Assembly: GCA_026390595.1 (NCBI GenBank)
Contig: JAPLFQ010000015.1
Span: forward strand, 106,024-170,023
Direction: 5' to 3'
From: Ignavibacteriales bacterium
GTDB lineage: Bacteria; Bacteroidota; Ignavibacteria; UBA10030
DNA length: 64,000 nt
Part shown: positions 1-64,000 of the stretch, one piece after another
Numbering within the stretch: position 1 is the stretch's first letter
Layout: each line of letters opens with the position of its first letter
Translations under genes and position numbers: made by a program
Notes under the pieces: model-generated
The model's database searches: none
What the model saw: only the letters and a program-made list of their open reading frames with translations
Told to the model about the DNA's origin: nothing

Positions 1-177
1 CGTATCGACATCGAGGTAACTTGCACGGACGATTTCTGCCTTGGAGCCTTCGATCCAGCCGAGGTTCGATCGTGTGCGCCGCACGAGACACCGCACCTTG
101 AATCCGCGCTGCAACAAAAGCTCAATCGTGTGGCTTCCGATGAAGCCGGTGCCGCCGGTAACGAGAGCGGTCGGAAT
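1..177 (-). CDS. NAD-dependent epimerase/dehydratase, N-terminal part (runs off window)
   Basis: The reverse strand reads without a stop for 59 codons to the window edge. Residues 4-16 read ALVTGGTGFIGSH, the glycine-rich NAD(P)-binding signature of extended short-chain dehydrogenases, and a second beta strand ends in LVRR, as in this family. A GGGAGG ribosome-binding site lies about four bases before an ATT codon at 177-175, so the start may be a rare ATT, or the gene may begin slightly further upstream. It is divergent from the serine-palmitoyltransferase-like gene. In bacterial ceramide synthesis an epimerase-like reductase (CerR) is encoded close to that enzyme, so a 3-oxo-sphinganine or 3-oxo-ceramide reductase role is plausible, but the fragment alone shows only the fold. 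A sugar-nucleotide epimerase is the alternative. Confidence 0.8.
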   Translation of the reverse strand, partial: MPTALVTGGTGFIGSHTIELLLQRGFKVRCLVRRTRSNLGWIEGSKAEIVRASYLDVDT

Positions 178-198
178 GGAGCCTCCCTTCGGGTTTCG

Positions 199-227
199 TT
201 GACTTTCTTTGCTTATTGAAGTATATT
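199..227 (+). promoter_or_regulatory. Promoter for the palmitoyltransferase-like gene
   Basis: TTGACT at 199-204 is separated by exactly 17 bases from TATATT at 222-227, with TATATTTA also fitting the Bacteroidota TAnnTTTG-type -7 element. It lies in the divergent gap and would start transcription near 234, giving a leader of about 60 bases. Confidence 0.7.
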
Positions 228-294
228 TAAAAAAGTACTGATTAGCAAAGCCACTCGATTCTCATCTCTTTTCTCACCACTGACAGAGGTAGCA

Positions 295-1509
295 TTGGAC
301 CTATTTGACAAATGTCGCAACTTCACGCGCGCCGATGAAACGAAAGCTCTTGGCCTCTATCCCTATTTCCATGCAATCGAAGAAAGCGAAGGACCGGTAG
401 TTCAGATTGAGGGGCGGAAGATTATCATGGCAGGTTCGAACAACTACCTGGGTCTGACCACTCATCCCAAAGTGAAGGAAGCCGCCATAAAAGCTGTTCA
501 GAAATATGGCACAGGCTGCTCCGGATCGCGATATCTGACGGGGACACTGGATTTGCATGTGGAATTGGAAAGCCGTCTCGCGAAGTTCATGGGCAAAGAA
601 GATTGCCTTCTCTACAGCACAGGGTTCCAGACTGCTCAGGGAATCATCCCGACTCTCATGGAGCCGGGCGAGTACGTGGTATCGGACAAAGACAACCACG
701 CGTGTATCGTTGCCGGAAATCTGATCGCAAACGGGGCCGGATCACTCGTCGACAAGGATGCACAGACCGTCGTTCGATATAAGCACAACGATATGAAACA
801 CCTGGAGGTTGTTCTCTCCAAGCTTCCGCTCGATGCCCCCAAGCTCATCGTCTCTGACGGTGTCTTCAGTACGTCGGGAGAGATCGTCGATCTGCCGGAA
901 ATGGTCAAGGCGGCAAAGAAACACAACGCCCGTATCCTCATCGATGATGCCCACGCCGTTGGCGTCATTGGAAAAGGGGGACGGGGGACAGCGAGCCATT
1001 ATGGCCTTGAAAAGGAAGTCGACATGACCATGGGAACTTTCAGCAAAACATTTGCGTCGCTGGGAGGATTTGTGGTCGGTGACCGGTCGGTCATCAATTA
1101 CCTGAAGCACCATGCGCCCGCCTTGATCTTCAGCGCGAGCCCTACTCCTTCATCTGTCGCCGCTGCCCTCGCCGCTCTCGAGGTCCTCGAAACAGAGCCG
1201 TGGCGCATCGACAAGCTCATGAAGAACGCGCGCAAAATGCGCAAGGGCCTGAAAGACATGGGCTATAGAATCGGCGAACACGATTCTGCCGTTGTCCCGG
1301 TGATCATCGGCGATACAGAGAAAGTTTTGTATATGTGGAAGATGTTGTTTGAAGCGGGGGTCTTTGTCAACGCGTTTATCCGCCCGGGTGTGCCGCCGGG
1401 ACTGGAAATGCTGCGCACGAGCTATATGGCGACCCACGAAGATGAGCATCTCGACAAAATTCTCAACGTGTTTTCAGATATTGGGAAGAAGGTCGGAGCT
1501 ATCAACTGA
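295..1509 (+). CDS. spt: Serine palmitoyltransferase-like alpha-oxoamine synthase
   Basis: A 404-residue fold-type I PLP enzyme of the alpha-oxoamine synthase family, which condenses an amino acid with an acyl-thioester and releases CO2. Visible signatures are [11 protein letters not shown] near residue 48, the DDAHAVGV aspartate strand near 219, and [12 protein letters not shown] with the presumed PLP lysine at K251. The start is TTG at 295, preceded by an AGAGG site. The best reading is serine palmitoyltransferase, the first step of sphingolipid synthesis, because the neighbours are an epimerase-type reductase and a GNAT-like acyltransferase and because no biotin or threonine-degradation genes are nearby. 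8-Amino-7-oxononanoate synthase or glycine C-acetyltransferase are the other family members to exclude. A strong hairpin terminator follows. Confidence 0.85.
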
Positions 1510-1545
1510 GCGAGCAGCAACCCCTCGCGTGTATTACATGGAGTC

Positions 1546-1578
1546 AAAAAGCCGCTGCGCCCGCGTCGCGGCTTTTTT
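1546..1578 (+). terminator. Intrinsic terminator after the palmitoyltransferase-like gene
   Basis: AAAAAGCCGC at 1546-1555 pairs with GCGGCTTTTT at 1568-1577 around a 12-base loop and ends in six thymines. It sits 37 bases after the stop codon, so the acyltransferase gene at 1791 is probably transcribed separately. Confidence 0.85.
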
Positions 1579-1612
1579 GTTCTGACATTAGGAGGATACT
1601 GAAATACAAGAA

Positions 1613-1731
1613 CTGAGACCACCACAAAGACACGAAGTCACAACACTGTGCTTTTAGGAATGGCAGTATTTTGTCAGAACGAAATGTATTGAATTCGGGC
1701 CCTTCGGGTCTTTGTGACTTTGTGGTGAGAG
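1613..1731. repeat. Inverted period-8 CACAAAG low-complexity tracts
   Basis: The left tract at about 1619-1645 repeats CACAAAGA, CACGAAGT and CACAACAC with a period of eight. The right tract at about 1707-1731 contains CTTTGTGACTTTGTGGTG, close to the reverse complement of the left one, so the pair could fold into a long imperfect hairpin. No gene is visible between 1510 and 1790, and I see no convincing promoter there for the downstream gene. A similar tract encodes the tail of TatC at about 8286-8320. Confidence 0.55.
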
Positions 1732-1790
1732 TTTTCAGTTTTTCCGTATCCGGCTAGTCTCAATTTTTCCCATCTCCTCGAGGCCAATCA

Positions 1791-2912
1791 ATGAGCGCAA
1801 TCCAAATCCAGCCGGTAGTAACAAACTCAGATCGCGAACAATTCATCAAGTTTCTCTGGAAGATCTACGAGGGCAACCCCAACTGGGTGCCCCCCCTCCT
1901 GATGGATCGCCGGAAGCTGATGGATAAGAAGAAGAACCCGTTTTACCAGCACGCTGATGCTGAGTTTTTCCTCGCACGACGGAATGGCCAGATCGTGGGA
2001 CGCATCGCCGGTATCGTCAACTACAACCACGACAAAGAACACAATGAGAAAATGGGGTTTTTCGGGTTCTTCGAGTGTATCGATGACCAGGCGGTTGCCA
2101 ACGCTCTGTTCGACGCCGCGAAGAAGTATGTACAATCGAAAGGGGCTACCGCATTCCGGGGACCGGCAAATCCGTCAGTCAACGACGAGTACGGCCTCTT
2201 GTTTGAAGGTTTCAATTTGCGCCCGACGGTACTGATGACGTACAATCCCGAATACTATGTGAAACTCGTCGAGCAGTACGGCTTCGTCAAAGCGAAGGAT
2301 CTCTATGCGTACACGCTCGCCCAGGCTGAGGTCTACACCGAACGGTTCGAACGGGCAAACAGCCTCGTGAAATCGAGAAACAGCCTCACCGTTCGCCCGA
2401 TGAACATGAAGAACTTCGCACGCGATGTCGGAATCGTGAAGGAGCTCTACAATGCCGCGTGGGCGAAGAACTGGGGAGCGGTTCCGATGACCGATGGGGA
2501 AATCGATGCCCTGGCCGCCGATCTGAAGCCGATTGTGATCCCTGATTTGGTCCTTTTTGCGGAAAGCAAGGGAAAACCTGTCGGATTCGGGCTCTCGCTC
2601 CCGGATATCAACGTCCCACTCTGGTATAACAAGAAGGGGAGATTGCTGCCAGGATTGTTTCAGTTGTATTTTCGTAAGAAAGAAATTAATTTGGTTCGCG
2701 TTATCGTCCTTGGCGTGCTTCCCGAGTATCTCAACACCGGCGCGGCTGGAGTCCTGTTCTACGAGACGGCCGTCCGGGCCAAGAAACTCGGCTATGAGTA
2801 CGGAGAAGCGAGCTGGATTCTGGAGGACAATGTCAGGATGGTGAAGTCAGCCGAGGCGATGAAAGGCAAGATCACCAGACGGTACCGCATCTACGAAATG
2901 CCGATCACGTAA
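1791..2912 (+). CDS. GNAT-like acyltransferase, candidate bacterial ceramide synthase
   Basis: A soluble 373-residue protein with no signal peptide or membrane segment. The end is typical of the GNAT acyltransferase fold: LGVLPEYLNTGAAGVLFYE near 305-323 looks like the acyl-CoA pyrophosphate-binding region, and SWILEDNVRMVKSAEAMKG near 340-358 matches the conserved asparagine helix. The first half has a second related alpha/beta region (FLARRNGQIVGRIAGIV at 61-77). Large two-part GNAT proteins of this size are found beside serine palmitoyltransferase in sphingolipid-making bacteria, where the acyltransferase puts the second acyl chain on the long-chain base. That assignment here is inference from position. 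The start is supported by CGAGG about nine bases upstream. Confidence 0.7.
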   Translation: MSAIQIQPVVTNSDREQFIKFLWKIYEGNPNWVPPLLMDRRKLMDKKKNPFYQHADAEFFLARRNGQIVGRIAGIVNYNHDKEHNEKMGFFGFFECIDDQAVANALFDAAKKYVQSKGATAFRGPANPSVNDEYGLLFEGFNLRPTVLMTYNPEYYVKLVEQYGFVKAKDLYAYTLAQAEVYTERFERANSLVKSRNSLTVRPMNMKNFARDVGIVKELYNAAWAKNWGAVPMTDGEIDALAADLKPIVIPDLVLFAESKGKPVGFGLSLPDINVPLWYNKKGRLLPGLFQLYFRKKEINLVRVIVLGVLPEYLNTGAAGVLFYETAVRAKKLGYEYGEASWILEDNVRMVKSAEAMKGKITRRYRIYEMPIT

Positions 2913-2956
2913 ACGCACTCTCCCGTACTGGCCACATCACTAACTGCGGATGATTT

Positions 2957-3880
2957 ATGCCGATACAAAAAGTCGACAAGATATGGATGAATGGATCGCT
3001 GGTGAACTGGGACGATGCGAAAGTCCACGTGCTGACGCATGCCATGCACTATGGATCGAGCTGGTTTGAGGGTATTCGCTGTTACAACACCAAGCGTGGT
3101 TCAGCGATCTTCAGGCATCATGACCACGTGCGAAGATTGTATGATTCTTGCCGCATGTACCGTACGGAAATCCCGTACACGCTGGACCAGTTTATCGCTG
3201 CCGTGAAAGACACGATCCGCGTCAATAAGATGAAATCATGCTATATCCGCCCGCTTGCCTACCGGGGCTACGGTGAAGTCGGCGTGTTTCCTCTGGCTTG
3301 TCCGGTCGATGTGATGATCGCAGTGTGGGATTGGGGAGCCTATCTTGGATCCGACGCCATCGAGCACGGCATCGACGTCTGCGTTTCTTCGTGGAACCGC
3401 CCGGCTCCCAACACCATCCCCACAATGGCGAAATCCGGCGGCAACTATCTTAACTCCCAGCTCATCAAGATGGAAGCAGTCCTCGATGGATACAGCGAAG
3501 GGATCGCTCTGGACACGGCCGGCTACATCAGCGAGGGGAGCGGAGAGAACATCTTCATCGTCCGGGACAACGTGATTTACACTCCGCCGTTGATTTCCGC
3601 CATTCTTCCCGGCATCACGCGCATGTCGGTCCTGAAACTGGCCGACGACGCGGGTTTCCGAGTGGTGGAAGGACTGATTCCCCGCGAGATGCTTTTCGTT
3701 GCCGACGAGATGTTCTTCACAGGCACGGCGGCGGAAATCACCCCCATCCGCTCGGTCGACAAGATCAAAGTGGGAAACGGCAAACCGGGTCCGATTACGA
3801 AGGCCCTGCAGGATGCGTTCTTTGATGTCGTGCATAACGCCAACGATCCCCATAACTGGCTCGATTTCGTTTACGAGTGA
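2957..3880 (+). CDS. ilvE: Branched-chain amino acid aminotransferase
   Basis: A 307-residue fold-type IV PLP aminotransferase that transfers amino groups between glutamate and leucine, isoleucine or valine precursors. Diagnostic stretches are GSSWFEGIRCY (residues 33-43), RPLAYRGYGEVG near 98, AKSGGNYL with the presumed PLP lysine at K159, the EGSGENIF cofactor loop near 195 and LPGITRMSVL near 218. Length and motif order match the IlvE group rather than D-amino-acid transaminase. It lies 44 bases after the acyltransferase gene and 12 bases before a cyclic-nucleotide-binding protein, so it may be read with either. Confidence 0.94.
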   Translation: MPIQKVDKIWMNGSLVNWDDAKVHVLTHAMHYGSSWFEGIRCYNTKRGSAIFRHHDHVRRLYDSCRMYRTEIPYTLDQFIAAVKDTIRVNKMKSCYIRPLAYRGYGEVGVFPLACPVDVMIAVWDWGAYLGSDAIEHGIDVCVSSWNRPAPNTIPTMAKSGGNYLNSQLIKMEAVLDGYSEGIALDTAGYISEGSGENIFIVRDNVIYTPPLISAILPGITRMSVLKLADDAGFRVVEGLIPREMLFVADEMFFTGTAAEITPIRSVDKIKVGNGKPGPITKALQDAFFDVVHNANDPHNWLDFVYE

Positions 3881-3892
3881 CGGAGGCTGCCC

Positions 3893-4525
3893 GTGTCACA
3901 TTCATCGAATGGAAGTGCCGTCTGGAAGAATCTCTTCTCAGGGAAGAGTATCCAGGACGGAAGTACAGAATCTGTTCTGAGCAGAGTCCCGGCCTTCACC
4001 GACCTCTCCGCCCGTGAATTACGGGGAGTCGCTGCGATTGTACACAAACGAGAGTACAAAGCGGGCGAACCGGTGTTTTATCAGGGGGACCCGGGACTGG
4101 GCATGTATATCATCCGGGAAGGGGAAGTGTCGATCCGGATCGCTGAGGGGGAAGAGGATGACAAGGAACTTGCGGTTCTCACCGACGGTGACTTCTTCGG
4201 CGAACTGGCCCTTCTGGATGAGTCTCCCCGTTCGGCGACAGCGATCTGCAGAACGGATTGTTCGCTCATCGGGTTTTTCCGTACCGATCTCTTCGAGATG
4301 ATTGAACAGAAGACCGATCTTGGACTCAAGATCGTCATGCGGCTGGCTGAGATTCTCGCTGTCCGGCTTCGAAAGACCGACAAGGAGCTTTCGAAACTCC
4401 GGAGCCAGCTCGATGCTGCGACGCAGCATCTTCAAGAACATTATCCGCTTGCATCGGAGGACCACCATGGCAAAGACGAAACGAAAACCGCCGGTCCGAG
4501 GAGCGAAGCGTCAGAAGCGCGCTAG
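3893..4525 (+). CDS. Cyclic-nucleotide-binding domain protein
   Basis: A 210-residue protein with one CAP/CRP-type sensor domain. Residues 25-150 run from the FTDLSARELRGVA helix through the beta-roll, including FYQGDPGLGMYIIREGEVSI and the phosphate-binding cassette FFGELALLDESPRSAT, where the Glu and Arg expected to contact the nucleotide are present. There is no helix-turn-helix after it; the last 50 residues are charged and helical (RKTDKELSKLRSQLD), possibly a short coiled coil, so it is more likely a signalling partner than a transcription factor. The start is GTG with GGAGG six bases upstream. Its 3' end overlaps the universal stress gene by 59 bases in another frame. Confidence 0.88.
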   Translation: MSHSSNGSAVWKNLFSGKSIQDGSTESVLSRVPAFTDLSARELRGVAAIVHKREYKAGEPVFYQGDPGLGMYIIREGEVSIRIAEGEEDDKELAVLTDGDFFGELALLDESPRSATAICRTDCSLIGFFRTDLFEMIEQKTDLGLKIVMRLAEILAVRLRKTDKELSKLRSQLDAATQHLQEHYPLASEDHHGKDETKTAGPRSEASEAR

Positions 4526-5006
4526 CGCGCGCCGAGACTCCCCGATCGAATTGGGACGAATTCTCGTCCCCATAGACTTCTCTGAGCATTCCAAGAAAGC
4601 ACTGCAGTACGCCATTCCCTTCGCGGAACAATTCAAGGCATCCATCGATCTTCTCTACGTCGTGGAGCCGACTGTCTACCCCGCTGATTTCAGCTTCGGC
4701 CAGGTGGGATTCCCGTCCGTCGAAGATGAACTGCGCCATCGAGGCGGCGAAGAGTTGGAGGGGTTGATCCAGAGGGAGATAGGCACGCGGGTGCCGGCCC
4801 GGAGTGTGGTACGCACGGGCAAAGCGTTCAACGAAATCGACCAGTACGCCAAAGAAGAATCGGTGGATATGATTATCATCGCCACGCACGGGCATTCAGG
4901 CATGGAGCACGTTCTGTTCGGGAGCACCGCCGAAAAAGTGGTGCGGTACGCCCCCTGCCCGGTATTGGTCGTGAGAATCGATGAAAAAGAGTTCGTGCGA
5001 ATGTAA
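4467..5006 (+). CDS. Universal stress protein, UspA family
   Basis: A 179-residue protein with one Usp domain from about residue 27. It opens with GRILVPIDFSEHSKKAL and closes with GHSGMEHVLFGSTAEKV, the Gly-x2-Gly-x9-Gly-Ser nucleotide-binding pattern of ATP-binding Usp proteins, then APCPVLVVR. I chose ATG 4467 because GGAGG lies six bases before it; the same frame stays open further upstream but that part is only the out-of-frame 3' end of the cyclic-nucleotide-binding gene. The first 26 residues are very basic (KTKRKPPVRGAKRQKR) and unusual for Usp proteins. The overlap implies translational coupling to the upstream gene. Confidence 0.9.
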   Translation: MAKTKRKPPVRGAKRQKRASARRDSPIELGRILVPIDFSEHSKKALQYAIPFAEQFKASIDLLYVVEPTVYPADFSFGQVGFPSVEDELRHRGGEELEGLIQREIGTRVPARSVVRTGKAFNEIDQYAKEESVDMIIIATHGHSGMEHVLFGSTAEKVVRYAPCPVLVVRIDEKEFVRM

Positions 5007-5057
5007 CACAACGGCTTCAGGATTGTCATCAAACACTTACAACGAAGGAGAGGGCGT

Positions 5058-6983
5058 ATGAAGACGAGGATGATGTTGGGAATCTTGTTCGTGATGTCGC
5101 TGACGGCAACCTTCGTGGTTGCCCAGGATCAGGCAGCCACGATGAGTCCCGCAAAACCGAAAATCGGCGACGAGATCGTTGTCACCTATAACCCATCGGT
5201 CAAGAGCGCGACGCTGAAGGGCGTGAAAGAACTCACCGCAGAGGTGATGCTTGCCAAGGGATCCGGAGAAATGCCCCAGCTGAATGAGCTGCCGATGAAA
5301 TCCGAAAGCGGCGTCTGGAAGGCTTCGTTCAAGCTGTCTGATGAGAAGGTGCGTGTGCTCCTTCTCCGCTTCACATCCGGAGAGCAGAAGGATGACAACG
5401 GAGAGAAATCCTGGGCAACGATGATCTGTGGCGCAAATGGCAATGCGCTGGAAGGTGCGCACCTTGCATGGGCATCCATGCTCCGGTCTGGTTCCTTTGC
5501 TGATTTCAAGGTGACCAAAGACGCGGAAGGGATGAAGAAGGAACTCGCGATTGAGAAAGAGCTGTACCCCGCGAATTATTCCGCCGTTTTCATGCAATGG
5601 TCGATGATGTTACGGGAAGCTCCAGGAGACGAAACCAAGGCGAAAATCAAGGGTGAACTGAATGCGCTGTATGACAAGAACAGTTCGAACGAGGATCTCC
5701 TACCTCTGGCCATCGGCATGTATCAGCAAATAGGGATGAAGGAAAAATCAGAGGAGATCAGAAAGGCAGCTCTTGCCGCAAACCCGAAAGGAAAGGTGGC
5801 TGAGAGTGCGCGGCTGAACGAAGTACGTGCTGAGAGAGACGCGGTCAAGCGGGTGTCAATGATGGAGAAATTCATTGCGGAATTCCCTCCGGATGCGAAG
5901 AACAAAGAGAACTACAACAACTCTCTCATCTCTTTTCGCATGACTGCTGCCATGTCTCAGAAGAAATACGAAGAAGCAGCCAAAATCGTAGAATCGATGC
6001 CAATACAAGATGGCGGCATGTACAACAGTCTCGCATGGCCTCTCATCGAGAAGGGTGAGCAGCTCGAGCTCGCCACCGCCTGGGCGAAGAAGGGCGTGGA
6101 GTTTCTGAAAAACCCCGATCCGGCGTCCAAACCATCGTACTACAGCGCAAAGCAATGGAAAAAGCAGAATGAGTCGTCGCTTGGCATGGTCCTGGACACC
6201 TACGGTTTTGGACTGCTGCAGCTTGGGAAGGCCAAGGAGGCAGCGGCAGTGATGAAAGAGGCGGTCGACTTGACAAAAGGCGAGCAGGCCGATATCAATC
6301 AGCGATTGGTCGAATGCTACGTGAAAGACGGAAGCTACGACAAGGCGATGGCGGTCGGTGCTGACTTCATTCAAAAAGGAAAGTCAAACGACAAGCTGCT
6401 TGAAGCCTATAAGACCGCATATGTCAAGGTGAAGGGTTCGGACAAGGGCTTTGACGAAGCGATTGCGCAGGCAAAGCAAACCGGTAAAAGCGAAATGAAG
6501 AAAGATCTTGCCAAAAGCCGCGTGAACAAACCGGCGGTCGATTTTGCCCTCAAGAACCTCGAGGGAAAAGTCGTGAAGCTCTCAGATCTCAGGGGCAAAG
6601 TGGTTGTGGTGGATTTCTGGGCGACGTGGTGCGGACCATGCAAAGCGTCCTTCCCGTATCTGCAGCAAGTCTACAACAAGTACAAAGACAATCCGAAGAT
6701 CGTGATCCTTGCGCTCAATACGTGGGAAAATGTCTCGGGGAAGGAGCGGGAGGACCTTGTGAAGAAGTTCATGGCTGATAACAAATATACGTTCCCCGTT
6801 CTCTATGACGAAGGCTTTGTCGAGAAATACGGCGTCGAGGGCATCCCGACTAAATTCGTCATCGACAAGAAGGGCATGATCCAGTTCAAGACAATCGGAT
6901 TCACTGGTGAGAAGATGGTGGATGAAATGATCACGCAGTTCGACATGCTGCTGGATGACAATTTCTACTCATCATCGAAATAG
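5058..6983 (+). CDS. Exported TlpA/ResA-like thioredoxin-fold protein with helical-repeat middle
   Basis: A 641-residue protein with an N-terminal signal peptide (hydrophobic core MLGILFVMSLTATFVV, cut near AQDQ). Residues 25-130 form a beta-rich domain, 130-480 are alpha-helical and repeat-like (for example YGFGLLQLGKAKEAAAVM, a TPR-type unit), and 490-641 form an AhpC/TSA-TlpA domain. The redox motif WCGPC puts the cysteines at C525 and C528, and GIPTKFVID carries the cis-proline. It is probably a periplasmic thiol-disulfide reductase anchored to some client-binding module. AAGGAGAG precedes the ATG. It stands alone before a hairpin-rich gap. Confidence 0.85.
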   Translation: MKTRMMLGILFVMSLTATFVVAQDQAATMSPAKPKIGDEIVVTYNPSVKSATLKGVKELTAEVMLAKGSGEMPQLNELPMKSESGVWKASFKLSDEKVRVLLLRFTSGEQKDDNGEKSWATMICGANGNALEGAHLAWASMLRSGSFADFKVTKDAEGMKKELAIEKELYPANYSAVFMQWSMMLREAPGDETKAKIKGELNALYDKNSSNEDLLPLAIGMYQQIGMKEKSEEIRKAALAANPKGKVAESARLNEVRAERDAVKRVSMMEKFIAEFPPDAKNKENYNNSLISFRMTAAMSQKKYEEAAKIVESMPIQDGGMYNSLAWPLIEKGEQLELATAWAKKGVEFLKNPDPASKPSYYSAKQWKKQNESSLGMVLDTYGFGLLQLGKAKEAAAVMKEAVDLTKGEQADINQRLVECYVKDGSYDKAMAVGADFIQKGKSNDKLLEAYKTAYVKVKGSDKGFDEAIAQAKQTGKSEMKKDLAKSRVNKPAVDFALKNLEGKVVKLSDLRGKVVVVDFWATWCGPCKASFPYLQQVYNKYKDNPKIVILALNTWENVSGKEREDLVKKFMADNKYTFPVLYDEGFVEKYGVEGIPTKFVIDKKGMIQFKTIGFTGEKMVDEMITQFDMLLDDNFYSSSK

Positions 6984-7055
6984 AAATCAACCGACGTCAG
7001 TCTGAGCAGCGCGGGGCGCTGCCTTGTCCTGGGAATGACCCAATGCTGATCTGCT

Positions 7056-7111
7056 GATCGTGAGCTTTGCTCACGATCGCCCAGGTTTCATCGGGAGCTG
7101 AGCTCCCGATG
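7056..7111. repeat. Two adjacent near-perfect palindromes
   Basis: GATCGTGAGC (7056-7065) and GCTCACGATC (7069-7078) flank three thymines, and CATCGGGAGCT (7089-7099) and AGCTCCCGATG (7101-7111) flank one base. Neither has a thymine run, so they are not simple terminators. They share the arm length and tiny loop of the palindromes at 7202-7221 and 29991-30047. Confidence 0.75.
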
Positions 7112-7149
7112 AGAGTGGAGTCGGATCGTAGCAGGCTCACAGAAACACA

Positions 7150-7179
7150 AAACCCCGTCTGATAATCCAGGCGGGGTTT
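7150..7179. terminator. Bidirectional intrinsic terminator between convergent genes
   Basis: AAACCCCGTCT at 7150-7160 pairs with AGGCGGGGTTT at 7169-7179 over 11 positions (one G-T pair). Thymine-rich sequence follows on both strands, which suits the convergent thioredoxin-fold and polyprenyl synthase genes. Confidence 0.8.
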
Positions 7180-7201
7180 CTTGTTCTTGATGTCCATTGT
7201 A

Positions 7202-7263
7202 CCCCGGGATAAATCCCGGGGCTACTCTCATACTCAGTACTCCCATACTCCGTACTTCTTACT
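7202..7263. repeat. CCCGGG palindrome followed by ATACTC/GTACTC tract
   Basis: CCCCGGGAT (7202-7210) and ATCCCGGGG (7213-7221) form a nine-base-pair palindrome with a two-base centre. It is followed to about 7263 by a degenerate tandem tract of ATACTC, GTACTC and TTACTC units, period 7-8, which ends at the stop of the minus-strand gene. Confidence 0.65.
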
Positions 7264-7268
7264 CCCCC

Positions 7269-8267
7269 TCAACTCTCCCGCTCCATCACAAAATCAACAA
7301 ACTCGAGCAGCGCTTCTTTGGATTCGGAGGCGGGCAGGGTGGCCAGATCCGTGCGTGCGAGATCTGAATAATGCATCGCACGTTCCACTGCATAGTCGAT
7401 TCCTCCCATCCGCTTCACGAAATCGACAACCCATGCAATCTCTTTCTGCTTTGCTCCGTTCTTCACGATCTTCAACGCCTGCTTCGCGTCGCTTGGTGCC
7501 CCTTTGTGAAGGGCGTAAATCAGCGGGAGGGTCAGCTTCTTTTCTTTCAGATCGATGCCGGTCGGTTTTCCGATGATGCTCCTGCGCCCGAGATAGTCGA
7601 GCAGGTCGTCCCGTATCTGGAACGCGATGCCGACATGCTCGCCAAAATCGCGCATCTGCTGCCGGCGATTCGTATCCTCCGTTGCACTGGCGGCTCCGAT
7701 CTCCGTGCAGGTAGAAAGGAGCGATGCTGTCTTGTCGCTGATGATTCTCAGGTAGGTCTCTTCATCGATGTTGAGCTGGCGGCTCTTCTGAATCTGGAGA
7801 AGTTCGCCTTCGCTCATGCGCTTGACGGCATCGGACGTGCGGTGGAGAAAGTAGTAATCCTTGTTTTCGAGCGAAAGCAAAAGGCCGCGCGAGAGGAGGT
7901 AGTCACCCATCAGAACAGCCACTTTGTTCTTCCAGACGGCGTTGATGGACGCAAGACCCCTGCGTGTATCCGCATCGTCAACCACGTCGTCGTGGATGAG
8001 GGTGGCGGTGTGCAATATCTCCACGAGGGTTGCAGCGCGATACGTGCTCTCGTTCACATCGCCGCAGGCTTTGGCGCTCAGGAACACCAGAATCGGTCTG
8101 ACGCGCTTGCCTTTCTGCCGGACGATGTATCTCGCAATCAGGTCAATCAACCCGACCCGCGAGCGCATTGCGTCTCTGAAGAATCCGCCGAATTCCTTCA
8201 GTTCTGAGTCAACTGGCCGCTTGATATGGTCAAGCGATGCAGTGCCACTGCCCCGGGCGGTTACCAT
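7269..8267 (-). CDS. Long-chain polyprenyl diphosphate synthase
   Basis: A 332-residue trans-isoprenyl diphosphate synthase that extends farnesyl-type primers with isopentenyl diphosphate to make quinone side chains or carrier lipid precursors. The first aspartate-rich motif is LIHDDVVDDADTRRG near residues 92-106, the second is FQIRDDLLDYLG near 216-227, and KGKRVRPILVFLSAKACG near 53-70 carries the IPP-binding basic residues. Chain length (octaprenyl or heptaprenyl) cannot be read from sequence by eye. Its ATG overlaps the tatC stop by seven bases, so it is translationally coupled to tatC. Confidence 0.92.
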   Translation of the reverse strand: MVTARGSGTASLDHIKRPVDSELKEFGGFFRDAMRSRVGLIDLIARYIVRQKGKRVRPILVFLSAKACGDVNESTYRAATLVEILHTATLIHDDVVDDADTRRGLASINAVWKNKVAVLMGDYLLSRGLLLSLENKDYYFLHRTSDAVKRMSEGELLQIQKSRQLNIDEETYLRIISDKTASLLSTCTEIGAASATEDTNRRQQMRDFGEHVGIAFQIRDDLLDYLGRRSIIGKPTGIDLKEKKLTLPLIYALHKGAPSDAKQALKIVKNGAKQKEIAWVVDFVKRMGGIDYAVERAMHYSDLARTDLATLPASESKEALLEFVDFVMERES

Positions 8268-9112
8268 AGCTCTTCATCGGACTGTGCTGTGTCTTCGTGC
8301 GACTTCGTGGAGTTTGTCTCGTCCTTCTCTTCTTTCTCCGCTTTCTTCTTGTAGACAACCTTGACGATGAAGATGCTCAACTCGTACAGGACGAACATCG
8401 GAGACGCCATGAGCAATTGCGTGACCATGTCGGGCGTCGGTGTCACAATCCCGGCGACGAGTAAAATGACGACATACGCATGCCGGCGGTACTTCCGCAT
8501 GAAGGCGGCGGAGACGATCCCCAACTTCGCCAAAAAGTAGGCAACCATGGGAAGCTCGAACACGAGGCCGGTGCCCAGCACGAGAGCGAGGAGAAATGTG
8601 ATGTATCGGTCGACAGCGATATTGAGCGCTATGTTCGCCGTGCCGAAGCCGGCAAAAAAGGTAAGGGCAGTGGGGACCAGGACAAAGTACCCAAATGCAC
8701 ATCCGGCGAAAAAGAAAAAGGAGGTCGATGCAACGATGCCAGACACGTACCGGCGTTCGTTGGGCATGAGTCCGGGGGCGATGAATTTCCAGAGCCAGTA
8801 GAGCGTGTTCGGCATACTCAACACCAGGCCGCTGACGAGCACCGCCTGGATGTATAGCATGACGATTCCGTACGGTGCAAGAACCTGAGCCTTGAGACCG
8901 ACCGCGAGGAGGGGGGCGAGCAGCACCTTCTGGACGAGGAATTCAACAAAGACGCCGCAAAGGATCATGGCGAGCACCAGGCCGGCGGCCGCTTTGACGA
9001 TGTGCCAGCGCAGTTCCTCGAGGTGATCGAGAAAGGACATCTCTCTCTGATCGAACTCGAAGTCCTTGGCGCCCTTGCCGCGCACTACCCGAAGTATGAA
9101 CTCACGAAGCAC
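8261..9112 (-). CDS. tatC: Sec-independent protein translocase TatC
   Basis: A 283-residue inner-membrane protein of the twin-arginine export system, the receptor for RR signal peptides. It carries the family opening FLDHLEELRWHIVKA (residues 27-41) and six hydrophobic spans, with FELPMVAYFLAKLGIVSAAF and AGIVTPTPDMVTQLL in the usual late positions. The start is GTG at 9112, and no strong ribosome-binding site precedes it. The last 35 residues are very charged; the final part is encoded by a CACGAAG-type period-8 tract resembling intergenic repeats at 1619-1645. A Tat substrate is encoded in this window at 62470-63804. No tatA or tatB gene is visible here. Confidence 0.94.
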   Translation of the reverse strand: MLREFILRVVRGKGAKDFEFDQREMSFLDHLEELRWHIVKAAAGLVLAMILCGVFVEFLVQKVLLAPLLAVGLKAQVLAPYGIVMLYIQAVLVSGLVLSMPNTLYWLWKFIAPGLMPNERRYVSGIVASTSFFFFAGCAFGYFVLVPTALTFFAGFGTANIALNIAVDRYITFLLALVLGTGLVFELPMVAYFLAKLGIVSAAFMRKYRRHAYVVILLVAGIVTPTPDMVTQLLMASPMFVLYELSIFIVKVVYKKKAEKEEKDETNSTKSHEDTAQSDEELW

Positions 9113-9122
9113 TGAGGGGGAC

Positions 9123-10427
9123 CTATTGGGCTTGTCTTAGTTCAGAATACAGCGGAAAGGATGAGCACAACTGGTGGATGTCGCTCCGGACCCGGCCGTA
9201 CTCCGCTTCGTTCCCGATGTTTGTAACGACGCGATTGATGAATCCGGCAACGATCTCCATCTCACGCTCCGTCATTCCCCGCGTCGTCAAAGCCGGTGTA
9301 CCGACCCTGATGCCGCTAGTAATGAGGGGAGACTTGTCGTCGAAAGGGACGGCGTTCTTGTTGACGGTGATGCCAGCCAGGTCGAGGGCTTCCTGTGCAT
9401 CCTTGCCGGTGACATTCTTGTTGCGCAGATCGATCAGCATCAGATGGTTGTCTGTCCCGCCGGAGATGATATTGAAGCCCTGTTTCACGAGCGCAGCAGC
9501 GAGCGCCTGGGCGTTCCTGATGACCGCCTTCGAGTACTCGATGAATGGGGGCTGAAGGTTCTCGTTGAAAGCGACGGCCTTCGCGGCGATGACGTGCATC
9601 AGCGGTCCCCCCTGAATTCCGGGGATGACCATCGAATCGAGCAGTTCCGACATCATCTTTGTCCGGCCGGATTTCGGGGCCACCAGTCCGAACGGATTTT
9701 CAAAATCTTTGCCCATCAGGATGAGTCCGCCGCGTGGACCCCGCAGGGTCTTGTGCGTCGTGGACGTGACGACGTGGCAGTGCGGAATCGGGTCGTTCAA
9801 CAACTTGCTGGCGATGAGGCCGGCAGGGTGGGCAATGTCCGCGAACAGAAATGCGCCGACCTGGTCCGCAATTGCGCGGAAGGCCTTGTAGTCGATGTTC
9901 CGCGAATACGCGCTCGCGCCGACGGTGATCATCTTCGGGCGTTCGCGTTTGGCGACGGTTTCAACATCGTTATAGTCGATGATCCCTGTTTCTTTCGAAA
10001 CACCGTACGACGAAAAGTTGTACAGCTGTCCAGAGAAGTTCACGGGAGAGCCATGCGTAAGGTGGCCTCCATGAGAGAGGTTCATCCCAAGGACTTTGTC
10101 CCCGGGTTTGAGGAACGTAAAGTAGACCGCCATGTTCGCCTGGGAACCCGCATGAGGCTGAACGTTTGCGTAATCGGCCCCGAACAGTTTCTTGGCCCTG
10201 TCGCGGGCGAGATTCTCTGCAACATCGACATACTCGCACCCCCCGTAGTACCGCTTGCCGGGATATCCTTCGGCATACTTGTTCGTGAGTACGGAACCGA
10301 GTGCTTCCAGCACTGCGTAGCTGACGAAGTTCTCTGATGCGATCAGCTCGAGCTTGGAATTCTGCCGGTTCACTTCACTCTGGATGGCATTGAAGACTTC
10401 GATATCGCTTGATTGGAGATGTCGCAT
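9123..10427 (-). CDS. glyA: Serine hydroxymethyltransferase
   Basis: A 434-residue PLP enzyme converting serine and tetrahydrofolate to glycine and methylene-tetrahydrofolate. Family stretches seen in order are LELIASENF (26-34), [16 protein letters not shown] near 53-68, [16 protein letters not shown] near 92, and [16 protein letters not shown] near 223-238, which holds the PLP lysine. Length fits the bacterial norm of 415-435. Serine made or consumed here also feeds the palmitoyltransferase at 295, though that link is only metabolic. It ends 10 bases before tatC. Confidence 0.97.
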
Positions 10428-10547
10428 AGGTTCTGCTCGTTATTCAAAGATGGTGTGTCGTGAACGAACTGTTCGGGGAAGCCCGGCTCCGGCGGGTGTA
10501 TGCTCAAACGATTGTGCTGCCGGCGTGTCGCGATGCGGGGTGATCCG

Positions 10548-10985
10548 TCAAAGATCTGTTAACGTGTGAATCTTGTCCACTCTTCGTGCGTGGCGGCCCC
10601 CCTCGAACGATGTCGAGACGAAGACCTTGACGATATCTGCGACCGCTTCCCAGCCGGTGAGGCGCTCGCCGATCGTCAGAACGTTTGCGTTATTATGCTG
10701 ACGTGCCAGCCGTGCTGCGGAAACGGATTCGCACACTGCCGCCCTGACCCCCTTGTGCTTATTCGCCACGATGGACATGCCGATACCCGTGCCGCACACG
10801 AGAATGCCGCGTTCGCATTCGCCGCGGCTTACGGCCTGGGCGGCAAGATGCCCCCATTCCGGATAATCAGTTGCATCGTTCGTGGCCGGTCCGAAGTCAG
10901 CGTACGGAAGCTTCAGCTCATCCAAGAGCTTCTTGATGCTTTCTTTGTACTCAAATCCGGCGTGATCGCTCGCAAGGGCAATCAT
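10548..10985 (-). CDS. rpiB: Ribose 5-phosphate isomerase B
   Basis: A 145-residue sugar-phosphate isomerase (RpiB/LacA/LacB family) interconverting ribose 5-phosphate and ribulose 5-phosphate. It opens MIALASDHAGFEYKESI, and ILVCGTGIGMSIVANKHKGVRAA carries the active-site cysteine and phosphate loop; HNNANVLTIGER follows. The frame is open much further upstream, but ATG 10985 has AAGGA eight bases before it and gives the usual family length. It lies 26 bases downstream of the membrane-protein gene. Confidence 0.94.
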   Translation of the reverse strand: MIALASDHAGFEYKESIKKLLDELKLPYADFGPATNDATDYPEWGHLAAQAVSRGECERGILVCGTGIGMSIVANKHKGVRAAVCESVSAARLARQHNNANVLTIGERLTGWEAVADIVKVFVSTSFEGGRHARRVDKIHTLTDL

Positions 10986-11011
10986 GGTGGTTTCCTTACC
11001 CTGAGGAGTTC

Positions 11012-12256
11012 CTATTCGTCTTCGACTTTCATGAACCACACTTCGCTGGCGCTTACCCCCACGGTGAGCCGCACGATGGTGTCCCGCTGCAAATTGTTGG
11101 AGGTCGTCCCCCGTGTTCCGAGATGCAGGTTCACATCGAGCCTCGCCTCGGGACCGATGGGAATCCCCAGGCCGCCCGTCACGAACATTTCGTTGATCGG
11201 CGTGCCGTTGAAGACATACGAGGTCGCGTTGTAGTACATGCCGCCCCTGTACGCAACTCTCTTCCAGAATGATTCGAGATTGCCACCGGGCAGAGCTTCG
11301 AATCCGGCGCCGATCCGGGTCGTGTTTCTGAATCCCGGCAGCGTGTTCCCCTGGAATTTCGCGTTCTGCCATTGCTGGTGATACACATCTGCCGTGAAGA
11401 CAAACCGGTTCGCGATCGAGTAGGAAAGCCCCAGTCCGTAGGCAATGGGAAGATCGGTCGTGCCGGCGGCCGCATAGGTGGTGTCGGTTGACGACGATGA
11501 CGTGAGCACGCTTTCGTGGTTGACAGAGAGCGTTGTCGGGGTCGAGAGAATGAACCCAAGCGTGAGAGGCTGCAACGCCGACGAGCCGAGGAGATCTCCG
11601 ATTCCTTCATAGATTCCCCCGAGGACAACATTGAATCCGGAGTAGAAATCCGATCGTTGAATCTCGCTGTTCGTGAACGACGCATCGAGAAACTGAAAGT
11701 TGCCTGTCTGACGAATTCGGCCGTAGATATAATTGAGTTTCGCTCCAAGCGTCAGCTTGTTCACCGGCGAAACGCTTCCGCCGAACGAGAGAACCGAGAG
11801 ACCGCCTGTGCCGTAGAAGTCCTGCTGTACCACTGAGTCCTGCGTCTGCGTCGCGTAGTTGACCGTGGAATAAGGGGAGGCCTCGATAAGAGTGGCAATC
11901 TCGTATTCCTTGTCTATCGGGATGCCGAACGAAGCTCCCTTGAATGCTCCCCGCGCAAAACGCCCGTTGCCTAAAGCGTCCGTGGAACTGAAATTCATGA
12001 ACTCATACCCGCCTGCGAACCGAGTGTATTTGATCTTTCCAATGCCCGCCGGGTTCAAGAGGTTGAGGAACCCATCACCCGTGAGTGCGATCCCCGCGCC
12101 GCCCATCCCATCCAGTCGGCTGCCGCCATAGCGGACAAGATCTCCGACCCCGAACCGGGAATAGGTAGAGCCCCCTGCCACGGCCTGACTCACGACGGCT
12201 GCCGAGGCAAGCAGGGCAAACAGGGAGAGGTTTCTCAACGTTCGTAATTTCTTCAT
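11012..12256 (-). CDS. Outer-membrane beta-barrel protein, FadL/PorV-like
   Basis: A 414-residue exported protein with a signal peptide (LSLFALLASAAVVSQAVAGG). YSRFGVGDLVRYGGSRLDGMGGAGIALTG is followed by FLNLLNPAGIGK, the pattern found at the start of FadL-like and PorV/UPF0164-type barrels. Alternating aromatic and glycine-rich strands continue to the C-terminus. Function is unknown. It is encoded directly after a DUF4270-like lipoprotein and both follow glgA; I recall a similar arrangement in Bacteroidota genomes, which suggests a conserved lipoprotein-barrel pair. Confidence 0.75.
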   Translation of the reverse strand: MKKLRTLRNLSLFALLASAAVVSQAVAGGSTYSRFGVGDLVRYGGSRLDGMGGAGIALTGDGFLNLLNPAGIGKIKYTRFAGGYEFMNFSSTDALGNGRFARGAFKGASFGIPIDKEYEIATLIEASPYSTVNYATQTQDSVVQQDFYGTGGLSVLSFGGSVSPVNKLTLGAKLNYIYGRIRQTGNFQFLDASFTNSEIQRSDFYSGFNVVLGGIYEGIGDLLGSSALQPLTLGFILSTPTTLSVNHESVLTSSSSTDTTYAAAGTTDLPIAYGLGLSYSIANRFVFTADVYHQQWQNAKFQGNTLPGFRNTTRIGAGFEALPGGNLESFWKRVAYRGGMYYNATSYVFNGTPINEMFVTGGLGIPIGPEARLDVNLHLGTRGTTSNNLQRDTIVRLTVGVSASEVWFMKVEDE

Positions 12257-12266
12257 TCAATATCCC

Positions 12267-13454
12267 TCATTGAAGGATCGAGTAGATAATTGTAAGCTTG
12301 GGCTTGATGGCCTTGGTCGATTGAGCGCCATAGAACGAGAAGAGATCAAGGGCGAAGCTCTCATCATAGCCCGCAATTGCGATACGTTTCACTTTTGCTC
12401 CACGGACCCAGCGCTGAACGAACGATCCGACGGGGAACTGATAGATCTTCGAAGCGCCGGACTGCACCGGGGAGCCGATCTCGGCGATGTAGGAGAGCGT
12501 GATCCCATCGTCCCCCGTGAAGAAGGCAAAGACCGAATCGGCTGTGAAATAGTTGAACTTTGAACGCGTCGCGTCGAGCGTCAATTCCAGAGTGGCTTTG
12601 TGAATCGCAGCATGGGCCGGGAGGGTGCTGACATCGAATTCGACGTACCCGCGGCTGGCCCCGCCCTCCTGCACCCAAAGATGTGTGCTGTCAGACGCCC
12701 AGCCCGCATTGATCCCTGTCGTCACAGTCCGGTGCGTGCCAGTGATGACCTTCAGCGTATCGATGTTCCCGGCTTTGTTCCTGAGCCGAAGGAGGAGTTG
12801 GGGGCCGAAGGAAGCATCTGAGGTTGTGAATGAACCAAAGCCCTTCACGACGCGGCTGTTGGTAGGCCGAAGAAGAACGCCGAAATTACTGATGACCGAA
12901 TCGCCATAGGCTCCCCAGGATCGGATCATCGCCGTGTCGAGGGGGATGCTCAGCGTCGAAGTATCGCCGATCGAGCTGGAATTCCAGACTCCGCTCGAAG
13001 CCGTATTGTAGAAGCCGGCGGCTCTGAGTGTATCGATCGTCAGGGAATCGCTTGCCCAGTTCATGAGAATCTGATGAACCGACATGGAGAAGGGGGCGAG
13101 CGAGTCGCCGAAGTGATAGATGGTTCGCAAGTTCAATTCCGCACTCACGATCGGAAGCGTCTTGATCGAATCGGGAAGAAGGGCGAACCGGTACAGGCCC
13201 CAGCACTGGAGATTGTCGACGTTTCCGATAAGCACTCTCGGAGCGCTGGATGTCGCGACAATGACGGGTCCGTTGAAGCTCCTGGTGCAGGAAACGACGG
13301 CCGTGTCGAGGCGCAGAAAATCATCCTGGGGAAGGAGCTTGGCTCCCACCGTGGTCGGGGTTTCCGTGCAACCGGCGAGGAACAGGAGAACAAGGACTGC
13401 GAGAAGCGGAATGGCAATATGAGATCTCAACTCTTCAACTCCATACTTGATCAT
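12267..13454 (-). CDS. DUF4270-like lipoprotein
   Basis: A 395-residue protein with a lipoprotein signal peptide: a hydrophobic run ends in FLAGC, with the lipid-bearing cysteine near residue 29. The mature N-terminus (TPTTVGAKLLPQDDFLRLDTAVV) resembles DUF4270 lipoproteins of Bacteroidota. Residues 270-395 look like a DNRLRE-type beta domain (GYVEFDVSTLPAHAAIHKATLELTL). Role unknown; it is probably outer-membrane associated. Its ATG overlaps the gmhB stop in an ATGA junction, and it is followed by the barrel gene after 10 bases. Confidence 0.72.
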   Translation of the reverse strand: MIKYGVEELRSHIAIPLLAVLVLLFLAGCTETPTTVGAKLLPQDDFLRLDTAVVSCTRSFNGPVIVATSSAPRVLIGNVDNLQCWGLYRFALLPDSIKTLPIVSAELNLRTIYHFGDSLAPFSMSVHQILMNWASDSLTIDTLRAAGFYNTASSGVWNSSSIGDTSTLSIPLDTAMIRSWGAYGDSVISNFGVLLRPTNSRVVKGFGSFTTSDASFGPQLLLRLRNKAGNIDTLKVITGTHRTVTTGINAGWASDSTHLWVQEGGASRGYVEFDVSTLPAHAAIHKATLELTLDATRSKFNYFTADSVFAFFTGDDGITLSYIAEIGSPVQSGASKIYQFPVGSFVQRWVRGAKVKRIAIAGYDESFALDLFSFYGAQSTKAIKPKLTIIYSILQ

Positions 13455-14056
13455 GAGCCATGCAGACGCGCGTGATGGCGCTGCGACAGCACTTCTTTTA
13501 TTTGAAGCCAGGCTTCGTAGGCGTCACTGGCAACGAAATCGGGAGCGTTGGAATCTCCGCAGTCTCCCCGTTCAACGGATCCGTACCCTGTGAGCACGAG
13601 TGCCGTCTTGCAGCCTGCTGCCTTGCCGGCCAGCATATCGATACACCGGTCGCCGATGACATACGAACGGGAAAGCTTGATGCCGAATTCTTCTGCCGCC
13701 TTCTTGAACATCCCGGGTTTTGGTTTTCTGCAATCGCAATCCTTCTTGTACGGCGTCTGCCCGTATTCCGGATGATGGGGGCAGTAGTAGATTGCATCAA
13801 CCCGGGCTCCCTCGTGGGCGAGCATGGTTATTAGACGCTTGTGGATGCCTGCAAGGTCCATCTCCGTAAACAGCCCCCGTGCGATTCCGGATTGGTTTGT
13901 GATGATAAAAACCTTGACTCCGAACTCGTTTGCCTCTCGAATGGCCCGGGCGGCATTGGGGATGAGGTGAAGCTCTTCAGGACGGGATAAGAAATCCAGC
14001 TCGGTGTTCAGAGTGCCGTCGCGGTCGAAGAAAAGTCCAACCTGTTCAACCTTCAC
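13451..14056 (-). CDS. gmhB: D-glycero-manno-heptose 1,7-bisphosphate 7-phosphatase family HAD protein
   Basis: A 201-residue HAD phosphatase of the GmhB/HisB-N group. Motif I is FFDRDGTLN (8-16), motif II is IITNQSGIARGLF near 52, the zinc-binding insert is YYCPHHPEYGQTPYKKDCDCRKPKPGM-like with Cys-x-His and Cys-x-Cys near 94-115, and motif IV is YVIGDRCIDMLAG near 134. The enzyme dephosphorylates heptose bisphosphate on the way to LPS inner-core heptose; a related sugar or histidinol phosphate substrate remains possible. It starts at a GTG four bases after the glgA stop. Confidence 0.88.
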   Translation of the reverse strand: MKVEQVGLFFDRDGTLNTELDFLSRPEELHLIPNAARAIREANEFGVKVFIITNQSGIARGLFTEMDLAGIHKRLITMLAHEGARVDAIYYCPHHPEYGQTPYKKDCDCRKPKPGMFKKAAEEFGIKLSRSYVIGDRCIDMLAGKAAGCKTALVLTGYGSVERGDCGDSNAPDFVASDAYEAWLQIKEVLSQRHHARLHGS

Positions 14057-14060
14057 GCGC

Positions 14061-15542
14061 TTATTGCTTAAGAAGTTCTTTGTAGAGGTTTACGTAGTGT
14101 TTGGCCGAATGCTCCCAGGAGAAATCCTTGGCCATACCATTCCGCATCAACTTCTTCCACTCCTCTGGTTGCTGATACACCTTGAGGGCCCGTTGAATCG
14201 CCTTGAGCAATTCCTTCGCATCATACTTCTCGAACTTGAACCCGGTCCCTTTTCCACTGCCCGAATAGTCCTCTACGGTATCCTCGAGCCCGCCGGTAGC
14301 CCGGACCACCGGGATCGTTCCGTATCGCATGCTGTACATTTGATTCAGGCCGCATGGCTCGTACCGCGAAGGCATGACAAAGATGTCACTTCCCGCCTCA
14401 ATCAAGTGCGCCAGCTCCTGGTCAAACCCGAAATACACGCCGATATGCTCCGGGTATTTCTTCTGCAGGGCCTCGAAATTCTTCTCCGTGGCCTTGTCGC
14501 CGTCTCCGAGCAGGACAAATTGCACGTTCAGCTTCACCAGCTCATCCATGATCTCAATGACGAGGTCGAATCCCTTCTGTTCTACGAGGCGCGAGATGGC
14601 CCCAATTACCGGAGCCGTTTCCTTGAATGGAAGCTTCAGCTTCGCCATCAGTGCGCGCTTGTTGTCGATCTTCGCGTCCAGCGACTTCATATCGTACTTT
14701 CGGTAGATGAGGTCGTCCGCCGCTGGATTCCAGATATTATAGTCAATTCCATTCAATATCCCGTGGAGGTCCTTCTTCCGCTTGGCGAGAAGGCCGGTCA
14801 GCCCTGCGCCGAATTCCTCCGAAGTCGAGATCTCTTCCGCATAGCGCCGGCTGACCGTCGTCACGGAATCTGAGAACTGGAGGCCGGTCTTCAGGAAATT
14901 GAACTTGCCGTACGCTTCCACGCCTTCAACATTGAAGAGGTTCTTCGGCAGGCCCGTTTTCGGGAATGCATCGGGAGGAAAGGCTCCCTGGTACGCCATG
15001 TTGTGGATGGTGAAAACGGTCTTGATAGGTTTCAGAAACTGGTCGTTGCTGTAAAGCGTTTTCAGATAGGCAGGCACAATTCCCGTTTGCCAGTCGTTGC
15101 AATGGATGATGTCTGGCTGCCACCCCAGACGCTTCAGGGTTTCGAGAACACCGCGGCAGAAGAAGATGAACCGCTCATCGTTGTCCTTGTAGTCCTTCCG
15201 GCCGACCGGGCTCTGGTAGATGCCATCGCGGCCAAAGTAGTTTGCATTATCAAGGAAGTAAACCTGGACCTTTTCTTTGAGGTTGCTGATGAAGGACGAC
15301 TTGACGTTGGCGAGTTCGGTCTGTTTTCCGACCGGGATGGGAATCTCTTTGAGACGTATGATGTCGTGGAGTTTGTATCGCCGCTCGCTTATAAACCGGT
15401 AGCGGGGCATCATGATGCGTATTTCATGCCCCAGCTCTTTGATAGCCTGAGGCAGCGCACTGGATACGTCGGCTAAGCCTCCGGTTTTTGCAAAGGGGTC
15501 GACCTCACTCGACAAAAACAAGACGTTTAGCGGTTTAGACAT
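14061..15542 (-). CDS. glgA: Glycogen/starch synthase
   Basis: A 493-residue GT5 glycosyltransferase that adds ADP-glucose (or UDP-glucose) to an alpha-1,4-glucan. It opens NVLFLSSEVDPFAKTGGLADV, which contains the K-T-G-G-L glucan and nucleotide-sugar motif, and the C-terminal Rossmann half has MPSRYEPCGLNQMYSMRYGTIPVVRATGGL, the conserved donor-binding region. Length fits bacterial GlgA (about 480). It is first in a co-directional run reaching the polyprenyl synthase. A promoter is seen at 15580-15608. A DUF5103-like protein with a glycogen-binding-like domain is encoded at 40073. Confidence 0.95.
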   Translation of the reverse strand: MSKPLNVLFLSSEVDPFAKTGGLADVSSALPQAIKELGHEIRIMMPRYRFISERRYKLHDIIRLKEIPIPVGKQTELANVKSSFISNLKEKVQVYFLDNANYFGRDGIYQSPVGRKDYKDNDERFIFFCRGVLETLKRLGWQPDIIHCNDWQTGIVPAYLKTLYSNDQFLKPIKTVFTIHNMAYQGAFPPDAFPKTGLPKNLFNVEGVEAYGKFNFLKTGLQFSDSVTTVSRRYAEEISTSEEFGAGLTGLLAKRKKDLHGILNGIDYNIWNPAADDLIYRKYDMKSLDAKIDNKRALMAKLKLPFKETAPVIGAISRLVEQKGFDLVIEIMDELVKLNVQFVLLGDGDKATEKNFEALQKKYPEHIGVYFGFDQELAHLIEAGSDIFVMPSRYEPCGLNQMYSMRYGTIPVVRATGGLEDTVEDYSGSGKGTGFKFEKYDAKELLKAIQRALKVYQQPEEWKKLMRNGMAKDFSWEHSAKHYVNLYKELLKQ

Positions 15543-15579
15543 TGAGCCCCATTTTCAAAAAATTGATGAAATCCAAGTA

Positions 15580-15608
15580 AATTTACACAAGTTTTAGCTG
15601 TTACGCAA
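15580..15608 (-). promoter_or_regulatory. Promoter for glgA
   Basis: On the minus strand TTGCGT (15608-15603) is separated by 17 bases from TAAATT (15585-15580), extended to TAAATTTA. The predicted start near 15573 leaves a leader of about 30 bases before the glgA ATG. The rest of 15609-15870 shows no gene and no other motif I can name. Confidence 0.6.
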
Positions 15609-15873
15609 TCAAAAAAAAGTGCTTGTGATGAGTGTACGGGTTCCATAACGTTTTTCGCAAAGTCAGCACGTCCTGAACTCGTGACCGCAATCAATTGAGA
15701 GATCGTCCAATGTGACGAACGGGAGCATTGCCAATGTACATTCCGTGACACGAGAATTCTCATTCGAGTTGCGCGCACTGATAATGAGGAGATCAGGTCG
15801 CACGTCCTGCAATTGGATACGTCCCAATCACACCGCTTGAGTTTGACGTGCGGCACACAGAGCCAAAAAACAC

Positions 15874-15902
15874 TTGACTCTCGTGCCAGAGGTCTCTATA
15901 TT
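15874..15902 (+). promoter_or_regulatory. Promoter ahead of the folded leader/RNA and porU
   Basis: TTGACT at 15874-15879 and TATATT at 15897-15902 are 17 bases apart, the same spacing and same -10 as the promoter at 199-227. A start near 15908 would precede the folded region that ends in a terminator at 16092-16098. Confidence 0.72.
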
Positions 15903-15903
15903 G

Positions 15904-16098
15904 CACTGTCGAATTTATCAAGTAAGGGAGAGTTCTATAGCGGATTTGTTAAAGGTTAGTTTCTGAGCAGGCATCGAAGAAGGTCCTTGCTCCGAATCTA
16001 AAGTTGTGCAAGACCACAAGCCTTTATCAAATCCGGTGTTCTCCATCAACAGTGTAGCCGGATGAGATGGCTTTTTCCTATCTCGTTCGGCTTTTTCT
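15904..16098 (+). ncRNA. Candidate structured RNA (small RNA or attenuating leader)
   Basis: Nested complementary segments suggest a defined fold: CACTGT (15904-15909) with ACAGTG (16049-16054), GGAGA (15927-15931) with TCTCC (16040-16044), and CGGATTTGTTAAAGG (15941-15955) with CCTTTATCAAATCCG (16021-16035), 14 of 15 paired. Inside this stem lie two hairpins, GAGCA...TGCTC (about 15965-15992) and TTGTG-6-CACAA (about 16004-16019). A promoter precedes and an intrinsic terminator ends it. Length near 190 bases would suit a 6S-like or other stable RNA, but I recognise no family consensus and could not fold it computationally. A cis-acting attenuator of porU is the main alternative. Confidence 0.5.
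16056..16098 (+). terminator. Intrinsic terminator immediately before porU
   Basis: AGCCGGATGAGAT (16056-16068) pairs with ATCTCGTTCGGCT (16080-16092) over 13 positions with two G-T pairs, followed by TTTTTCTATTT. It ends only a few bases before the porU ATG at 16105, so it either ends a separate RNA or attenuates porU. Confidence 0.85.
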
Positions 16099-16104
16099 AT
16101 TTAT

Positions 16105-19100
16105 ATGAGATACATCAAAACACTCCTGATAATTTTGCTTCTTGCCGTACCGGCGTCTGCTCAGCAGGCGAAGGACCTCCGCGTTCTTAGCGAAACGCCT
16201 ACGTCCATCGTTGTCGAATTTACTCCTTCGTTTGCGCACCGTGTTGTCCCGGGTAGTGACGGGAAGCGATACACTATCTACGATTTCAGCGGCTCGGTCT
16301 CGGACCAGGGCACGCCAGGCTCGCCCCTGTCTCCATACCGGCCGGTGATCATCAATATGCCCGCCCGGCGATTCTCCCTCCAGATCATCGCTCAGGATTA
16401 CGACGATCTTTCCGGAGTCAATCCTGCCAGCCACCCCTATTGGAAACCGCTCAAAGAGTTCGGATTGAGCCCTGTCTACTCAGCGCTGAATCCTCGATTT
16501 ATGACAACCGAGCGTGTGCCCGGGCAGGTCGCAGGACTCGCCAACATCCGTCAGGCGCGGGGCACGACCTTGGGGACCCTGAAGATCTCTCCCGTTCAGA
16601 TCATTCCGGGGAAGAACGAAGTGCGCCTCTATCGACGTATCGTTGTACAGATCGATTTTGCGGCAGCAAGCCCGGGCGGGTTCCCGATCTCCGCGTTCTT
16701 CAAGGGGCCGTTTCCGTCGGCCCTACAGTCGGGTGCCGTCTCGAAGGGGCAGAATGTCGCCGGTGATTCCCCGCTTGCGCAGGGCGACTGGTATAGAATG
16801 GATGTGAACGAGACGGGGATCTACAAGATCGATCAGTCATTCCTGTCGAAGGCCAGTATCTCGCTCAGTTCGATAGGGAACATCAACTCGATCAGGATTT
16901 TCGGGAATGGCGGCTTCGAACTTCCGGAGGACCTGAATGAAACGAGGCCGAACGGTTTGGAGGAGATTCCGCGGCTGGTCGTGGATAGAAACTCCAACGG
17001 TGTCTTCGACTCAGATGATTACGTGCTTTTCTATGGCAAATCGGTGAGGGGGTGGAAATACTCCCCGGCGGAAAAGACGTTCCGCCACTATCTTAACCAC
17101 TACACCGAGACCAGCGTCTATTTTATGACATATGGCGGCACGGGACGCGGAAGAACCATGGATCCCCTGGTTTCGACGAGCATCGCGGGCGCATACAAGC
17201 CGGCAGATTTTCCGGAAAGGACATTCCTCGAGCGTGAATTGGCTCAGCTTGGGAATCCCAGTATCAATTCCGGCCGGGAATGGGCTGGCGAGTCATTTAA
17301 TCAGGCAAGCAGCGCACTCACTTTCATGACGAGCCTGCCGGGACTCGTCCCGACCAAACCCATGCAGTACCGGTGTGCCTTCTTCAGCAGTTCCACGTCG
17401 ATCGACTCCTTTGTCGTCCAGGAAAATGGAAGCACATTGGGCTCGATTCCAATGTACAACATCGACGTCGGGTCCATCACGGACGTGAAGGCCTATCGCG
17501 CGCCGGTTGCTGAATTCAAGCGCACCGGCTCGATACCGAGCGACAGGAGCGTCCTTCGGATGCAGTTCGTCACGCGCAATTCCGCTGCAGAGGGACGGCT
17601 CGATTGGTTCGAGATTCTCTATCCGCGCCGGTTCGAAGCGGACAATGATTCGCTTCTCTTCACGTCGCCCGATACCACCGCAGTTGTCGAGTATACCATC
17701 TCGAAATTTTCGTCGCGCGACATCAGCGTGTTTGATGTGACTGATCATAAGAACGTGAAGCAGGTCACGAACCTTGCGTTCGACCCGGTGGACGCGTCGC
17801 TCGCCCGATTCCAGGCTGCGCAGACCGCCGGTGGTGTGAGCGAATTCGTTGCCGTCGGTCCGAAGGCTTTCAGGACGGCCGCGAACCTCAAGCGCGTCGC
17901 GAACTCGAACCTTCATGGCTTGAGCGGAGGAGCGGATTTTGTCATTCTCGCGCCGGCCGAATTCCTTGCCGATGCCGAGCGTCTCCGCTCACACAGACAA
18001 ACGAGCGATCAACTCAGGTCGTTGGTGGTCGACCTTGGGCAGGTCTACAATGAGTTCTCTTCGGGAATGCTCGATCCCGTCGCAATCCGCGATTTCCTGA
18101 AATACACTCAATCTGCCTGGTCCGTCAAGCCGCAATACGTCCTCCTGTTCGGAGCGGGAAGTTACGACTACAAGAATATCAGAAAGCTGAGCGATCGCAT
18201 CTGGGTCCCGCCGTATGAGACGCTGGAGTCAAACGTACAAATCAGCACGCTCGCCAGCGATGACTTCTTTGTCATTCTCGATCCGTCGAGCCGGCAGATA
18301 TCAATTCCCATCGGACGGCTGCCCCTGCGCTCGACTGACGATGCGAGAAATGTGGTGGACAAGATCATCGCGTACGATACGTCCCGGTCCTACGATACGT
18401 GGCACAACCGGATTACCTTCGCGGCTGATGACGGTCTGACAACGACAGGGGACGATCAGGAGATACACACAAGCCAATCCGAGAGGCTGGCTCAGGATTA
18501 TACCCCCGATACGTTCAACAAAGAGAAGATCTTCATCGTCCAGTATCCCACAGTGAACACATCCACGGGTCGCACAAAACCGACTGCCAATGTTGCGATT
18601 GTCGATGCCATCAACCAGGGGTCGGTCATTCTGAACTGGACAGGTCATGGCAACACGCAGCAATGGGCGCACGAGAACGTGTTTTCAGTTTCTCAGGATT
18701 TTCCGCTCATTAGCAACAAAGGGAAGCTGTTCTTCCTGGTCGCCGCCACGTGCGATTTTGCGCGGTACGACTATGACAAGGAAACCAGCGCCGGCGAGCA
18801 GTTGATCCTGATGCAGGGGCGGGGTGCGGTGGGTGCAGTAACGCCTGACCGCGTCGTATTCTCGCAGGATAATGCGTACCTGAACCAGAGATTCTATGCT
18901 CACTTGTTTCAGACTGACAACCAGGGAAAGCCTGTTCGGCTTGGCGACGCGATGTGGCAGACGAAACAGGAATTGTACGGTGAGAACGACCTGAAGCATC
19001 ATCTCCTTGCTGATCCTACTATGCGGCTGGCGATTCCCCGGGCCAACGTCACCGTCGACAGCATCAATGGCGAGAATCAGTTTGCGCTCGTGATCGTCGG

Positions 19101-20094
19101 GGCTCTGGGCAAGGTGAGGGTGCGCGGAACTCTCAGAAAGTCCACCGGCACGGCGCTGAGTTCCATGCAGGGACGAGCGATACTGGAAGCGTATGATTCA
19201 AAAAGGAAGGTGCCAGTCCCGGAATGGGGCGGCTACACCTTCGTGACAAATGGGAGCTTGATCTACCGCGGGGAAGTGTCCGTGCGGAATGGTGCGGTGC
19301 AGGGGACATTCCCGATTCCGAAGGACGTATCGTATGGCGAGAACCGGTCACGGATCAATATCTATGCATGGAATGATTCCACCGACGCAGCCGGGTTCAC
19401 GGAGAACCTCTCCATCTCAGGTACGTCCACCGCGACGATCGATACTGTCGGTCCTGCGATTCGCGTATTTCTCCAGGATGAATCCTTCCGCCCGGGAGAT
19501 GTCGTCAGCCCTGATGCGCCGTTGATTGTCGATCTTGCAGATAGCAGCGGCATCAATACCTCCACAGCGGGGATTGGACACAAACTGGAGGCGATCCTGG
19601 ACGGGTCGCAACGATCGATTGATCTGACGGATTACTATCGCGGAAAACTCGACACGTACCAAAGCGGACAAGTGAAGTATCAATTCACAAATCTGGCAGA
19701 GGGGCGGCACACGCTGGATGTCAAGGCGTGGGACATCTTCAATAATGCCGCGAGCGCTGAAACGTATTTCGAGGTGCGTGCGGCGTCGCAGCTTTCGATC
19801 TACAACGTCGTCAATTTCCCGAATCCTTTCGCCCGCTCGACGACGTTCACGTTCCAACGCTCGTCCACGGACCCGGTTGATGTCGAAATAAAAATCTACA
19901 CGGTCGCGGGACGACTGATCCAAACGCTGGAGGTGCTGTCGGTTTCTGACCGGTTTGTCCAGATCCCATGGGACGGCAGAGATCGAGATGGATCGGAGAT
20001 GGCCAACGGTGTCTATTTATACCGGGTGATCGCGAAGTCGTTCGACAAATCGTCAACAAGTGAGGCGCTCGGAAAGATTGCTATCCTTCGATAA
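16105..20094 (+). CDS. porU: T9SS sortase-like gingipain-family peptidase PorU
   Basis: A 1329-residue exported protein with a clear signal peptide (TLLIILLLAVPASAQQ). The central C25 (gingipain-type) domain has the catalytic histidine in LNWTGHGNTQQW (H848) and cysteine in VAATCDFARYD (C883). Ig-like beta domains follow, and the end is a FlgD-like/T9SS sorting domain (NFPNPFARSTTF, then MANGVYLYRVIA). PorU removes the sorting domain of T9SS cargo at the cell surface and attaches it, together with PorV, which is encoded two genes on. No Shine-Dalgarno is present; the ATG follows an AT-rich stretch and an intrinsic terminator. A secreted C25 protease cargo is the less likely alternative, given porV nearby. 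Confidence 0.9.
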   Translation: MRYIKTLLIILLLAVPASAQQAKDLRVLSETPTSIVVEFTPSFAHRVVPGSDGKRYTIYDFSGSVSDQGTPGSPLSPYRPVIINMPARRFSLQIIAQDYDDLSGVNPASHPYWKPLKEFGLSPVYSALNPRFMTTERVPGQVAGLANIRQARGTTLGTLKISPVQIIPGKNEVRLYRRIVVQIDFAAASPGGFPISAFFKGPFPSALQSGAVSKGQNVAGDSPLAQGDWYRMDVNETGIYKIDQSFLSKASISLSSIGNINSIRIFGNGGFELPEDLNETRPNGLEEIPRLVVDRNSNGVFDSDDYVLFYGKSVRGWKYSPAEKTFRHYLNHYTETSVYFMTYGGTGRGRTMDPLVSTSIAGAYKPADFPERTFLERELAQLGNPSINSGREWAGESFNQASSALTFMTSLPGLVPTKPMQYRCAFFSSSTSIDSFVVQENGSTLGSIPMYNIDVGSITDVKAYRAPVAEFKRTGSIPSDRSVLRMQFVTRNSAAEGRLDWFEILYPRRFEADNDSLLFTSPDTTAVVEYTISKFSSRDISVFDVTDHKNVKQVTNLAFDPVDASLARFQAAQTAGGVSEFVAVGPKAFRTAANLKRVANSNLHGLSGGADFVILAPAEFLADAERLRSHRQTSDQLRSLVVDLGQVYNEFSSGMLDPVAIRDFLKYTQSAWSVKPQYVLLFGAGSYDYKNIRKLSDRIWVPPYETLESNVQISTLASDDFFVILDPSSRQISIPIGRLPLRSTDDARNVVDKIIAYDTSRSYDTWHNRITFAADDGLTTTGDDQEIHTSQSERLAQDYTPDTFNKEKIFIVQYPTVNTSTGRTKPTANVAIVDAINQGSVILNWTGHGNTQQWAHENVFSVSQDFPLISNKGKLFFLVAATCDFARYDYDKETSAGEQLILMQGRGAVGAVTPDRVVFSQDNAYLNQRFYAHLFQTDNQGKPVRLGDAMWQTKQELYGENDLKHHLLADPTMRLAIPRANVTVDSINGENQFALVIVGALGKVRVRGTLRKSTGTALSSMQGRAILEAYDSKRKVPVPEWGGYTFVTNGSLIYRGEVSVRNGAVQGTFPIPKDVSYGENRSRINIYAWNDSTDAAGFTENLSISGTSTATIDTVGPAIRVFLQDESFRPGDVVSPDAPLIVDLADSSGINTSTAGIGHKLEAILDGSQRSIDLTDYYRGKLDTYQSGQVKYQFTNLAEGRHTLDVKAWDIFNNAASAETYFEVRAASQLSIYNVVNFPNPFARSTTFTFQRSSTDPVDVEIKIYTVAGRLIQTLEVLSVSDRFVQIPWDGRDRDGSEMANGVYLYRVIAKSFDKSSTSEALGKIAILR

Positions 20095-20146
20095 TCAAGT
20101 GCAATGCTGCAATCGACCCACGTTTGGATAGTCAAGGAGAGATCAA

Positions 20147-20581
20147 ATGAATACCATGCGCCGTGCATCGATGATGTTACTTTCGCTCGTTGCCGCAACA
20201 GGCTTGGCTTTCGCACAGATGCCAGATGATAAGACCTATCCCGAGTTCAAACAATTTGAGTCGGTGATAAGTGCTTTCATCGAGGCAAAAGATCTGACTC
20301 CAGTCAGAAGCATGATTCTCCCGGAAGCATACATTGTGCACGGGAACTCATACGAGAGTTTGTTCAACTTCTTTGGCAAGGCCTCTCGCGAGAAGTTGTT
20401 TGGAGGTTCGAAACGGACCATGAGTTTCTTCGCAGCGTCGATGAATGACGAGAAGTCTTCAGCGTACGTAGTCGTGAAGACTCAGGCTGAGGATAAGTCA
20501 AATCCCCGATACGAGACCATCATCTTTGTCAAATCTCATTCGAAAGGCTGGCAACTCTGCCACTGGAACGCTGGGGCTTGA
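20147..20581 (+). CDS. Small secreted protein of unknown function
   Basis: A 144-residue protein with a signal peptide (MMLLSLVAATGLAFAQ). The mature part is about 120 residues, with a short helical start and alternating strands (IIFVKSHSKGWQLCHWNAG at the end), a layout reminiscent of NTF2-like or DUF4783-type folds, but this is only a visual guess. AAGGAGAG precedes the ATG. It sits between porU and porV in the same direction, so a role at the secretion machinery or cell surface is possible. Confidence 0.65.
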   Translation: MNTMRRASMMLLSLVAATGLAFAQMPDDKTYPEFKQFESVISAFIEAKDLTPVRSMILPEAYIVHGNSYESLFNFFGKASREKLFGGSKRTMSFFAASMNDEKSSAYVVVKTQAEDKSNPRYETIIFVKSHSKGWQLCHWNAGA

Positions 20582-20651
20582 GTTCGAACATCGGTATGCA
20601 TTCAAACCGCTCGATGTACTGCCGTGGCAGGTGTTTGGCAAGTCGAAAGGG

Positions 20652-20681
20652 TTGAATATCACTCAAAAAAGCGGTTATTTT
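20652..20681 (+). promoter_or_regulatory. Possible promoter for porV
   Basis: TTGAAT at 20652-20657 is followed after 18 bases by TATTTT at 20676-20681 in an otherwise AT-rich gap. The fit is weaker than at the other promoters in the window. Confidence 0.35.
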
Positions 20682-20721
20682 AATTCTGTCGGTAGTTCCA
20701 TTTCCTAGGAGGATGTCTGTC

Positions 20722-21828
20722 ATGGTAAAGAAAATCTTTGGGTTAGCAATCGTGTTGCTCGTGGTTTCTGTGCAGTTGACGAATGCCCAAGTCTCAACGT
20801 CAGCGGTTCCGTTCCTGCTTATCGCTCCAAACTCCCGCGCCAGCGGCATGGGAGAAGGCGGCACAGCTCTCGCCGACGACGCGTCTGCGTTGTACTGGAA
20901 CCCGGGCGGACTTGCATTCCAGGATGGGCAGGAAGTTAGCATCTCGCACGCGAACTGGCTGCCGGCCTTCAACCTGTCCGATCTCTATATCGATTATCTC
21001 GTCTACCGGCGACCAATGCCGCAGCTCGATGGAAATCTGGCCGCGAGCATCACGTTCCTGAACCTGGGATCGTTCACGCGCACGGCCAACGATCCGACGC
21101 CGCTCGAGACATTCAACGCCTATGAGTTCGGCATCACCGTCGGGTATTCCACGAAGCTCACCGAGGAACTTGGCCTTGGCATCAACGGCAGGTTCATCCA
21201 CAGCCGCCTGGCTCCGTTCGGCACGGCGGAAGAGCAGGGGACGGGTATCGCCTCCGGGTTCTCCTTCGACATCGGCATGCTCTACAAGCCGAAGTCTCTG
21301 GAAATTCCCTTCACCGGGCTCGATATCGGCGAGCACTTCACTGCGGGCTTCAATCTCTCCAACATCGGACCTGCGATCAGTTACATCGACCGGGCCCAGG
21401 CTGATCCTCTGCCAACCAGCCTCCGCCTCGGTCTTGGTTACAAGGTTATCAACGATCCGTTCAACAAGCTCACTGTTATTGTGGACGCGAGCAAACTGCT
21501 TACCCGGAAGCACACCGACGGAACGAGCGATCCGTTCTATAAGGCGTTCTTCACGTCGTGGACAGACAAACCGTTCCGGGAAGAGCTGCGTCAATTTGAT
21601 TCCTCCGTCGGACTCGAGTACTGGTACAGCAGCTGGATTGCTCTTCGCGCCGGTTACTTCTATGAAGACCCCGAGTACGGCAATCGGAAGTTCATGACGT
21701 TCGGCGCCGGAATCCGGTACGACATTTTTGGATTCGATTTCAGCTACATCAGCACCTTTGAACAACAACATCCTCTTGGCGAAACGTTGCGCTTCACCTT
21801 GCTTATTTCGTGGGGAGGTCCATCGTAA
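20722..21828 (+). CDS. porV: T9SS outer-membrane protein PorV
   Basis: A 368-residue outer-membrane barrel protein with signal peptide (GLAIVLLVVSVQLTNAQ). The mature N-terminus carries the PorV signature FLLIAPNSRASGMGEGGTAL followed by SALYWNPGGLAFQDG, and aromatic-ended strands continue to the C-terminus. PorV shuttles T9SS cargo from the Sov translocon to the PorU attachment complex. I prefer ATG 20722 to ATG 20713 because the perfect AGGAGG at 20707-20712 abuts the first and lies nine bases from the second. PorQ is the closest alternative paralogue. Confidence 0.88.
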   Translation: MVKKIFGLAIVLLVVSVQLTNAQVSTSAVPFLLIAPNSRASGMGEGGTALADDASALYWNPGGLAFQDGQEVSISHANWLPAFNLSDLYIDYLVYRRPMPQLDGNLAASITFLNLGSFTRTANDPTPLETFNAYEFGITVGYSTKLTEELGLGINGRFIHSRLAPFGTAEEQGTGIASGFSFDIGMLYKPKSLEIPFTGLDIGEHFTAGFNLSNIGPAISYIDRAQADPLPTSLRLGLGYKVINDPFNKLTVIVDASKLLTRKHTDGTSDPFYKAFFTSWTDKPFREELRQFDSSVGLEYWYSSWIALRAGYFYEDPEYGNRKFMTFGAGIRYDIFGFDFSYISTFEQQHPLGETLRFTLLISWGGPS

Positions 21829-21863
21829 GAAGTATTGCCTCTCACTGAGCATTGTGGAGACTT

Positions 21864-24800
21864 ATGCCGGCACGTAGCCTCGCTGTTTGGCTTATTATTT
21901 ATTGCGCTGCAGCAGCAGCACAGGTGCGCCCGCCCTTCAGTGAGAAAGGCGCCCGCGCCCGTGCGGCCCTCGAGCACTCCCGCGTTGACCAGTCACTTGG
22001 CGCCCCGGTCTCCGTACCTTCTGCGGCCGGGGACACAGTGCGTATCCTTGCTCTGATGGTCGATTTTCAGACCAGCCAGAACTCTCAGACGACCGGCAAC
22101 GGACGATTTCAGCTCGACGCGGCTTCTGCACAGAACATTATCGACCCGCCGCCGCATGATTCGGCGTACTTCGCCTACAAACTGCAATTCCTCGCGAACT
22201 ATTTCCGTAAAGTCTCAAACGGAAAAGTAATTATCAAAGGCGATGTATTCGGGCAGATCGTTACACTCTCCAAAACGCTGTCACAGTACTCGCCGGCGAA
22301 GGACGGATCGAACGACAAGCCGCTCGGCAATCTCATCGTCGACGCATGGCATACCGCCGACTCGCTCTATCCGGCATTGCAGTTCAGCAGATACAACGCG
22401 TTTCTGATTTTCCATGCCGGAGTCGGCCGCGATATCAATCTCGTGGCAACTCTCGGCTACGATCCCGCTCCGTTCGATCTTCCCTCGATCACCTTTAACC
22501 TCCGGACGCTCAGAAACTACCTCGGCGATCAGTCCTACGCCGGAATTCCTGTGAGCAAAGGCTCCTTCCGTATTACCAATACGATGCTGCTGCCGGAGAC
22601 GGAGACGCGTGTACTGACAGCGGGTACCGCGGTCGACACGTTGCAGGGAAGCATCAACGGACTTCTCGCGAACTCATTCGGCAGCTACCTGGGCTTGCCC
22701 GATCTGTTCAATACGAAAACCGGAGAATCGGCAATCGGCCAGTTCGGTCTGATGGACATTGGCGGTGGATTCATTTTCTACTCCGGGCTGTTTCCCCCGG
22801 AGCCGTCGGCGTGGGAAAAAGTGTTCCTCGGATGGGTTACCCCCATCACCGTAGCTCCCGGCTCGTCAGCGATTTCCCTTCCCGCAGTCGGCCTGAAGAC
22901 AGGCGCGGATACTGTGTACAAGATTCCGATCACCGATCGCGAGTACTTCCTCGTTGAAAACCGGAGCCGCGATCCAAAGCAGGATGGTCAGCGGCTCACC
23001 ATCCGCTCCCGGGGGGCGACAATCACGCGATATTTCTCCAAGGACACGACGGGGTTCGATTTCCAGGATACCAGGACTATCGCCGGTTCCGTTATCGATG
23101 TGGACGATTTCGACTGGGCTCTCCCGGCCCTCACGTCCATCGAAGACTCGAACTACGTCGGTGGCGGCATCCTCATCTGGCATATCGATGAGGACGTCAT
23201 CGCTCAGAATCTCGCAACCAATTCTGTCAACGCCGACGCCTCGCGTCGCGGTGTCGATCTCGAAGAGGCGGACGGAAGCCAGGATCTCGGACGATCATAC
23301 GATGCGATTTCTGAACCGGGTTCGGGAACTGAGTGGGGATATGAGCAGGACTTCTGGTACAGCGGCAATCCTATCCAGGTGTATATAAATGTCTTTGACA
23401 AGAACTCGAAGCCGAATAGCCGGAGCAATTCCGGAGCTCTCAGTCTTGTGACGGTGAGAGACTTCAGCCCTAGATCGGCAAGAATGACTGCTATCGTTAG
23501 TGTCGGCGGTGATCGCATCTTCAGGTTACCTCAATTCACGCACGCTATACCCGCACAACGATTCGTCACCGCGCCGAGTGCATCAGGTTCTGCCATCATG
23601 CTGGGTGTGGACGGGAAGATCTTCGCCTTTGACACATTCTATCAATCCGGACGCAGCAAGACACACGACACGACAGGACTGCTATATCCAAATGGCGGTG
23701 GTTTTACCCCTGCCGTACTGGAGTCGACGGACAGGTGGCTGATCGCCGGTGTTCAGGATAGTTCTCTCTACATTCTTGACGCTATTGATCGAAAAAGGGA
23801 CGGAGTCATTGATAGTCTTGTAAGGATCCCGACCGTTGAAGCCGGTGCAACGGCCCAACCTGTTCATATCGGTGATCGCATCACGACTCCGGCGATGTTT
23901 GCAGAACTATCCGTAATTCCTCAGATCATCGTTGGCACATTGCGCGGAAGCGTATGGTCGTTTTCCACCACGGGTGTTCTTCAGAAAAAGCTTTCCGTAT
24001 CATCCAGTCCGGTAACGTCTTTGGCCCAACTGCCAACGCCGTCTCTTTCGAAGCCGGCAGAGCTGTTCTTTACATGCGGAGGCCGACTCTACGGGGAGCA
24101 GTCATCCGTTTCCCTGAGCGATTCGTCGCTTCCCTGGACGGCGGTAGGTGTCACAAGCGCGTCAGGCAACTTTGTCGTGGTCGGCCAGATTGGAGGGCGA
24201 AGGGTCGTTGGTTTCAGCCGTGATCTTGGCCGTGTACTTTTCGATATCACAATAGCAGGCGGGGGCATCTCTTCCATTGCAGCCGGAGATATCGACCGCG
24301 ATGGGCAGAAGGACATCGTCGTAGTGGCTGGTGATCGAGTGTGTGCGCTCAACAGATCGGGGTCCTACCTGTCCGGATTTCCGGTTGTCCTGCACGACGG
24401 GGTCTCATACGCTGGAGATCCCATCATCGGAGATCTCAACGGGGATGGATCACAGGAGATCGCACTTTGCATGACCAACGGTGAACTCGCTGTATACGAT
24501 CAGGCCGGCCGCATCATAGCTGGTTTCCCCATTCAACTGACCTCCAGCGGACAACCCGCGATCGCTGCCTTCTGGAATGGCTCGAAGGGCACCATAGGGA
24601 TAGTTGGGGTGCCCACCATGCCATCGTCTGAACCGATTCAGCGACCAGCTGAAACGAGTGCTTCTACCTCAGGGAGCGCATCGGGTATGAGAGCGATCGA
24701 ATTGACTACCGGATACGCGCCCTATTTGATCTCTGGATGGACGCAGTACCTGATGAATTCCCGGCATTCGAATTACGACGCTTCAGCCGATGCACCGAAG

Positions 24801-25097
24801 TCGTATTCATCGGAATTCCTTCCTCGATCGCGTGTCTATAACTGGCCGAATCCTGTGTCCGGATCAACGACCCAGATCAGGTACTACACCTCGGAAGATG
24901 CATCAATCTCCATCCAGATCCTTGATCTCGCCGGAGCGAAGGTTGCAGAACTCAATGCGACTTCCCGGGGAGGAATGGACGGTGAGGTAGTATGGGATGT
25001 CTCGAACGTGCAGAGCGGCGTCTATCTCGCCCGGATTGAGGCAAAGGGGGCGAGCTTCAGCGAAGTGGCAGTCATCAAGATCGCAATCGTCAAGTGA
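21864..25097 (+). CDS. M6-peptidase-like T9SS cargo protein with lost zinc motif
   Basis: A 1077-residue secreted protein. After a signal peptide (SLAVWLIIYCAAAAAQ), residues 35-400 resemble immune-inhibitor-A/M6 metallopeptidases: VRILALMVDFQ, YKLQFLANYFRKVSNGKV, YLGLPDLFNT and IGQFGLMDIGGG all fit. The expected HExxH before GLPD is instead NSFGS (N270, S271, S274), so both zinc histidines and the catalytic glutamate are gone. Residues 560-930 form a beta-propeller-like region with FG-GAP/VCBS-type units (GDIDRDGQKDIVV, GDLNGDGSQEIAL). The C-terminus (NWPNPVSGSTTQIRYY, then VQSGVYLARIEAKG) is a T9SS sorting domain. Start chosen at ATG 21864 with GTGGAG upstream. Confidence 0.82.
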   Translation: MPARSLAVWLIIYCAAAAAQVRPPFSEKGARARAALEHSRVDQSLGAPVSVPSAAGDTVRILALMVDFQTSQNSQTTGNGRFQLDAASAQNIIDPPPHDSAYFAYKLQFLANYFRKVSNGKVIIKGDVFGQIVTLSKTLSQYSPAKDGSNDKPLGNLIVDAWHTADSLYPALQFSRYNAFLIFHAGVGRDINLVATLGYDPAPFDLPSITFNLRTLRNYLGDQSYAGIPVSKGSFRITNTMLLPETETRVLTAGTAVDTLQGSINGLLANSFGSYLGLPDLFNTKTGESAIGQFGLMDIGGGFIFYSGLFPPEPSAWEKVFLGWVTPITVAPGSSAISLPAVGLKTGADTVYKIPITDREYFLVENRSRDPKQDGQRLTIRSRGATITRYFSKDTTGFDFQDTRTIAGSVIDVDDFDWALPALTSIEDSNYVGGGILIWHIDEDVIAQNLATNSVNADASRRGVDLEEADGSQDLGRSYDAISEPGSGTEWGYEQDFWYSGNPIQVYINVFDKNSKPNSRSNSGALSLVTVRDFSPRSARMTAIVSVGGDRIFRLPQFTHAIPAQRFVTAPSASGSAIMLGVDGKIFAFDTFYQSGRSKTHDTTGLLYPNGGGFTPAVLESTDRWLIAGVQDSSLYILDAIDRKRDGVIDSLVRIPTVEAGATAQPVHIGDRITTPAMFAELSVIPQIIVGTLRGSVWSFSTTGVLQKKLSVSSSPVTSLAQLPTPSLSKPAELFFTCGGRLYGEQSSVSLSDSSLPWTAVGVTSASGNFVVVGQIGGRRVVGFSRDLGRVLFDITIAGGGISSIAAGDIDRDGQKDIVVVAGDRVCALNRSGSYLSGFPVVLHDGVSYAGDPIIGDLNGDGSQEIALCMTNGELAVYDQAGRIIAGFPIQLTSSGQPAIAAFWNGSKGTIGIVGVPTMPSSEPIQRPAETSASTSGSASGMRAIELTTGYAPYLISGWTQYLMNSRHSNYDASADAPKSYSSEFLPRSRVYNWPNPVSGSTTQIRYYTSEDASISIQILDLAGAKVAELNATSRGGMDGEVVWDVSNVQSGVYLARIEAKGASFSEVAVIKIAIVK

Positions 25098-25774
25098 GGA
25101 TGGAATTCTTGAAAGCTTCTGCGGCGAAGCTGATCTGCCTTGTTGCGCTGGCAAGCGTCACGGGGTGCGAGCGCGAATTGCCGTTCATGGCGCAAGTCGA
25201 TCAGTCTATCGATGGCTATCGGATCGAGGGGTATGTCACCGACAAACTCGGCATTCCTGTCAAGGGGCTGAAGATCGCTCTCTGGTACAGCCTCGAGTTC
25301 GTCGACAATATTCCTCCTGTTCGCCAGTTCAACGTCGATGACCCGACGAAGGTGGCGCGCGTTGTGGTGCTTGATCAACAGAACAGGGTACGCCGCGTAT
25401 TGTTCCAAGGCCGAGCGAATCCCGGTATTCTTGGCTTCGAGTTCGACCTGCGCGATTCCGCCGGAGCGTTGTTACCGACCGGGATCTATACGGTCCGCTT
25501 TAGCATGGACGGAGTGACGAAAGGCGCATATACGCAAGTCATCAACGGAGCGGTCACGGCGGTAACCGATTCTCTCGGCCACTATGCGATCCCGAACGAA
25601 TCCCTCCCGATCGGTTTCTCTCCCGCTCCAATCTATTCGGGCGATTCGGCAAAGTTCATAGGCAACTACAGGGTTTCGTCATACCCTATTCTCGAATTCT
25701 ATCTGCCCGTCCATCGCTCGGCGTCGGTCAGCCTAACTCAGAATCAACTCACCCGATTTGACTACCGGATTTGA
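25094..25774 (+). CDS. Lipoprotein with carboxypeptidase-regulatory-like domain
   Basis: A 226-residue protein with a lipoprotein signal peptide ending in SVTGC. The mature N-terminus has IEGYVTDKLGIPVKGLKIALW, the start of a transthyretin-like/carboxypeptidase-regulatory-like fold, and FDLRDSAGALLPTGIYTVRFSMDG resembles the strand pair of FlgD-like Ig domains. Function unknown. The start is GTG 25094 overlapping the previous stop as GTGA, or ATG 25100 in the same frame. The next gene begins immediately after its stop codon, so the three form a tight unit. Confidence 0.7.
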   Translation: MRMEFLKASAAKLICLVALASVTGCERELPFMAQVDQSIDGYRIEGYVTDKLGIPVKGLKIALWYSLEFVDNIPPVRQFNVDDPTKVARVVVLDQQNRVRRVLFQGRANPGILGFEFDLRDSAGALLPTGIYTVRFSMDGVTKGAYTQVINGAVTAVTDSLGHYAIPNESLPIGFSPAPIYSGDSAKFIGNYRVSSYPILEFYLPVHRSASVSLTQNQLTRFDYRI

Positions 25775-28700
25775 ATGTTCAAAGCGAAACAACTCCTGAT
25801 ACTCTTCTTCTTGCTGGTCGTCTCTCCGAGCTTTCTCTTTTCTCAGGACGATGATTTTCCGCGTCCCGATCTGAACTGGCAGACTATCGAAACGCCTCAC
25901 TTTCTCACTCATTTCCACACCGGGGCGGAACGTACCGCACGGGAGATCGCCGCGATAGCGGAAGATGTGTATGGTCCCATCACCCGGCTCTACCAGCACG
26001 AACCCGATAGCAAGGTGAGCCTCGTCATCAGGGATCACGATGACTACTCGAACGGTGCCGCGTATTTCTATGATAACAAGATCGAGCTCTGGGCCCCCGC
26101 GCTCGACTTTGAACTCCGGGGATCTCATAGCTGGCTGAAAGACGTCGTCTCTCATGAGTTCACGCACATCGTCCAGATCCAGACCGCGATGAAACTTGGC
26201 CGGACAATTCCGGCAGTGTACTTCCAGTGGCTGGGATATGAAGCTGAACGCCGGACGGATGTGCTGTACGGGTATCCGAATACCATCGTCTCGTATCCTC
26301 TCTCCGCCTTTGTTGTCCCGACGTGGTTTGCCGAAGGGGTCGCTCAATACAATCACCCAACCTTGACATATGACTATTGGGACGCCCATCGGGACATGAT
26401 CCTGAGGATGTATATGCTCGAGGGGAAACCGCTGACGTGGGAGGAGATGGCGGTCTTCGGCAAGAACAGCCTTGGGAATGAATCCTCCTACAACGCGGGA
26501 TTCTCAATTGTTTCCTACATCGCCGAGCACTACGGGGCAGAGAAACTTGTTGCCATTTCACGTGCGCTGAGTCGTTTGCCGCGGGTGACCATTGACGGCG
26601 CCATTGCCGACGTCCTCGGGATCTCGGGGGAAGAGCTCTATGAAGAATGGAAGAGGGCGAAGACCGCTCAGTATCTGTCGGTCGGAACAACGATCGCGGC
26701 AGAACGAACGGAGGGGGAGCTGATTGAGAAAGAGGGATTCGGCAATTTCTATCCTGCATTCACTCCTGACGGAAAAAAGATCGCCTACGTTTCGAACAAA
26801 GGGAAAGATTACTTTGGGCTCAGCGTCGTCTGCATCTACGACATTCAGACAAAGACGACCCGGACGCTCGATGTTCAGGCGCGGTCCACGCTTTCGTTCT
26901 CCCCTGATGGCAGGTATTTGTACTATTCGAAGACCAGCCGGAAGAACGGCTTCTGGGCGAAGCTGTTCGACCTCTACCGGTACGATCTGACGACCGGTGA
27001 CGAGGAACGGCTTACTCGGGGACTCAGAGGATGGAACCCAAAACTCTCTCCTGACGGGACGAAGCTGGTCTTCGCGTATGGCAGCGACGGGACGGTCAAT
27101 GTCGGGATCTGCGATGCTGACGGAAAAAACGTACGGCAGGTGACGAAATTCACTCAAGGCGAACAAGTCTATACTCCCGAGTGGTCTCCGGATGGGAAAG
27201 TCATTGCCTTCGGATACTCCGCTGACGACAAGCAGTCCGTGGCGGTAATCAATGAAGACGGATCGGATTTCAGGATACTTGTGCAGGGAGTTGATGCGCG
27301 CAATCCGGTGTTTTCGTGCGATGGTTTGTCGATTCTCTACTCCGCGGCGGAAGGGGGGATATTCAATGTCTTCCGACTGAACCTTGCGGCTGGCTCCAGG
27401 CATCAACTCACCAATGTCCTTGGAGGAGCGTTCCTCCCGACCGTCAATGCTGAAGGTGACCTCGCGTTTGCTTCATACACCGCCGGCGGATACAAGATCG
27501 CGTACGTGCCTCAGACGAAACCCCTCGTGCTGGCCGCGAAGCTGCAAACGCCTGATTGGATTCTGAGGAAATATGACCGTGTGGACGGCTCAATTGCGTC
27601 CGTGGCAACGAATGCCGCTGGCGGAAGCGCGGCGCCGCCCGGGAGCGATACGACGCTTGGCAATGTCGGATCTCCAAAGCCGTATCGCAATACGTATTCG
27701 AGTATCTCGATTATTCCGATTGTCCGTGTCGACAACTACAACCCGCGGAACAAAGGGATCGATGTCATTCGTCCCGGTTTCTATTTCACGTCGAGCGACG
27801 TGTTGGACAGGCTTTCGTTGTTCGGCGGAGCGGTGATCAACAAGCGGTGGGAGAGAGATATTTTCGGAATTTTCGAATACCGGGGTGCCATCCCGCTTCT
27901 GTATGGTTTGGGGCTTTCGCCCACGCTCGCGCTCGAGGTGTACAACATCTCGCGCAAAACCGATGTTTCGTTCTCGATCTTCACGGATCGCGAGTACACC
28001 GTCTCAACCGATGTCACGTACAACTTGTTTGAATTTGACGTAAGTCTAAAGCACAAGATCTTTGACGATGCAACGCAGCTCAAAGTCGGCTACTCGCTCA
28101 GCCGCTACAATGCCGACATCGGTTCGTTTCTCGTGCCCGGATCGGGCCTCTCGCAGGGATTTCTGAACCTCTACCTTATCGGAAACATGGTGTCCGCGCA
28201 ATTGACCCATAACGGAATCGTCCCGTCGGTCGATAAGGACATCAATCCGGTTGGAAGAACGATCACGCTCCGATACAACTACGAGTTTGACAAGTTCAAT
28301 CCGGAAGGCGTGTACAACATTGAGAATGGCGTCCTCGTGCCGGAGTACACGAAGCCGAGCTTCCATCGGATGGAAATTCTCTGGAACGAGCACCTGAAGC
28401 TTCCGATGCCGAAAACCACGCTTTCGCTTTCGATCCACGGAGCGAGCACACTCGGGAAGCGTGTGGACGATTTCTTCGATTCGTACGCGGGGGGTTTCAT
28501 CGGGATGCGCGGATATCCGTTCTATGCTCTCGGTGGAAATGATATCGCCGTCATAGGAGCTGCATACAGATTCCCGATCTGGACCGCGATCAACATCCGG
28601 TTTCTCCAGTTCTATTTTACGAAGCTCTACGGATCGGTTTTTGCCGACTTTGGAGATGCGTGGACAGGTGCCGCACCAGCGTTGAGCGATTGGAAGCGGG

Positions 28701-28921
28701 ATGCCGGCTTTGAGCTTCGTCTGGAAGCATTCTCTTTCTACCAGTACCCGACGCGCATTTTCTTTTCGGGAGCGTACGGTCTCGATCGTTTCAGCCGCAC
28801 TTTCAACAGCCAGGAAGTCACATACGGGAAGGAATGGCGGTTCTATCTCGGAATTCTCTTTGATTTTGAAATGAATACAATCAGTAATTCGCTTCACTCA
28901 TTATCAACGAGAGCGAGGTAA
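25775..28921 (+). CDS. Metallopeptidase, TolB-like propeller and outer-membrane barrel fusion
   Basis: A 1048-residue exported protein; the signal peptide is LLILFFLLVVSPSFLFSQ. Residues 35-310 form a peptidase MA-like gluzincin with DVVSHEFTHIVQIQ (H127, E128, H131) and a third ligand in WFAEGVAQYNH (E187). Residues 315-610 contain repeated propeller units such as YPAFTPDGKKIAYVSNKGK, LSPDGTKLVFAYGSDG and WSPDGKVIAFGYS. Residues 640-1048 look like a transmembrane barrel related to surface-antigen/BamA-type C-termini (GGFIGMRGYPFYALGGNDIAV, then GRFS-like strands to the end). It is probably an outer-membrane protein with a periplasmic protease. The active site looks intact. Confidence 0.8.
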   Translation: MFKAKQLLILFFLLVVSPSFLFSQDDDFPRPDLNWQTIETPHFLTHFHTGAERTAREIAAIAEDVYGPITRLYQHEPDSKVSLVIRDHDDYSNGAAYFYDNKIELWAPALDFELRGSHSWLKDVVSHEFTHIVQIQTAMKLGRTIPAVYFQWLGYEAERRTDVLYGYPNTIVSYPLSAFVVPTWFAEGVAQYNHPTLTYDYWDAHRDMILRMYMLEGKPLTWEEMAVFGKNSLGNESSYNAGFSIVSYIAEHYGAEKLVAISRALSRLPRVTIDGAIADVLGISGEELYEEWKRAKTAQYLSVGTTIAAERTEGELIEKEGFGNFYPAFTPDGKKIAYVSNKGKDYFGLSVVCIYDIQTKTTRTLDVQARSTLSFSPDGRYLYYSKTSRKNGFWAKLFDLYRYDLTTGDEERLTRGLRGWNPKLSPDGTKLVFAYGSDGTVNVGICDADGKNVRQVTKFTQGEQVYTPEWSPDGKVIAFGYSADDKQSVAVINEDGSDFRILVQGVDARNPVFSCDGLSILYSAAEGGIFNVFRLNLAAGSRHQLTNVLGGAFLPTVNAEGDLAFASYTAGGYKIAYVPQTKPLVLAAKLQTPDWILRKYDRVDGSIASVATNAAGGSAAPPGSDTTLGNVGSPKPYRNTYSSISIIPIVRVDNYNPRNKGIDVIRPGFYFTSSDVLDRLSLFGGAVINKRWERDIFGIFEYRGAIPLLYGLGLSPTLALEVYNISRKTDVSFSIFTDREYTVSTDVTYNLFEFDVSLKHKIFDDATQLKVGYSLSRYNADIGSFLVPGSGLSQGFLNLYLIGNMVSAQLTHNGIVPSVDKDINPVGRTITLRYNYEFDKFNPEGVYNIENGVLVPEYTKPSFHRMEILWNEHLKLPMPKTTLSLSIHGASTLGKRVDDFFDSYAGGFIGMRGYPFYALGGNDIAVIGAAYRFPIWTAINIRFLQFYFTKLYGSVFADFGDAWTGAAPALSDWKRDAGFELRLEAFSFYQYPTRIFFSGAYGLDRFSRTFNSQEVTYGKEWRFYLGILFDFEMNTISNSLHSLSTRAR

Positions 28922-28925
28922 GCAG

Positions 28926-29864
28926 ATGGGAAGCAGGGTGGCGGCGATTGTGGTGAGCCTCATGGTTTGTGCGACGGCGAGCGTCTGCCAGATGATGAGA
29001 GCTCCTGACGCGGGAAAACATGGCACGATCTCGTTCACGGGCAACGCTCGGGCGGATCTCATCTCACACTTTGAGAGCTTGGCCGCTCTGGATTCCTCTG
29101 CCCTGCGTGTGACCGAAAACCATCCGGGGAGGAAGTCTTCTTTGTTGGCCGGCGGCATGTCGTTGCTGATACCGGGAGCCGGCGAATTCTATACCAAGAG
29201 CTACTGGCGGGCAGGAGGTTTTCTGCTCGCAGAAGCCGGGCTCTGGGTGTTCTACGCTTCGTACTATTCGAAGGGGAACACCCAAACGGATCTCTTCCAG
29301 AATTTCGCTGACGACCATTGGTCCGTCGTGCGCTACGCTCAGTGGATACAGGACAATGTCACGAAATTGAACCCGGATGTGCCAGCATTCGCCGGATATC
29401 TCATCCCCGGCACGGAGAACCGTCCGCCGTGGGAGCGTGTGGATTGGGCGAAGATCAACGCTGTGGAGAATGCGATCGCTCAGAGAGCCGGCAACGGATT
29501 CACTCATCAGCTGCCGCACAGGCCTGAGCAGCAGTACTTCGAACTGATAGGCAAGTATCCGCAATTTGCCGCAGGATGGGATGACGCAGGGGTGATGACG
29601 CCGGAACGAATTCTCAGCAGCGATGTGTCGGCGCGGTTTCTGGATTACTCAAAGATGCGCGGAAAGGCAAACGATTTCTATAATATCGCCACCACCGGTT
29701 CTGTTCTTCTGGTGATCAACCATCTGCTCTCCGCAATCGATGCGGCATGGAGTGCGTCGCAATTCAATCACCAGCTCACAGTTGAAGCTCACCTCCAACC
29801 AACGGTCCGGTCGTACGATTTCGTCGAATTCGTACCGACTGCACGCGTGACGATTGCCTTTTAG
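28926..29864 (+). CDS. DUF5683-like membrane-associated protein
   Basis: A 312-residue protein with an N-terminal signal peptide (VAAIVVSLMVCATASVCQ). SLLAGGMSLLIPGAGEFYTKSYWRAGGFLLAEAGLWVFYASYYSKG near residues 69-113 is the glycine-rich helical hairpin pattern of DUF5683/TM2-like proteins. Another hydrophobic stretch lies near 258-275 (TTGSVLLVINHLLSAID) and the C-terminus is beta-like (FVEFVPTARVTIAF). Function unknown. It begins four bases after the stop of the peptidase-barrel gene, so it belongs to the same transcription unit. Confidence 0.68.
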   Translation: MGSRVAAIVVSLMVCATASVCQMMRAPDAGKHGTISFTGNARADLISHFESLAALDSSALRVTENHPGRKSSLLAGGMSLLIPGAGEFYTKSYWRAGGFLLAEAGLWVFYASYYSKGNTQTDLFQNFADDHWSVVRYAQWIQDNVTKLNPDVPAFAGYLIPGTENRPPWERVDWAKINAVENAIAQRAGNGFTHQLPHRPEQQYFELIGKYPQFAAGWDDAGVMTPERILSSDVSARFLDYSKMRGKANDFYNIATTGSVLLVINHLLSAIDAAWSASQFNHQLTVEAHLQPTVRSYDFVEFVPTARVTIAF

Positions 29865-29990
29865 AAAAGCGCACACTGATGACAGAGACGAAGCACAAGA
29901 TACTCACAGATTGATCGATCTGTGGGATCCCTGTAATATCCGTGTGTTCAGTGTGCTGCCCCTGATTCAGGGATCGCCACCCCAGTTGTT

Positions 29991-30047
29991 GTCCGACAGT
30001 TTAACTGTCGGACGTGGGCCTTCTTCGACAGTTCAACTGTCGAAGAA
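29991..30047. repeat. Pair of palindromes with the core GACAGTTnAACTGTC
   Basis: GTCCGACAGTT-T-AACTGTCGGAC (29991-30013) and TTCTTCGACAGTT-C-AACTGTCGAAGAA (30021-30047) are perfect around a single central base and share the same core. No thymine run follows. The rest of 29865-30128 has no gene that I can support. Confidence 0.8.
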
Positions 30048-30128
30048 CAGCCTTGATTGAAAGAGGCACGTTGAAGATAGCGATGGTCCGGATTCGCAAT
30101 CTGCGGAAATCTTGATGCCCTCTGACTC

Positions 30129-31076
30129 CTATCCAAGGTGGCTTTCTCTTGCTGATTCTTGGCGGCCTTGGCGGTTTGACTCTTTTTCTCCTCCCTCCAA
30201 CTCATCAATCGTCTTCGGCCAATCATCGTGTAACAGCCTCGCGAGCGAGCGGTCCGAGAGCATCCTCCCGCCGGTTTGGCACCGCGGACAGTAGTTGCAT
30301 TCGTTCTCGGCATACACAATTCTCTGTACCTTCGATCCGCAGACAGGGCAGAGCTGTCCGAACTTTCCGTGCACAGCCATCTCGTCGTGAAATGCGGTCA
30401 CTTTTTCCGGAAATCCCGCTCCTGTTTTGTTGCGGAGCCGCTCAATCCATTCCTTCATCACGTCGACGGTTGATCGATGAAGCCCCGCAATCTCTTCGTC
30501 ATCCAATTTACGCGTCAGTTTCAAAGGAGAGAGCTTCGCGCGGTGAAGGATCTCATCCGAGTACGCGTTTCCGATGGCGCTGAACAGCCTGGGGTCCGTC
30601 AGGGCGCGTTTCAATGTTCGGTTCTCCCGGACAAGTGTTTCCCGGAAGGAACCGAGGCTCGAGTCCAGAACCTCAAATCCGCCCCGACCGAACTGCGAAA
30701 GCTCCCCGCGGCCTCGTACCAGGTGGATGGACGCTCTCTTCTTCGAGCTCGCTTCAGTGAGGAGAAGCGTCCCCGCTGAGAAATCGAATCCGGCATGAAC
30801 AATTCTTCCCCCGATTTTGGCCTTCGGCTTCTTCCAGTGAAATCGACCAGCAATCATCAGGTGGATGATGATGAACAAATCGTCCTGAAGTTCGAACACG
30901 ACGCGCTTTCCGATTCGCGACACGTTGTTCAGCGTCTTCCCGATCGCGCTGCTGATCGGAGGATCGAACGTGCGAAGAATAAAAGGGTTGCCGAGACGTA
31001 CGTTCTCAATACGCTCACCCGCAATCCGTGACTGCAGGCTCTCTATGTAAATGGTGAGATCGGGAAGTTCGGGCAT
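30129..31076 (-). CDS. Fpg/Nei-family DNA glycosylase
   Basis: A 315-residue base-excision repair enzyme. It begins MPELPDLTIY, with the catalytic proline at position 2 and glutamate at 3, has IGKRVVFEL with the conserved lysine near 60, the H2TH region AIGNAYSDEILHRAKLSP near 167-184 and a zinc finger of four cysteines (CPVCGSKVQRIVYAENE, then CNYCPRCQTGGR) near 239-264. This matches formamidopyrimidine-DNA glycosylase or endonuclease VIII; the absence of a clear Fpg lesion loop is hard to judge by eye. The C-terminal 40 residues (SNRQGRQESARES) extend past the usual end and are encoded by a CGCCAAG-type low-complexity tract. Confidence 0.9.
   Translation of the reverse strand: MPELPDLTIYIESLQSRIAGERIENVRLGNPFILRTFDPPISSAIGKTLNNVSRIGKRVVFELQDDLFIIIHLMIAGRFHWKKPKAKIGGRIVHAGFDFSAGTLLLTEASSKKRASIHLVRGRGELSQFGRGGFEVLDSSLGSFRETLVRENRTLKRALTDPRLFSAIGNAYSDEILHRAKLSPLKLTRKLDDEEIAGLHRSTVDVMKEWIERLRNKTGAGFPEKVTAFHDEMAVHGKFGQLCPVCGSKVQRIVYAENECNYCPRCQTGGRMLSDRSLARLLHDDWPKTIDELEGGEKESNRQGRQESARESHLG
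30140..30190. repeat. CGCCAAG-type period-9 tract forming a gene end
   Basis: The minus strand reads CGCCAAGGC, CGCCAAGAA and CAGCAAGAG in succession, period nine. It encodes the last residues of the DNA glycosylase and resembles the intergenic low-complexity tracts seen elsewhere in the window. Confidence 0.5.
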
Positions 31077-31141
31077 GTCAGCGGTGCGTTGAATACTACG
31101 TTCGTACGGGAATTCTGAAACCCAGGGTCGAGAGAATGGAG

Positions 31142-32062
31142 TTACTGTACGCCGAAATTGTACGCGAACCCTACCCAGGGGATGAAAGGAAATCCGTCGG
31201 ATGTGAATTTGGACGGGCGGATGAGACCAAGATCGGCGGCGAGCCGTTCACCGAAAAAGCGCAGTCCGAACGACCATATCACGAGGTCGGTGCCGGGCGG
31301 GATCCAGTTTTCTGTGATGAACTTGACACTGCGTGCAATCCTGTACTCCCCGCCGATGAGCAGGATGGGTTTGTTCGCCATTTCGCCGGATGAAAATCCC
31401 CACCCGAGTCCTACTGTCAGAGCGCGGTCGTTGGTACCATACGTTCCTACCCCGTAGACGATCCCGACTCCGGAGGAGCTGGCGGCTGTACCATTGATGT
31501 ACAGAAGTCCGGCCGAGATGTCGATGTTGTTCAGATGAACTGGTGTGATTTTCGGGGCCAGGTAATATATCTGACTCTCGGCTCCGGGGACGATCGACAT
31601 GCCCCCCGCGAGAGTCACGGCGTCGCCGATCCCCACTGCCACGAACGGGAGAAACAGTTCGTAGGTCGAGAAATACCCCTGCGCGTTCTTCAGAGGACGG
31701 CCCGTCGGCGCGAAGAAAAGGCGTGTGTAGTTAGGGTCAGATTGCATGAATTCGCCCTGCACGATTGTCCCGGAGAGTTTCTCCAGAGACTTGATCTGAG
31801 TCCGCGGGATTTCCATGGTGACCATGGAAACGGACATGAAACCGATCTTGCTCGAGTCTGACGATTGAATCGTCCCGATGATTTCCGAGCGATCCTTCAG
31901 GATCACTCTGTAGACCGTCGGAACCTGAACGGTATCGTGCTGAGCGTATGCCCAATCGCAGTTCGCAAGGAGAATGACGAGCGATATGAGAATCGGAGAA
32001 CGCACTGGGCGAGTAAGGAGTGTGTCGCTAATGTATGCACCTCGATGGACAAAGGCAAGCAT
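31142..32062 (-). CDS. Exported protein of unknown function, probably barrel-forming
   Basis: A 306-residue protein. A hydrophobic stretch (ILISLVILLANCDWAYAQ) ends in a signal-peptidase-like site near residue 41; because about 20 residues precede it, the true start may be GTG 32005. The mature N-terminus VYRVILKDRSEIIGTIQSSDSSKIGF resembles an Sm-like small beta domain, and the rest has glycine-rich strands (VGIVYGVGTYGTNDRALTVGLGWGF) ending in FIPWVGFAYNFGVQ, as in outer-membrane barrels. The gene is divergent from uvrA. No function can be assigned. Confidence 0.65.
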   Translation of the reverse strand: MLAFVHRGAYISDTLLTRPVRSPILISLVILLANCDWAYAQHDTVQVPTVYRVILKDRSEIIGTIQSSDSSKIGFMSVSMVTMEIPRTQIKSLEKLSGTIVQGEFMQSDPNYTRLFFAPTGRPLKNAQGYFSTYELFLPFVAVGIGDAVTLAGGMSIVPGAESQIYYLAPKITPVHLNNIDISAGLLYINGTAASSSGVGIVYGVGTYGTNDRALTVGLGWGFSSGEMANKPILLIGGEYRIARSVKFITENWIPPGTDLVIWSFGLRFFGERLAADLGLIRPSKFTSDGFPFIPWVGFAYNFGVQ

Positions 32063-32154
32063 ATCGAGAGGAGACGCACCCGCGGGGAAGATGCAACTGA
32101 ATCGGGAATTTTCGAATTGATTTTGCCGTTATGGACGAGTAAGTTGAATGAATC

Positions 32155-32332
32155 GGAAAAACAGGAATACAGAAGGCAAAATTCAGGAGCCAGAATTGAT
32201 ATTGTAGACCGAAATTCATTTCGGAATGGGTGGGCAAAGTGAATGGAAATGGTGAACAGTAAACCGAGAGAAGTTCGCAGGGAATAGACTTGACTCAACT
32301 CAACTTTGAACTTCAAACTCCAAACTCAAAAC
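32155..32332. repeat. Low-complexity tracts upstream of uvrA
   Basis: The 240-base gap between divergent genes holds a tract with CAGGAGCCAGAATT (around 32183-32196), a small CCGAAA/TTTCGG hairpin (about 32209-32224) and, from about 32284, an AACTC/AACTT tandem with period near seven that runs into the putative uvrA 5' end. I see no convincing promoter. Confidence 0.45.
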
Positions 32333-35224
32333 GCATCGGACGAATTGCCTAAGAAGAAGCCAATCATAGCGTCGAAGGTCCCCGCAGCCACTGTTTCCGC
32401 TGGAGCCGAGGCAGCAGCCGTGCCTGAAGCGGCCAAGCGGGGGCGCCTCACTTCCATCATTATCCGGGGAGCGCGGGTTCACAACCTGAAGAACGTGAGC
32501 CTCGAGTTCCCCCGCAACAAGCTGGTGGTTATGACGGGTGTCAGCGGCTCCGGCAAATCGAGCCTCGCATTCGACACGATCTACGCCGAAGGGCAGCGAC
32601 GGTACGTGGAGAGCCTCTCATCCTATGCCAGGCAGTTCCTCGAACGCATGGACAAGCCTGACGTCGACCTGATTCAGGGCATCAGTCCCTCCATCGCCAT
32701 CGAACAAAAGACTTCGACACGGAATCCGCGATCCACGGTTGCCACGTCGACGGAGATCTACGATTATCTCCGCCTGCTCTTCGGCCGCATCGGGCAGACG
32801 TATTGCCGGGAATGCGGTGAATTGGTGAAGCGCGACACTGTCTCATCAGTGGTCGACCGGTTGCAACTCGAACCGGACGGTACGAAAGCATACGTCACCT
32901 TCCCGCTGCACGATCACGAGGGGCACCCGCTCAAAGAGGAGCTCGAGGCGCTGAAGAAACGGGGGTTCTTCAGAATCGTCGTCAACGGAGAGCTTGTCGA
33001 CTTGAACGAGACGGAGTTCAAGGCAAAGAGCAAGAAGGGGATCCTGGTGCTCGTCGACCGACTCGTGGTTCGGAAGAGTGACGAAGAGAGCGAGAAGCGG
33101 CTTGCGGACTCCGTCGGGACTGCGTTCACGGAGGGGGATGGTTACGCGCACGCGTATCTTCTAGATTCGAAAGAGCTTCTGAGGTTCTCGCAGCACTACG
33201 AATGTCAGAATGATGGAATCCGGTACGAAGATCCTGATCCGCGCATGTTCTCGTTCAACAATCCGGTGGGGGCGTGCCCCAAGTGCCAGGGGTTCGGGCG
33301 TTCCATGGGAATCGACATGGATCTCGTCGTGCCGGACCCGAACAAGACCATCCGGCAGGGAGCGATCCATCCGTGGAACTCTCCGAAGTGGCGCGTGAAT
33401 CTCAAGGACCTCCTCAGCGTTTCGCGCGAGGCGGGGATTCCCGTGGACGTCCCGTTCAAACAGCTGACTCCCAAGCAGCTCGACATCATTCTCAATGGGT
33501 TCGGCAGGTTCGAGGGATTGCATAAGTTCTTCAAGTTCATCGAGCGCAAGTCCTACAAGATACACTATCGGGTCTTGCTGAGCAGGTACCGCGGATACAC
33601 GACATGTGATGAATGCAACGGCGCCCGCTTGCGGAGCGACGCATTGAACATCAAGGTAGCGGGAGTCACGATCCATGACGTCGTCAGGATGAATATCGCT
33701 GATGCGAACGAGTTCTTCCTCCGCATCAAGCTTACCAGGTTTGAACTGGAAGTCGCGAAGAGAATCCTCGAGGAGATCAGGAAGCGGCTCAAGTTCCTCA
33801 ACGATGTCGGTATCGCATACCTGACGCTCGACCGACTCACCATGACCCTTTCCGGCGGCGAATCGCAGCGCATCAATCTTGCGACGTCTCTTGGCTCATC
33901 CCTGGTCGGGTCGCTCTATGTCCTCGATGAGCCGAGCATCGGGCTGCATCCGCGCGACAATCACAGGCTGATTACAATCCTCAAATCGCTCAGGGATGTC
34001 GGCAATAGTGTGCTTGTCGTCGAACACGACGAGGAAATGATCCGCTCGGCGGACATCGTTGTCGACATGGGGCCGAAGGCCGGCGAGCACGGCGGAGAGG
34101 TCATCTGCTGCTGTACCGTTGATGAAATGTTGAAGCATCCCACATCTCTTACTGCCCAGTATCTGAACGGGAAACTCCGCATCCAGACTCCGCGCAAGCG
34201 TCGTCGCGACATGGAACAGTCGATCCTGATCAAAGGAGCTGCCGAACACAATCTCAAGGGAATCGATGTTCGCATCCCGCTTGGCATGTTCGTGTGCGTC
34301 ACCGGTGTGAGCGGCTCGGGCAAGAGCACTCTGGTGCACGAGATTCTCTACGCGGGAATTCAGAAGATGAAGGGAGGGTTCGAGGGAAGCGTTGGGAGAT
34401 TCGGATCGATCGCGGGAGCCGATCACGTCGAGCGCGTCGAACTCGTGGATCAATCCCCCATCGGTCGTTCACCCCGGTCAAATCCGGTAACGTATCTCAA
34501 AATCTTTGACCTCATTCGGGACCTCCTGGCTCACACCCAGGCTTCCAGGATTCGCGGTTATATGCCGGGCCACTTTTCGTTCAACGTGCCGGGGGGCAGA
34601 TGCGATGTGTGCGAGGGAGATGGGTTCCAGAAGATCGAAATGCAGTTCCTGGCCGATCTCTATCTGACGTGCGAGTCGTGCAAAGGGAGAAGGTTCAAGC
34701 AGGAGGTACTCGAGGTCCGCTATCACGGGAAAAACGTCGATGACCTGCTCCGTATGACGATCACGGAAGCGATCGAGTTCTTCTCTCAGCATCCCGACGG
34801 ACGAAGGGTTGCAAACCGGCTTAAAGTGCTCGATGATGTCGGACTCGGGTACGTTCGTTTGGGCCAGCCTGCAACGACGCTTTCAGGAGGAGAGGCACAG
34901 CGGATCAAGCTGGCAAACCATCTTACGGCATCCAGCTCGGAAGGGCGGGCGTTGTTCATTTTCGACGAGCCGACGACCGGGCTTCATTTTGATGACATCG
35001 CCAAACTGCTGAAGTGCTTCAATGCGCTCGTTGAGGCCGGGCATTCGCTTGTCGTCATCGAACATAACATGGATGTCATCAAGTGTGCAGATTTCATCAT
35101 AGATCTGGGGCCTGAAGGGGGAGACGGAGGGGGGCAGATTGTCGCAACAGGGACGCCGGAAGAACTGGCGAAGGTCGCCGCTTCTCATACCGGAAGGTAT
35201 CTCAAAGAGCATCTTAGAGCGTAG
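32306..35224 (+). CDS. uvrA: Excinuclease ABC subunit A
   Basis: A roughly 930-970-residue damage-recognition ATPase of nucleotide excision repair. Two ABC ATPase units are visible: Walker [16 protein letters not shown] near 74-88 with [15 protein letters not shown] near 515, and [15 protein letters not shown] near 671 with [15 protein letters not shown] near 855. Zinc-finger cysteines occur in [26 protein letters not shown] and [10 protein letters not shown]. The start is uncertain: TTG 32306, TTG 32345 and GTG 32420 are in frame, and the first 45 residues are alanine-rich and partly encoded by a repeat tract, so the true start is probably after 32306. A structured region and terminator follow. 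Confidence 0.96.
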
Positions 35225-35356
35225 AACGAAATTGATTTTGCTCTGAAGGTTTCCTGTCCCTGATTTCATCTCGATAGGAAGCCTCCAGCTCCAGGTGTGC
35301 AGGTGACTCGTGTCACACCGTTCTGTCAGCGAATCTCTTATCGTAAGACTGAAATT

Positions 35357-35418
35357 CTGAAGCACTTCGACGATCTGTAGAGCACAGGGGAGGCTCTGCG
35401 GATTGTGAAGTGCTTCAG
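35357..35418. repeat. 12-bp perfect inverted repeat enclosing a hairpin
   Basis: CTGAAGCACTTC (35357-35368) is exactly complementary to GAAGTGCTTCAG (35407-35418), and AGAGC (35379-35383) and GCTCT (35393-35397) form an inner stem. It lies between uvrA and the terminator and could act as an mRNA 3' structure. Confidence 0.65.
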
Positions 35419-35452
35419 TGCTTTATGCCCCAGCGCAACTTGGCGGCACAAA

Positions 35453-35478
35453 AAAAAGCGCACCGCGGTGCGCTTTTT
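35453..35478. terminator. Bidirectional terminator between uvrA and a convergent gene
   Basis: A perfect 26-base palindrome centred on ACCGCGGT, with five adenines on the left and five thymines on the right. It can terminate transcription in both directions. Confidence 0.9.
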
Positions 35479-35500
35479 CTGTCCTTGCTCATACGACAGA

Positions 35501-36256
35501 CTAGTAGAGTGAGCCAAAATTCAACGTGATGAAGAATCCGCCGAAGCGTTTAATCAACGTCCCCTGCAAACTTTCGATTCCCGGCGCGTACGGCACAAAA
35601 TAGTAACGAATGCTGATCCCTGACAACGTTCCCTTGTCGAGACCAAAGTACGCCCCGGCCCCGATGTAGCCGCTGACCGCATACCTGAACTGTCCCTTCT
35701 TGAGACTCGCGAAAAAGTCTATCTGGTTGTAGTACGTGAGTCTGCTGCCATCCGGGCCGATCAACGTCTCAGGATTAGAATACGGAGCGACAAAAATCAT
35801 CGATGGACCAAACCCTGCGCTGAGGTACGGGCGGAAGTTGTCCACGATCTCGTCCTTGAACAGGCGGTACTGCATCCCGAATGTGACCGGAATCAGAAGA
35901 AGGCGATTGATTTTGTAAGGAGTATAAGACTGACCGGTGTAGGGATTGATGTACTCAACCTCCCCGTCGTCTTTGACATCCGAGATAGCAATCTGTGCGA
36001 AACCGGACAGCACGTCGGTAAACTCATGCCGGTAAAACCCTCCGGCTCCAAAACCGTTGTTCGACAGGAGGATATCCACCCCCCAGGCATTGTGGAACGG
36101 CTCATAAGAGGTCTTCTGGATCAGGTTGGGATTGGAGGGGGTGAAGACCATCGTGGAATCGCGCCGCGGGTATTCTTGTGCCAAAGAAATTGATGGCACC
36201 ATCGCCGCAAGTATCAGGGCGGCCAGCAGAACAGAACTGCGTTTCATCGTTTTCAT
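35501..36256 (-). CDS. Outer-membrane beta-barrel protein of unknown function
   Basis: A 251-residue exported protein with signal peptide (LLAALILAAMVPSISLAQ). The mature part has repeated aromatic and glycine strands (FGAGGFYRHEFTDVLSGFAQIAIS, RPYLSAGFGPSMIFVAP) and ends FGGFFITLNFGSLY, a typical C-terminal strand of an outer-membrane barrel of about eight strands. No enzymatic motif is present. A perfect TATAAT lies on the minus strand at 36297-36292, about 36 bases before the ATG, although the matching -35 is poor. Convergent with uvrA. Confidence 0.72.
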   Translation of the reverse strand: MKTMKRSSVLLAALILAAMVPSISLAQEYPRRDSTMVFTPSNPNLIQKTSYEPFHNAWGVDILLSNNGFGAGGFYRHEFTDVLSGFAQIAISDVKDDGEVEYINPYTGQSYTPYKINRLLLIPVTFGMQYRLFKDEIVDNFRPYLSAGFGPSMIFVAPYSNPETLIGPDGSRLTYYNQIDFFASLKKGQFRYAVSGYIGAGAYFGLDKGTLSGISIRYYFVPYAPGIESLQGTLIKRFGGFFITLNFGSLY

Positions 36257-36323
36257 CTCCCGTGTTCTTTCATCAAAACGATGCGTAGAGAATTATAGTT
36301 CCGCACTCGACCAGAAGCGATCG

Positions 36324-37493
36324 TTACAGGACGGCGAAAACGCCGAACTTAAGGTATGCAGTTTCGGGCATTGCCGGAAGCGTCGGGTGATCCGAAGCCG
36401 CTCCTCTCCATTCAAGCATCTGGAGCGAACGATGGGCGATTCTCGCTCCGGCCTCAATTGACTCAATGAACGACTCGGCAGTGACGTGATGCGAGCAGGA
36501 AGCGGTCACCAGTATCCCGCCTGGGTTGATCAGCTTCAGGGCTCCGGCGTTAATCTCCTTGTAGCCCTTGAGTGCCGTCGCAACTGTTTTCTTGTTCCTG
36601 CTGAAGGAGGGGGGATCCAGTATGACAACGTCAAATCGTTCCCCTTCCTCAAAGAGCTTCGGCAGCCGGTCGAAGACGTCAGCGTTCTCGAATTGCACTT
36701 GCTGAACCTCGTTGATCGTCGCGTTCACCTTGGCATTCGCTATCGCGGTTTCGGAACTGTCCAGAGCGTGCACGCGTGCCGCTCCTCCGAGCGCCGCATA
36801 GAGGGCGAACCCGCCTTCATTGCAGAAGCAGTCCAGGACGGACGCGTTCTTGACATATCGCTGCACAGCCAGCCGGTTTTCCCGCTGGTCGAGGAAAAAC
36901 CCCGTTTTCTGCCCTTCAAGAAGATCGACCTTGAACTTGACGCCGTTCTCTGAAATGATCGTCTGCCCGATTGTGCCGCGGACGACGTCCTTCTTCAGCG
37001 GAAGCTGCTCGAGGGCGCGTAGAGGAGATTCGTTGCGCTCGATGATTGCCTTGGGATGGAATATCGATTCGAGTACCTCACAGAGCAGCGACATGCGCCG
37101 GTCCATACCAACGGACAGGGTTTGGAGGGAGAGATACTCATTGTATTTATCGATAACCAGGCCGGGAAGGAAATCGGCCTCGCCGTGGACTAACCGGAAC
37201 GATTCGGCATCCGGGTAGAGCCGTTTGCGCAGATGGAGCGCTCTCGTGATCCGCTGCTCGAAGAACTCGAACGTCACGGGCTCCTGCTCGCGGCTCAACA
37301 GCCTGAACGCGATAAGAGAGTGAGGATTGTAAAATCCTACACCGAGAAATTTCTCGTCAGAGCGGAGCAGATCCACAACATCACCGGCTTCGGGGTTTCC
37401 ATGAATAATCTTGACCTCATTGCTGAAAACCCACTGGTGTCCGGCAAGAATCCGGTGCTCTTCGTTCTTCCTGAGTATAATTTGTTTTTTCAC
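36324..37493 (-). CDS. RlmI-type class I rRNA (cytosine-C5) methyltransferase
   Basis: A 389-residue protein with an N-terminal PUA domain (IILRKNEEHRILAGHQWVFSNEV, residues 5-27), a linker domain, and a SAM-dependent methyltransferase fold. NASVLDCFCNEGGFALYAALGG near 220-241 is motif I, ENADVFDRLP follows, and VVILDPPSFSRNK near 290 is the catalytic DPPSF motif; VTASCSHH near 335 holds the second cysteine motif. This order fits RlmI/YccW, which methylates 23S rRNA. The start is GTG 37493, with a weak GGTGA site. It is divergent from the HAD gene. Confidence 0.88.
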   Translation of the reverse strand: MKKQIILRKNEEHRILAGHQWVFSNEVKIIHGNPEAGDVVDLLRSDEKFLGVGFYNPHSLIAFRLLSREQEPVTFEFFEQRITRALHLRKRLYPDAESFRLVHGEADFLPGLVIDKYNEYLSLQTLSVGMDRRMSLLCEVLESIFHPKAIIERNESPLRALEQLPLKKDVVRGTIGQTIISENGVKFKVDLLEGQKTGFFLDQRENRLAVQRYVKNASVLDCFCNEGGFALYAALGGAARVHALDSSETAIANAKVNATINEVQQVQFENADVFDRLPKLFEEGERFDVVILDPPSFSRNKKTVATALKGYKEINAGALKLINPGGILVTASCSHHVTAESFIESIEAGARIAHRSLQMLEWRGAASDHPTLPAMPETAYLKFGVFAVL

Positions 37494-37927
37494 ATCACCA
37501 AAGTAGAGAGAATTGGAACGAGAAGCAATTGAGTGCGGGAGGCGTCAGCCTCAATGCAAGCGTATGCATGGAGGGAACGCGTCGCGCTGCTGGCCTTGCA
37601 TCCTGATTGCAAGACAGACAAAGGATTGGTATATTTGATTTTACAGAGCATAACGAACCGCGAGGCGGGAATGCCATTTCGACATACTCGAGATTCTCGT
37701 GTCGTGCGGTATCCACGACTTTCCGGTGTTCCGCTCTCTGTTGGGAGCACTATCCGGATAGCCTCTGAAGGAGTATCACAACGTGAGCAATGCGAGGCGT
37801 CAATCACTCCGCAGCGCGGTTGTGCAGAGTCGAACATGGCGCCTCGTGCGGTTTCACGATGCCCAGGCATTGCATCAGCATCGTTGTGTGTGACAACGCA
37901 AGAGCGGTATTTGAAGCAAAGGACTGC
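37494..37927 (+). other. Non-coding gap with hairpin-rich leader of the HAD gene
   Basis: No supportable gene lies in these 434 bases. Hairpins seen by eye include GAGGC-4-GCCTC (about 37541-37554), CTTGCA-7-TGCAAG (37596-37614), CGACA...TGTCG with an inner CGAG/CTCG (about 37679-37703), GTGTTCC...GGAGCAC (about 37727-37752) and CGTTGT-5-ACAACG (about 37882-37899). The part after 37640 would be transcribed as a leader of nearly 290 bases. I recognise no riboswitch consensus. Confidence 0.45.
37607..37635 (+). promoter_or_regulatory. Promoter for the HAD-glycosyltransferase unit
   Basis: TTGCAA at 37607-37612 is 17 bases from TATATT at 37630-37635, and the full TATATTTG matches the Bacteroidota TAnnTTTG element exactly. 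The motif ATTGGTATATTT recurs at the promoter at 56966-56994. Confidence 0.72.
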
Positions 37928-38581
37928 ATGGCCAGGTTGAAGTGCGTTATTTTTGACATGGATGGTACTCTGACTCAGACGAATCGCCTGATCTTCGATT
38001 CATTCAATTATATGGCGATGAAGTATCAAGGGAAGAAATACTCCGAGCCGGAAATCACGGCGATGTTTGGACCTCCTGAAGAAGGGGCTCTCGTGAACAT
38101 CGTGGGGCACGAAAACATCCGGCAGGCCATGAAGGAATACCTTGAATTCTACAGCGCGAACCACAATACGCTGGCCCGGCTCTATCCCGGAATCAAGGAC
38201 GTAGTCGCTGATTTGAAAACAAGAAATGTCCATGTCGCTCTCTTTACTGGAAAAGGGATCGATACGACGACGATTACAATGGACAAGTTCGGATTGACCC
38301 CGTACTTCGACTATGTGGTGACCGGAAGCGACGTCGTGAACCACAAACCTTCGGCAGACGGTATCCGGAAAATAATGCACCACTTTAGACTTCAGCCGGA
38401 CGAAGTGCTGATGGTCGGTGACGCAGTGCCCGACGTCAGGGCGTCGCACGAAGCAGGTGTAAGAATCGCTGCCGTGCTCTGGGATTCCTACGGCAAAGAG
38501 AAGGTTCTCCAGATGAAAACGGACTACGTTTTCCACGATGTAAAAGAATTCGCGGAATGGTTGAGGGGGCAGTTTGGCTGA
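37928..38581 (+). CDS. HAD-superfamily phosphatase, phosphoglycolate phosphatase/PpaX-like
   Basis: A 217-residue HAD hydrolase. Motif I is CVIFDMDGTLTQTN (residues 6-19), motif II is VALFTGKG near 99, the motif III lysine is in VVNHKPSADG near 138, and motif IV is EVLMVGDAVPDVRASHEAGV near 158. A helical cap (EPEITAMFGPPEEGA) places it in subfamily I with Gph and PpaX enzymes. Substrate unknown. I start it at ATG 37928, immediately before motif I, although the frame is open to 37790. The next gene overlaps its end by eight bases. Confidence 0.88.
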   Translation: MARLKCVIFDMDGTLTQTNRLIFDSFNYMAMKYQGKKYSEPEITAMFGPPEEGALVNIVGHENIRQAMKEYLEFYSANHNTLARLYPGIKDVVADLKTRNVHVALFTGKGIDTTTITMDKFGLTPYFDYVVTGSDVVNHKPSADGIRKIMHHFRLQPDEVLMVGDAVPDVRASHEAGVRIAAVLWDSYGKEKVLQMKTDYVFHDVKEFAEWLRGQFG

Positions 38582-40076
38582 GGATCAGGAACGGCAACTG
38601 AAACGCCAGTGGTTGATGTGGCGCCTCGTGCTTCAATACGGAATCGGCGCTATTGTCTTGGTCTTTTTCGTGACAACGAGCCTCCACTTTCGTTATACGC
38701 CGGACGAAACGTACATCTATTTGCAGTACGGAAGGAACATTGCCCGGGGAGAGGGGTTTTCGTTTAACGCGGGGACGCTGAGCTACGGCGTCGCGAGCCC
38801 GCTGTGGGCCCTCCTGATTGCAGCCGGCACGAAGCTCAGTCTCGATCCGTATTTCGTTGCGAAAACGCTGGACATCGTTTTCGCGAGTTTCTCGATCATT
38901 GGCGTCATGGCCTTTGCATTTGTACTCATCCGTGATCGCATCTATGCGTTGGCCGCGGCGTTGATGTTCTCGTTTGATGCGTGGTTCCTGCGCTGGTCGG
39001 GCTCCGGCGTTGAGACTTCGCTTGCACTGCTTCTTGTCATGCTGACTCTCTGGTACGCCTACAAAAAGGAGTACCTGACCTCCGCGCTTGTTGCCGGCCT
39101 CCTGACACTTGTGCGGCCCGAGGGCGCGTTGTTGTTTATTGCCGTACTGGTTGACTGTGCATTGAACACGAAGGAACGTGCGACGGTCGCGAGGAGTCTC
39201 CTGGGCTCCTCGCTCATTTTCTGCGTCGTTGCGGGGTCATGGTTGCTGTACGCATATGTTCAGTTTGGCTCGATTGTTCCAAATCCGTTTCATGCTCACT
39301 CAGCGGAAGCCTTTTCGGTGTGGCGGCTGTGGCGGTCCATCGTGGTAGATCTCACGATTATCGGGGCAACGCAGCTCGTGCTGTCCATGTTTCTCGTAGC
39401 AGGAATCGTCATTGCCGTCAGAAAATCCGGGTGGCGGGCTCTCAAGGAAGATGGATTCCCGCTTCTCTGGCTGCTTCTGCTGCCAGTGGCCTATGCGGTA
39501 ATGAATATTCAGGTTGTTTCGAGGTACCTGCTTCTGATTCTCCCGGTTGTCGTGATCTATGGTGTGTGGGGGATCAAGCGACTTGAGATTGCTTCGGTTG
39601 TCCCGGCGCGTCGGGGACTGTTTATACTTCTTGTCGTTGCGGCGGTTTCTCTGGCACAGAACCAGTTTGTGTACAGAAAATGGATCGTCCCGCATATGGC
39701 AATGTTTGAACTTGGCTCGGAGGAGTGCCTCAAGCCGATCGCATACTGGTTGCGCTCCAATACTCCGGCGGGCTCGTCCGTGCTCACACCGCACATCGGA
39801 GTGCTGGGATACATATCCGAACGCACTATCTATGATACGCAGGGGCTTGTGTCGCCCGATGTGATGCGGGCATTTGATGGCATGGACTACGATGGCGCGA
39901 TGAAAGGCCGTCGCTATCAACCGGCAGTGCATCCCGACTTTGTTGTCGATCGTTCGCCTGTTCCGGATCGGCTCGCCTCGGATAGTCTCATGTCGGTGAT
40001 GACGAGACCGTTTTCCGGCTTCGGATTGGCGAAGCCCGATTGGGAGTACTTCACACTCTACAAGGTAATGAAATGA
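38574..40076 (+). CDS. Polytopic membrane glycosyltransferase, GT-C fold
   Basis: A 500-residue protein with about ten hydrophobic segments. The first periplasmic loop carries YTPDETYIYLQYGRNIARGEGFSFNAG, with the acidic pair (DE) expected for GT-C transferases that use polyprenyl-phosphate sugars; SGSGVETSLAL and LLTLVRPEGALL are also typical. The soluble C-terminal 100 residues contain TPHIGVLGYISERTIYDTQGLVSPD. It probably transfers a sugar to lipid or protein at the outer face of the inner membrane. The start is TTG 38574, overlapping the HAD stop; GAGGGGG upstream serves as ribosome-binding site. Its stop overlaps the next start as ATGA. Confidence 0.78.
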   Translation: MAEDQERQLKRQWLMWRLVLQYGIGAIVLVFFVTTSLHFRYTPDETYIYLQYGRNIARGEGFSFNAGTLSYGVASPLWALLIAAGTKLSLDPYFVAKTLDIVFASFSIIGVMAFAFVLIRDRIYALAAALMFSFDAWFLRWSGSGVETSLALLLVMLTLWYAYKKEYLTSALVAGLLTLVRPEGALLFIAVLVDCALNTKERATVARSLLGSSLIFCVVAGSWLLYAYVQFGSIVPNPFHAHSAEAFSVWRLWRSIVVDLTIIGATQLVLSMFLVAGIVIAVRKSGWRALKEDGFPLLWLLLLPVAYAVMNIQVVSRYLLLILPVVVIYGVWGIKRLEIASVVPARRGLFILLVVAAVSLAQNQFVYRKWIVPHMAMFELGSEECLKPIAYWLRSNTPAGSSVLTPHIGVLGYISERTIYDTQGLVSPDVMRAFDGMDYDGAMKGRRYQPAVHPDFVVDRSPVPDRLASDSLMSVMTRPFSGFGLAKPDWEYFTLYKVMK

Positions 40077-41314
40077 GGAAGCGAATTCTCTGTTCGTTGT
40101 TCCTTCTTGCTCCCGCATTGGGGGCGCAGGAAATTCTCTCGGAACGCGTCAAAGGACTCCGAGTCTATGGATCGGATCAGGCAGGTCTTCCTGTCGCGGG
40201 CATGCAGTCCCGTCCGATTACCATCGAGTTCGATGTCGTGGAAGAATCGGCCCCCGACGTCCGCCTCCGTGTGCTGCATTGCGACCGCGACTGGAATGTC
40301 ACGCAGAACAACTTCATCAACGACAACATGCAAAACAAGTCGAAAGAGGCTCTCCGCTATGAGCCGGCCCCGGCCGGGACGCAGTTCTATCGGTTCCACT
40401 ACGTGGTGAGCATACCGGGGATCTCGGGCCTTGACCGCTTCACACAATCGGGGAATTACATTTTCGAGATTACCGACAGAGAATGGGTCAACGTCCTCGC
40501 ACGCGGCAGGTTTTTCGTCACGGAGGGAGTTATCGCTCCCTCGATGAAGGTGACCAATCGGTCGCTTCCTTCTGAGATTAACCCGTACAACCAGGTCAAC
40601 AGGATCGAGATCGCGTTCGTCATTCCCCCCCGCGCGGACGATCAGAGCGAGATACTGTTTCCGATCAACTTCAGGACGGTCGACCTGTACAGAAATCGCC
40701 AGCTCTACACGCCGTGGCGAATCGATGCTGACGACAGCAGCCCGAACACGTTCATCGACGGATTTGGCACATCGAAAATGAAATTTATCGTGGATAATGT
40801 CACGCCAGGCACCAGTTATCGTCGCATCGATGTGAGGAACGTGGATGAATATCCGGAAGGATCCCAGCTCCGTGCCCGGCGCGGCGCCGACGTCAGCCGG
40901 TTTCAGCTTCCGGCCAAAGGCGACAGTCACGGTACGTCAACGCTCACCCAGGGATCGCGCTATGCAGACTACGTCCCGTTTCGGTTTGAGCTCGCGTCGG
41001 AGACCCGCCAGTTCGAGTCCGTCTACGTTGTCGGGGATTTCAACGGCTGGAGACTGTCACCGGATTGTCTCATGGTCTATGACGTCGAGACAGGCCGCTA
41101 CATCTGGCAGACGACAATCCGGCGTGGTGCATACGACTATCAATACGTGGTTGGCCCCAATGATTGGATCAGTCTCGAAGGAAACGATTGGAGGACGATC
41201 AACCTGTACTCAGCCCTTGTGTACTATCGCGACAGCCGCTACGGCGGATTCGACCGCATCATAGGATTCATCCAACGGTCGAGCCCCGGCGGGAATCAAC
41301 CAACATCAGACTAA
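40073..41314 (+). CDS. DUF5103-like secreted protein with glycogen-binding-like C-terminus
   Basis: A 413-residue protein with a short signal peptide (RILCSLFLLAPALGAQ). Residues 20-300 match DUF5103-type proteins of Bacteroidota in style (LRVLHCDRDWNVTQNNFI, FRFHYVV-like strands, SGNYIFEITD). Residues 315-395 resemble a CBM48/AMPK-beta carbohydrate-binding domain: FESVYVVGDFNGWRLS, then TIRRGAYDYQYVV. This suggests binding of an alpha-glucan or cell-surface glycan, but no binding residues can be confirmed. The start is ATG 40073 in an ATGA overlap with the glycosyltransferase. Confidence 0.75.
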   Translation: MRKRILCSLFLLAPALGAQEILSERVKGLRVYGSDQAGLPVAGMQSRPITIEFDVVEESAPDVRLRVLHCDRDWNVTQNNFINDNMQNKSKEALRYEPAPAGTQFYRFHYVVSIPGISGLDRFTQSGNYIFEITDREWVNVLARGRFFVTEGVIAPSMKVTNRSLPSEINPYNQVNRIEIAFVIPPRADDQSEILFPINFRTVDLYRNRQLYTPWRIDADDSSPNTFIDGFGTSKMKFIVDNVTPGTSYRRIDVRNVDEYPEGSQLRARRGADVSRFQLPAKGDSHGTSTLTQGSRYADYVPFRFELASETRQFESVYVVGDFNGWRLSPDCLMVYDVETGRYIWQTTIRRGAYDYQYVVGPNDWISLEGNDWRTINLYSALVYYRDSRYGGFDRIIGFIQRSSPGGNQPTSD

Positions 41315-41337
41315 TGCCTTCTGAGGGATACCAACCT

Positions 41338-42342
41338 ATGGAAAAAATCAAAGTCGGAGTCGTGGGGACGGGCCATCTCGGCAACCTCCATGCGAAAATG
41401 TACTCTCAGATTTCCACCGCCGACCTTGTCGGTGTGTATGATGCTGACTTCGCGAAAGCAGAGCGCGTTGCGGCAGAACACGGCACGAAAGCGTACTCTG
41501 ATCTCGGAAAGCTCCTGGAGCAGGTGCAGGCTGTCAACATTGCCACAACCACAACCGCCCACTACGAAGTGGCAATGCAGTCGCTGCAGCGGGGTATCCA
41601 CACGTTCATCGAAAAGCCGATTACAGAGACGATCGACCAGGCCAAAGAGCTTGTGGCGCTTGCGGGGGCGAAGAAACTCGCTCTCCAAGTAGGGCACATC
41701 GAACGCTTCAATCCGGCTATCCTCGCGCTGGAACAATACAAGATCCGTCCGTTGTTCATAGAATCACACCGGCTCGCCCAGTTCAATCCACGCGGGTCTG
41801 AAGTCGCCGTCGTTCTGGATCTCATGATCCACGATATCGATCTGATCCTGAGCCTCGTGAAGTCCCGCGTCGTGCGGATGGATGCAAACGGAGTGGCAGT
41901 GGTGTCGGGAAGCGAGGATATTGCAAACGCGCGGCTTCAATTTGAAAATGGGTGTGTGGCCAATGTCACTGCGAGCCGCATCTCGCAGAACAAAATGCGC
42001 AAGATGAGGCTCTTCCAGAATGACGCATACATCTCCATTGATTTCTCCCAGGGCCTTGCAGAAGTCTTTCGACTCGTCGATGAAGGGGATCCCAACGTCA
42101 AACCAACCATGATGCTGGGCAAAATTGATCTGGGACAGAAGAAGCGTCTCATCGTGTACGAGCAGCCGGAAGTCAAGGAAGTGAATGCGTTGAAATATGA
42201 ACTGGAACTCTTTCTGAAGTCCGTGATGGATGGGACCGAACCGCCGGTGACAGGGCAGGACGGGCTGCAGGCCCTCGAAGTGGCACGGGAAATCCTTTCC
42301 ATCATTTCTCAGAGCACGGCGCGTCTCCTGGCGCAAAGTTAG
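41338..42342 (+). CDS. Gfo/Idh/MocA-family NAD(P)-dependent oxidoreductase
   Basis: A 334-residue sugar-type dehydrogenase. The Rossmann fold begins KIKVGVVGTGHLGNLHA (residues 3-19), FIEKPITETIDQAKEL near 92 carries the family E-K-P motif, and LQVGHIERFNPAI near 117 and MIHDIDLILSLV near 165 (with the His-Asp pair) complete the active site. It oxidises or reduces a hydroxyl of a nucleotide sugar or related substrate; the GHxERFNP version is close to UDP-GlcNAc 3-dehydrogenase-like enzymes, which I offer only as a possibility. ATG 41338 has TGAGG upstream; ATG 41314, overlapping the previous stop, is the alternative. Confidence 0.85.
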   Translation: MEKIKVGVVGTGHLGNLHAKMYSQISTADLVGVYDADFAKAERVAAEHGTKAYSDLGKLLEQVQAVNIATTTTAHYEVAMQSLQRGIHTFIEKPITETIDQAKELVALAGAKKLALQVGHIERFNPAILALEQYKIRPLFIESHRLAQFNPRGSEVAVVLDLMIHDIDLILSLVKSRVVRMDANGVAVVSGSEDIANARLQFENGCVANVTASRISQNKMRKMRLFQNDAYISIDFSQGLAEVFRLVDEGDPNVKPTMMLGKIDLGQKKRLIVYEQPEVKEVNALKYELELFLKSVMDGTEPPVTGQDGLQALEVAREILSIISQSTARLLAQS

Positions 42343-42362
42343 AAAGTACTATCAGTCATCTC

Positions 42363-43772
42363 ATGCTGGATCATCTTGACATACAGGAACCGCTCCTGCG
42401 GCGCATCGGTGACATTGCAGACGGCGCTTTAGTCCAGGCATTCGTTGTCGGCGGCTTCGTGCGCGATCTCCTGCTGGGGAAGCAGGTCCGGGACATCGAC
42501 ATTGTTGTGGTCGGGCAGGGGGTGAGCTTCGGCGAACGTGTGGCGCGTGAACTTGGAGGCACCAACCTCGTCGTATTTGAGAAATTTGGCACGGCGATGG
42601 TGCAGCTTGATGAATGGAAACTGGAGTTCGTCGGCGCGAGGAAGGAAAGCTACGCCAAAGATTCGCGCAAGCCCGCAGTCGAAGTTGGAACGATCGGTGA
42701 TGATCTCGCTCGCCGCGATTTCACCGTGAATGCGATGGCCGTCTCACTCAATGCCGCCGATTTCGGACGTCTGCTCGATCCGTTCAACGGACAGCAGGCG
42801 CTGCAGGAGGGAATCCTGCAAACGCCTCTCGAGCCCGAAGCGACATTTGACGACGATCCGCTCCGCATCATGAGGGCCTTTCGGTTCGCGTCGCAGCTCG
42901 GATTCTCAGTTGATCCCGTTGTCTTGGAGGCGGCTGCGAAAATGGCGCCTCGCCTGAAGATCGTCTCCCAGGAGAGGATCACAGATGAATTCATGAAAAT
43001 TCTCGCCAGCGCCAAACCATCCGTTGGGCTGCAGTTGATGCACATCACCGGCGTGATGAAAATCGTGTTTCCCGAGGTTGCGCACATGGGCGGTATCGAC
43101 CAGCGGCAAGATTTTCATCACAAAGATGTCCTACAGCATACATTCAGGGTTGTCGACAATGTTGCTGAAGCCTCAACGGACGTCTGGTTGAGGCTTGCCG
43201 CTCTTCTGCATGATATCGCGAAACCCAGAACGAAAGCGTTCAGAGAGGATGTCGGTTGGACTTTCCACGGGCACGAGGAACTGGGCGCAAGAATGGTGAA
43301 GCAGATATTCCGGAAGATGCGTTTCCCATTTGACCGCATGAGTTATGTGGAAAAGCTCGTCCGCCTGCATCTTCGCCCCATGGCGTTGGTCGATGAGGGA
43401 GTGACGGACTCTGCGGTCCGGCGTCTTCTGTTTGAAGCAGGGGTGGATGTCGACGATCTTATGACGTTGTGTCGCGCAGATATCACATCAAAGAACCCAA
43501 AGCTCGTCGTGCAGGTGCGGCGGAACTATGATCTTGTTGCACAGAAGATGGTGGAGGTCGAAGAAAAGGACAAGATCAGGAATTGGCAGCCGCCATTAAG
43601 AGGCGATGAAATAATGCAAGTCTGCGGGATCGGGCCAGGACCGCTTGTTGGCAGGCTGAAGGATGCCATTACCGACGCTATTCTTGATGGGGATATTCCC
43701 AATGAACATGATGCCGCGTTGTCGCTTCTGATGAAGCTAAAAGGCAGCATACTCGGCGAGGAATCGCCATAA
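42363..43772 (+). CDS. CCA-adding-type tRNA nucleotidyltransferase with HD domain
   Basis: A 469-residue protein of the class II poly(A) polymerase/CCA-adding family. The catalytic head has AFVVGGFVRDLLLGKQVRDIDIVV (residues 26-49) with the D-x-D pair, and the neck has RRDFTVNAMAV and DPLRIMRAFRFASQLGF. An HD-type phosphohydrolase domain follows: HKDVLQHTFRVV near 259 and AALLHDIAKPRT near 282. It adds or repairs the tRNA 3' CCA end, or acts as poly(A) polymerase; the two cannot be separated here. The gene lies 20 bases after the oxidoreductase. Confidence 0.92.
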   Translation: MLDHLDIQEPLLRRIGDIADGALVQAFVVGGFVRDLLLGKQVRDIDIVVVGQGVSFGERVARELGGTNLVVFEKFGTAMVQLDEWKLEFVGARKESYAKDSRKPAVEVGTIGDDLARRDFTVNAMAVSLNAADFGRLLDPFNGQQALQEGILQTPLEPEATFDDDPLRIMRAFRFASQLGFSVDPVVLEAAAKMAPRLKIVSQERITDEFMKILASAKPSVGLQLMHITGVMKIVFPEVAHMGGIDQRQDFHHKDVLQHTFRVVDNVAEASTDVWLRLAALLHDIAKPRTKAFREDVGWTFHGHEELGARMVKQIFRKMRFPFDRMSYVEKLVRLHLRPMALVDEGVTDSAVRRLLFEAGVDVDDLMTLCRADITSKNPKLVVQVRRNYDLVAQKMVEVEEKDKIRNWQPPLRGDEIMQVCGIGPGPLVGRLKDAITDAILDGDIPNEHDAALSLLMKLKGSILGEESP

Positions 43773-43803
43773 CCCAGCCTTCGCCATGAACAAATCGTCG
43801 TTT

Positions 43804-43834
43804 TGACTCCGATTTAGACCTCTTTTTGGAGTCA
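43804..43834. repeat. Short inverted repeat upstream of the tolC-like gene
   Basis: TGACTCC (43804-43810) and GGAGTCA (43828-43834) are complementary around a 17-base loop with a CTTTTT run inside it. It could be a weak terminator or operator; the rest of 43773-43992 shows nothing firm. Confidence 0.35.
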
Positions 43835-43992
43835 GTCTGGCGTCATTCCGAAGAAGGTTAGAAATTGCCAAATCACTCGTATTGCCAAGGGTTTATCGAA
43901 ACTTTCGGTGTTTTTCGCCGTCTATTAGGAGCGTAACTGCAATAATCAACTGTGTCGATGTTTCTCTTCCCACCATAACTGGAGATTTGTCT

Positions 43993-45351
43993 ATGAAGAA
44001 GTTGGCTCTGATCCTTCTCACCGGGATCGTTTTCGCAGGCCTAGCGCTTGCTCAAGGTTCGACTCAACAGACCAAAGTGCTCACGCTTGACAAAGCGATT
44101 TCAGTTGCTCTGGAGCAAAACATTAATATCCGGCAAGCTCTCAACAACGCCAACTCCGCACAGAGTGGGGTTCTGGCCGCCTATGGCTCTTATCTTCCCA
44201 CTGCCTCCGCCAGTGGCGGTTGGACACGGACTGCATCTGACAGGCCGGCGAGCGTGCAATTGCTCTCTGGAGTGCCGATCCAAGTTCCCGCGGCTGTCTC
44301 GACAAGTAACAACTTCTCGACCGGCATCTCTCTCGGATATACAATTTTCAACGGCTTTGCCCGCGAGGCGAATTTCAGCCAGGCAGTCTCCGCAGCGACA
44401 TCTGCCGAGGAGACGGCGGTAAGGACCACTCAGGCGATCGTGTTTCAGGTCCAGGCTGCATACCTGACGGTACTGAGGAATAGGCAGCTCGTGAAGGTGA
44501 GTGAAGAAAACCTCAAGCGAGATCAGCGACAACTCGAGCGCATTACTGAATCGAATCGCGTGGGTGCGCTTTCGATCGGCGATGTCTATCGGCAGCAGTC
44601 GCAGGTCGCCGGGGATGAAGTCAGTCTCATCTCTGCTGAAAACACGTATGACAAATCTATTGCTGATCTTGTGTCGCTCGTCGGCGCAGACGTCAGCGAT
44701 GCCTATGACATTTCGGACCCCTCGGTGCCGAGTGATCTCTCTGAAGCAGACTTCAGCGCAACGGCCTCCAAAGTCAGCAGTTTCGAGACTATGCGTCAAC
44801 GTGCGATCGCTGCCCGGCCCGACTATGTGAGTGCCAAAGAGGGTTTTGCGTCTGCCCAGTCTGGTGTCACCTCGGCCTCGAGCAACTATTTCCCAAGCGT
44901 CTCAGCTTCTGCAGGATACAACCTTTCAAACACGGAATTCTCCAAGCTGTCCGACAGCAAAGGAATGAACTGGGGTGTGAACCTTCGGTGGACGATTTTC
45001 GACGGATTCCAGACAAACAGGTCGGTCCAAACAGCGATCGCCCAGAGAAGAAATGCTGAACTCACTGTCTTGCAGACCGAGCGGAACATCAGCGTCGATG
45101 TGAAGAAGGCCCTTTTGGACCTCGACGCAGCGAAGAAGCAGTACGATGCAAGCTTGAAGGGACTGCAGTCAGCAACACAGGACAGGAGAGTGGCAGAAGA
45201 GAAGTACAATCTTGGGTCAGGCACGTTGGTCGATCTCCTGACGGCGAATGCCGGGCTGGTCAATGCCCAGGCGAACAAGGTCAATGCAACGTACAATTAC
45301 ATCACAGCAGGTCGGAACCTTGACTATGTGATCGGCGAGAAGAAGTATTAA
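43993..45351 (+). CDS. TolC-family outer-membrane efflux protein
   Basis: A 452-residue exported protein with signal peptide (LALILLTGIVFAGLALAQ). Two similar halves each contain long helices and a barrel strand: LDKAISVALEQNINIRQAL then YLPTASASGGW, and later DYVSAKEGFASAQSGV then YFPSVSASAGY. This duplication is diagnostic of TolC-type channels. It forms the outer-membrane exit of the exporter encoded downstream. ATG 43993 is chosen because the signal peptide starts there; the frame is open 111 bases further upstream. Confidence 0.9.
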   Translation: MKKLALILLTGIVFAGLALAQGSTQQTKVLTLDKAISVALEQNINIRQALNNANSAQSGVLAAYGSYLPTASASGGWTRTASDRPASVQLLSGVPIQVPAAVSTSNNFSTGISLGYTIFNGFAREANFSQAVSAATSAEETAVRTTQAIVFQVQAAYLTVLRNRQLVKVSEENLKRDQRQLERITESNRVGALSIGDVYRQQSQVAGDEVSLISAENTYDKSIADLVSLVGADVSDAYDISDPSVPSDLSEADFSATASKVSSFETMRQRAIAARPDYVSAKEGFASAQSGVTSASSNYFPSVSASAGYNLSNTEFSKLSDSKGMNWGVNLRWTIFDGFQTNRSVQTAIAQRRNAELTVLQTERNISVDVKKALLDLDAAKKQYDASLKGLQSATQDRRVAEEKYNLGSGTLVDLLTANAGLVNAQANKVNATYNYITAGRNLDYVIGEKKY

Positions 45352-45400
45352 CGGTCGATCAACTCAAGGTCATCCAAACTTTCTAAAGGAGTTTTTCTCC

Positions 45401-46672
45401 ATGGCAACGAACGGCAAGAAGTCCAAAAAGAAACTCATCATATTCTCCGTCATTGGTATTGTTCTGGTGGTGCTCGTCCTCCTGGTCATCCTGGGCGGCA
45501 AGCGTGACACCGTGCTGACGATCCAGACAGAGAAGATCCAGCGCCGGACAATCACGCAGATTGTCTCTGCGACGGGGAAGATTCAACCGGAAGTCCAGGT
45601 GAAGATCAACGCCGAGGTGAGCGGCGAAATTATTGCTCTCGCAGTCCGCGAAGGTCAGCGCGTGTCAAAAGGCCAGCTCCTCGTCCGCATCAAGCCGGAC
45701 GCGTATGAAGCCGGTATGGATCGGGCTAATGCATCACTGGCCATGAGTGAGGCTAACCTGCTCAAAGCCGAAGCGGAGTTCAAGCGCGTGTCTGAGCTGT
45801 TCTCCAAGAAGCTCGTGGCACAGTCTGAAATGGACATTGCCAAGGCAACGTACCAGAGTGCGAAGGCTTCGAACGATCAATCAGTGGCGTCATTGAAGGA
45901 TGCCAAGGTCACGTACTCCAAGACGACGATCTATGCCCCGATGGATGGAATTGTCAGTCAGTTGATTTCCGAGCTCGGCGAACGCGTAAGCGGAAGCACC
46001 TTCACGCAGGGGACTCAGATCATGACGATTGCAGACCTTTCGCGAATGGAAGCACGCGTCGACGTCGGTGAAAATGATGTCGTTCTCGTGACCGTGGGTG
46101 ACACCGCCAAGGTCGAGGTTGATTCTTATCCCGACAGGAAATTCATCGGCACGGTCAGCCAGATCGCGAACACTGCGAAGTCACGGGGCCTTGGAACGCA
46201 GGATGAAGTGACAAACTTCGAAGTGAGGATTCGGATCGTAACACCTCCGGGCGTAAGTTTCCGTCCTGGGATGTCCATGGCAGCTGATATCGAGACCGAA
46301 ACTCACGCTAATGTTCTTGCGGTCCCGATCCAGTCAGTGACAGTTCGCATGCCCAAGGATGATAAAAAAGTTGAGGGCCCCAAGGAAGGCGAAGCTCAGC
46401 TGGATGTGAGCAAAGCGAAGAAGAAGGAAGAGGATAAGCTTGAAGAGGTCGTTTTCGTGGTTGCCGATGGAAAGGCCAAAACAATCGTCGTGAAGCGCGG
46501 GTTGAGTGATGACACGTACGTCGAGGTCAAGGGAGAAAACCTCGAGGGGACAGAGGTTGTTTCCGGTCCGTTCAAAGCAATCAACAAGGACCTCGAAACC
46601 GGCTCCATCGTGAAAGTGGAAAACAAGGCTGCAAAGCGGACGGGCGGCTCCGTTGAAGGCGAGAAGAAATAG
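45401..46672 (+). CDS. MacA/HlyD-family periplasmic adaptor
   Basis: A 423-residue membrane-fusion protein. One N-terminal membrane helix (LIIFSVIGIVLVVLVLLVIL, residues 10-29) is followed by a split lipoyl domain (GEIIALAVREGQRVSKGQLLVRI near 70), a helical hairpin, the second lipoyl half (TTIYAPMDGIVSQLISELGERV near 172) and beta-barrel domains. A lysine and glutamate-rich insert lies near 315-350. It bridges the inner-membrane permease and the TolC-like channel. AAAGGAG precedes the ATG. Confidence 0.92.
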   Translation: MATNGKKSKKKLIIFSVIGIVLVVLVLLVILGGKRDTVLTIQTEKIQRRTITQIVSATGKIQPEVQVKINAEVSGEIIALAVREGQRVSKGQLLVRIKPDAYEAGMDRANASLAMSEANLLKAEAEFKRVSELFSKKLVAQSEMDIAKATYQSAKASNDQSVASLKDAKVTYSKTTIYAPMDGIVSQLISELGERVSGSTFTQGTQIMTIADLSRMEARVDVGENDVVLVTVGDTAKVEVDSYPDRKFIGTVSQIANTAKSRGLGTQDEVTNFEVRIRIVTPPGVSFRPGMSMAADIETETHANVLAVPIQSVTVRMPKDDKKVEGPKEGEAQLDVSKAKKKEEDKLEEVVFVVADGKAKTIVVKRGLSDDTYVEVKGENLEGTEVVSGPFKAINKDLETGSIVKVENKAAKRTGGSVEGEKK

Positions 46673-46684
46673 AGGCCGCTCCTG

Positions 46685-47641
46685 ATGAAATCACTTGGCT
46701 GGTTGTTCTTGATCGTCATGATGACCTGCTCCTCGCCGGCTCAATCGCTGGAAGACGGCCTTGCCCTCTTCAACAAGGGAAAACTTGGTGAAGCCAAGGC
46801 AGTATTTGAGGCTCTCCTCAAGCAGAACGAGAACGGCGCTGAAGCACACTACCGGCTCGGATTGATTCTCCTGAGTCGGCAGTTCCGGAATGAGGACGAT
46901 GCTGTCGATCACATGGAACGGGCTGTTGAGATCAATGCAATCAGTGCAGACTATCAATATGGTCTCGGCGCTGCCTTGGGAACCAAAGCTCAGAATGCCG
47001 GAGTGTTCAAGCAGGCTTTTCTGGCTCCTCGGATCAGGAAGGCCTTCGAGAAGGCGGTGGAACTCAATCCAAAACTCGTCGAAGCCCACTTTGGGCTGGC
47101 CCAGTATTATTGGAAGGCTCCGGGCATCATGGGTGGAGACATGGAGAAGGCGTGGAAGGAAGCCGACGCGGTGATCCAATTGGATGAAGTCCGTGGCCGT
47201 GCATTTAAAGCCGGTATCCTGATTTCGGAGAAGAAGAACAACGAAGCGGTCCAGGAGATCAAGACGATGACCGCGAATAAATCGAATGACTGGCGGGCGT
47301 GGCGCGCGGCAGGATCCTTCTACTTGCAGAATCAAATGACGGGTGACGCGGTGGCATCGTTCGAGAAGTATGCTGCGATGAGGCCCGACACCGCACAGTC
47401 CTTCCATCTTCTCGCCCAGGGTTACCTTCAGAAGAAGGACGCGGAGAAGGCGCTGGAGTTGGCGAAGAAAGCCCTCTCGCTCGACAACAACTACGGTCCC
47501 GCAATAAATGTCACCGCACAGGCGTATGAACTCAAAGGCCAGAAGAAAGAAGCGCGGGAACATTATCAGCGTCTTTTGACCATGGAGCTGTCGCAGGACC
47601 AGAGAAAGAACATCGAGAAAAAGGTCAACGAGCTTCAATAA
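46685..47641 (+). CDS. Exported tetratricopeptide-repeat protein
   Basis: A 318-residue protein with signal peptide ([16 protein letters not shown]). At least four TPR-like units follow, for example [32 protein letters not shown] at the start and [30 protein letters not shown] near 240. It has no enzyme motif. It sits between the adaptor and ATPase genes of the exporter, 12 and 26 bases from them, so it is probably a periplasmic partner of that system. Substrate recruitment is a guess. Confidence 0.82.
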
Positions 47642-47667
47642 TTTCATTATCAACGAGGAAGAGCGGA

Positions 47668-48390
47668 ATGTCCACAATCATCAGGTTCAACAATATCACG
47701 AAGATCTATCACGTCGGTTCGGAAGACGTGCACGCCCTTGCGGGAGTCAGCCTCGAACTCAAGAAGAATGAGTACGTGGCGATCATGGGTCCGTCCGGAT
47801 CCGGCAAATCGACGCTGATGAACATTATCGGGTGCCTGGACACGCCGACGTCGGGGTTGTACGAGCTCAACACGCTGAACGTGAGCGAGATGAACGATAA
47901 CGAACTCGCTCGTGTCCGCAACAAGGAAATCGGTTTCGTGTTCCAGACGTTCAACCTCCTGGCCCGGTCTGATGTTCTCCACAACGTTGAGCTTCCCTTG
48001 ATCTACGGCGGCATCAGCTCAAGCGAGCGGAAGAGACTGGCCCGCGAAGCTATCGGAAGGGTTGGCCTGACCGAGCGTATTCATCACAAGCCGAACGAGC
48101 TTTCCGGCGGCCAGCGTCAAAGAGTCGCCATCGCCCGTGCCCTCGTAACGCAGCCATCGATCCTGCTTGCGGACGAACCGACGGGTAACCTGGACAGTAA
48201 GACCGGCGACGAAATCATGGCGCTGTTCGACACGCTTCAAAAAGAAGGAAACACGATCGTGTTGGTCACACACGAAGAGTACATTGCCGAGCACGCAGAC
48301 CGCATTATCCGTCTCCGTGATGGCTTGATCGAATCCGATCTGGCCGTAAAGAACAAGAGAGTCGCAGAACTCTCACAAACACAGAGCTGA
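47668..48390 (+). CDS. MacB/LolD-type ABC transporter ATPase
   Basis: A 240-residue ATPase. Walker A is [12 protein letters not shown] (39-50), the Q-loop is in [13 protein letters not shown] near 90, the signature is [15 protein letters not shown] near 145, Walker B is [16 protein letters not shown] near 166 and the H-loop is in [17 protein letters not shown] near 198. The family powers FtsX-like permeases of the MacB, LolCDE and FtsEX type. Two permease genes follow directly, so it may serve a heterodimer. GGAAGAG upstream supports the ATG. Confidence 0.94.
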
Positions 48391-48392
48391 GA

Positions 48393-49622
48393 ATGAGACA
48401 ATCGTTGGGAGAGTTTCGTGAGGGGTTGGCGATCGCGTTCAATGCGATTCGCGCCAACAAGATGCGTTCAGTTCTTACTGCGCTTGGCATCATCATCGGC
48501 ATCGTGTCGGTGACGTTGATGGGAACCGCCATCGAGGGTTTGAACCGGGCCTTCAACAAGAGCATTGCCGCGATTGGTGCCGACGTGCTCTACGTTCAGA
48601 AATGGCCATGGGGTGGAGGTCAGGATTGGTGGAAAATCCGGAATCGGCGCGAATTGGCACTCAAGCAAGCCAAAACTCTTGAGAAACAGGCTGAGCTTGC
48701 TCGGTCAGTTTCGCCCGTGATGGGAGCCGGCAGAAATGTGCGCTATGCACGGAAACTGCTCGAAGGGATCACCGTCATCGGGACGAACTCGGACTTTCTT
48801 TTGACATCCGGTGTCAACGTGGCATTCGGCCGGTTTTTTACTCCTGCCGAATCAGACGGTGGCAGGCCGGTGTGCACTATCGGGTCAGAGGTCGCAATGG
48901 AGTTGTTCCCCAACGAAAGCCCTCTCGGTAAAACCATCAAAGTCGGCAGTTACAACTACAAGGTCGTAGGCGTACTGGAAAAACAGGGAAGCTTCCTTGG
49001 CATGGAGAGCCTCGACAACCGGCTCTACCTTCCCATCAATCGATTCATCAAGGAGTTTGCCTCTCGTCGGAGCAATGTCACGATTATGGTGAAGGCGATT
49101 TCATTGAAGGAAATCGAGGAGGCGAAGGAAGAGGCGCGGGGTATCCTGCGAAAAGCCAGGGGGGTTCGCCCGAAGCAGCCTGATGATTTCGCGATCAATC
49201 AACAGGAAATCCTCATTCAAACCTTCAACACGATTGGCGTTGTTATCGCCGGTGTGGGCCTCTTCATCACCGGCCTTTCGTTGTTTGTCGGTGGCATCGG
49301 GATCATGAATATCATGTTTGTCTCTGTCACAGAACGGACGCGCGAGATCGGCATTCGCATGGCTATCGGCGCGCCGCGAAGAACCATCCTGCTGCAATTC
49401 CTCATGGAGTCTGCGGCGCTGTGCCTGATGGGAGGCCTTATAGGAATCGCCATCGCTTTTCCCCTGAGCCTGATCATCGACACGATTCTGCCGACGGCGA
49501 TGCCTCTGAGCATTGTCGCCGTCGCCATACTCGTTTCGCTGTTCGTTGGAGTTGTCTCCGGGTTCCTGCCGGCATACCGGGCCTCCAGGCTCGATCCGGT
49601 TGATGCATTACGTTACGAGTGA
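48393..49622 (+). CDS. MacB-like FtsX-family permease, first copy
   Basis: A 409-residue inner-membrane protein of the ABC type VII fold. One N-terminal helix (ALGIIIGIVSVTLMGTAIEGL near 30-50) is followed by a periplasmic MacB core domain and three C-terminal helices, with MNIMFVSVTERTREIGIRMAIGAPR near 307, the conserved FtsX coupling motif, and GFLPAYRASRLDPVDALRYE at the end. It lies two bases after the ATPase stop. The second permease is related but not identical, so the pair probably forms a heterodimer. Confidence 0.92.
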   Translation: MRQSLGEFREGLAIAFNAIRANKMRSVLTALGIIIGIVSVTLMGTAIEGLNRAFNKSIAAIGADVLYVQKWPWGGGQDWWKIRNRRELALKQAKTLEKQAELARSVSPVMGAGRNVRYARKLLEGITVIGTNSDFLLTSGVNVAFGRFFTPAESDGGRPVCTIGSEVAMELFPNESPLGKTIKVGSYNYKVVGVLEKQGSFLGMESLDNRLYLPINRFIKEFASRRSNVTIMVKAISLKEIEEAKEEARGILRKARGVRPKQPDDFAINQQEILIQTFNTIGVVIAGVGLFITGLSLFVGGIGIMNIMFVSVTERTREIGIRMAIGAPRRTILLQFLMESAALCLMGGLIGIAIAFPLSLIIDTILPTAMPLSIVAVAILVSLFVGVVSGFLPAYRASRLDPVDALRYE

Positions 49623-49654
49623 CCATATCCATTCATTGAGGGCGGAAGGCTAAC

Positions 49655-50887
49655 GTGCTAATAGGCGAGATTATCAAAATGGCGCTCAACGCCATCCGGA
49701 TGAATAAACTCCGCTCGGCGTTGACATTGCTGGGAGTTGTCGTGGGGGTGTTTTCAATTATCGGTGTGATGACTGCGCTCCAGGTTTTGCAGAACAGCAT
49801 CGAGAGCGGCTTGAGCGAATTGGGTTCGAATACATTTCAGATCCAGAAATTCCCGGCGATGTTCGTGGGCGGACACCGCGCGTGGGAGAAATACCGCCAT
49901 CGCAAGGACATCACCTTGACCCAGGCGGAGTACGTGCTCAGTAAGCTCACGACCGCGCAATACGCCGCGATCGAAGCCAGCACCTGGGGTCAAACGATCC
50001 AGACTCTGTCGGGTCTCAAGACAAATCCCAATGTTGCCGTGATGGGAGAAGTGCCGCAGGGAATCCCCACGAACAACTGGACCATCAAAGAGGGACGATC
50101 CATGGTCGACAATGAAGAGACGTACGGCAGTAACGTCGTCATTCTCGGTCAGGAGGTCGTCAAGAAGCTCTTCCCTCGTGGAAGTGCTGTAGGGCAGGAT
50201 GTCAAGATCGGCAACGACAGGTATACGGTGATTGGCGTGTTCGAGCCGAAGGGATCTGCGATGGGCGGAAACAGCGACAATTTTGTTGTGATCCCGCTGA
50301 GCAAGTTCCTCAATGAGTTCGGAAAGCAGCGCTCTCTGAACATCATGATCAAGGCCAAAGCGCCGGAAGTTTACGATCAGACGATGGAGGATGCGCGCAT
50401 GGCGCTCCGGACCGTGCGGAAAGTAGATCCCGGGAAGGAAGACGATTTCGAGATCTTCTCGAATGAATCGCTCATCTCCACGTTCAACGACTTCACCAAA
50501 TACGTCAAGATGGGAGTCGGCTTCATCAGCTTCATCTCGCTTCTTGCCGCGGGCGTCGGAATTATGAATATCATGCTTGTGTCGGTGACCGAGCGGACGA
50601 AAGAGATTGGACTGAGAAAATCTGTCGGTGCGAGAAAAGGGAATATCCTCAGCCAGTTCATAACCGAAGCGGTTGTCCTCTGTCAGATCGGAGGTCTCGT
50701 GGGCATCGGTTTGGGCATCTTGGGGGGAAATCTGGCGGCGATCGCGTTTTCGCTCCCGGCGGTCTTCCCGCTGGATTGGGCGCTTATCGGGTTCGCCCTC
50801 TGCGCATTCATCGGAGTTGTGTTCGGCGTGTATCCTGCCTGGAAGGCTGCAAACCTTGATCCCATCGAGGCGCTGCGGTACGAGTAG
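49655..50887 (+). CDS. MacB-like FtsX-family permease, second copy
   Basis: A 410-residue paralogue of the preceding permease with the same plan: N-terminal helix (LLGVVVGVFSIIGVMTALQVL), periplasmic core, then MNIMLVSVTERTKEIGLRKSVGARK and a final GVYPAWKAANLDPIEALRYE. The start is GTG 49655 with GGAAGG upstream. It ends the exporter operon; a strong bidirectional terminator follows. Confidence 0.92.
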   Translation: MLIGEIIKMALNAIRMNKLRSALTLLGVVVGVFSIIGVMTALQVLQNSIESGLSELGSNTFQIQKFPAMFVGGHRAWEKYRHRKDITLTQAEYVLSKLTTAQYAAIEASTWGQTIQTLSGLKTNPNVAVMGEVPQGIPTNNWTIKEGRSMVDNEETYGSNVVILGQEVVKKLFPRGSAVGQDVKIGNDRYTVIGVFEPKGSAMGGNSDNFVVIPLSKFLNEFGKQRSLNIMIKAKAPEVYDQTMEDARMALRTVRKVDPGKEDDFEIFSNESLISTFNDFTKYVKMGVGFISFISLLAAGVGIMNIMLVSVTERTKEIGLRKSVGARKGNILSQFITEAVVLCQIGGLVGIGLGILGGNLAAIAFSLPAVFPLDWALIGFALCAFIGVVFGVYPAWKAANLDPIEALRYE

Positions 50888-50910
50888 TTTCAGAACGCTG
50901 CAAGAAATGA

Positions 50911-50943
50911 AAAAGGCCGGACGTCATCGACGTCCGGCCTTTT
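50911..50943. terminator. Bidirectional terminator after the exporter operon
   Basis: AAAAGGCCGGACGTC (50911-50925) pairs with GACGTCCGGCCTTTT (50929-50943), 15 perfect pairs around a three-base loop. It separates the exporter operon from the convergent response regulator. Confidence 0.92.
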
Positions 50944-50963
50944 GTGTGTACTGGGGTTCTTCC

Positions 50964-51344
50964 CTACGCTTTCCGTGGCATCAATTCCCGGACCTTCTCG
51001 TGCAATTCCTCCACGTCAAACGGCTTGGTTATATAACCCGAAGCCCCGAGCTCTTTTGCTCTCTCCACCGACGACCGGTCATCCATGATAGTGAGGAAAA
51101 CAAATGGGATCTTGCTGGCCTCGGGCAGTTTCTGGAGGGCTTCATAGAACTCGAAGCCGTCCATCCGCGCCATTTTTACGTCGGACACGATCACGTCAGG
51201 CTTGAAGTCCCGAACTGCCTTGAGTCCTTCTTCGCCGTTCAACGCGATCCGTACCTCGTAGCCCTCGTCCCGGAAGTATGTCTGGACGATGCTGACAAGT
51301 TCCTCTTCGTCCTCAACGAGCAACAGCTTATGTGCCGTCTCCAT
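50964..51344 (-). CDS. Single-domain response regulator
   Basis: A 126-residue receiver domain without an output domain. The acidic pair is in LLLVEDEEEL (E11, D12), the phosphoacceptor is D55 in DVIVSDVKMARMDG, and the switch residues are T85 (VFLTIMDD) and K107 (GYITKPFDVEEL). It probably acts by protein contact, as CheY does. No histidine kinase is encoded in this window, so its partner is elsewhere. ATG 51344 has GAAGGG upstream; the open frame beyond it overlaps the neighbour. It lies 23 bases after the Rossmann-protein gene and may be co-transcribed. Confidence 0.92.
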   Translation of the reverse strand: METAHKLLLVEDEEELVSIVQTYFRDEGYEVRIALNGEEGLKAVRDFKPDVIVSDVKMARMDGFEFYEALQKLPEASKIPFVFLTIMDDRSSVERAKELGASGYITKPFDVEELHEKVRELMPRKA

Positions 51345-51367
51345 AGAGTATCCCTTCCCGATAGGTG

Positions 51368-53077
51368 TTACGCCTTCATGCGCTTTCCTTTTTCTTCGTC
51401 GGAGAAGATCCAGCCGACCAGCTTGCCAGGATCGATTTCTTTGAAGGAGTCCCAGTATGCGCTGTTGCGCATCTGGCGCGAAGAAGTGTCTCCCTCCGGC
51501 GTCTGCTCGACCTGATCCTTGATGATTCCGAAGCGGCGCTTCCAATGCTCCATGTTTTTCGCACGCAAATCAACCCAGCCGTCATGCGCCCATGCGTTGA
51601 GCGATTGGTCCGTGACCTTGAGCTCGTTTTCTCCCCTGTACGGAGGGATCTTGATGTCCGGTCCGCGGAGAAGAGTCTTTCCGTCCGGCAGGAGTATCGG
51701 AATGCCGATCGAAATAATCTGCGATCGCACCTGGATGTTCTCCCTGATGAGTGCTTCGAGTTTTGCTGCAATCGCTTTGGCCGGAGTCTTGGCTACCTCG
51801 CGAACTCCGCCGTAGGCGAGCTTGAGAAGATACGATTCGTACAGCAGTTTCGACAACCGGGGAGGTCCAAGGAACTCGAACGCGATGCTGTCGGTCTGAT
51901 GCTTCTGCTCGAGCCGCTTCATTTCGCGCGTCGCCGCTTCGAACATAAACCCTGCCCGGTATGTCGGTGCAAGGGTCGCATTATCCAGAGCGTTGATGAT
52001 GTCGTGCCCGGTATTACCCCCCTTGATTTCGTAGAGTACCGACTCTGCTATCTCCTCTGGTGTCACGAACTCCATCTGACCCGGAGTGGAAATCGCTTCG
52101 AATTCCCCTCTGGAGAAGACGCCGTTTTCACCTGTGTCGATGAATACAGAACGCAGCGTCTGGTGCGTGGGTTCCGGGTGCACATCCTCGTCCCGCAGCT
52201 TCAGCGTGCCCGCTAGCTTGCGCCCCTTCTCGGGTGGACAATCAATAAGCTCAATGGACTTTCCGCGCTTTCTGATCTCGCCGAAACCGATTTTCTTCCA
52301 GGCGATGGCGGCCGTCGGCTTGATCTCTTTCGTGATGGGGGCGTCGGGCGTCCTGCCCATGAGGAACAGGAGCATCGTATGAGCGCCCGCGACAGCCGAC
52401 TTGCCCAGCAGCACGCTGGACGGACGCTCTTCGCTGTGTGTATAGGGAATGTTCAGTCCCATGCCGCCTGTACCGCTGGTCCCGATCTTGACATACGTGG
52501 TGGTTCCCACTATCTGCATGCTGCGGTAAAAAATCTGCACGTGACGGATCAGTTGCGGAATGTAGAGAGTAGCGATCAATCGCTCTGTCTGATCGATGAG
52601 CGAAGATTCCTTGCCCGATTTGGAATTGCGGATGGCCTTTCGGACCTCGCGCGCCGAATGGAAAATGTCCTGGTACGCGATTCCGGTGGCGGAGTTGATG
52701 CAGTCTACGACAATATCCGGCTTGTACCGATCCAGGAGCTGCCAGATCGATGAACGCTCCAGGACCGGTTTCGTGAGTTCATCCAGGAGATCGTCAATCA
52801 GCATCTCTCGTAAAGGGGCCTTCTGAAGGATTTCGTCTCGTGGAGTATCCTTGAGGGCGTGACGGACGAAGATATTGCCCCACCATGGAATGAAGTAGTT
52901 CTTCCCGGCTTCAGGGTATTCCCGGCGGAACGTTTCAACCGCTTCTTTTGCTTCGTGCTCAAAAAGGGAAGTGACGATGATGCGCTTGGGTTTCTCAGGC
53001 ATCATCTGGCGGCAGACAGCAGCGCCGACAAGGCCCCAGCCTCCAAGAACAAGAACGGTTTTATTTTGGATGTCCAT
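51368..53077 (-). CDS. Large NAD(P)-binding Rossmann protein of unknown function
   Basis: A 569-residue soluble protein. It opens with KTVLVLGGWGLVGAAVCRQM, a short-chain-dehydrogenase-like dinucleotide-binding glycine motif, and has PDIVVDCINSATGIAYQDIF near 115-134 as the fourth strand region. IGTSGTGGMGLNIPYTHSEE near 207-226 could be an active-site loop with serine and tyrosine. About 300 further residues have no motif I recognise. It is much longer than ordinary SDR enzymes. A sugar or fatty-acyl substrate is conceivable but unsupported. Followed by a response regulator gene. Confidence 0.7.
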   Translation of the reverse strand: MDIQNKTVLVLGGWGLVGAAVCRQMMPEKPKRIIVTSLFEHEAKEAVETFRREYPEAGKNYFIPWWGNIFVRHALKDTPRDEILQKAPLREMLIDDLLDELTKPVLERSSIWQLLDRYKPDIVVDCINSATGIAYQDIFHSAREVRKAIRNSKSGKESSLIDQTERLIATLYIPQLIRHVQIFYRSMQIVGTTTYVKIGTSGTGGMGLNIPYTHSEERPSSVLLGKSAVAGAHTMLLFLMGRTPDAPITKEIKPTAAIAWKKIGFGEIRKRGKSIELIDCPPEKGRKLAGTLKLRDEDVHPEPTHQTLRSVFIDTGENGVFSRGEFEAISTPGQMEFVTPEEIAESVLYEIKGGNTGHDIINALDNATLAPTYRAGFMFEAATREMKRLEQKHQTDSIAFEFLGPPRLSKLLYESYLLKLAYGGVREVAKTPAKAIAAKLEALIRENIQVRSQIISIGIPILLPDGKTLLRGPDIKIPPYRGENELKVTDQSLNAWAHDGWVDLRAKNMEHWKRRFGIIKDQVEQTPEGDTSSRQMRNSAYWDSFKEIDPGKLVGWIFSDEEKGKRMKA

Positions 53078-53123
53078 AGGATTTCGTTGGTATAGTGTTG
53101 GATCGGGATCGGTTTTAGGTGAT

Positions 53124-53453
53124 TCAAGTTCTCTCTACAACACAGGCGGTTCCATAGGCCAGGACTTCGGAAACCCCAGCCATGATCTCGGTGGCGTCAT
53201 AACGAAATCCGATCACTGCATTCGCGCCGATTGCCTGGGCATGTTGGATCATGAGTTCAAACGCGTCCCGTCGTGTCTGTTCACAGAGTTCTGTGTAGAG
53301 GGTAATGTTTCCCCCAAACAGGATCTGGAACCCGGCCCCGATGTTCCCAAAGACCGAGCGGGAGCGGACGACGATTCCGCGCACAACGCCGAGGTTTTTC
53401 ACGATGCGATAGCCGTCGAGCTGGAAGTTGGTGGTCACAAAGGAATGATCCAT
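53124..53453 (-). CDS. YbjQ/UPF0145 family protein
   Basis: A 109-residue protein that matches the UPF0145 family over its whole length: IVKNLGVVRGIVVRSRSVFGNIGAGFQ near 17-43, then RRDAFELMIQHAQAIGANAVIGFRYDA near 66-92. The family forms a small ring-like oligomer and is often called heavy-metal-binding, but its role is not established. The gene stands alone between the Rossmann protein and the TlpA-like lipoprotein. Confidence 0.9.
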   Translation of the reverse strand: MDHSFVTTNFQLDGYRIVKNLGVVRGIVVRSRSVFGNIGAGFQILFGGNITLYTELCEQTRRDAFELMIQHAQAIGANAVIGFRYDATEIMAGVSEVLAYGTACVVERT

Positions 53454-53511
53454 AGTCTGTGCCCTCGGGTTGTCTGATTGTGATGGTCGGATGGAGAGTA
53501 ATGAGTGCTCC

Positions 53512-54759
53512 TCACCGATGAGTCGTTTTGGACTTCAAAAGTTTCTGAACCGTTTCATAGTAGAGATTCACTTCATTTTGGTATTCTTCTCCTGTGCCCG
53601 GCCCCTTGAATCCTTCGTGGATCTGTTGAACGACTCCGTTCCGGTCCACGAAAAGCGTCGTCGGATACGCAAAGAAATTGTTCAATTGTGAACGCGTGCG
53701 GGCTTCGACATTCGCGTTATCGAGCGACCCGCAGTACAATACGGGGAATGTAATTCCGTACCTCTCCTCATACAGGAGCAAGTTCTTCCTCGCTGCGTTG
53801 AAATCTCCGGTCAACTCGAACGAAAGCCCGACGACTTCGAGCCCTTGGCCGTTGAACTCAGTGAAGAGTTTCTGAAGAAGTGGGGAAGCGTCCATGCAGT
53901 TGTGGCACCAGGTGCCCATGATGTCGATGAGTACGACTTTCCCCTTGTACCTTGTATCGAGGTTGGTGACCGTGTCGCCCAGGACCGTCGTTCCGGTGAA
54001 CGCGAAGGGCTTTCGCGAATCCTTCATCGTCGTCTGCCGGGCACTCCGGACATCCAACGATGCCGTCGGCCGCGGGACGAGTGTGAAAGATGTCGCCGGA
54101 GGCATGCGATAGTACAGGGTGCCGCTCCACTGATTCTGCGTCCTGGTAAGCTCCATCAACTGTCCTTGCCACCCCGAGAATCGCCCGAGCTGGACCGAGT
54201 TGCCCTCCTGTTTTCCGCACATCAATCCAAGGTCGCCGTCGGCTGCGATAAAAGTCCCGAAAACGGAATCACCGCGTGACCAGAACGTAGCGACCGATCC
54301 GCTGTCGATGCCTTCGCGGTTTTTCATGAACACCTGGTATTTGCCGACAAGAGGAATATCAGACGGGGCCTTCGCCTTCGTCGTTGCTTCTGGTGCGGTG
54401 GAGGGGCTTGCTTCAAAAGGGTTCGATACGGTGTCTTTCCTGAACCGCAGAAATGTGCCCGTCAGCTTGCCTCCCTTCCAGACAGATTGCATGGCGGCGC
54501 CGTACTCGGAAAAAACAAATGTGAGCGAATCGCCGGCGTGATGAATCTCCGGTATAGGCGTCTGCTCTGTTCCGTTGAGGAAATATCCGGACGGTGCGGG
54601 AGGAGTAAGGTCAAGATAGACAACGAAGGGGAGCTGTTTCTTGTCAGCCAGAGAGACGGTTCCCTTCCACACGGCCCTCTCAGGAGGAGGCTGCTGCTGG
54701 CAACCGGAATACATGCAGAGCGAAACCATGAGCACTACAGCTGAAGCCAGAACCTTCAT
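53512..54759 (-). CDS. TlpA-like thioredoxin-fold lipoprotein
   Basis: A 415-residue protein with a lipoprotein signal peptide (VVLMVSLCMYSGC). Residues 25-240 are a beta-rich N-terminal region (VWKGTVSLADKKQLPFVVYLDL), and 250-415 form an AhpC/TSA-like domain with the redox motif WCHNC (C285, C288) in VVLIDIMGTWCHNCMDAS, and YPTTLFVDRNG with the cis-proline. It probably reduces exported proteins or haem-ligand thiols. The layout parallels the protein at 5058, with a different N-terminal part. Confidence 0.85.
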   Translation of the reverse strand: MKVLASAVVLMVSLCMYSGCQQQPPPERAVWKGTVSLADKKQLPFVVYLDLTPPAPSGYFLNGTEQTPIPEIHHAGDSLTFVFSEYGAAMQSVWKGGKLTGTFLRFRKDTVSNPFEASPSTAPEATTKAKAPSDIPLVGKYQVFMKNREGIDSGSVATFWSRGDSVFGTFIAADGDLGLMCGKQEGNSVQLGRFSGWQGQLMELTRTQNQWSGTLYYRMPPATSFTLVPRPTASLDVRSARQTTMKDSRKPFAFTGTTVLGDTVTNLDTRYKGKVVLIDIMGTWCHNCMDASPLLQKLFTEFNGQGLEVVGLSFELTGDFNAARKNLLLYEERYGITFPVLYCGSLDNANVEARTRSQLNNFFAYPTTLFVDRNGVVQQIHEGFKGPGTGEEYQNEVNLYYETVQKLLKSKTTHR

Positions 54760-54771
54760 GCGATCGACTTT

Positions 54772-55275
54772 CTAAATGAGTCCGGGGTGCTTCCCGGGTC
54801 CGAAGAGCGAAAGAAACAAGATCAGGAAAAGGACCACCGTTTGCACGAAATAGAAAAGGGTTATTTGAGAATTGTACGAACGCATCAACACCTCGGCGTT
54901 GGCCGGAGCAGTCTGTGCGGAGAATTCTTTCACGAGCTTTGTCCGGCCGCGGGTCAGCCGCGGACCGTAGACCATTCCGTTAAAGACCAGAACAACAAAG
55001 AGGATGATCTTCGCCGCGAGCCATCCCTCGTCGAACCAGGAGAGGGGCGAACCGGAATACCGGGTGTGAATATTCCCGATGCCCGTTGCGAGCATGATCA
55101 CCGCGGCAACAGGGGAGAGGAGGCCGATCGTCCTGGCGATACCGGAAGTAATCAGTTTCAGGTTGTAGTCCGTCTGTGCTCTGAACTTCCTGTCAAGGAT
55201 GAAGCCGGCCAGGAGCGATGTACAAAGCACTCCAAAGCCGATCAGGTGGAGCAAAAAGACAATCGATACTCTCAT
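54772..55275 (-). CDS. DUF2269-like four-helix membrane protein
   Basis: A 167-residue protein with four hydrophobic segments: IVFLLHLIGFGVLCTSLLAGF, ISPVAAVIMLATGI-like, AAKIILFVVLVFNGMVYG and LFYFVQTVVLFLILFLSLF. The layout and the histidine in the first segment resemble DUF2269/CopD-like integral membrane proteins. Function unknown. It begins 13 bases before the lipoprotein start in the same direction, which suggests an operon. Confidence 0.68.
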   Translation of the reverse strand: MRVSIVFLLHLIGFGVLCTSLLAGFILDRKFRAQTDYNLKLITSGIARTIGLLSPVAAVIMLATGIGNIHTRYSGSPLSWFDEGWLAAKIILFVVLVFNGMVYGPRLTRGRTKLVKEFSAQTAPANAEVLMRSYNSQITLFYFVQTVVLFLILFLSLFGPGKHPGLI

Positions 55276-55410
55276 GTGGCAACAGTTGAGATCAGTGAAT
55301 CGCCGTGATTGGGTTCACTGCCTGTCAGGAAGGTGCACCTCACGAACGTGGATTAAGATAAGAAAATGATTTCGAAAAAGGGAAGTGAGTTTGCCACAAT
55401 TGGGAAGCAC

Positions 55411-55452
55411 GCGAAAGGGAAGTGCAAGCGAATGAACCGACGTCCCTTTCGC
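55411..55452. repeat. 10-bp inverted repeat after the barrel-protein gene
   Basis: GCGAAAGGGA (55411-55420) and TCCCTTTCGC (55443-55452) are exactly complementary around 22 bases. No thymine run follows on the minus strand, so it is only a weak terminator candidate. The remaining gap 55276-55465 shows no gene. Confidence 0.45.
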
Positions 55453-55465
55453 GCCTCCAATGCAA

Positions 55466-56782
55466 TCAATCGCTCATTATTATCGTGGTTCCGCCGCCTC
55501 CCTGATTCCCGAACCTGGAATTGACGATGTTATTGAAGATCGACCCGAATGAATAGCTCATGCCGAATGAGCCCCAATAGGAGTAGTTCTTGGCAAGCTC
55601 TCTTCGCTGTTGGTAGACTTCCTCGGGCGTAAGGGAACTTTTCGGGAGTGAGAGTTGGTCGTGCACGGCGCTGTAACCGCCGTAAATGTTGAACGATAAC
55701 CCCTCGAAGACGCGGATCGACATGTTCCCCGAGATGCTGAAATTGTTCTTGCTCAGATCGTGCAGATACTGCGAGCCGGAGAGCGTGACCGATGTTGATC
55801 CCCAAGCCTGCTGAAGCGAGAGTGACGCAGAAAGTGAATGATCGAAGTGAGTTTCTGATTTCTTGAAGTAGATGGTCGTGTCGATGTAGCGCCGCGTGGC
55901 AAGGCCTATTTGATAGCCGATCCGGAGCTGCCGGCGTGTCGATTCTGAATAGGGAAAAACATTGTACTCGATGCCGGGCTGTACATGCGCGGCAATGTCG
56001 ATATTACTGTAGGTTGCAGTATTGAGGTATGTGAACAATCCTACTGACCAGTGGCTCGTGAGGCTTTTAACAATAAACCCGTTGAACGACTGACTCCTGC
56101 TGATGGATCTGCTCACGACCGTGGTGGTATCGTCTATCTGGAACTCGTATTTGTTTTCGTTGTAGCTCAAGTTCGTCGCGAAACGGAACTTCCAGTCCTC
56201 GGTCACCCTGCTGGCAGTGAAACCGCCCCAGACCTGGCTCGATTTGTACTGAGATTCGCCGTTGAACCAACTGTTGAAATTCGTCGTGAAGACCCAGTAG
56301 TCCCACTTATCCGCGACCTTGGCTCCTGCCGTGGGTTTGTTATAGGAGACTGTGAAATATTCGGAGAGCGGGGTGTGAATCACATAGCGAACTAGTCCCG
56401 TCTTAAGGACCTTGACGAGCCCTTTCCTGGTCATGTCCTGCGTATCGGTCTTGTTGGCGATGTACTTCAAAGTATCGTCCACACCATCGAAGCTCTGCCC
56501 TCCGAGGAGTGTGAGTGTGTACTCTGTCCCCCCTCCACCTGTGTTCATCTGCATGATCATCACGTGCACGTCAGCCTGTTTCCTGTCCCTGACGTAATTG
56601 ACGAATGGGATTTCTGTCCGGATGTAGTCCTGATCGCACATGCTGCAGTCGATGAACACTTTCGGCGCAAGCTTCTGGAGATTGTCTGTGCTATCAGCTG
56701 CGGCCTGGGTCTGGGCCTTCAAATCGGGTGCGAGGGCGAGGAAGAGGAGGCAGGCAACAAAGAGAACGAGTCGATAGGACAT
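55466..56782 (-). CDS. Outer-membrane barrel protein with small N-terminal domain
   Basis: A 438-residue exported protein with signal peptide (LVLFVACLLFLALAPDLKAQ). Residues 40-130 form a small alpha/beta domain (VFIDCSMCDQDYIRTEIPFVNYV) with a Cys-x2-Cys pair, and 150-438 show regularly spaced aromatic strands (WKFRFATNLSYNENKYEFQI) ending in a glycine-rich tail that is not a canonical terminal strand. Function unknown. ATG 56782 has AAGGAG upstream and begins the signal peptide; the longer frame is rejected. Confidence 0.72.
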   Translation of the reverse strand: MSYRLVLFVACLLFLALAPDLKAQTQAAADSTDNLQKLAPKVFIDCSMCDQDYIRTEIPFVNYVRDRKQADVHVMIMQMNTGGGGTEYTLTLLGGQSFDGVDDTLKYIANKTDTQDMTRKGLVKVLKTGLVRYVIHTPLSEYFTVSYNKPTAGAKVADKWDYWVFTTNFNSWFNGESQYKSSQVWGGFTASRVTEDWKFRFATNLSYNENKYEFQIDDTTTVVSRSISRSQSFNGFIVKSLTSHWSVGLFTYLNTATYSNIDIAAHVQPGIEYNVFPYSESTRRQLRIGYQIGLATRRYIDTTIYFKKSETHFDHSLSASLSLQQAWGSTSVTLSGSQYLHDLSKNNFSISGNMSIRVFEGLSFNIYGGYSAVHDQLSLPKSSLTPEEVYQQRRELAKNYSYWGSFGMSYSFGSIFNNIVNSRFGNQGGGGTTIIMSD

Positions 56783-56965
56783 GGTTACTCCTTGAACTGG
56801 TTTCGTTGAGAGCGACGAAGAGTGTGAAAGCACCGTATTTCGATCTGGATTCTGTTGCGCCAGGACCACGGGATGCTGCAGCGGCTCGGGAAATCACCTA
56901 CCATTAGACGACACATGCCGTGGAAAGTTGCCCTCCGGCCCCCGGATTGATCGGAGTCACGGTTC

Positions 56966-56994
56966 TTGCGGCTTCGTGCAGGTATTGGTATATT
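56966..56994 (+). promoter_or_regulatory. Promoter for the PIG-L-type gene
   Basis: TTGCGG at 56966-56971 is 17 bases from TATATT at 56989-56994, and the surrounding ATTGGTATATTT matches the promoter at 37607-37635. The predicted leader is about 70 bases. Confidence 0.68.
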
Positions 56995-57069
56995 TTCTCG
57001 CTTCTGGTTTTGCCAGAACTTTCGCTCCCTGCTTCGTGTTGGTTGCTGAAACAATAGAAAGGTCTTTTG

Positions 57070-59547
57070 ATGGCGCGCAGGTTTCTCCCGTTCTTGGTCC
57101 TTCCCTTAGTCTTTGCATCAGCCTTCTCACAACCCCAATCCCCGCGATCCGTCAACGCCGCCGAGCTCAGACTTGCATTGAAGAAGCTCACAGTGCTTGG
57201 CTCGGTTCTGTATGTGGCGGCGCACCCGGATGACGACAATACTGCGTTTCTCGGATACATGGCAAAAGGTCGATTGATGCGCTCCGCGTATCTCTCGATG
57301 ACCCGGGGCGAGGGGGGGCAGAACCTCATCGGCCCCGAACAGGGTGAACTGCTCGGCGTGATCCGCACTCAGGAGCTCCTCGCTTCGCGTCGCATCGACG
57401 GAGCAGAGCAATATTTCACACGCGCGATCGATTTCGGATTTTCAAAAACGCTCGACGAGACGATGAGTTTCTGGGGGAGGGAGAAAATCCTCTCCGACGC
57501 AGTCTGGTTGATCAGATCCTATCGGCCGGATGTTGTCGTGACGCGCTTCACTCCTACTCAGGGAGGACACGGAAATCATACCGCCTCTGCAGAATTAGCG
57601 TATCAGGCGTATGCGGCGGCAGGGGATCCGGGTCGATTTCCCGACCAATTGAAGTACGTCCAGCCCTGGAAACCAAAACGTTTGGTATGGAATGTATTCC
57701 GCTTCCAGCAGACCGATCGCCCTTCCGTCCCCGAGCACTCTGTGTCCATCGATCTGGGAATGTATAGTACAGTCCTTGGTGAATCGTTCACTGAGATGGC
57801 GGGAAGAAGCAGGTCCATGAACAAGAGCCAGGGGACTGGCGGGGGACAGAACCGCGGAGAGTTCGTGAACTATTTCCAGCATATCGCAGGCGACACGGCG
57901 ACGAAGGACTTGTTCGATGGCGTGAATACGGCATGGTCGCGCGTGCCCGGCGGGGCGGCAGTGGGAACGACGCTGGAGAATGTCTATCGAGCGTACGATG
58001 AGGAGAATCCGGAGAAATCCATTCCCGCTCTTCTCCGCGCATACGCTGAACTCGGAAAGCTGAAGGAAGACCCGTGGATAGCCCTCAAGAAACGCGATTT
58101 GCAGGAAGCTATCAGACTCAGCGCCGGATTGTGGGTGGACGTACTTTCTTCCGAAAACAACGCGAGCCCGGGTTCGGACATCAAACTCACAGTCTCGGCG
58201 ATCAACCGGTCGTCGTATCCGTTTCGCCTCGAGCGAATCGTCGCCCCCCTGTTGAAGGCAGATTCCGCTCTCAATGTACTGCTGCGGAACAATCAGCCCC
58301 TGCAGGCAGTGTTCGGTATCAAAATTCCGTTGGATTTTCCATACTCGCAGCCGTACTGGCTCGCAGAGCCGTCAGAACTCGGATCGTACCGGGTGGCGAA
58401 CCAGCAGTACATCGGTCAGCCCGAAAACGCCCCGCAGCTCGTGGTCAAGGTAAGGATCGCTTCCGATGACGGGGCGATGGAACTCGAAGTGCCGGTGCGA
58501 TTCAGGATGGTGGATCCTGTGGAAGGAGAACAATACAGGCCGTTTGCAGTTATCCCGCCTGTCAGCGTGAATCTGCCCGAAAAAGTGTACGTCTTCCCCG
58601 ATGGTATGGCCAAGACAGTAATGGTGAACATTCGAAATGAGGGGGGAAAAATATCCGGGTCAGTCGCTTTGGGAGTCCCGCAAGGATGGAAGGTGACGCC
58701 TGCTGGGGTCCCGTTCGAGTTTTCCCAGAAGGACGAAAACCAGTCGGTGAGTTTTTCAGTCCAGCCTGGTCCAGGTGCCGGCTCGGGCGAGTTCCAGGTT
58801 AAAGCGTCTGTCGGAGGGCGCGTTGTGGGGCAGGATGTAGTAACGATTCGCTATCCGCATATTCCTCTTCAGACGTTGTTTCCGCTGACTGCGGGCCGAC
58901 TGCTCAGATTTGAATTGAAGACAATCTCGAAGCGCATCGGGTACATCATGGGCCCGGGAGATGAGATCCCGACGGCGCTCAGACAGATGGGGTATCCGGT
59001 GACGATGTTGACAGACGATGATCTGAAGAACGGTTCACTGGGCCTGTATGACGTTATTATTGCCGGTGTCCGCTCCTACAACATGCGGCCCGTCCTGAGA
59101 GCCAATCAGCGAAAGCTCATGGAGTTCGTGGAAAAGGGGGGAACGTACATCGTCCAGTACATGACACCCCGGCGGGCAGAAACCGAAAACCTGGGCCCGT
59201 ATCCATTCTCGGTGACGGGCGATCGGGTGTCCGTCGAGGATGCTCCGGTGAGGTTTCTCGCTGAGCGACATCCGGTGCTTAATATGCCAAACAAGATCAC
59301 GCAGGAGGATTTCAAGGGTTGGATCCAGGAGCGCGGGCTCTATTTCTCCGATAAGTGGGATTCGCACTACACGCCGGTCCTTGGAAGCAATGATCCGGGC
59401 GAGCCGTCGAGGGATGGCGGACTTCTCGTGACTCAATATGGAACAGGACACTACGTTTTCACCGGTTACGCGTTCTTCCGGCAACTTCCCGGCGGAGTTG
59501 CAGGGGCGTACAGGTTGTTCGCTAACCTGGTAGCGTTGGGAAAATAG
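57070..59547 (+). CDS. Exported PIG-L/LmbE-like deacetylase, multi-domain
   Basis: An 825-residue protein with signal peptide (LPFLVLPLVFASAFSQ). Residues 45-290 are a LmbE-like zinc hydrolase: VAAHPDDDNTAFLG (H52, D54, D55) and FTPTQGGHGNHTASAEL near 160-176 supply the metal ligands. Residues 360-610 are beta-rich, with a NEW3-like stretch (VMVNIRNEGGKISGSVALGVPQGW). Residues 620-825 resemble a ThuA/glutamine-amidotransferase-like fold (YDVIIAGVRSYNMRPVL). The family removes N-acetyl groups from sugars; secretion suggests an extracellular or periplasmic glycan substrate. ATG 57070 follows a TTG in the same frame. Confidence 0.85.
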   Translation: MARRFLPFLVLPLVFASAFSQPQSPRSVNAAELRLALKKLTVLGSVLYVAAHPDDDNTAFLGYMAKGRLMRSAYLSMTRGEGGQNLIGPEQGELLGVIRTQELLASRRIDGAEQYFTRAIDFGFSKTLDETMSFWGREKILSDAVWLIRSYRPDVVVTRFTPTQGGHGNHTASAELAYQAYAAAGDPGRFPDQLKYVQPWKPKRLVWNVFRFQQTDRPSVPEHSVSIDLGMYSTVLGESFTEMAGRSRSMNKSQGTGGGQNRGEFVNYFQHIAGDTATKDLFDGVNTAWSRVPGGAAVGTTLENVYRAYDEENPEKSIPALLRAYAELGKLKEDPWIALKKRDLQEAIRLSAGLWVDVLSSENNASPGSDIKLTVSAINRSSYPFRLERIVAPLLKADSALNVLLRNNQPLQAVFGIKIPLDFPYSQPYWLAEPSELGSYRVANQQYIGQPENAPQLVVKVRIASDDGAMELEVPVRFRMVDPVEGEQYRPFAVIPPVSVNLPEKVYVFPDGMAKTVMVNIRNEGGKISGSVALGVPQGWKVTPAGVPFEFSQKDENQSVSFSVQPGPGAGSGEFQVKASVGGRVVGQDVVTIRYPHIPLQTLFPLTAGRLLRFELKTISKRIGYIMGPGDEIPTALRQMGYPVTMLTDDDLKNGSLGLYDVIIAGVRSYNMRPVLRANQRKLMEFVEKGGTYIVQYMTPRRAETENLGPYPFSVTGDRVSVEDAPVRFLAERHPVLNMPNKITQEDFKGWIQERGLYFSDKWDSHYTPVLGSNDPGEPSRDGGLLVTQYGTGHYVFTGYAFFRQLPGGVAGAYRLFANLVALGK

Positions 59548-59581
59548 TTCCAGGTTCAAAGTCGCAGGTTCGAAGTTCAGG

Positions 59582-59649
59582 TGTCGTCGAACTCGAAACT
59601 CTCAACTCGAAACTCTCAATTTGAAACTCAAAACTCAAGACTCAAAACC
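59582..59649. repeat. AACTC/AAACTC period-7 tandem tract
   Basis: AACTCGAAACTCTC occurs twice in a row and is followed by further AAACTC, AAACTCAAG and ACTCAAAAC units. A related tract occurs at about 32284-32332 at the uvrA start. It ends immediately before a small reading frame at 59654. Confidence 0.65.
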
Positions 59650-59653
59650 TTCT

Positions 59654-59764
59654 TTGGAACCAGCCGAACCATCTTTGCCCTGGCCCCGTCTCTACGCCTT
59701 GGTCCTTGGTGAACTCGCGTTGCTGGTTCTGCTGTTCTACCTGTTTACGCGGGTATTCGAATGA
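59654..59764 (+). CDS. 36-residue single-span membrane peptide beside the symporter
   Basis: A small frame starting at TTG 59654. The first ten residues are acidic and proline-rich (EPAEPSLPWP), then RLYALVLGELALLVLLFYLF forms one membrane helix, and the peptide ends TRVFE. Its stop overlaps the symporter start in an ATGA junction (59761-59764), so it is translationally coupled. Short one-helix proteins of this style accompany some sodium:solute symporters, and it may be an accessory subunit. No good ribosome-binding site is seen before the TTG, which lowers confidence. Confidence 0.6.
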   Translation: MEPAEPSLPWPRLYALVLGELALLVLLFYLFTRVFE

Positions 59765-61473
59765 GAACGTTTGACTGGGTCGTCCTCGGCGCAACACTCT
59801 GCTCGATCGTCCTCTACGGCGTTTATAAAGGGAGGGGAAGCAACAGCCTCAGCGGGTACCTCCTCGCCGACAGGAAAATGCGATGGTATACGGTGGCACT
59901 CTCCATCATGGCAACGCAGGCGAGCGCAGTCACGTTTACGTCGACGCCGGGGCAAGCGTACGTCGACGGAATGCGGTTTGTCCAGTTCTATTTCGGCTTG
60001 CCCATCGCCATGGTTATTCTCTCGATCAGTGCGGTACCTATTTTTCACAAGCTGGGAGTTTACACCGCATATGAATATCTCGAGCACAGGTTCGACCTCA
60101 AGACCCGGACACTCACCGCCATCATCTTCCTCGTCCAGCGCGGACTCGGCGTCGGCATTACAATTTATGCTCCTTCTCTTGTCCTCTCAATCATGTTGGG
60201 GTGGGACATTCGACTGACTTCGACGTTGATTGGAGGCGTCATCATCATCTATACTACCTCCGGCGGAGTTAAGGCGGTCAACTGGACGGACTTTCAGCAG
60301 ATGTTGATCATCTTCTTCGGGATGACCATGGCATTCGTCATGACCATCGTGTTGCTGCCGAAGGGAGTGGGATTCGTCGATGCGCTGCAGGTGGCAGGTG
60401 GAATGGGAAAACTCAATGCCGTTGATTTCACGTTCGATCTGAAGAACAGGTACAATTTCTGGTCGGGTTTGATCGGCGGGCTGTTTGTGGCGTTGGCCTA
60501 CTTCGGAACCGACCAATCCCAGGTGCAGCGATATCTGACAGGCGCATCGGTGACGCAGAGCCGCCTTGGACTTCTGTTCAACGGGCTGGCCAAAGTTCCG
60601 ATGCAGTTCTTCATCCTCCTCATAGGCGCCATGGTTTTTGTGTTCTTTCAGTTTGAACGACCGCCCCTCTTTTTCAATCCGGTCGAAGTCGAAAAAGTAA
60701 GGCACAGCGCTTATGCGGAGCGATACCAGGTGGTCGAACAACGGTACGCTGCTGCCGCAGATGAGAAATCAGCGGCCGCCAGAGAGTACATCGAATCGAA
60801 AAAAGAGGGGAATCCCGAGACCGTAGCTCAGGCCCGCGCAAAGCTCATGTCTGCTTCTGCACAGGCAGAGGGTCTGCGAGCAGAGGGTATCAAGGTATTG
60901 CAGGCGAACGATCCGGCTGTCGATCCAAACGACACAAACTACATTTTTCTGTCATTCGTGATGAAGTATCTGCCGATCGGTCTTGTCGGACTCGTGTTCG
61001 CATGCATTTTCGCCGCGTCCATGTCTTCGACATCGGGAGAACTGAGCGCGTTGGCAACCTGTTCGATCGTCGATATCTACAAGCGGCATATCAGGCAGGA
61101 TAGTGAGGACAAACACTACGTGAAGGTCTCCCGGCTTTCGATGGCGCTTTGGGGGATCTACGCGATCGCTTTCGCTCAATACGCGAGCAGGCTGGGATCG
61201 CTCATCGAAGCGGTCAATATCCTTGGTTCGCTCTTCTATGGAACAATGCTTGCGATCTTTCTCATTGCGTTCTACTTGAAGTGGATCGGGGGCACTGCGA
61301 CATTCTGGGCTGCATTTGCAGGTGAGATTGTGGTGCTGAGCTGCTACTTCTTTACAGCAGTTTCCTGGCTCTGGTACAACGTGATCGGGTGCGGTGTTGT
61401 GGTCGGAGTGGCAATTGTCCTGCAGTTCTTCTTCCGCAGCGCAAACGTTGAAACGGCAACCTCTCCGGGTTGA
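59761..61473 (+). CDS. Sodium:solute symporter (SSF family)
   Basis: A 570-residue inner-membrane transporter with about 13 helices. Family hallmarks include the short N-terminal opening LGATLCSIVLYGVYKGRG and LSIMATQASAVTFTSTPGQAY near residues 47-67, GGVKAVNWTDFQQMLI near 168 and CIFAASMSSTSGELSALAT near 417, where the serine-rich helix binds sodium. Residues about 300-398 are a charged, largely helical insert (RYAAAADEKSAAAREYIESK) between membrane helices. Substrate unknown: sugars, amino acids or organic acids are all possible. It overlaps the small peptide gene upstream. Confidence 0.9.
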   Translation: MRTFDWVVLGATLCSIVLYGVYKGRGSNSLSGYLLADRKMRWYTVALSIMATQASAVTFTSTPGQAYVDGMRFVQFYFGLPIAMVILSISAVPIFHKLGVYTAYEYLEHRFDLKTRTLTAIIFLVQRGLGVGITIYAPSLVLSIMLGWDIRLTSTLIGGVIIIYTTSGGVKAVNWTDFQQMLIIFFGMTMAFVMTIVLLPKGVGFVDALQVAGGMGKLNAVDFTFDLKNRYNFWSGLIGGLFVALAYFGTDQSQVQRYLTGASVTQSRLGLLFNGLAKVPMQFFILLIGAMVFVFFQFERPPLFFNPVEVEKVRHSAYAERYQVVEQRYAAAADEKSAAAREYIESKKEGNPETVAQARAKLMSASAQAEGLRAEGIKVLQANDPAVDPNDTNYIFLSFVMKYLPIGLVGLVFACIFAASMSSTSGELSALATCSIVDIYKRHIRQDSEDKHYVKVSRLSMALWGIYAIAFAQYASRLGSLIEAVNILGSLFYGTMLAIFLIAFYLKWIGGTATFWAAFAGEIVVLSCYFFTAVSWLWYNVIGCGVVVGVAIVLQFFFRSANVETATSPG

Positions 61474-61495
61474 CGGTCGGATCCGGCTGACAATG

Positions 61496-61528
61496 AAAAA
61501 GCCTCACCAATTGCCGGGTGAGGCTTTT
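61496..61528. terminator. Bidirectional terminator after the symporter
   Basis: AAAAAGCCTCACC (61496-61508) pairs with GGTGAGGCTTTT (61517-61528) around an eight-base loop. It separates the symporter from the convergent DUF2911 gene. Confidence 0.88.
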
Positions 61529-61552
61529 CTTTGCTGCTGACACCAACGGGTG

Positions 61553-62422
61553 CTACATCTTCTTCTTCAGGTCAGTGATGAGTTTGCTGAGTGCCTGACC
61601 GCCTCGGGAGCCTTCAAACTTCGCATCCTTGGATTTCCCGAGAGCCATCGCTTCTTCCGCCAGGGCAATCGCCTCTTTGACTTTTCCGCCTGCTGCGAGG
61701 AGTTCTGCCTTCGTTCCCATGTTCGTGGGATTCTTGTCCATCGCGATCGACCGATCGGCCCAGCTCATCGCCTCAGCGTTGAACACCTTCTCCGTGAGCG
61801 CATACCGGGCCGCACTATTCAGTATTTGCCAGGTCCCGACAGAGGATCCAATTTTCCCGACTGCATTGAATTCCATCTTGAAACCGATTTTGACCTTTTC
61901 CCAAGCCAGCTCCACACGGGCGGAAGAGGGGGTCAAATCGGTGAAGGAGAATGACATCCACTCCTCGTGCGGTGCAGTTTCCGGCTTCACCGTGAATTTC
62001 AAGACGTCATATTGAGCATCGTACATCGTTCCCCAGTTCTTCACTTCGGAATTGAAGATCACTGTCCATTGGGTCTTCCCCGGGAAGGTAACCATTCTGT
62101 AGGTTCCCGCAGAAAGTTTCTTTCCTTCGATGGTGACTTCGTCGCTGAAGGTGAAAAGGGTCGGCTCGTTTGCGCCTGCGCGCCAGAGTGAGTCGAAGGG
62201 AAGAAGTCCGCCCCATATTTCACGTCCTTTGACTCCGGGGCGATGGTAGTAAATTGTCACTTCGCTCAGGCCAATGACCTGTGTGATCTTCGCTCCCTGG
62301 CTGAGCCGCGGGATGCGCAGCAGCGGCAGCTGCGGAGATTGTGGCGTTTGTGCAAAGGCATCCTGGCCCGCCACGATGACAGTGAGGATGACGATGAACA
62401 ACACCGTGAGAAATCGTTTCAT
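61553..62422 (-). CDS. DUF2911 secreted protein
   Basis: A 289-residue exported protein with signal peptide (LFIVILTVIVAGQDAFAQ). Residues 35-190 match DUF2911: QVIGLSEVTIYYHRPGVKGREIWG, then LWRAGANEPTLFTFSDEV and LSAGTYRMVTFP. The remaining C-terminus is helical with TPR-like character (AEAMSWADRSIAMDKNPTNMG). The family is common in Bacteroidota and has no established function. AAGGAG lies before the ATG. Downstream of the aminotransferase gene by 47 bases, same direction. Confidence 0.85.
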   Translation of the reverse strand: MKRFLTVLFIVILTVIVAGQDAFAQTPQSPQLPLLRIPRLSQGAKITQVIGLSEVTIYYHRPGVKGREIWGGLLPFDSLWRAGANEPTLFTFSDEVTIEGKKLSAGTYRMVTFPGKTQWTVIFNSEVKNWGTMYDAQYDVLKFTVKPETAPHEEWMSFSFTDLTPSSARVELAWEKVKIGFKMEFNAVGKIGSSVGTWQILNSAARYALTEKVFNAEAMSWADRSIAMDKNPTNMGTKAELLAAGGKVKEAIALAEEAMALGKSKDAKFEGSRGGQALSKLITDLKKKM

Positions 62423-62469
62423 GGCACATCTCCTTGATGATTGGTTGATAGTGAGAATCTGGTACGTTT

Positions 62470-63804
62470 CTAGCTCTTCGGCAAACCCTTCTTCGCCACG
62501 CCGTCCATCACATCCACGAAGCGGTCGAGCTCCTTCAGCGTCGTATAGACGCTGGGTGTCACTCGTATGCCCTTGAACTCATCGTGGATGATAGCGGTTG
62601 TCAGTATCTTGTGCTTGTCCATGAGGTATGTGCTCAGGACGCCCGGATCGATACCGACAATTTCCACATTCGCAATGCCGCACGATTGATTCGGTTCCCA
62701 CGAAGTATGGAACCTGACATTCGGGAGGTCCTTCAGCTTGGTCATCCAATAGCGCGAAAGGTAGCGGAGGCGCTCCTCTTTGCGCTTTGCGCCGATCCCG
62801 TTATGATAGAGGATCGCTTCGCCGATCGCGAGCCGGGGAGCTGCCGGATGTGTGCCGATTTCCTCGAATTTTCTGATGTCGGTCTTCTGGCTCTTGTCGG
62901 CTGCCATCAGGGGCCATAACTTCTCGATCTTGTCTCTTTTTACGTAGAGAAGGCCTGTCCCCTTCGGAGCAAACAACCACTTGTGAAGACTGGTTCCGTA
63001 GTAGTCGCATCCAATGTCCGGCTGCTTGAATTCAAAATGCGCGAACGCGTGCGCGCCATCGACGACAACTTCAATCCCTTTGGATTTCGCAAGATTGCAG
63101 ATCGATTTCACCGGCATCATCTGCCCCGTGATGTTGATGACGTGTGAAATCAGGATGACCCGCGTTTTCGGGGTGATGGCCTTCTCAATTTCGGCCGTGA
63201 TGTCGTCAAGGTGACTTGGTGCGATGGGCACCTTGATCATCCTGAGGACGAGGCCCTCGCGTTGCTCCCGCTGGCGGAGCGTCGTCAGCATCCGCGGATA
63301 GTCCTGGGTCGTTGTCAGGATCTCATCGCCTGATTTCAGGTTAAGTCCCATCAGGATGATCTCCAGCGATTCCGACGCGTTGCGGGTGATCGCGATTTCC
63401 TCCCGGTCGCAGCCAAAGATGTCCGCCAGCCCGGTGCGCACAGTCTCAGATTGTGGCTCGAGAATCGACCACAACGTATGTGCGGTCACATCCTCCTGTT
63501 GCCAGATGTACCGGCACAGCGCTTCTGTCACGAGACGCGGAGACGGGGAGACGCCCCCGTTATTGAGGTTGGTAATTCCCCGAGACGTCGAGAACGAGCG
63601 TTGTATCTCGAACCAGTAGTCTTCATTCATTGCGGCGTCCGCCGGGGAAAGATGCGCAACCGTCCTTGTGGCCGCGTGGACATCTTCGAGCAGCGAGGCC
63701 ACCGTGGCGGAGGACAGCGCCGCGAGTCCGACACCCTTGCCGACCAGGGAGAGAAAGTTCCGGCGATTGATGTCACTTCTGAGTTGAGGATCTGGGGTGC
63801 TCAT
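62470..63804 (-). CDS. Tat-exported class V aminotransferase-like PLP enzyme
   Basis: A 444-residue protein. The N-terminus is a twin-arginine signal (INRRNFLSLVGKGVGLAAL, R14 and R15), with cleavage likely after VHAA near residue 45. The remainder is a fold-type I PLP enzyme of the class V group: TNLNNGGVSPSPRLV near 78, VVVDGAHAFAHFEF near 238 with the cofactor aspartate, and YGTSLHKWLFAPKGTG near 261, whose lysine should bind PLP. It resembles isopenicillin N epimerase-like and cysteine-desulfurase-like proteins. AAGGAG precedes ATG 63804. PLP enzymes outside the cytoplasm need the folded, cofactor-loaded export that Tat provides. Confidence 0.88.
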   Translation of the reverse strand: MSTPDPQLRSDINRRNFLSLVGKGVGLAALSSATVASLLEDVHAATRTVAHLSPADAAMNEDYWFEIQRSFSTSRGITNLNNGGVSPSPRLVTEALCRYIWQQEDVTAHTLWSILEPQSETVRTGLADIFGCDREEIAITRNASESLEIILMGLNLKSGDEILTTTQDYPRMLTTLRQREQREGLVLRMIKVPIAPSHLDDITAEIEKAITPKTRVILISHVINITGQMMPVKSICNLAKSKGIEVVVDGAHAFAHFEFKQPDIGCDYYGTSLHKWLFAPKGTGLLYVKRDKIEKLWPLMAADKSQKTDIRKFEEIGTHPAAPRLAIGEAILYHNGIGAKRKEERLRYLSRYWMTKLKDLPNVRFHTSWEPNQSCGIANVEIVGIDPGVLSTYLMDKHKILTTAIIHDEFKGIRVTPSVYTTLKELDRFVDVMDGVAKKGLPKS

Positions 63805-64000
63805 GCTGGTTCTCCTTCGTTGGATAGGACAACAATAACGTGATTGGATTTGTGCGTACGTTCGTGGCGACTCACGGCGAAGCGATCGGAAGTGCTCCGA
63901 AACGCAGGAGCGTTACCGGGGTTCTGTGCCGTCTGGAATGAACTTCAGCAAGTATTGGAAGAGAGTGAACGATTCTGATCTTGAAAAGTAGAGAAACAAC
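63805..64000. other. Gap at the window end
   Basis: Apart from the AAGGAG ribosome-binding site at about 63811-63818 serving the aminotransferase gene, I see no gene, promoter of the local consensus or repeat in the last 196 bases. Confidence 0.5.

Follow-up and report, generated by a model that had tools for sequence, protein, structure and literature searches.

What is the function of the 231-base gap (15874-16104) that precedes porU, the gene of the type IX secretion system (T9SS) sortase, in the window, i.e., the whole 64,000-nucleotide stretch of Ignavibacteriales DNA that was analyzed? An earlier note on this DNA had proposed either a stable small RNA or a leader attenuating porU. From sequence comparison, we consider it quite probable that the gap is a cis-acting transcription attenuator in the leader of the porU mRNA, which would be OFF by default and turned ON by a putative factor that holds a conserved strand (5S) of the leader. 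A cis-acting switch as such is well supported by the comparison. The features of the locus are as follows.

14061..15542, minus strand: glgA (TIGR02095), divergent neighbor, outside the element
15874..15902, plus strand: sigma-70-type promoter, TTGACT (15874-15879), 17 bases, TATATT (15897-15902); from sequence, recurs in homologous loci
15909..16095, plus strand: predicted terminated leader RNA of ~187 nt; from sequence and fold, start predicted from the -10 box
15926..15932, plus strand: GGAG box (GGGAGAG), pairs with 16038-16044 in the fold
15936..15957, plus strand: 5S, conserved motif strand UAUAGCGGAUUUGUUAAAGGUU; the core GTTAAAGG is nearly invariant in 46 loci
15960..15996, plus strand: inner hairpin H1 (CTGAGCAGG...CCTTGCTC), lineage specific by fold and comparison
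16004..16019, plus strand: inner hairpin H2 (TTGTG...CACAA) in the fold, overlaps 3S
16016..16037, plus strand: 3S, switching strand ACAAGCCUUUAUCAAAUCCGGU, whose partner is 5S or the terminator 5' arm plus loop; from pairing tests and fold
16038..16044, plus strand: GUUCUCC, 3' partner of the GGAG box in the fold
16056..16077, plus strand: T5, made up of the 5' arm of the terminator and most of its loop, antiterminator partner of 3S (duplex -19.4 kcal/mol; z = -3.6 versus shuffles)
16056..16101, plus strand: intrinsic terminator (stem 16056-16092) with T-rich tail; from sequence and fold, stem covaries in relatives
16105..20094, plus strand: porU, T9SS sortase, the regulated gene (NF033707, 984 bits, cutoff 420)
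20713..21828, plus strand: porV, downstream T9SS gene (NF033710, 288 bits, cutoff 250), possibly in one transcript with porU

The promoter, whose 17-base spacing had been read correctly in the earlier note, scored 10 of 12 against the consensus and was the best site within 15000-17000; TTGA[CT]-N17-23-TANNNT was found at the same place in 81 of 84 homologous loci. Folding of the gap gave -83.6 kcal/mol, compared with -56.5 ± 4.3 kcal/mol for dinucleotide shuffles (z = -6.3), and none of 200 shuffles folded as well. The long stem described at 15941-15955/16021-16035 (CGGATTTGTTAAAGG/CCTTTATCAAATCCG) is indeed present; it contains a single T-T mismatch, and two hairpins lie within it. As had been claimed, an intrinsic terminator lies a few bases ahead of the start codon: its stem has 15 pairs, including G-U pairs, and is separated from the porU ATG (16105) by 12 bases, and the median distance from stem end to start codon was 10 bases in the homologous loci. 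Terminator-like sites as such were not rarer in shuffles (2 found versus 2.2 expected); it is its conservation that makes the terminator ahead of porU credible.

The gap matched no known RNA family. A scan against Rfam 15 gave no match at the gathering cutoff, in agreement with the earlier note, and relaxed thresholds yielded only chance matches below the cutoff; in 17 homologous loci, no Rfam family except tRNAs was found. The RNA resembles 6S RNA (RF00013) in its length near 187 nt, its long interrupted stem and its own promoter. The RF00013 model did not match the gap, as the earlier note had anticipated, and the 6S RNA of the genome is encoded elsewhere (G000:C27:12158-12382, L041; 47.5 bits, just over the gathering score of 46.4); 6S RNA was thus rejected. 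A leader-peptide attenuator was rejected as well: a 6-codon TTG frame exists in part of family f1, and its stop codon or frame is lost in relatives.

The element is conserved, and it is tied to porU. By blastn, it was found in the genus of the window organism and in part of its family, in each case with glgA on one side and porU on the other. A covariance model (R1) built from 12 of these blastn-found loci matched 46 of 98 genomes of the order, and the next gene was porU in all 46, also in families in which glgA is not the neighbor. At the level of the class, 88 of 391 genomes were matched by a broader model (R2), which was built from 46 sequences. Forty further class-level loci were fetched, and porU is directly downstream in 36 of them. 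The remaining four comprise a locus truncated at a contig end, L139, which precedes porV2, and two weak matches in family f24 that lie ahead of another gene. Two f5 loci with weaker scores are also followed by a PorU-like gene. The named relatives that carry the element are metagenome-assembled genomes of Ignavibacteria or Ignavibacteriales. The sole match outside the class in the phylum sample (G599), with a ParA-like gene downstream, was rejected as a false positive.

Most members share one order of parts: promoter, GGAG box, UAUMG, UUUGUUAAAGGUU (5S), a variable inner part, a CCUUU strand (3S) and the terminator. The conserved 5S strand reads UAUMG..UUUGUUAAAGG, with UAUMG in 60 and a GGAG box nearby in 54 of 84 loci, and the inner part ranges from two hairpins down to a short loop in different families. 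Compensatory changes in the long stem, which the earlier note had named as a sign of function, were found only in outliers: the core AAAGG/CCUUU shows almost no variation and, being nearly invariant, gives no covariation by itself, whereas L136 has AAAAG/CUUUU and L139 has AGAGG/CCUCU. Covariation in the terminator stem is clear among relatives. Four f6 leaders (L083, L091, L148 and L160) have an outer stem GAGCAAC/GUUGC followed by a T-run and may hold two tandem terminators. Similar hairpins in f24, in which GCAAC..UAUA..UUGUUAAA is closed by GUUGC with a T-rich run (L133 536-641 and L134 570-652, in match orientation, and L168), lie ahead of genes that, judged by eye, encode a membrane-protein/YceI-like pair and a Rieske-like protein; these hairpins may be due to chance or show that the motif is used more widely.

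The feature that the earlier note had missed is a conserved antiterminator pairing. In the 46 order-level loci, 3S can pair with the 5' arm and loop of the terminator; the mean z of this duplex was -3.1 against dinucleotide shuffles, and the own partner ranked at 0.17 among foreign ones. Over 84 loci, the own 3S:T5 duplex had a mean energy of -13.5 kcal/mol, compared with -10.3 kcal/mol for permuted partners, and none of 20,000 permutations, which ignore phylogeny, was as low. The excess was also present within families f1 and f6 (0 of 5,000 permutations each) and f5 (P = 0.01), and was marginal in f4. The closed helix 5S:3S behaved in the same way (own -15.4 versus permuted -11.9 kcal/mol; 0 of 20,000 permutations, phylogeny again ignored). 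In L088, the terminator contains AUGUUAAAGGU, a near-copy of 5S and the exact complement of 3S ACCUUUAACAU. In a close alignment of 12 sequences, covariation of the antiterminator pairs did not exceed that of shuffles (108 of 500 as high). The automated test gave no 3S:T5 excess in the distant families f9, f12 and f17 pooled (P = 0.96), and therefore the expression platform there differs or is misassigned. In f17 (L129, L131, L132, L135 and L138), 3S mismatches the terminator, whose 5' side, UUUAUAGAGCCGAA, has an apparent complement in the inner segment UUUCGGUUUUAUAA; this segment looks like an alternative antiterminator. The loci combine the hallmarks of an attenuator, i.e., a position between promoter and start codon with conserved linkage, an intrinsic terminator and a mutually exclusive antiterminator, which coevolves with the terminator except in f9, f12 and f17 pooled.

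Stepwise folding of the window leader gave a consistent picture. When 5S can pair, the RNA takes the closed form and T5 remains available for the terminator; when 5S is barred, the lowest-energy structure with the polymerase at 16080 is the antiterminator. In the full-length RNA, the terminator remains the minimum-energy fold even with 5S barred, and therefore antitermination must be kinetic, that is, take place during transcription. In the scheme that we propose, 5S would pair with the later-made 3S during transcription, and with 3S occupied the terminator would fold just ahead of the porU start codon and stop transcription. Since 5S and 3S are the first to be transcribed, this OFF state would be the default. 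Were 5S kept single stranded by a trans-acting factor, 3S could pair instead with the 5S-like 5' arm and loop of the terminator; the terminator would then not form, and porU would be transcribed.

A second set of leaders has the same layout. It was found upstream of porV2 in most genomes of the window family, including the window's own genome at G000:C5:230441-230575 (L284 and L308). L139, mentioned above, also belongs here: the best match of its downstream gene is to porV2 (NF052325, E = 8.7e-69), with a score below the model's own cutoff and above that of the PorV/PorQ family model. The porV2 leader of the own genome has a promoter, AUCG..UUGCUAGAG, CUCUAGCAAUG and a terminator loop CAUUGCAUGAGGGUGA able to pair with that 3' strand; in relatives, UUGUUAGAG/CUCUAACAA is a compensatory change. 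Each alternative helix of the porV2 leaders beat all 20,000 permutations, phylogeny again being ignored. A model built from these leaders (R3) found 19 porV2 leaders among 32 family genomes and also matched three porU leaders with weak E-values. When we looked for a third member of the regulon with R3, only porV2 and known porU leaders were found, plus one weak match (G013:C244). Matches to GGAG-N3-10-TATMG-N1-6-TTTGYTA outside known leaders were near the level of the reversed-pattern control, and blastn for extra copies in the own genome gave only chance matches of 17-24 bases.

In sister lineages, the switch appears to have a translational version. In genomes of the Ignavibacteriaceae/Melioribacteraceae type, porU is preceded by a terminator-less leader that has a similar promoter and carries GGAGAA..UAUAGAGAAUUUGCUAC as its motif (L185, L187, L189, L194-L196, L199, L209, L211-L215, L221-L225, L230, L239 and others). 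Here, the UAUAGAGAAUUUGCUAC motif is complementary to porU codons ~2-15: in 37 terminator-less leaders, the own duplex had a mean of -20.1 kcal/mol, compared with -14.0 kcal/mol for permuted ones (mean z = -4.0; 0 of 20,000 permutations, phylogeny ignored). From the shared GGAG, UAUAG and UUUGYUA and the shared position, we infer that this motif is homologous to that of the window. The motif strand would pair with the porU start region, and such a leader would thus be the translational equivalent of the switch, with the same logic acting on translation.

How would 5S be controlled? A riboswitch, in which a metabolite or ion stabilizes the closed 5S:3S fold and the inner hairpins and thereby terminates porU transcription, would have the layout of OFF riboswitches with terminators, and the nearly invariant AAAGG/CCUUU core and the stable fold (z = -6.3) are in line with it; a small ligand closing the hairpin would leave an equal sequence pattern, with the opposite sign. 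We nevertheless regard it as unlikely, as the inner part, from two hairpins to a short loop, varies in a way that a conserved binding pocket does not, conservation lies mostly in one strand, and the porV2 leaders retain little besides UAUMG..UUGUUA and the switching strands. Moreover, freeing 5S would act with the same sign in the terminator and the translational type, and together with the variable inner part this favors an activating factor on 5S over a hairpin-closing ligand. The factor could also be the ribosome: a bound 30S subunit would cover roughly the right stretch of the leader, and binding at the GGAG box would cover 5S, free 3S and tie porU to translation capacity. In favor of this idea, the majority of loci have a GGAG close to the motif's 5' end, and most translational versions have GGAG-like boxes; we consider it quite improbable given that neither a start codon nor a reading frame is conserved and that about one-third of the loci have no GGAG.

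If pairing strength alone, without a dedicated factor, set the level of porU, as in an RNA thermometer or a passive structure, the AU-rich helix that covers the porU start region in translational leaders would fit, but a near-invariant core sequence would not be required, and we hold this to be very unlikely. That the RNA is an independent, trans-acting small RNA which lies ahead of porU by chance is highly improbable. A promoter and a terminator do frame a stable RNA, and short RNAs may build up from terminated leaders; yet the linkage to porU is strict across families, the switching strand complements the RNA's own terminator, and a second family precedes porV2. Of the alternatives in the earlier note, the small RNA is thus not supported, because the element follows porU wherever it goes, even where glgA is absent, while the attenuating leader is upheld by the strict linkage and the conserved antiterminator pairing.

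Returning to an attenuator with a factor on 5S, comparison of the sequences establishes the linkage to porU and porV2, the predicted mutually exclusive pairings and their coevolution; what we infer is the existence and sign of the factor, the physiological signal and which state is the default. The factor is probably a protein, and our best guess is one that senses the state of secretion or of the envelope, a signal suggested by the role of both porU and porV2 in the T9SS. It is conceivable, if a little short of an even chance, that one trans-acting factor reads UAUMG..UUUGYUA in both porU and porV2 leaders and that its input is wired, depending on the lineage, to attenuation or to sequestration of the porU start region. 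Ignavibacteria seem to control type IX secretion through RNA folding. If true, we know of no earlier case in which a T9SS is controlled at the RNA level, and the conserved switch on porU and porV2 would also be a new RNA family and a bait for finding its regulator, and the terminator and translational versions in sister lineages would be a natural test of expression-platform exchange.

Attenuators of such logic are well known, and those of trp (TRAP) and pyr (PyrR) are controlled by proteins. Like these, terminator riboswitches and the L10-L12 leader of rplJL (PMC4538822), the porU element places a mutually exclusive antiterminator and terminator in a promoter-bearing leader directly ahead of the gene, and control by leader binding is probably common to all. 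Orphan riboswitch candidates from comparative genomics (reviewed in PMC7266159) are likewise conserved leaders tied to a particular gene; the porU element matches no Rfam 15 family. No report of porU or T9SS attenuation was found in the open-access literature, and the element family, its T9SS targets and the paired transcriptional and translational versions are absent from Rfam 15 and from the literature found. In Flavobacterium psychrophilum, porU is listed in a promoter table in the section on an alternative sigma factor and is induced at high osmolarity (PMC9723704), which is likewise specific regulation, but at the level of the promoter, whereas an RNA leader is used in Ignavibacteria. Unlike the known attenuators, the porU element has no known sequence relation to any of them, occurs in Ignavibacteria ahead of T9SS genes, has a terminator 5' arm and loop that mimic the 5' anti-antiterminator strand and has, in sister lineages, a translational version with a similar motif.
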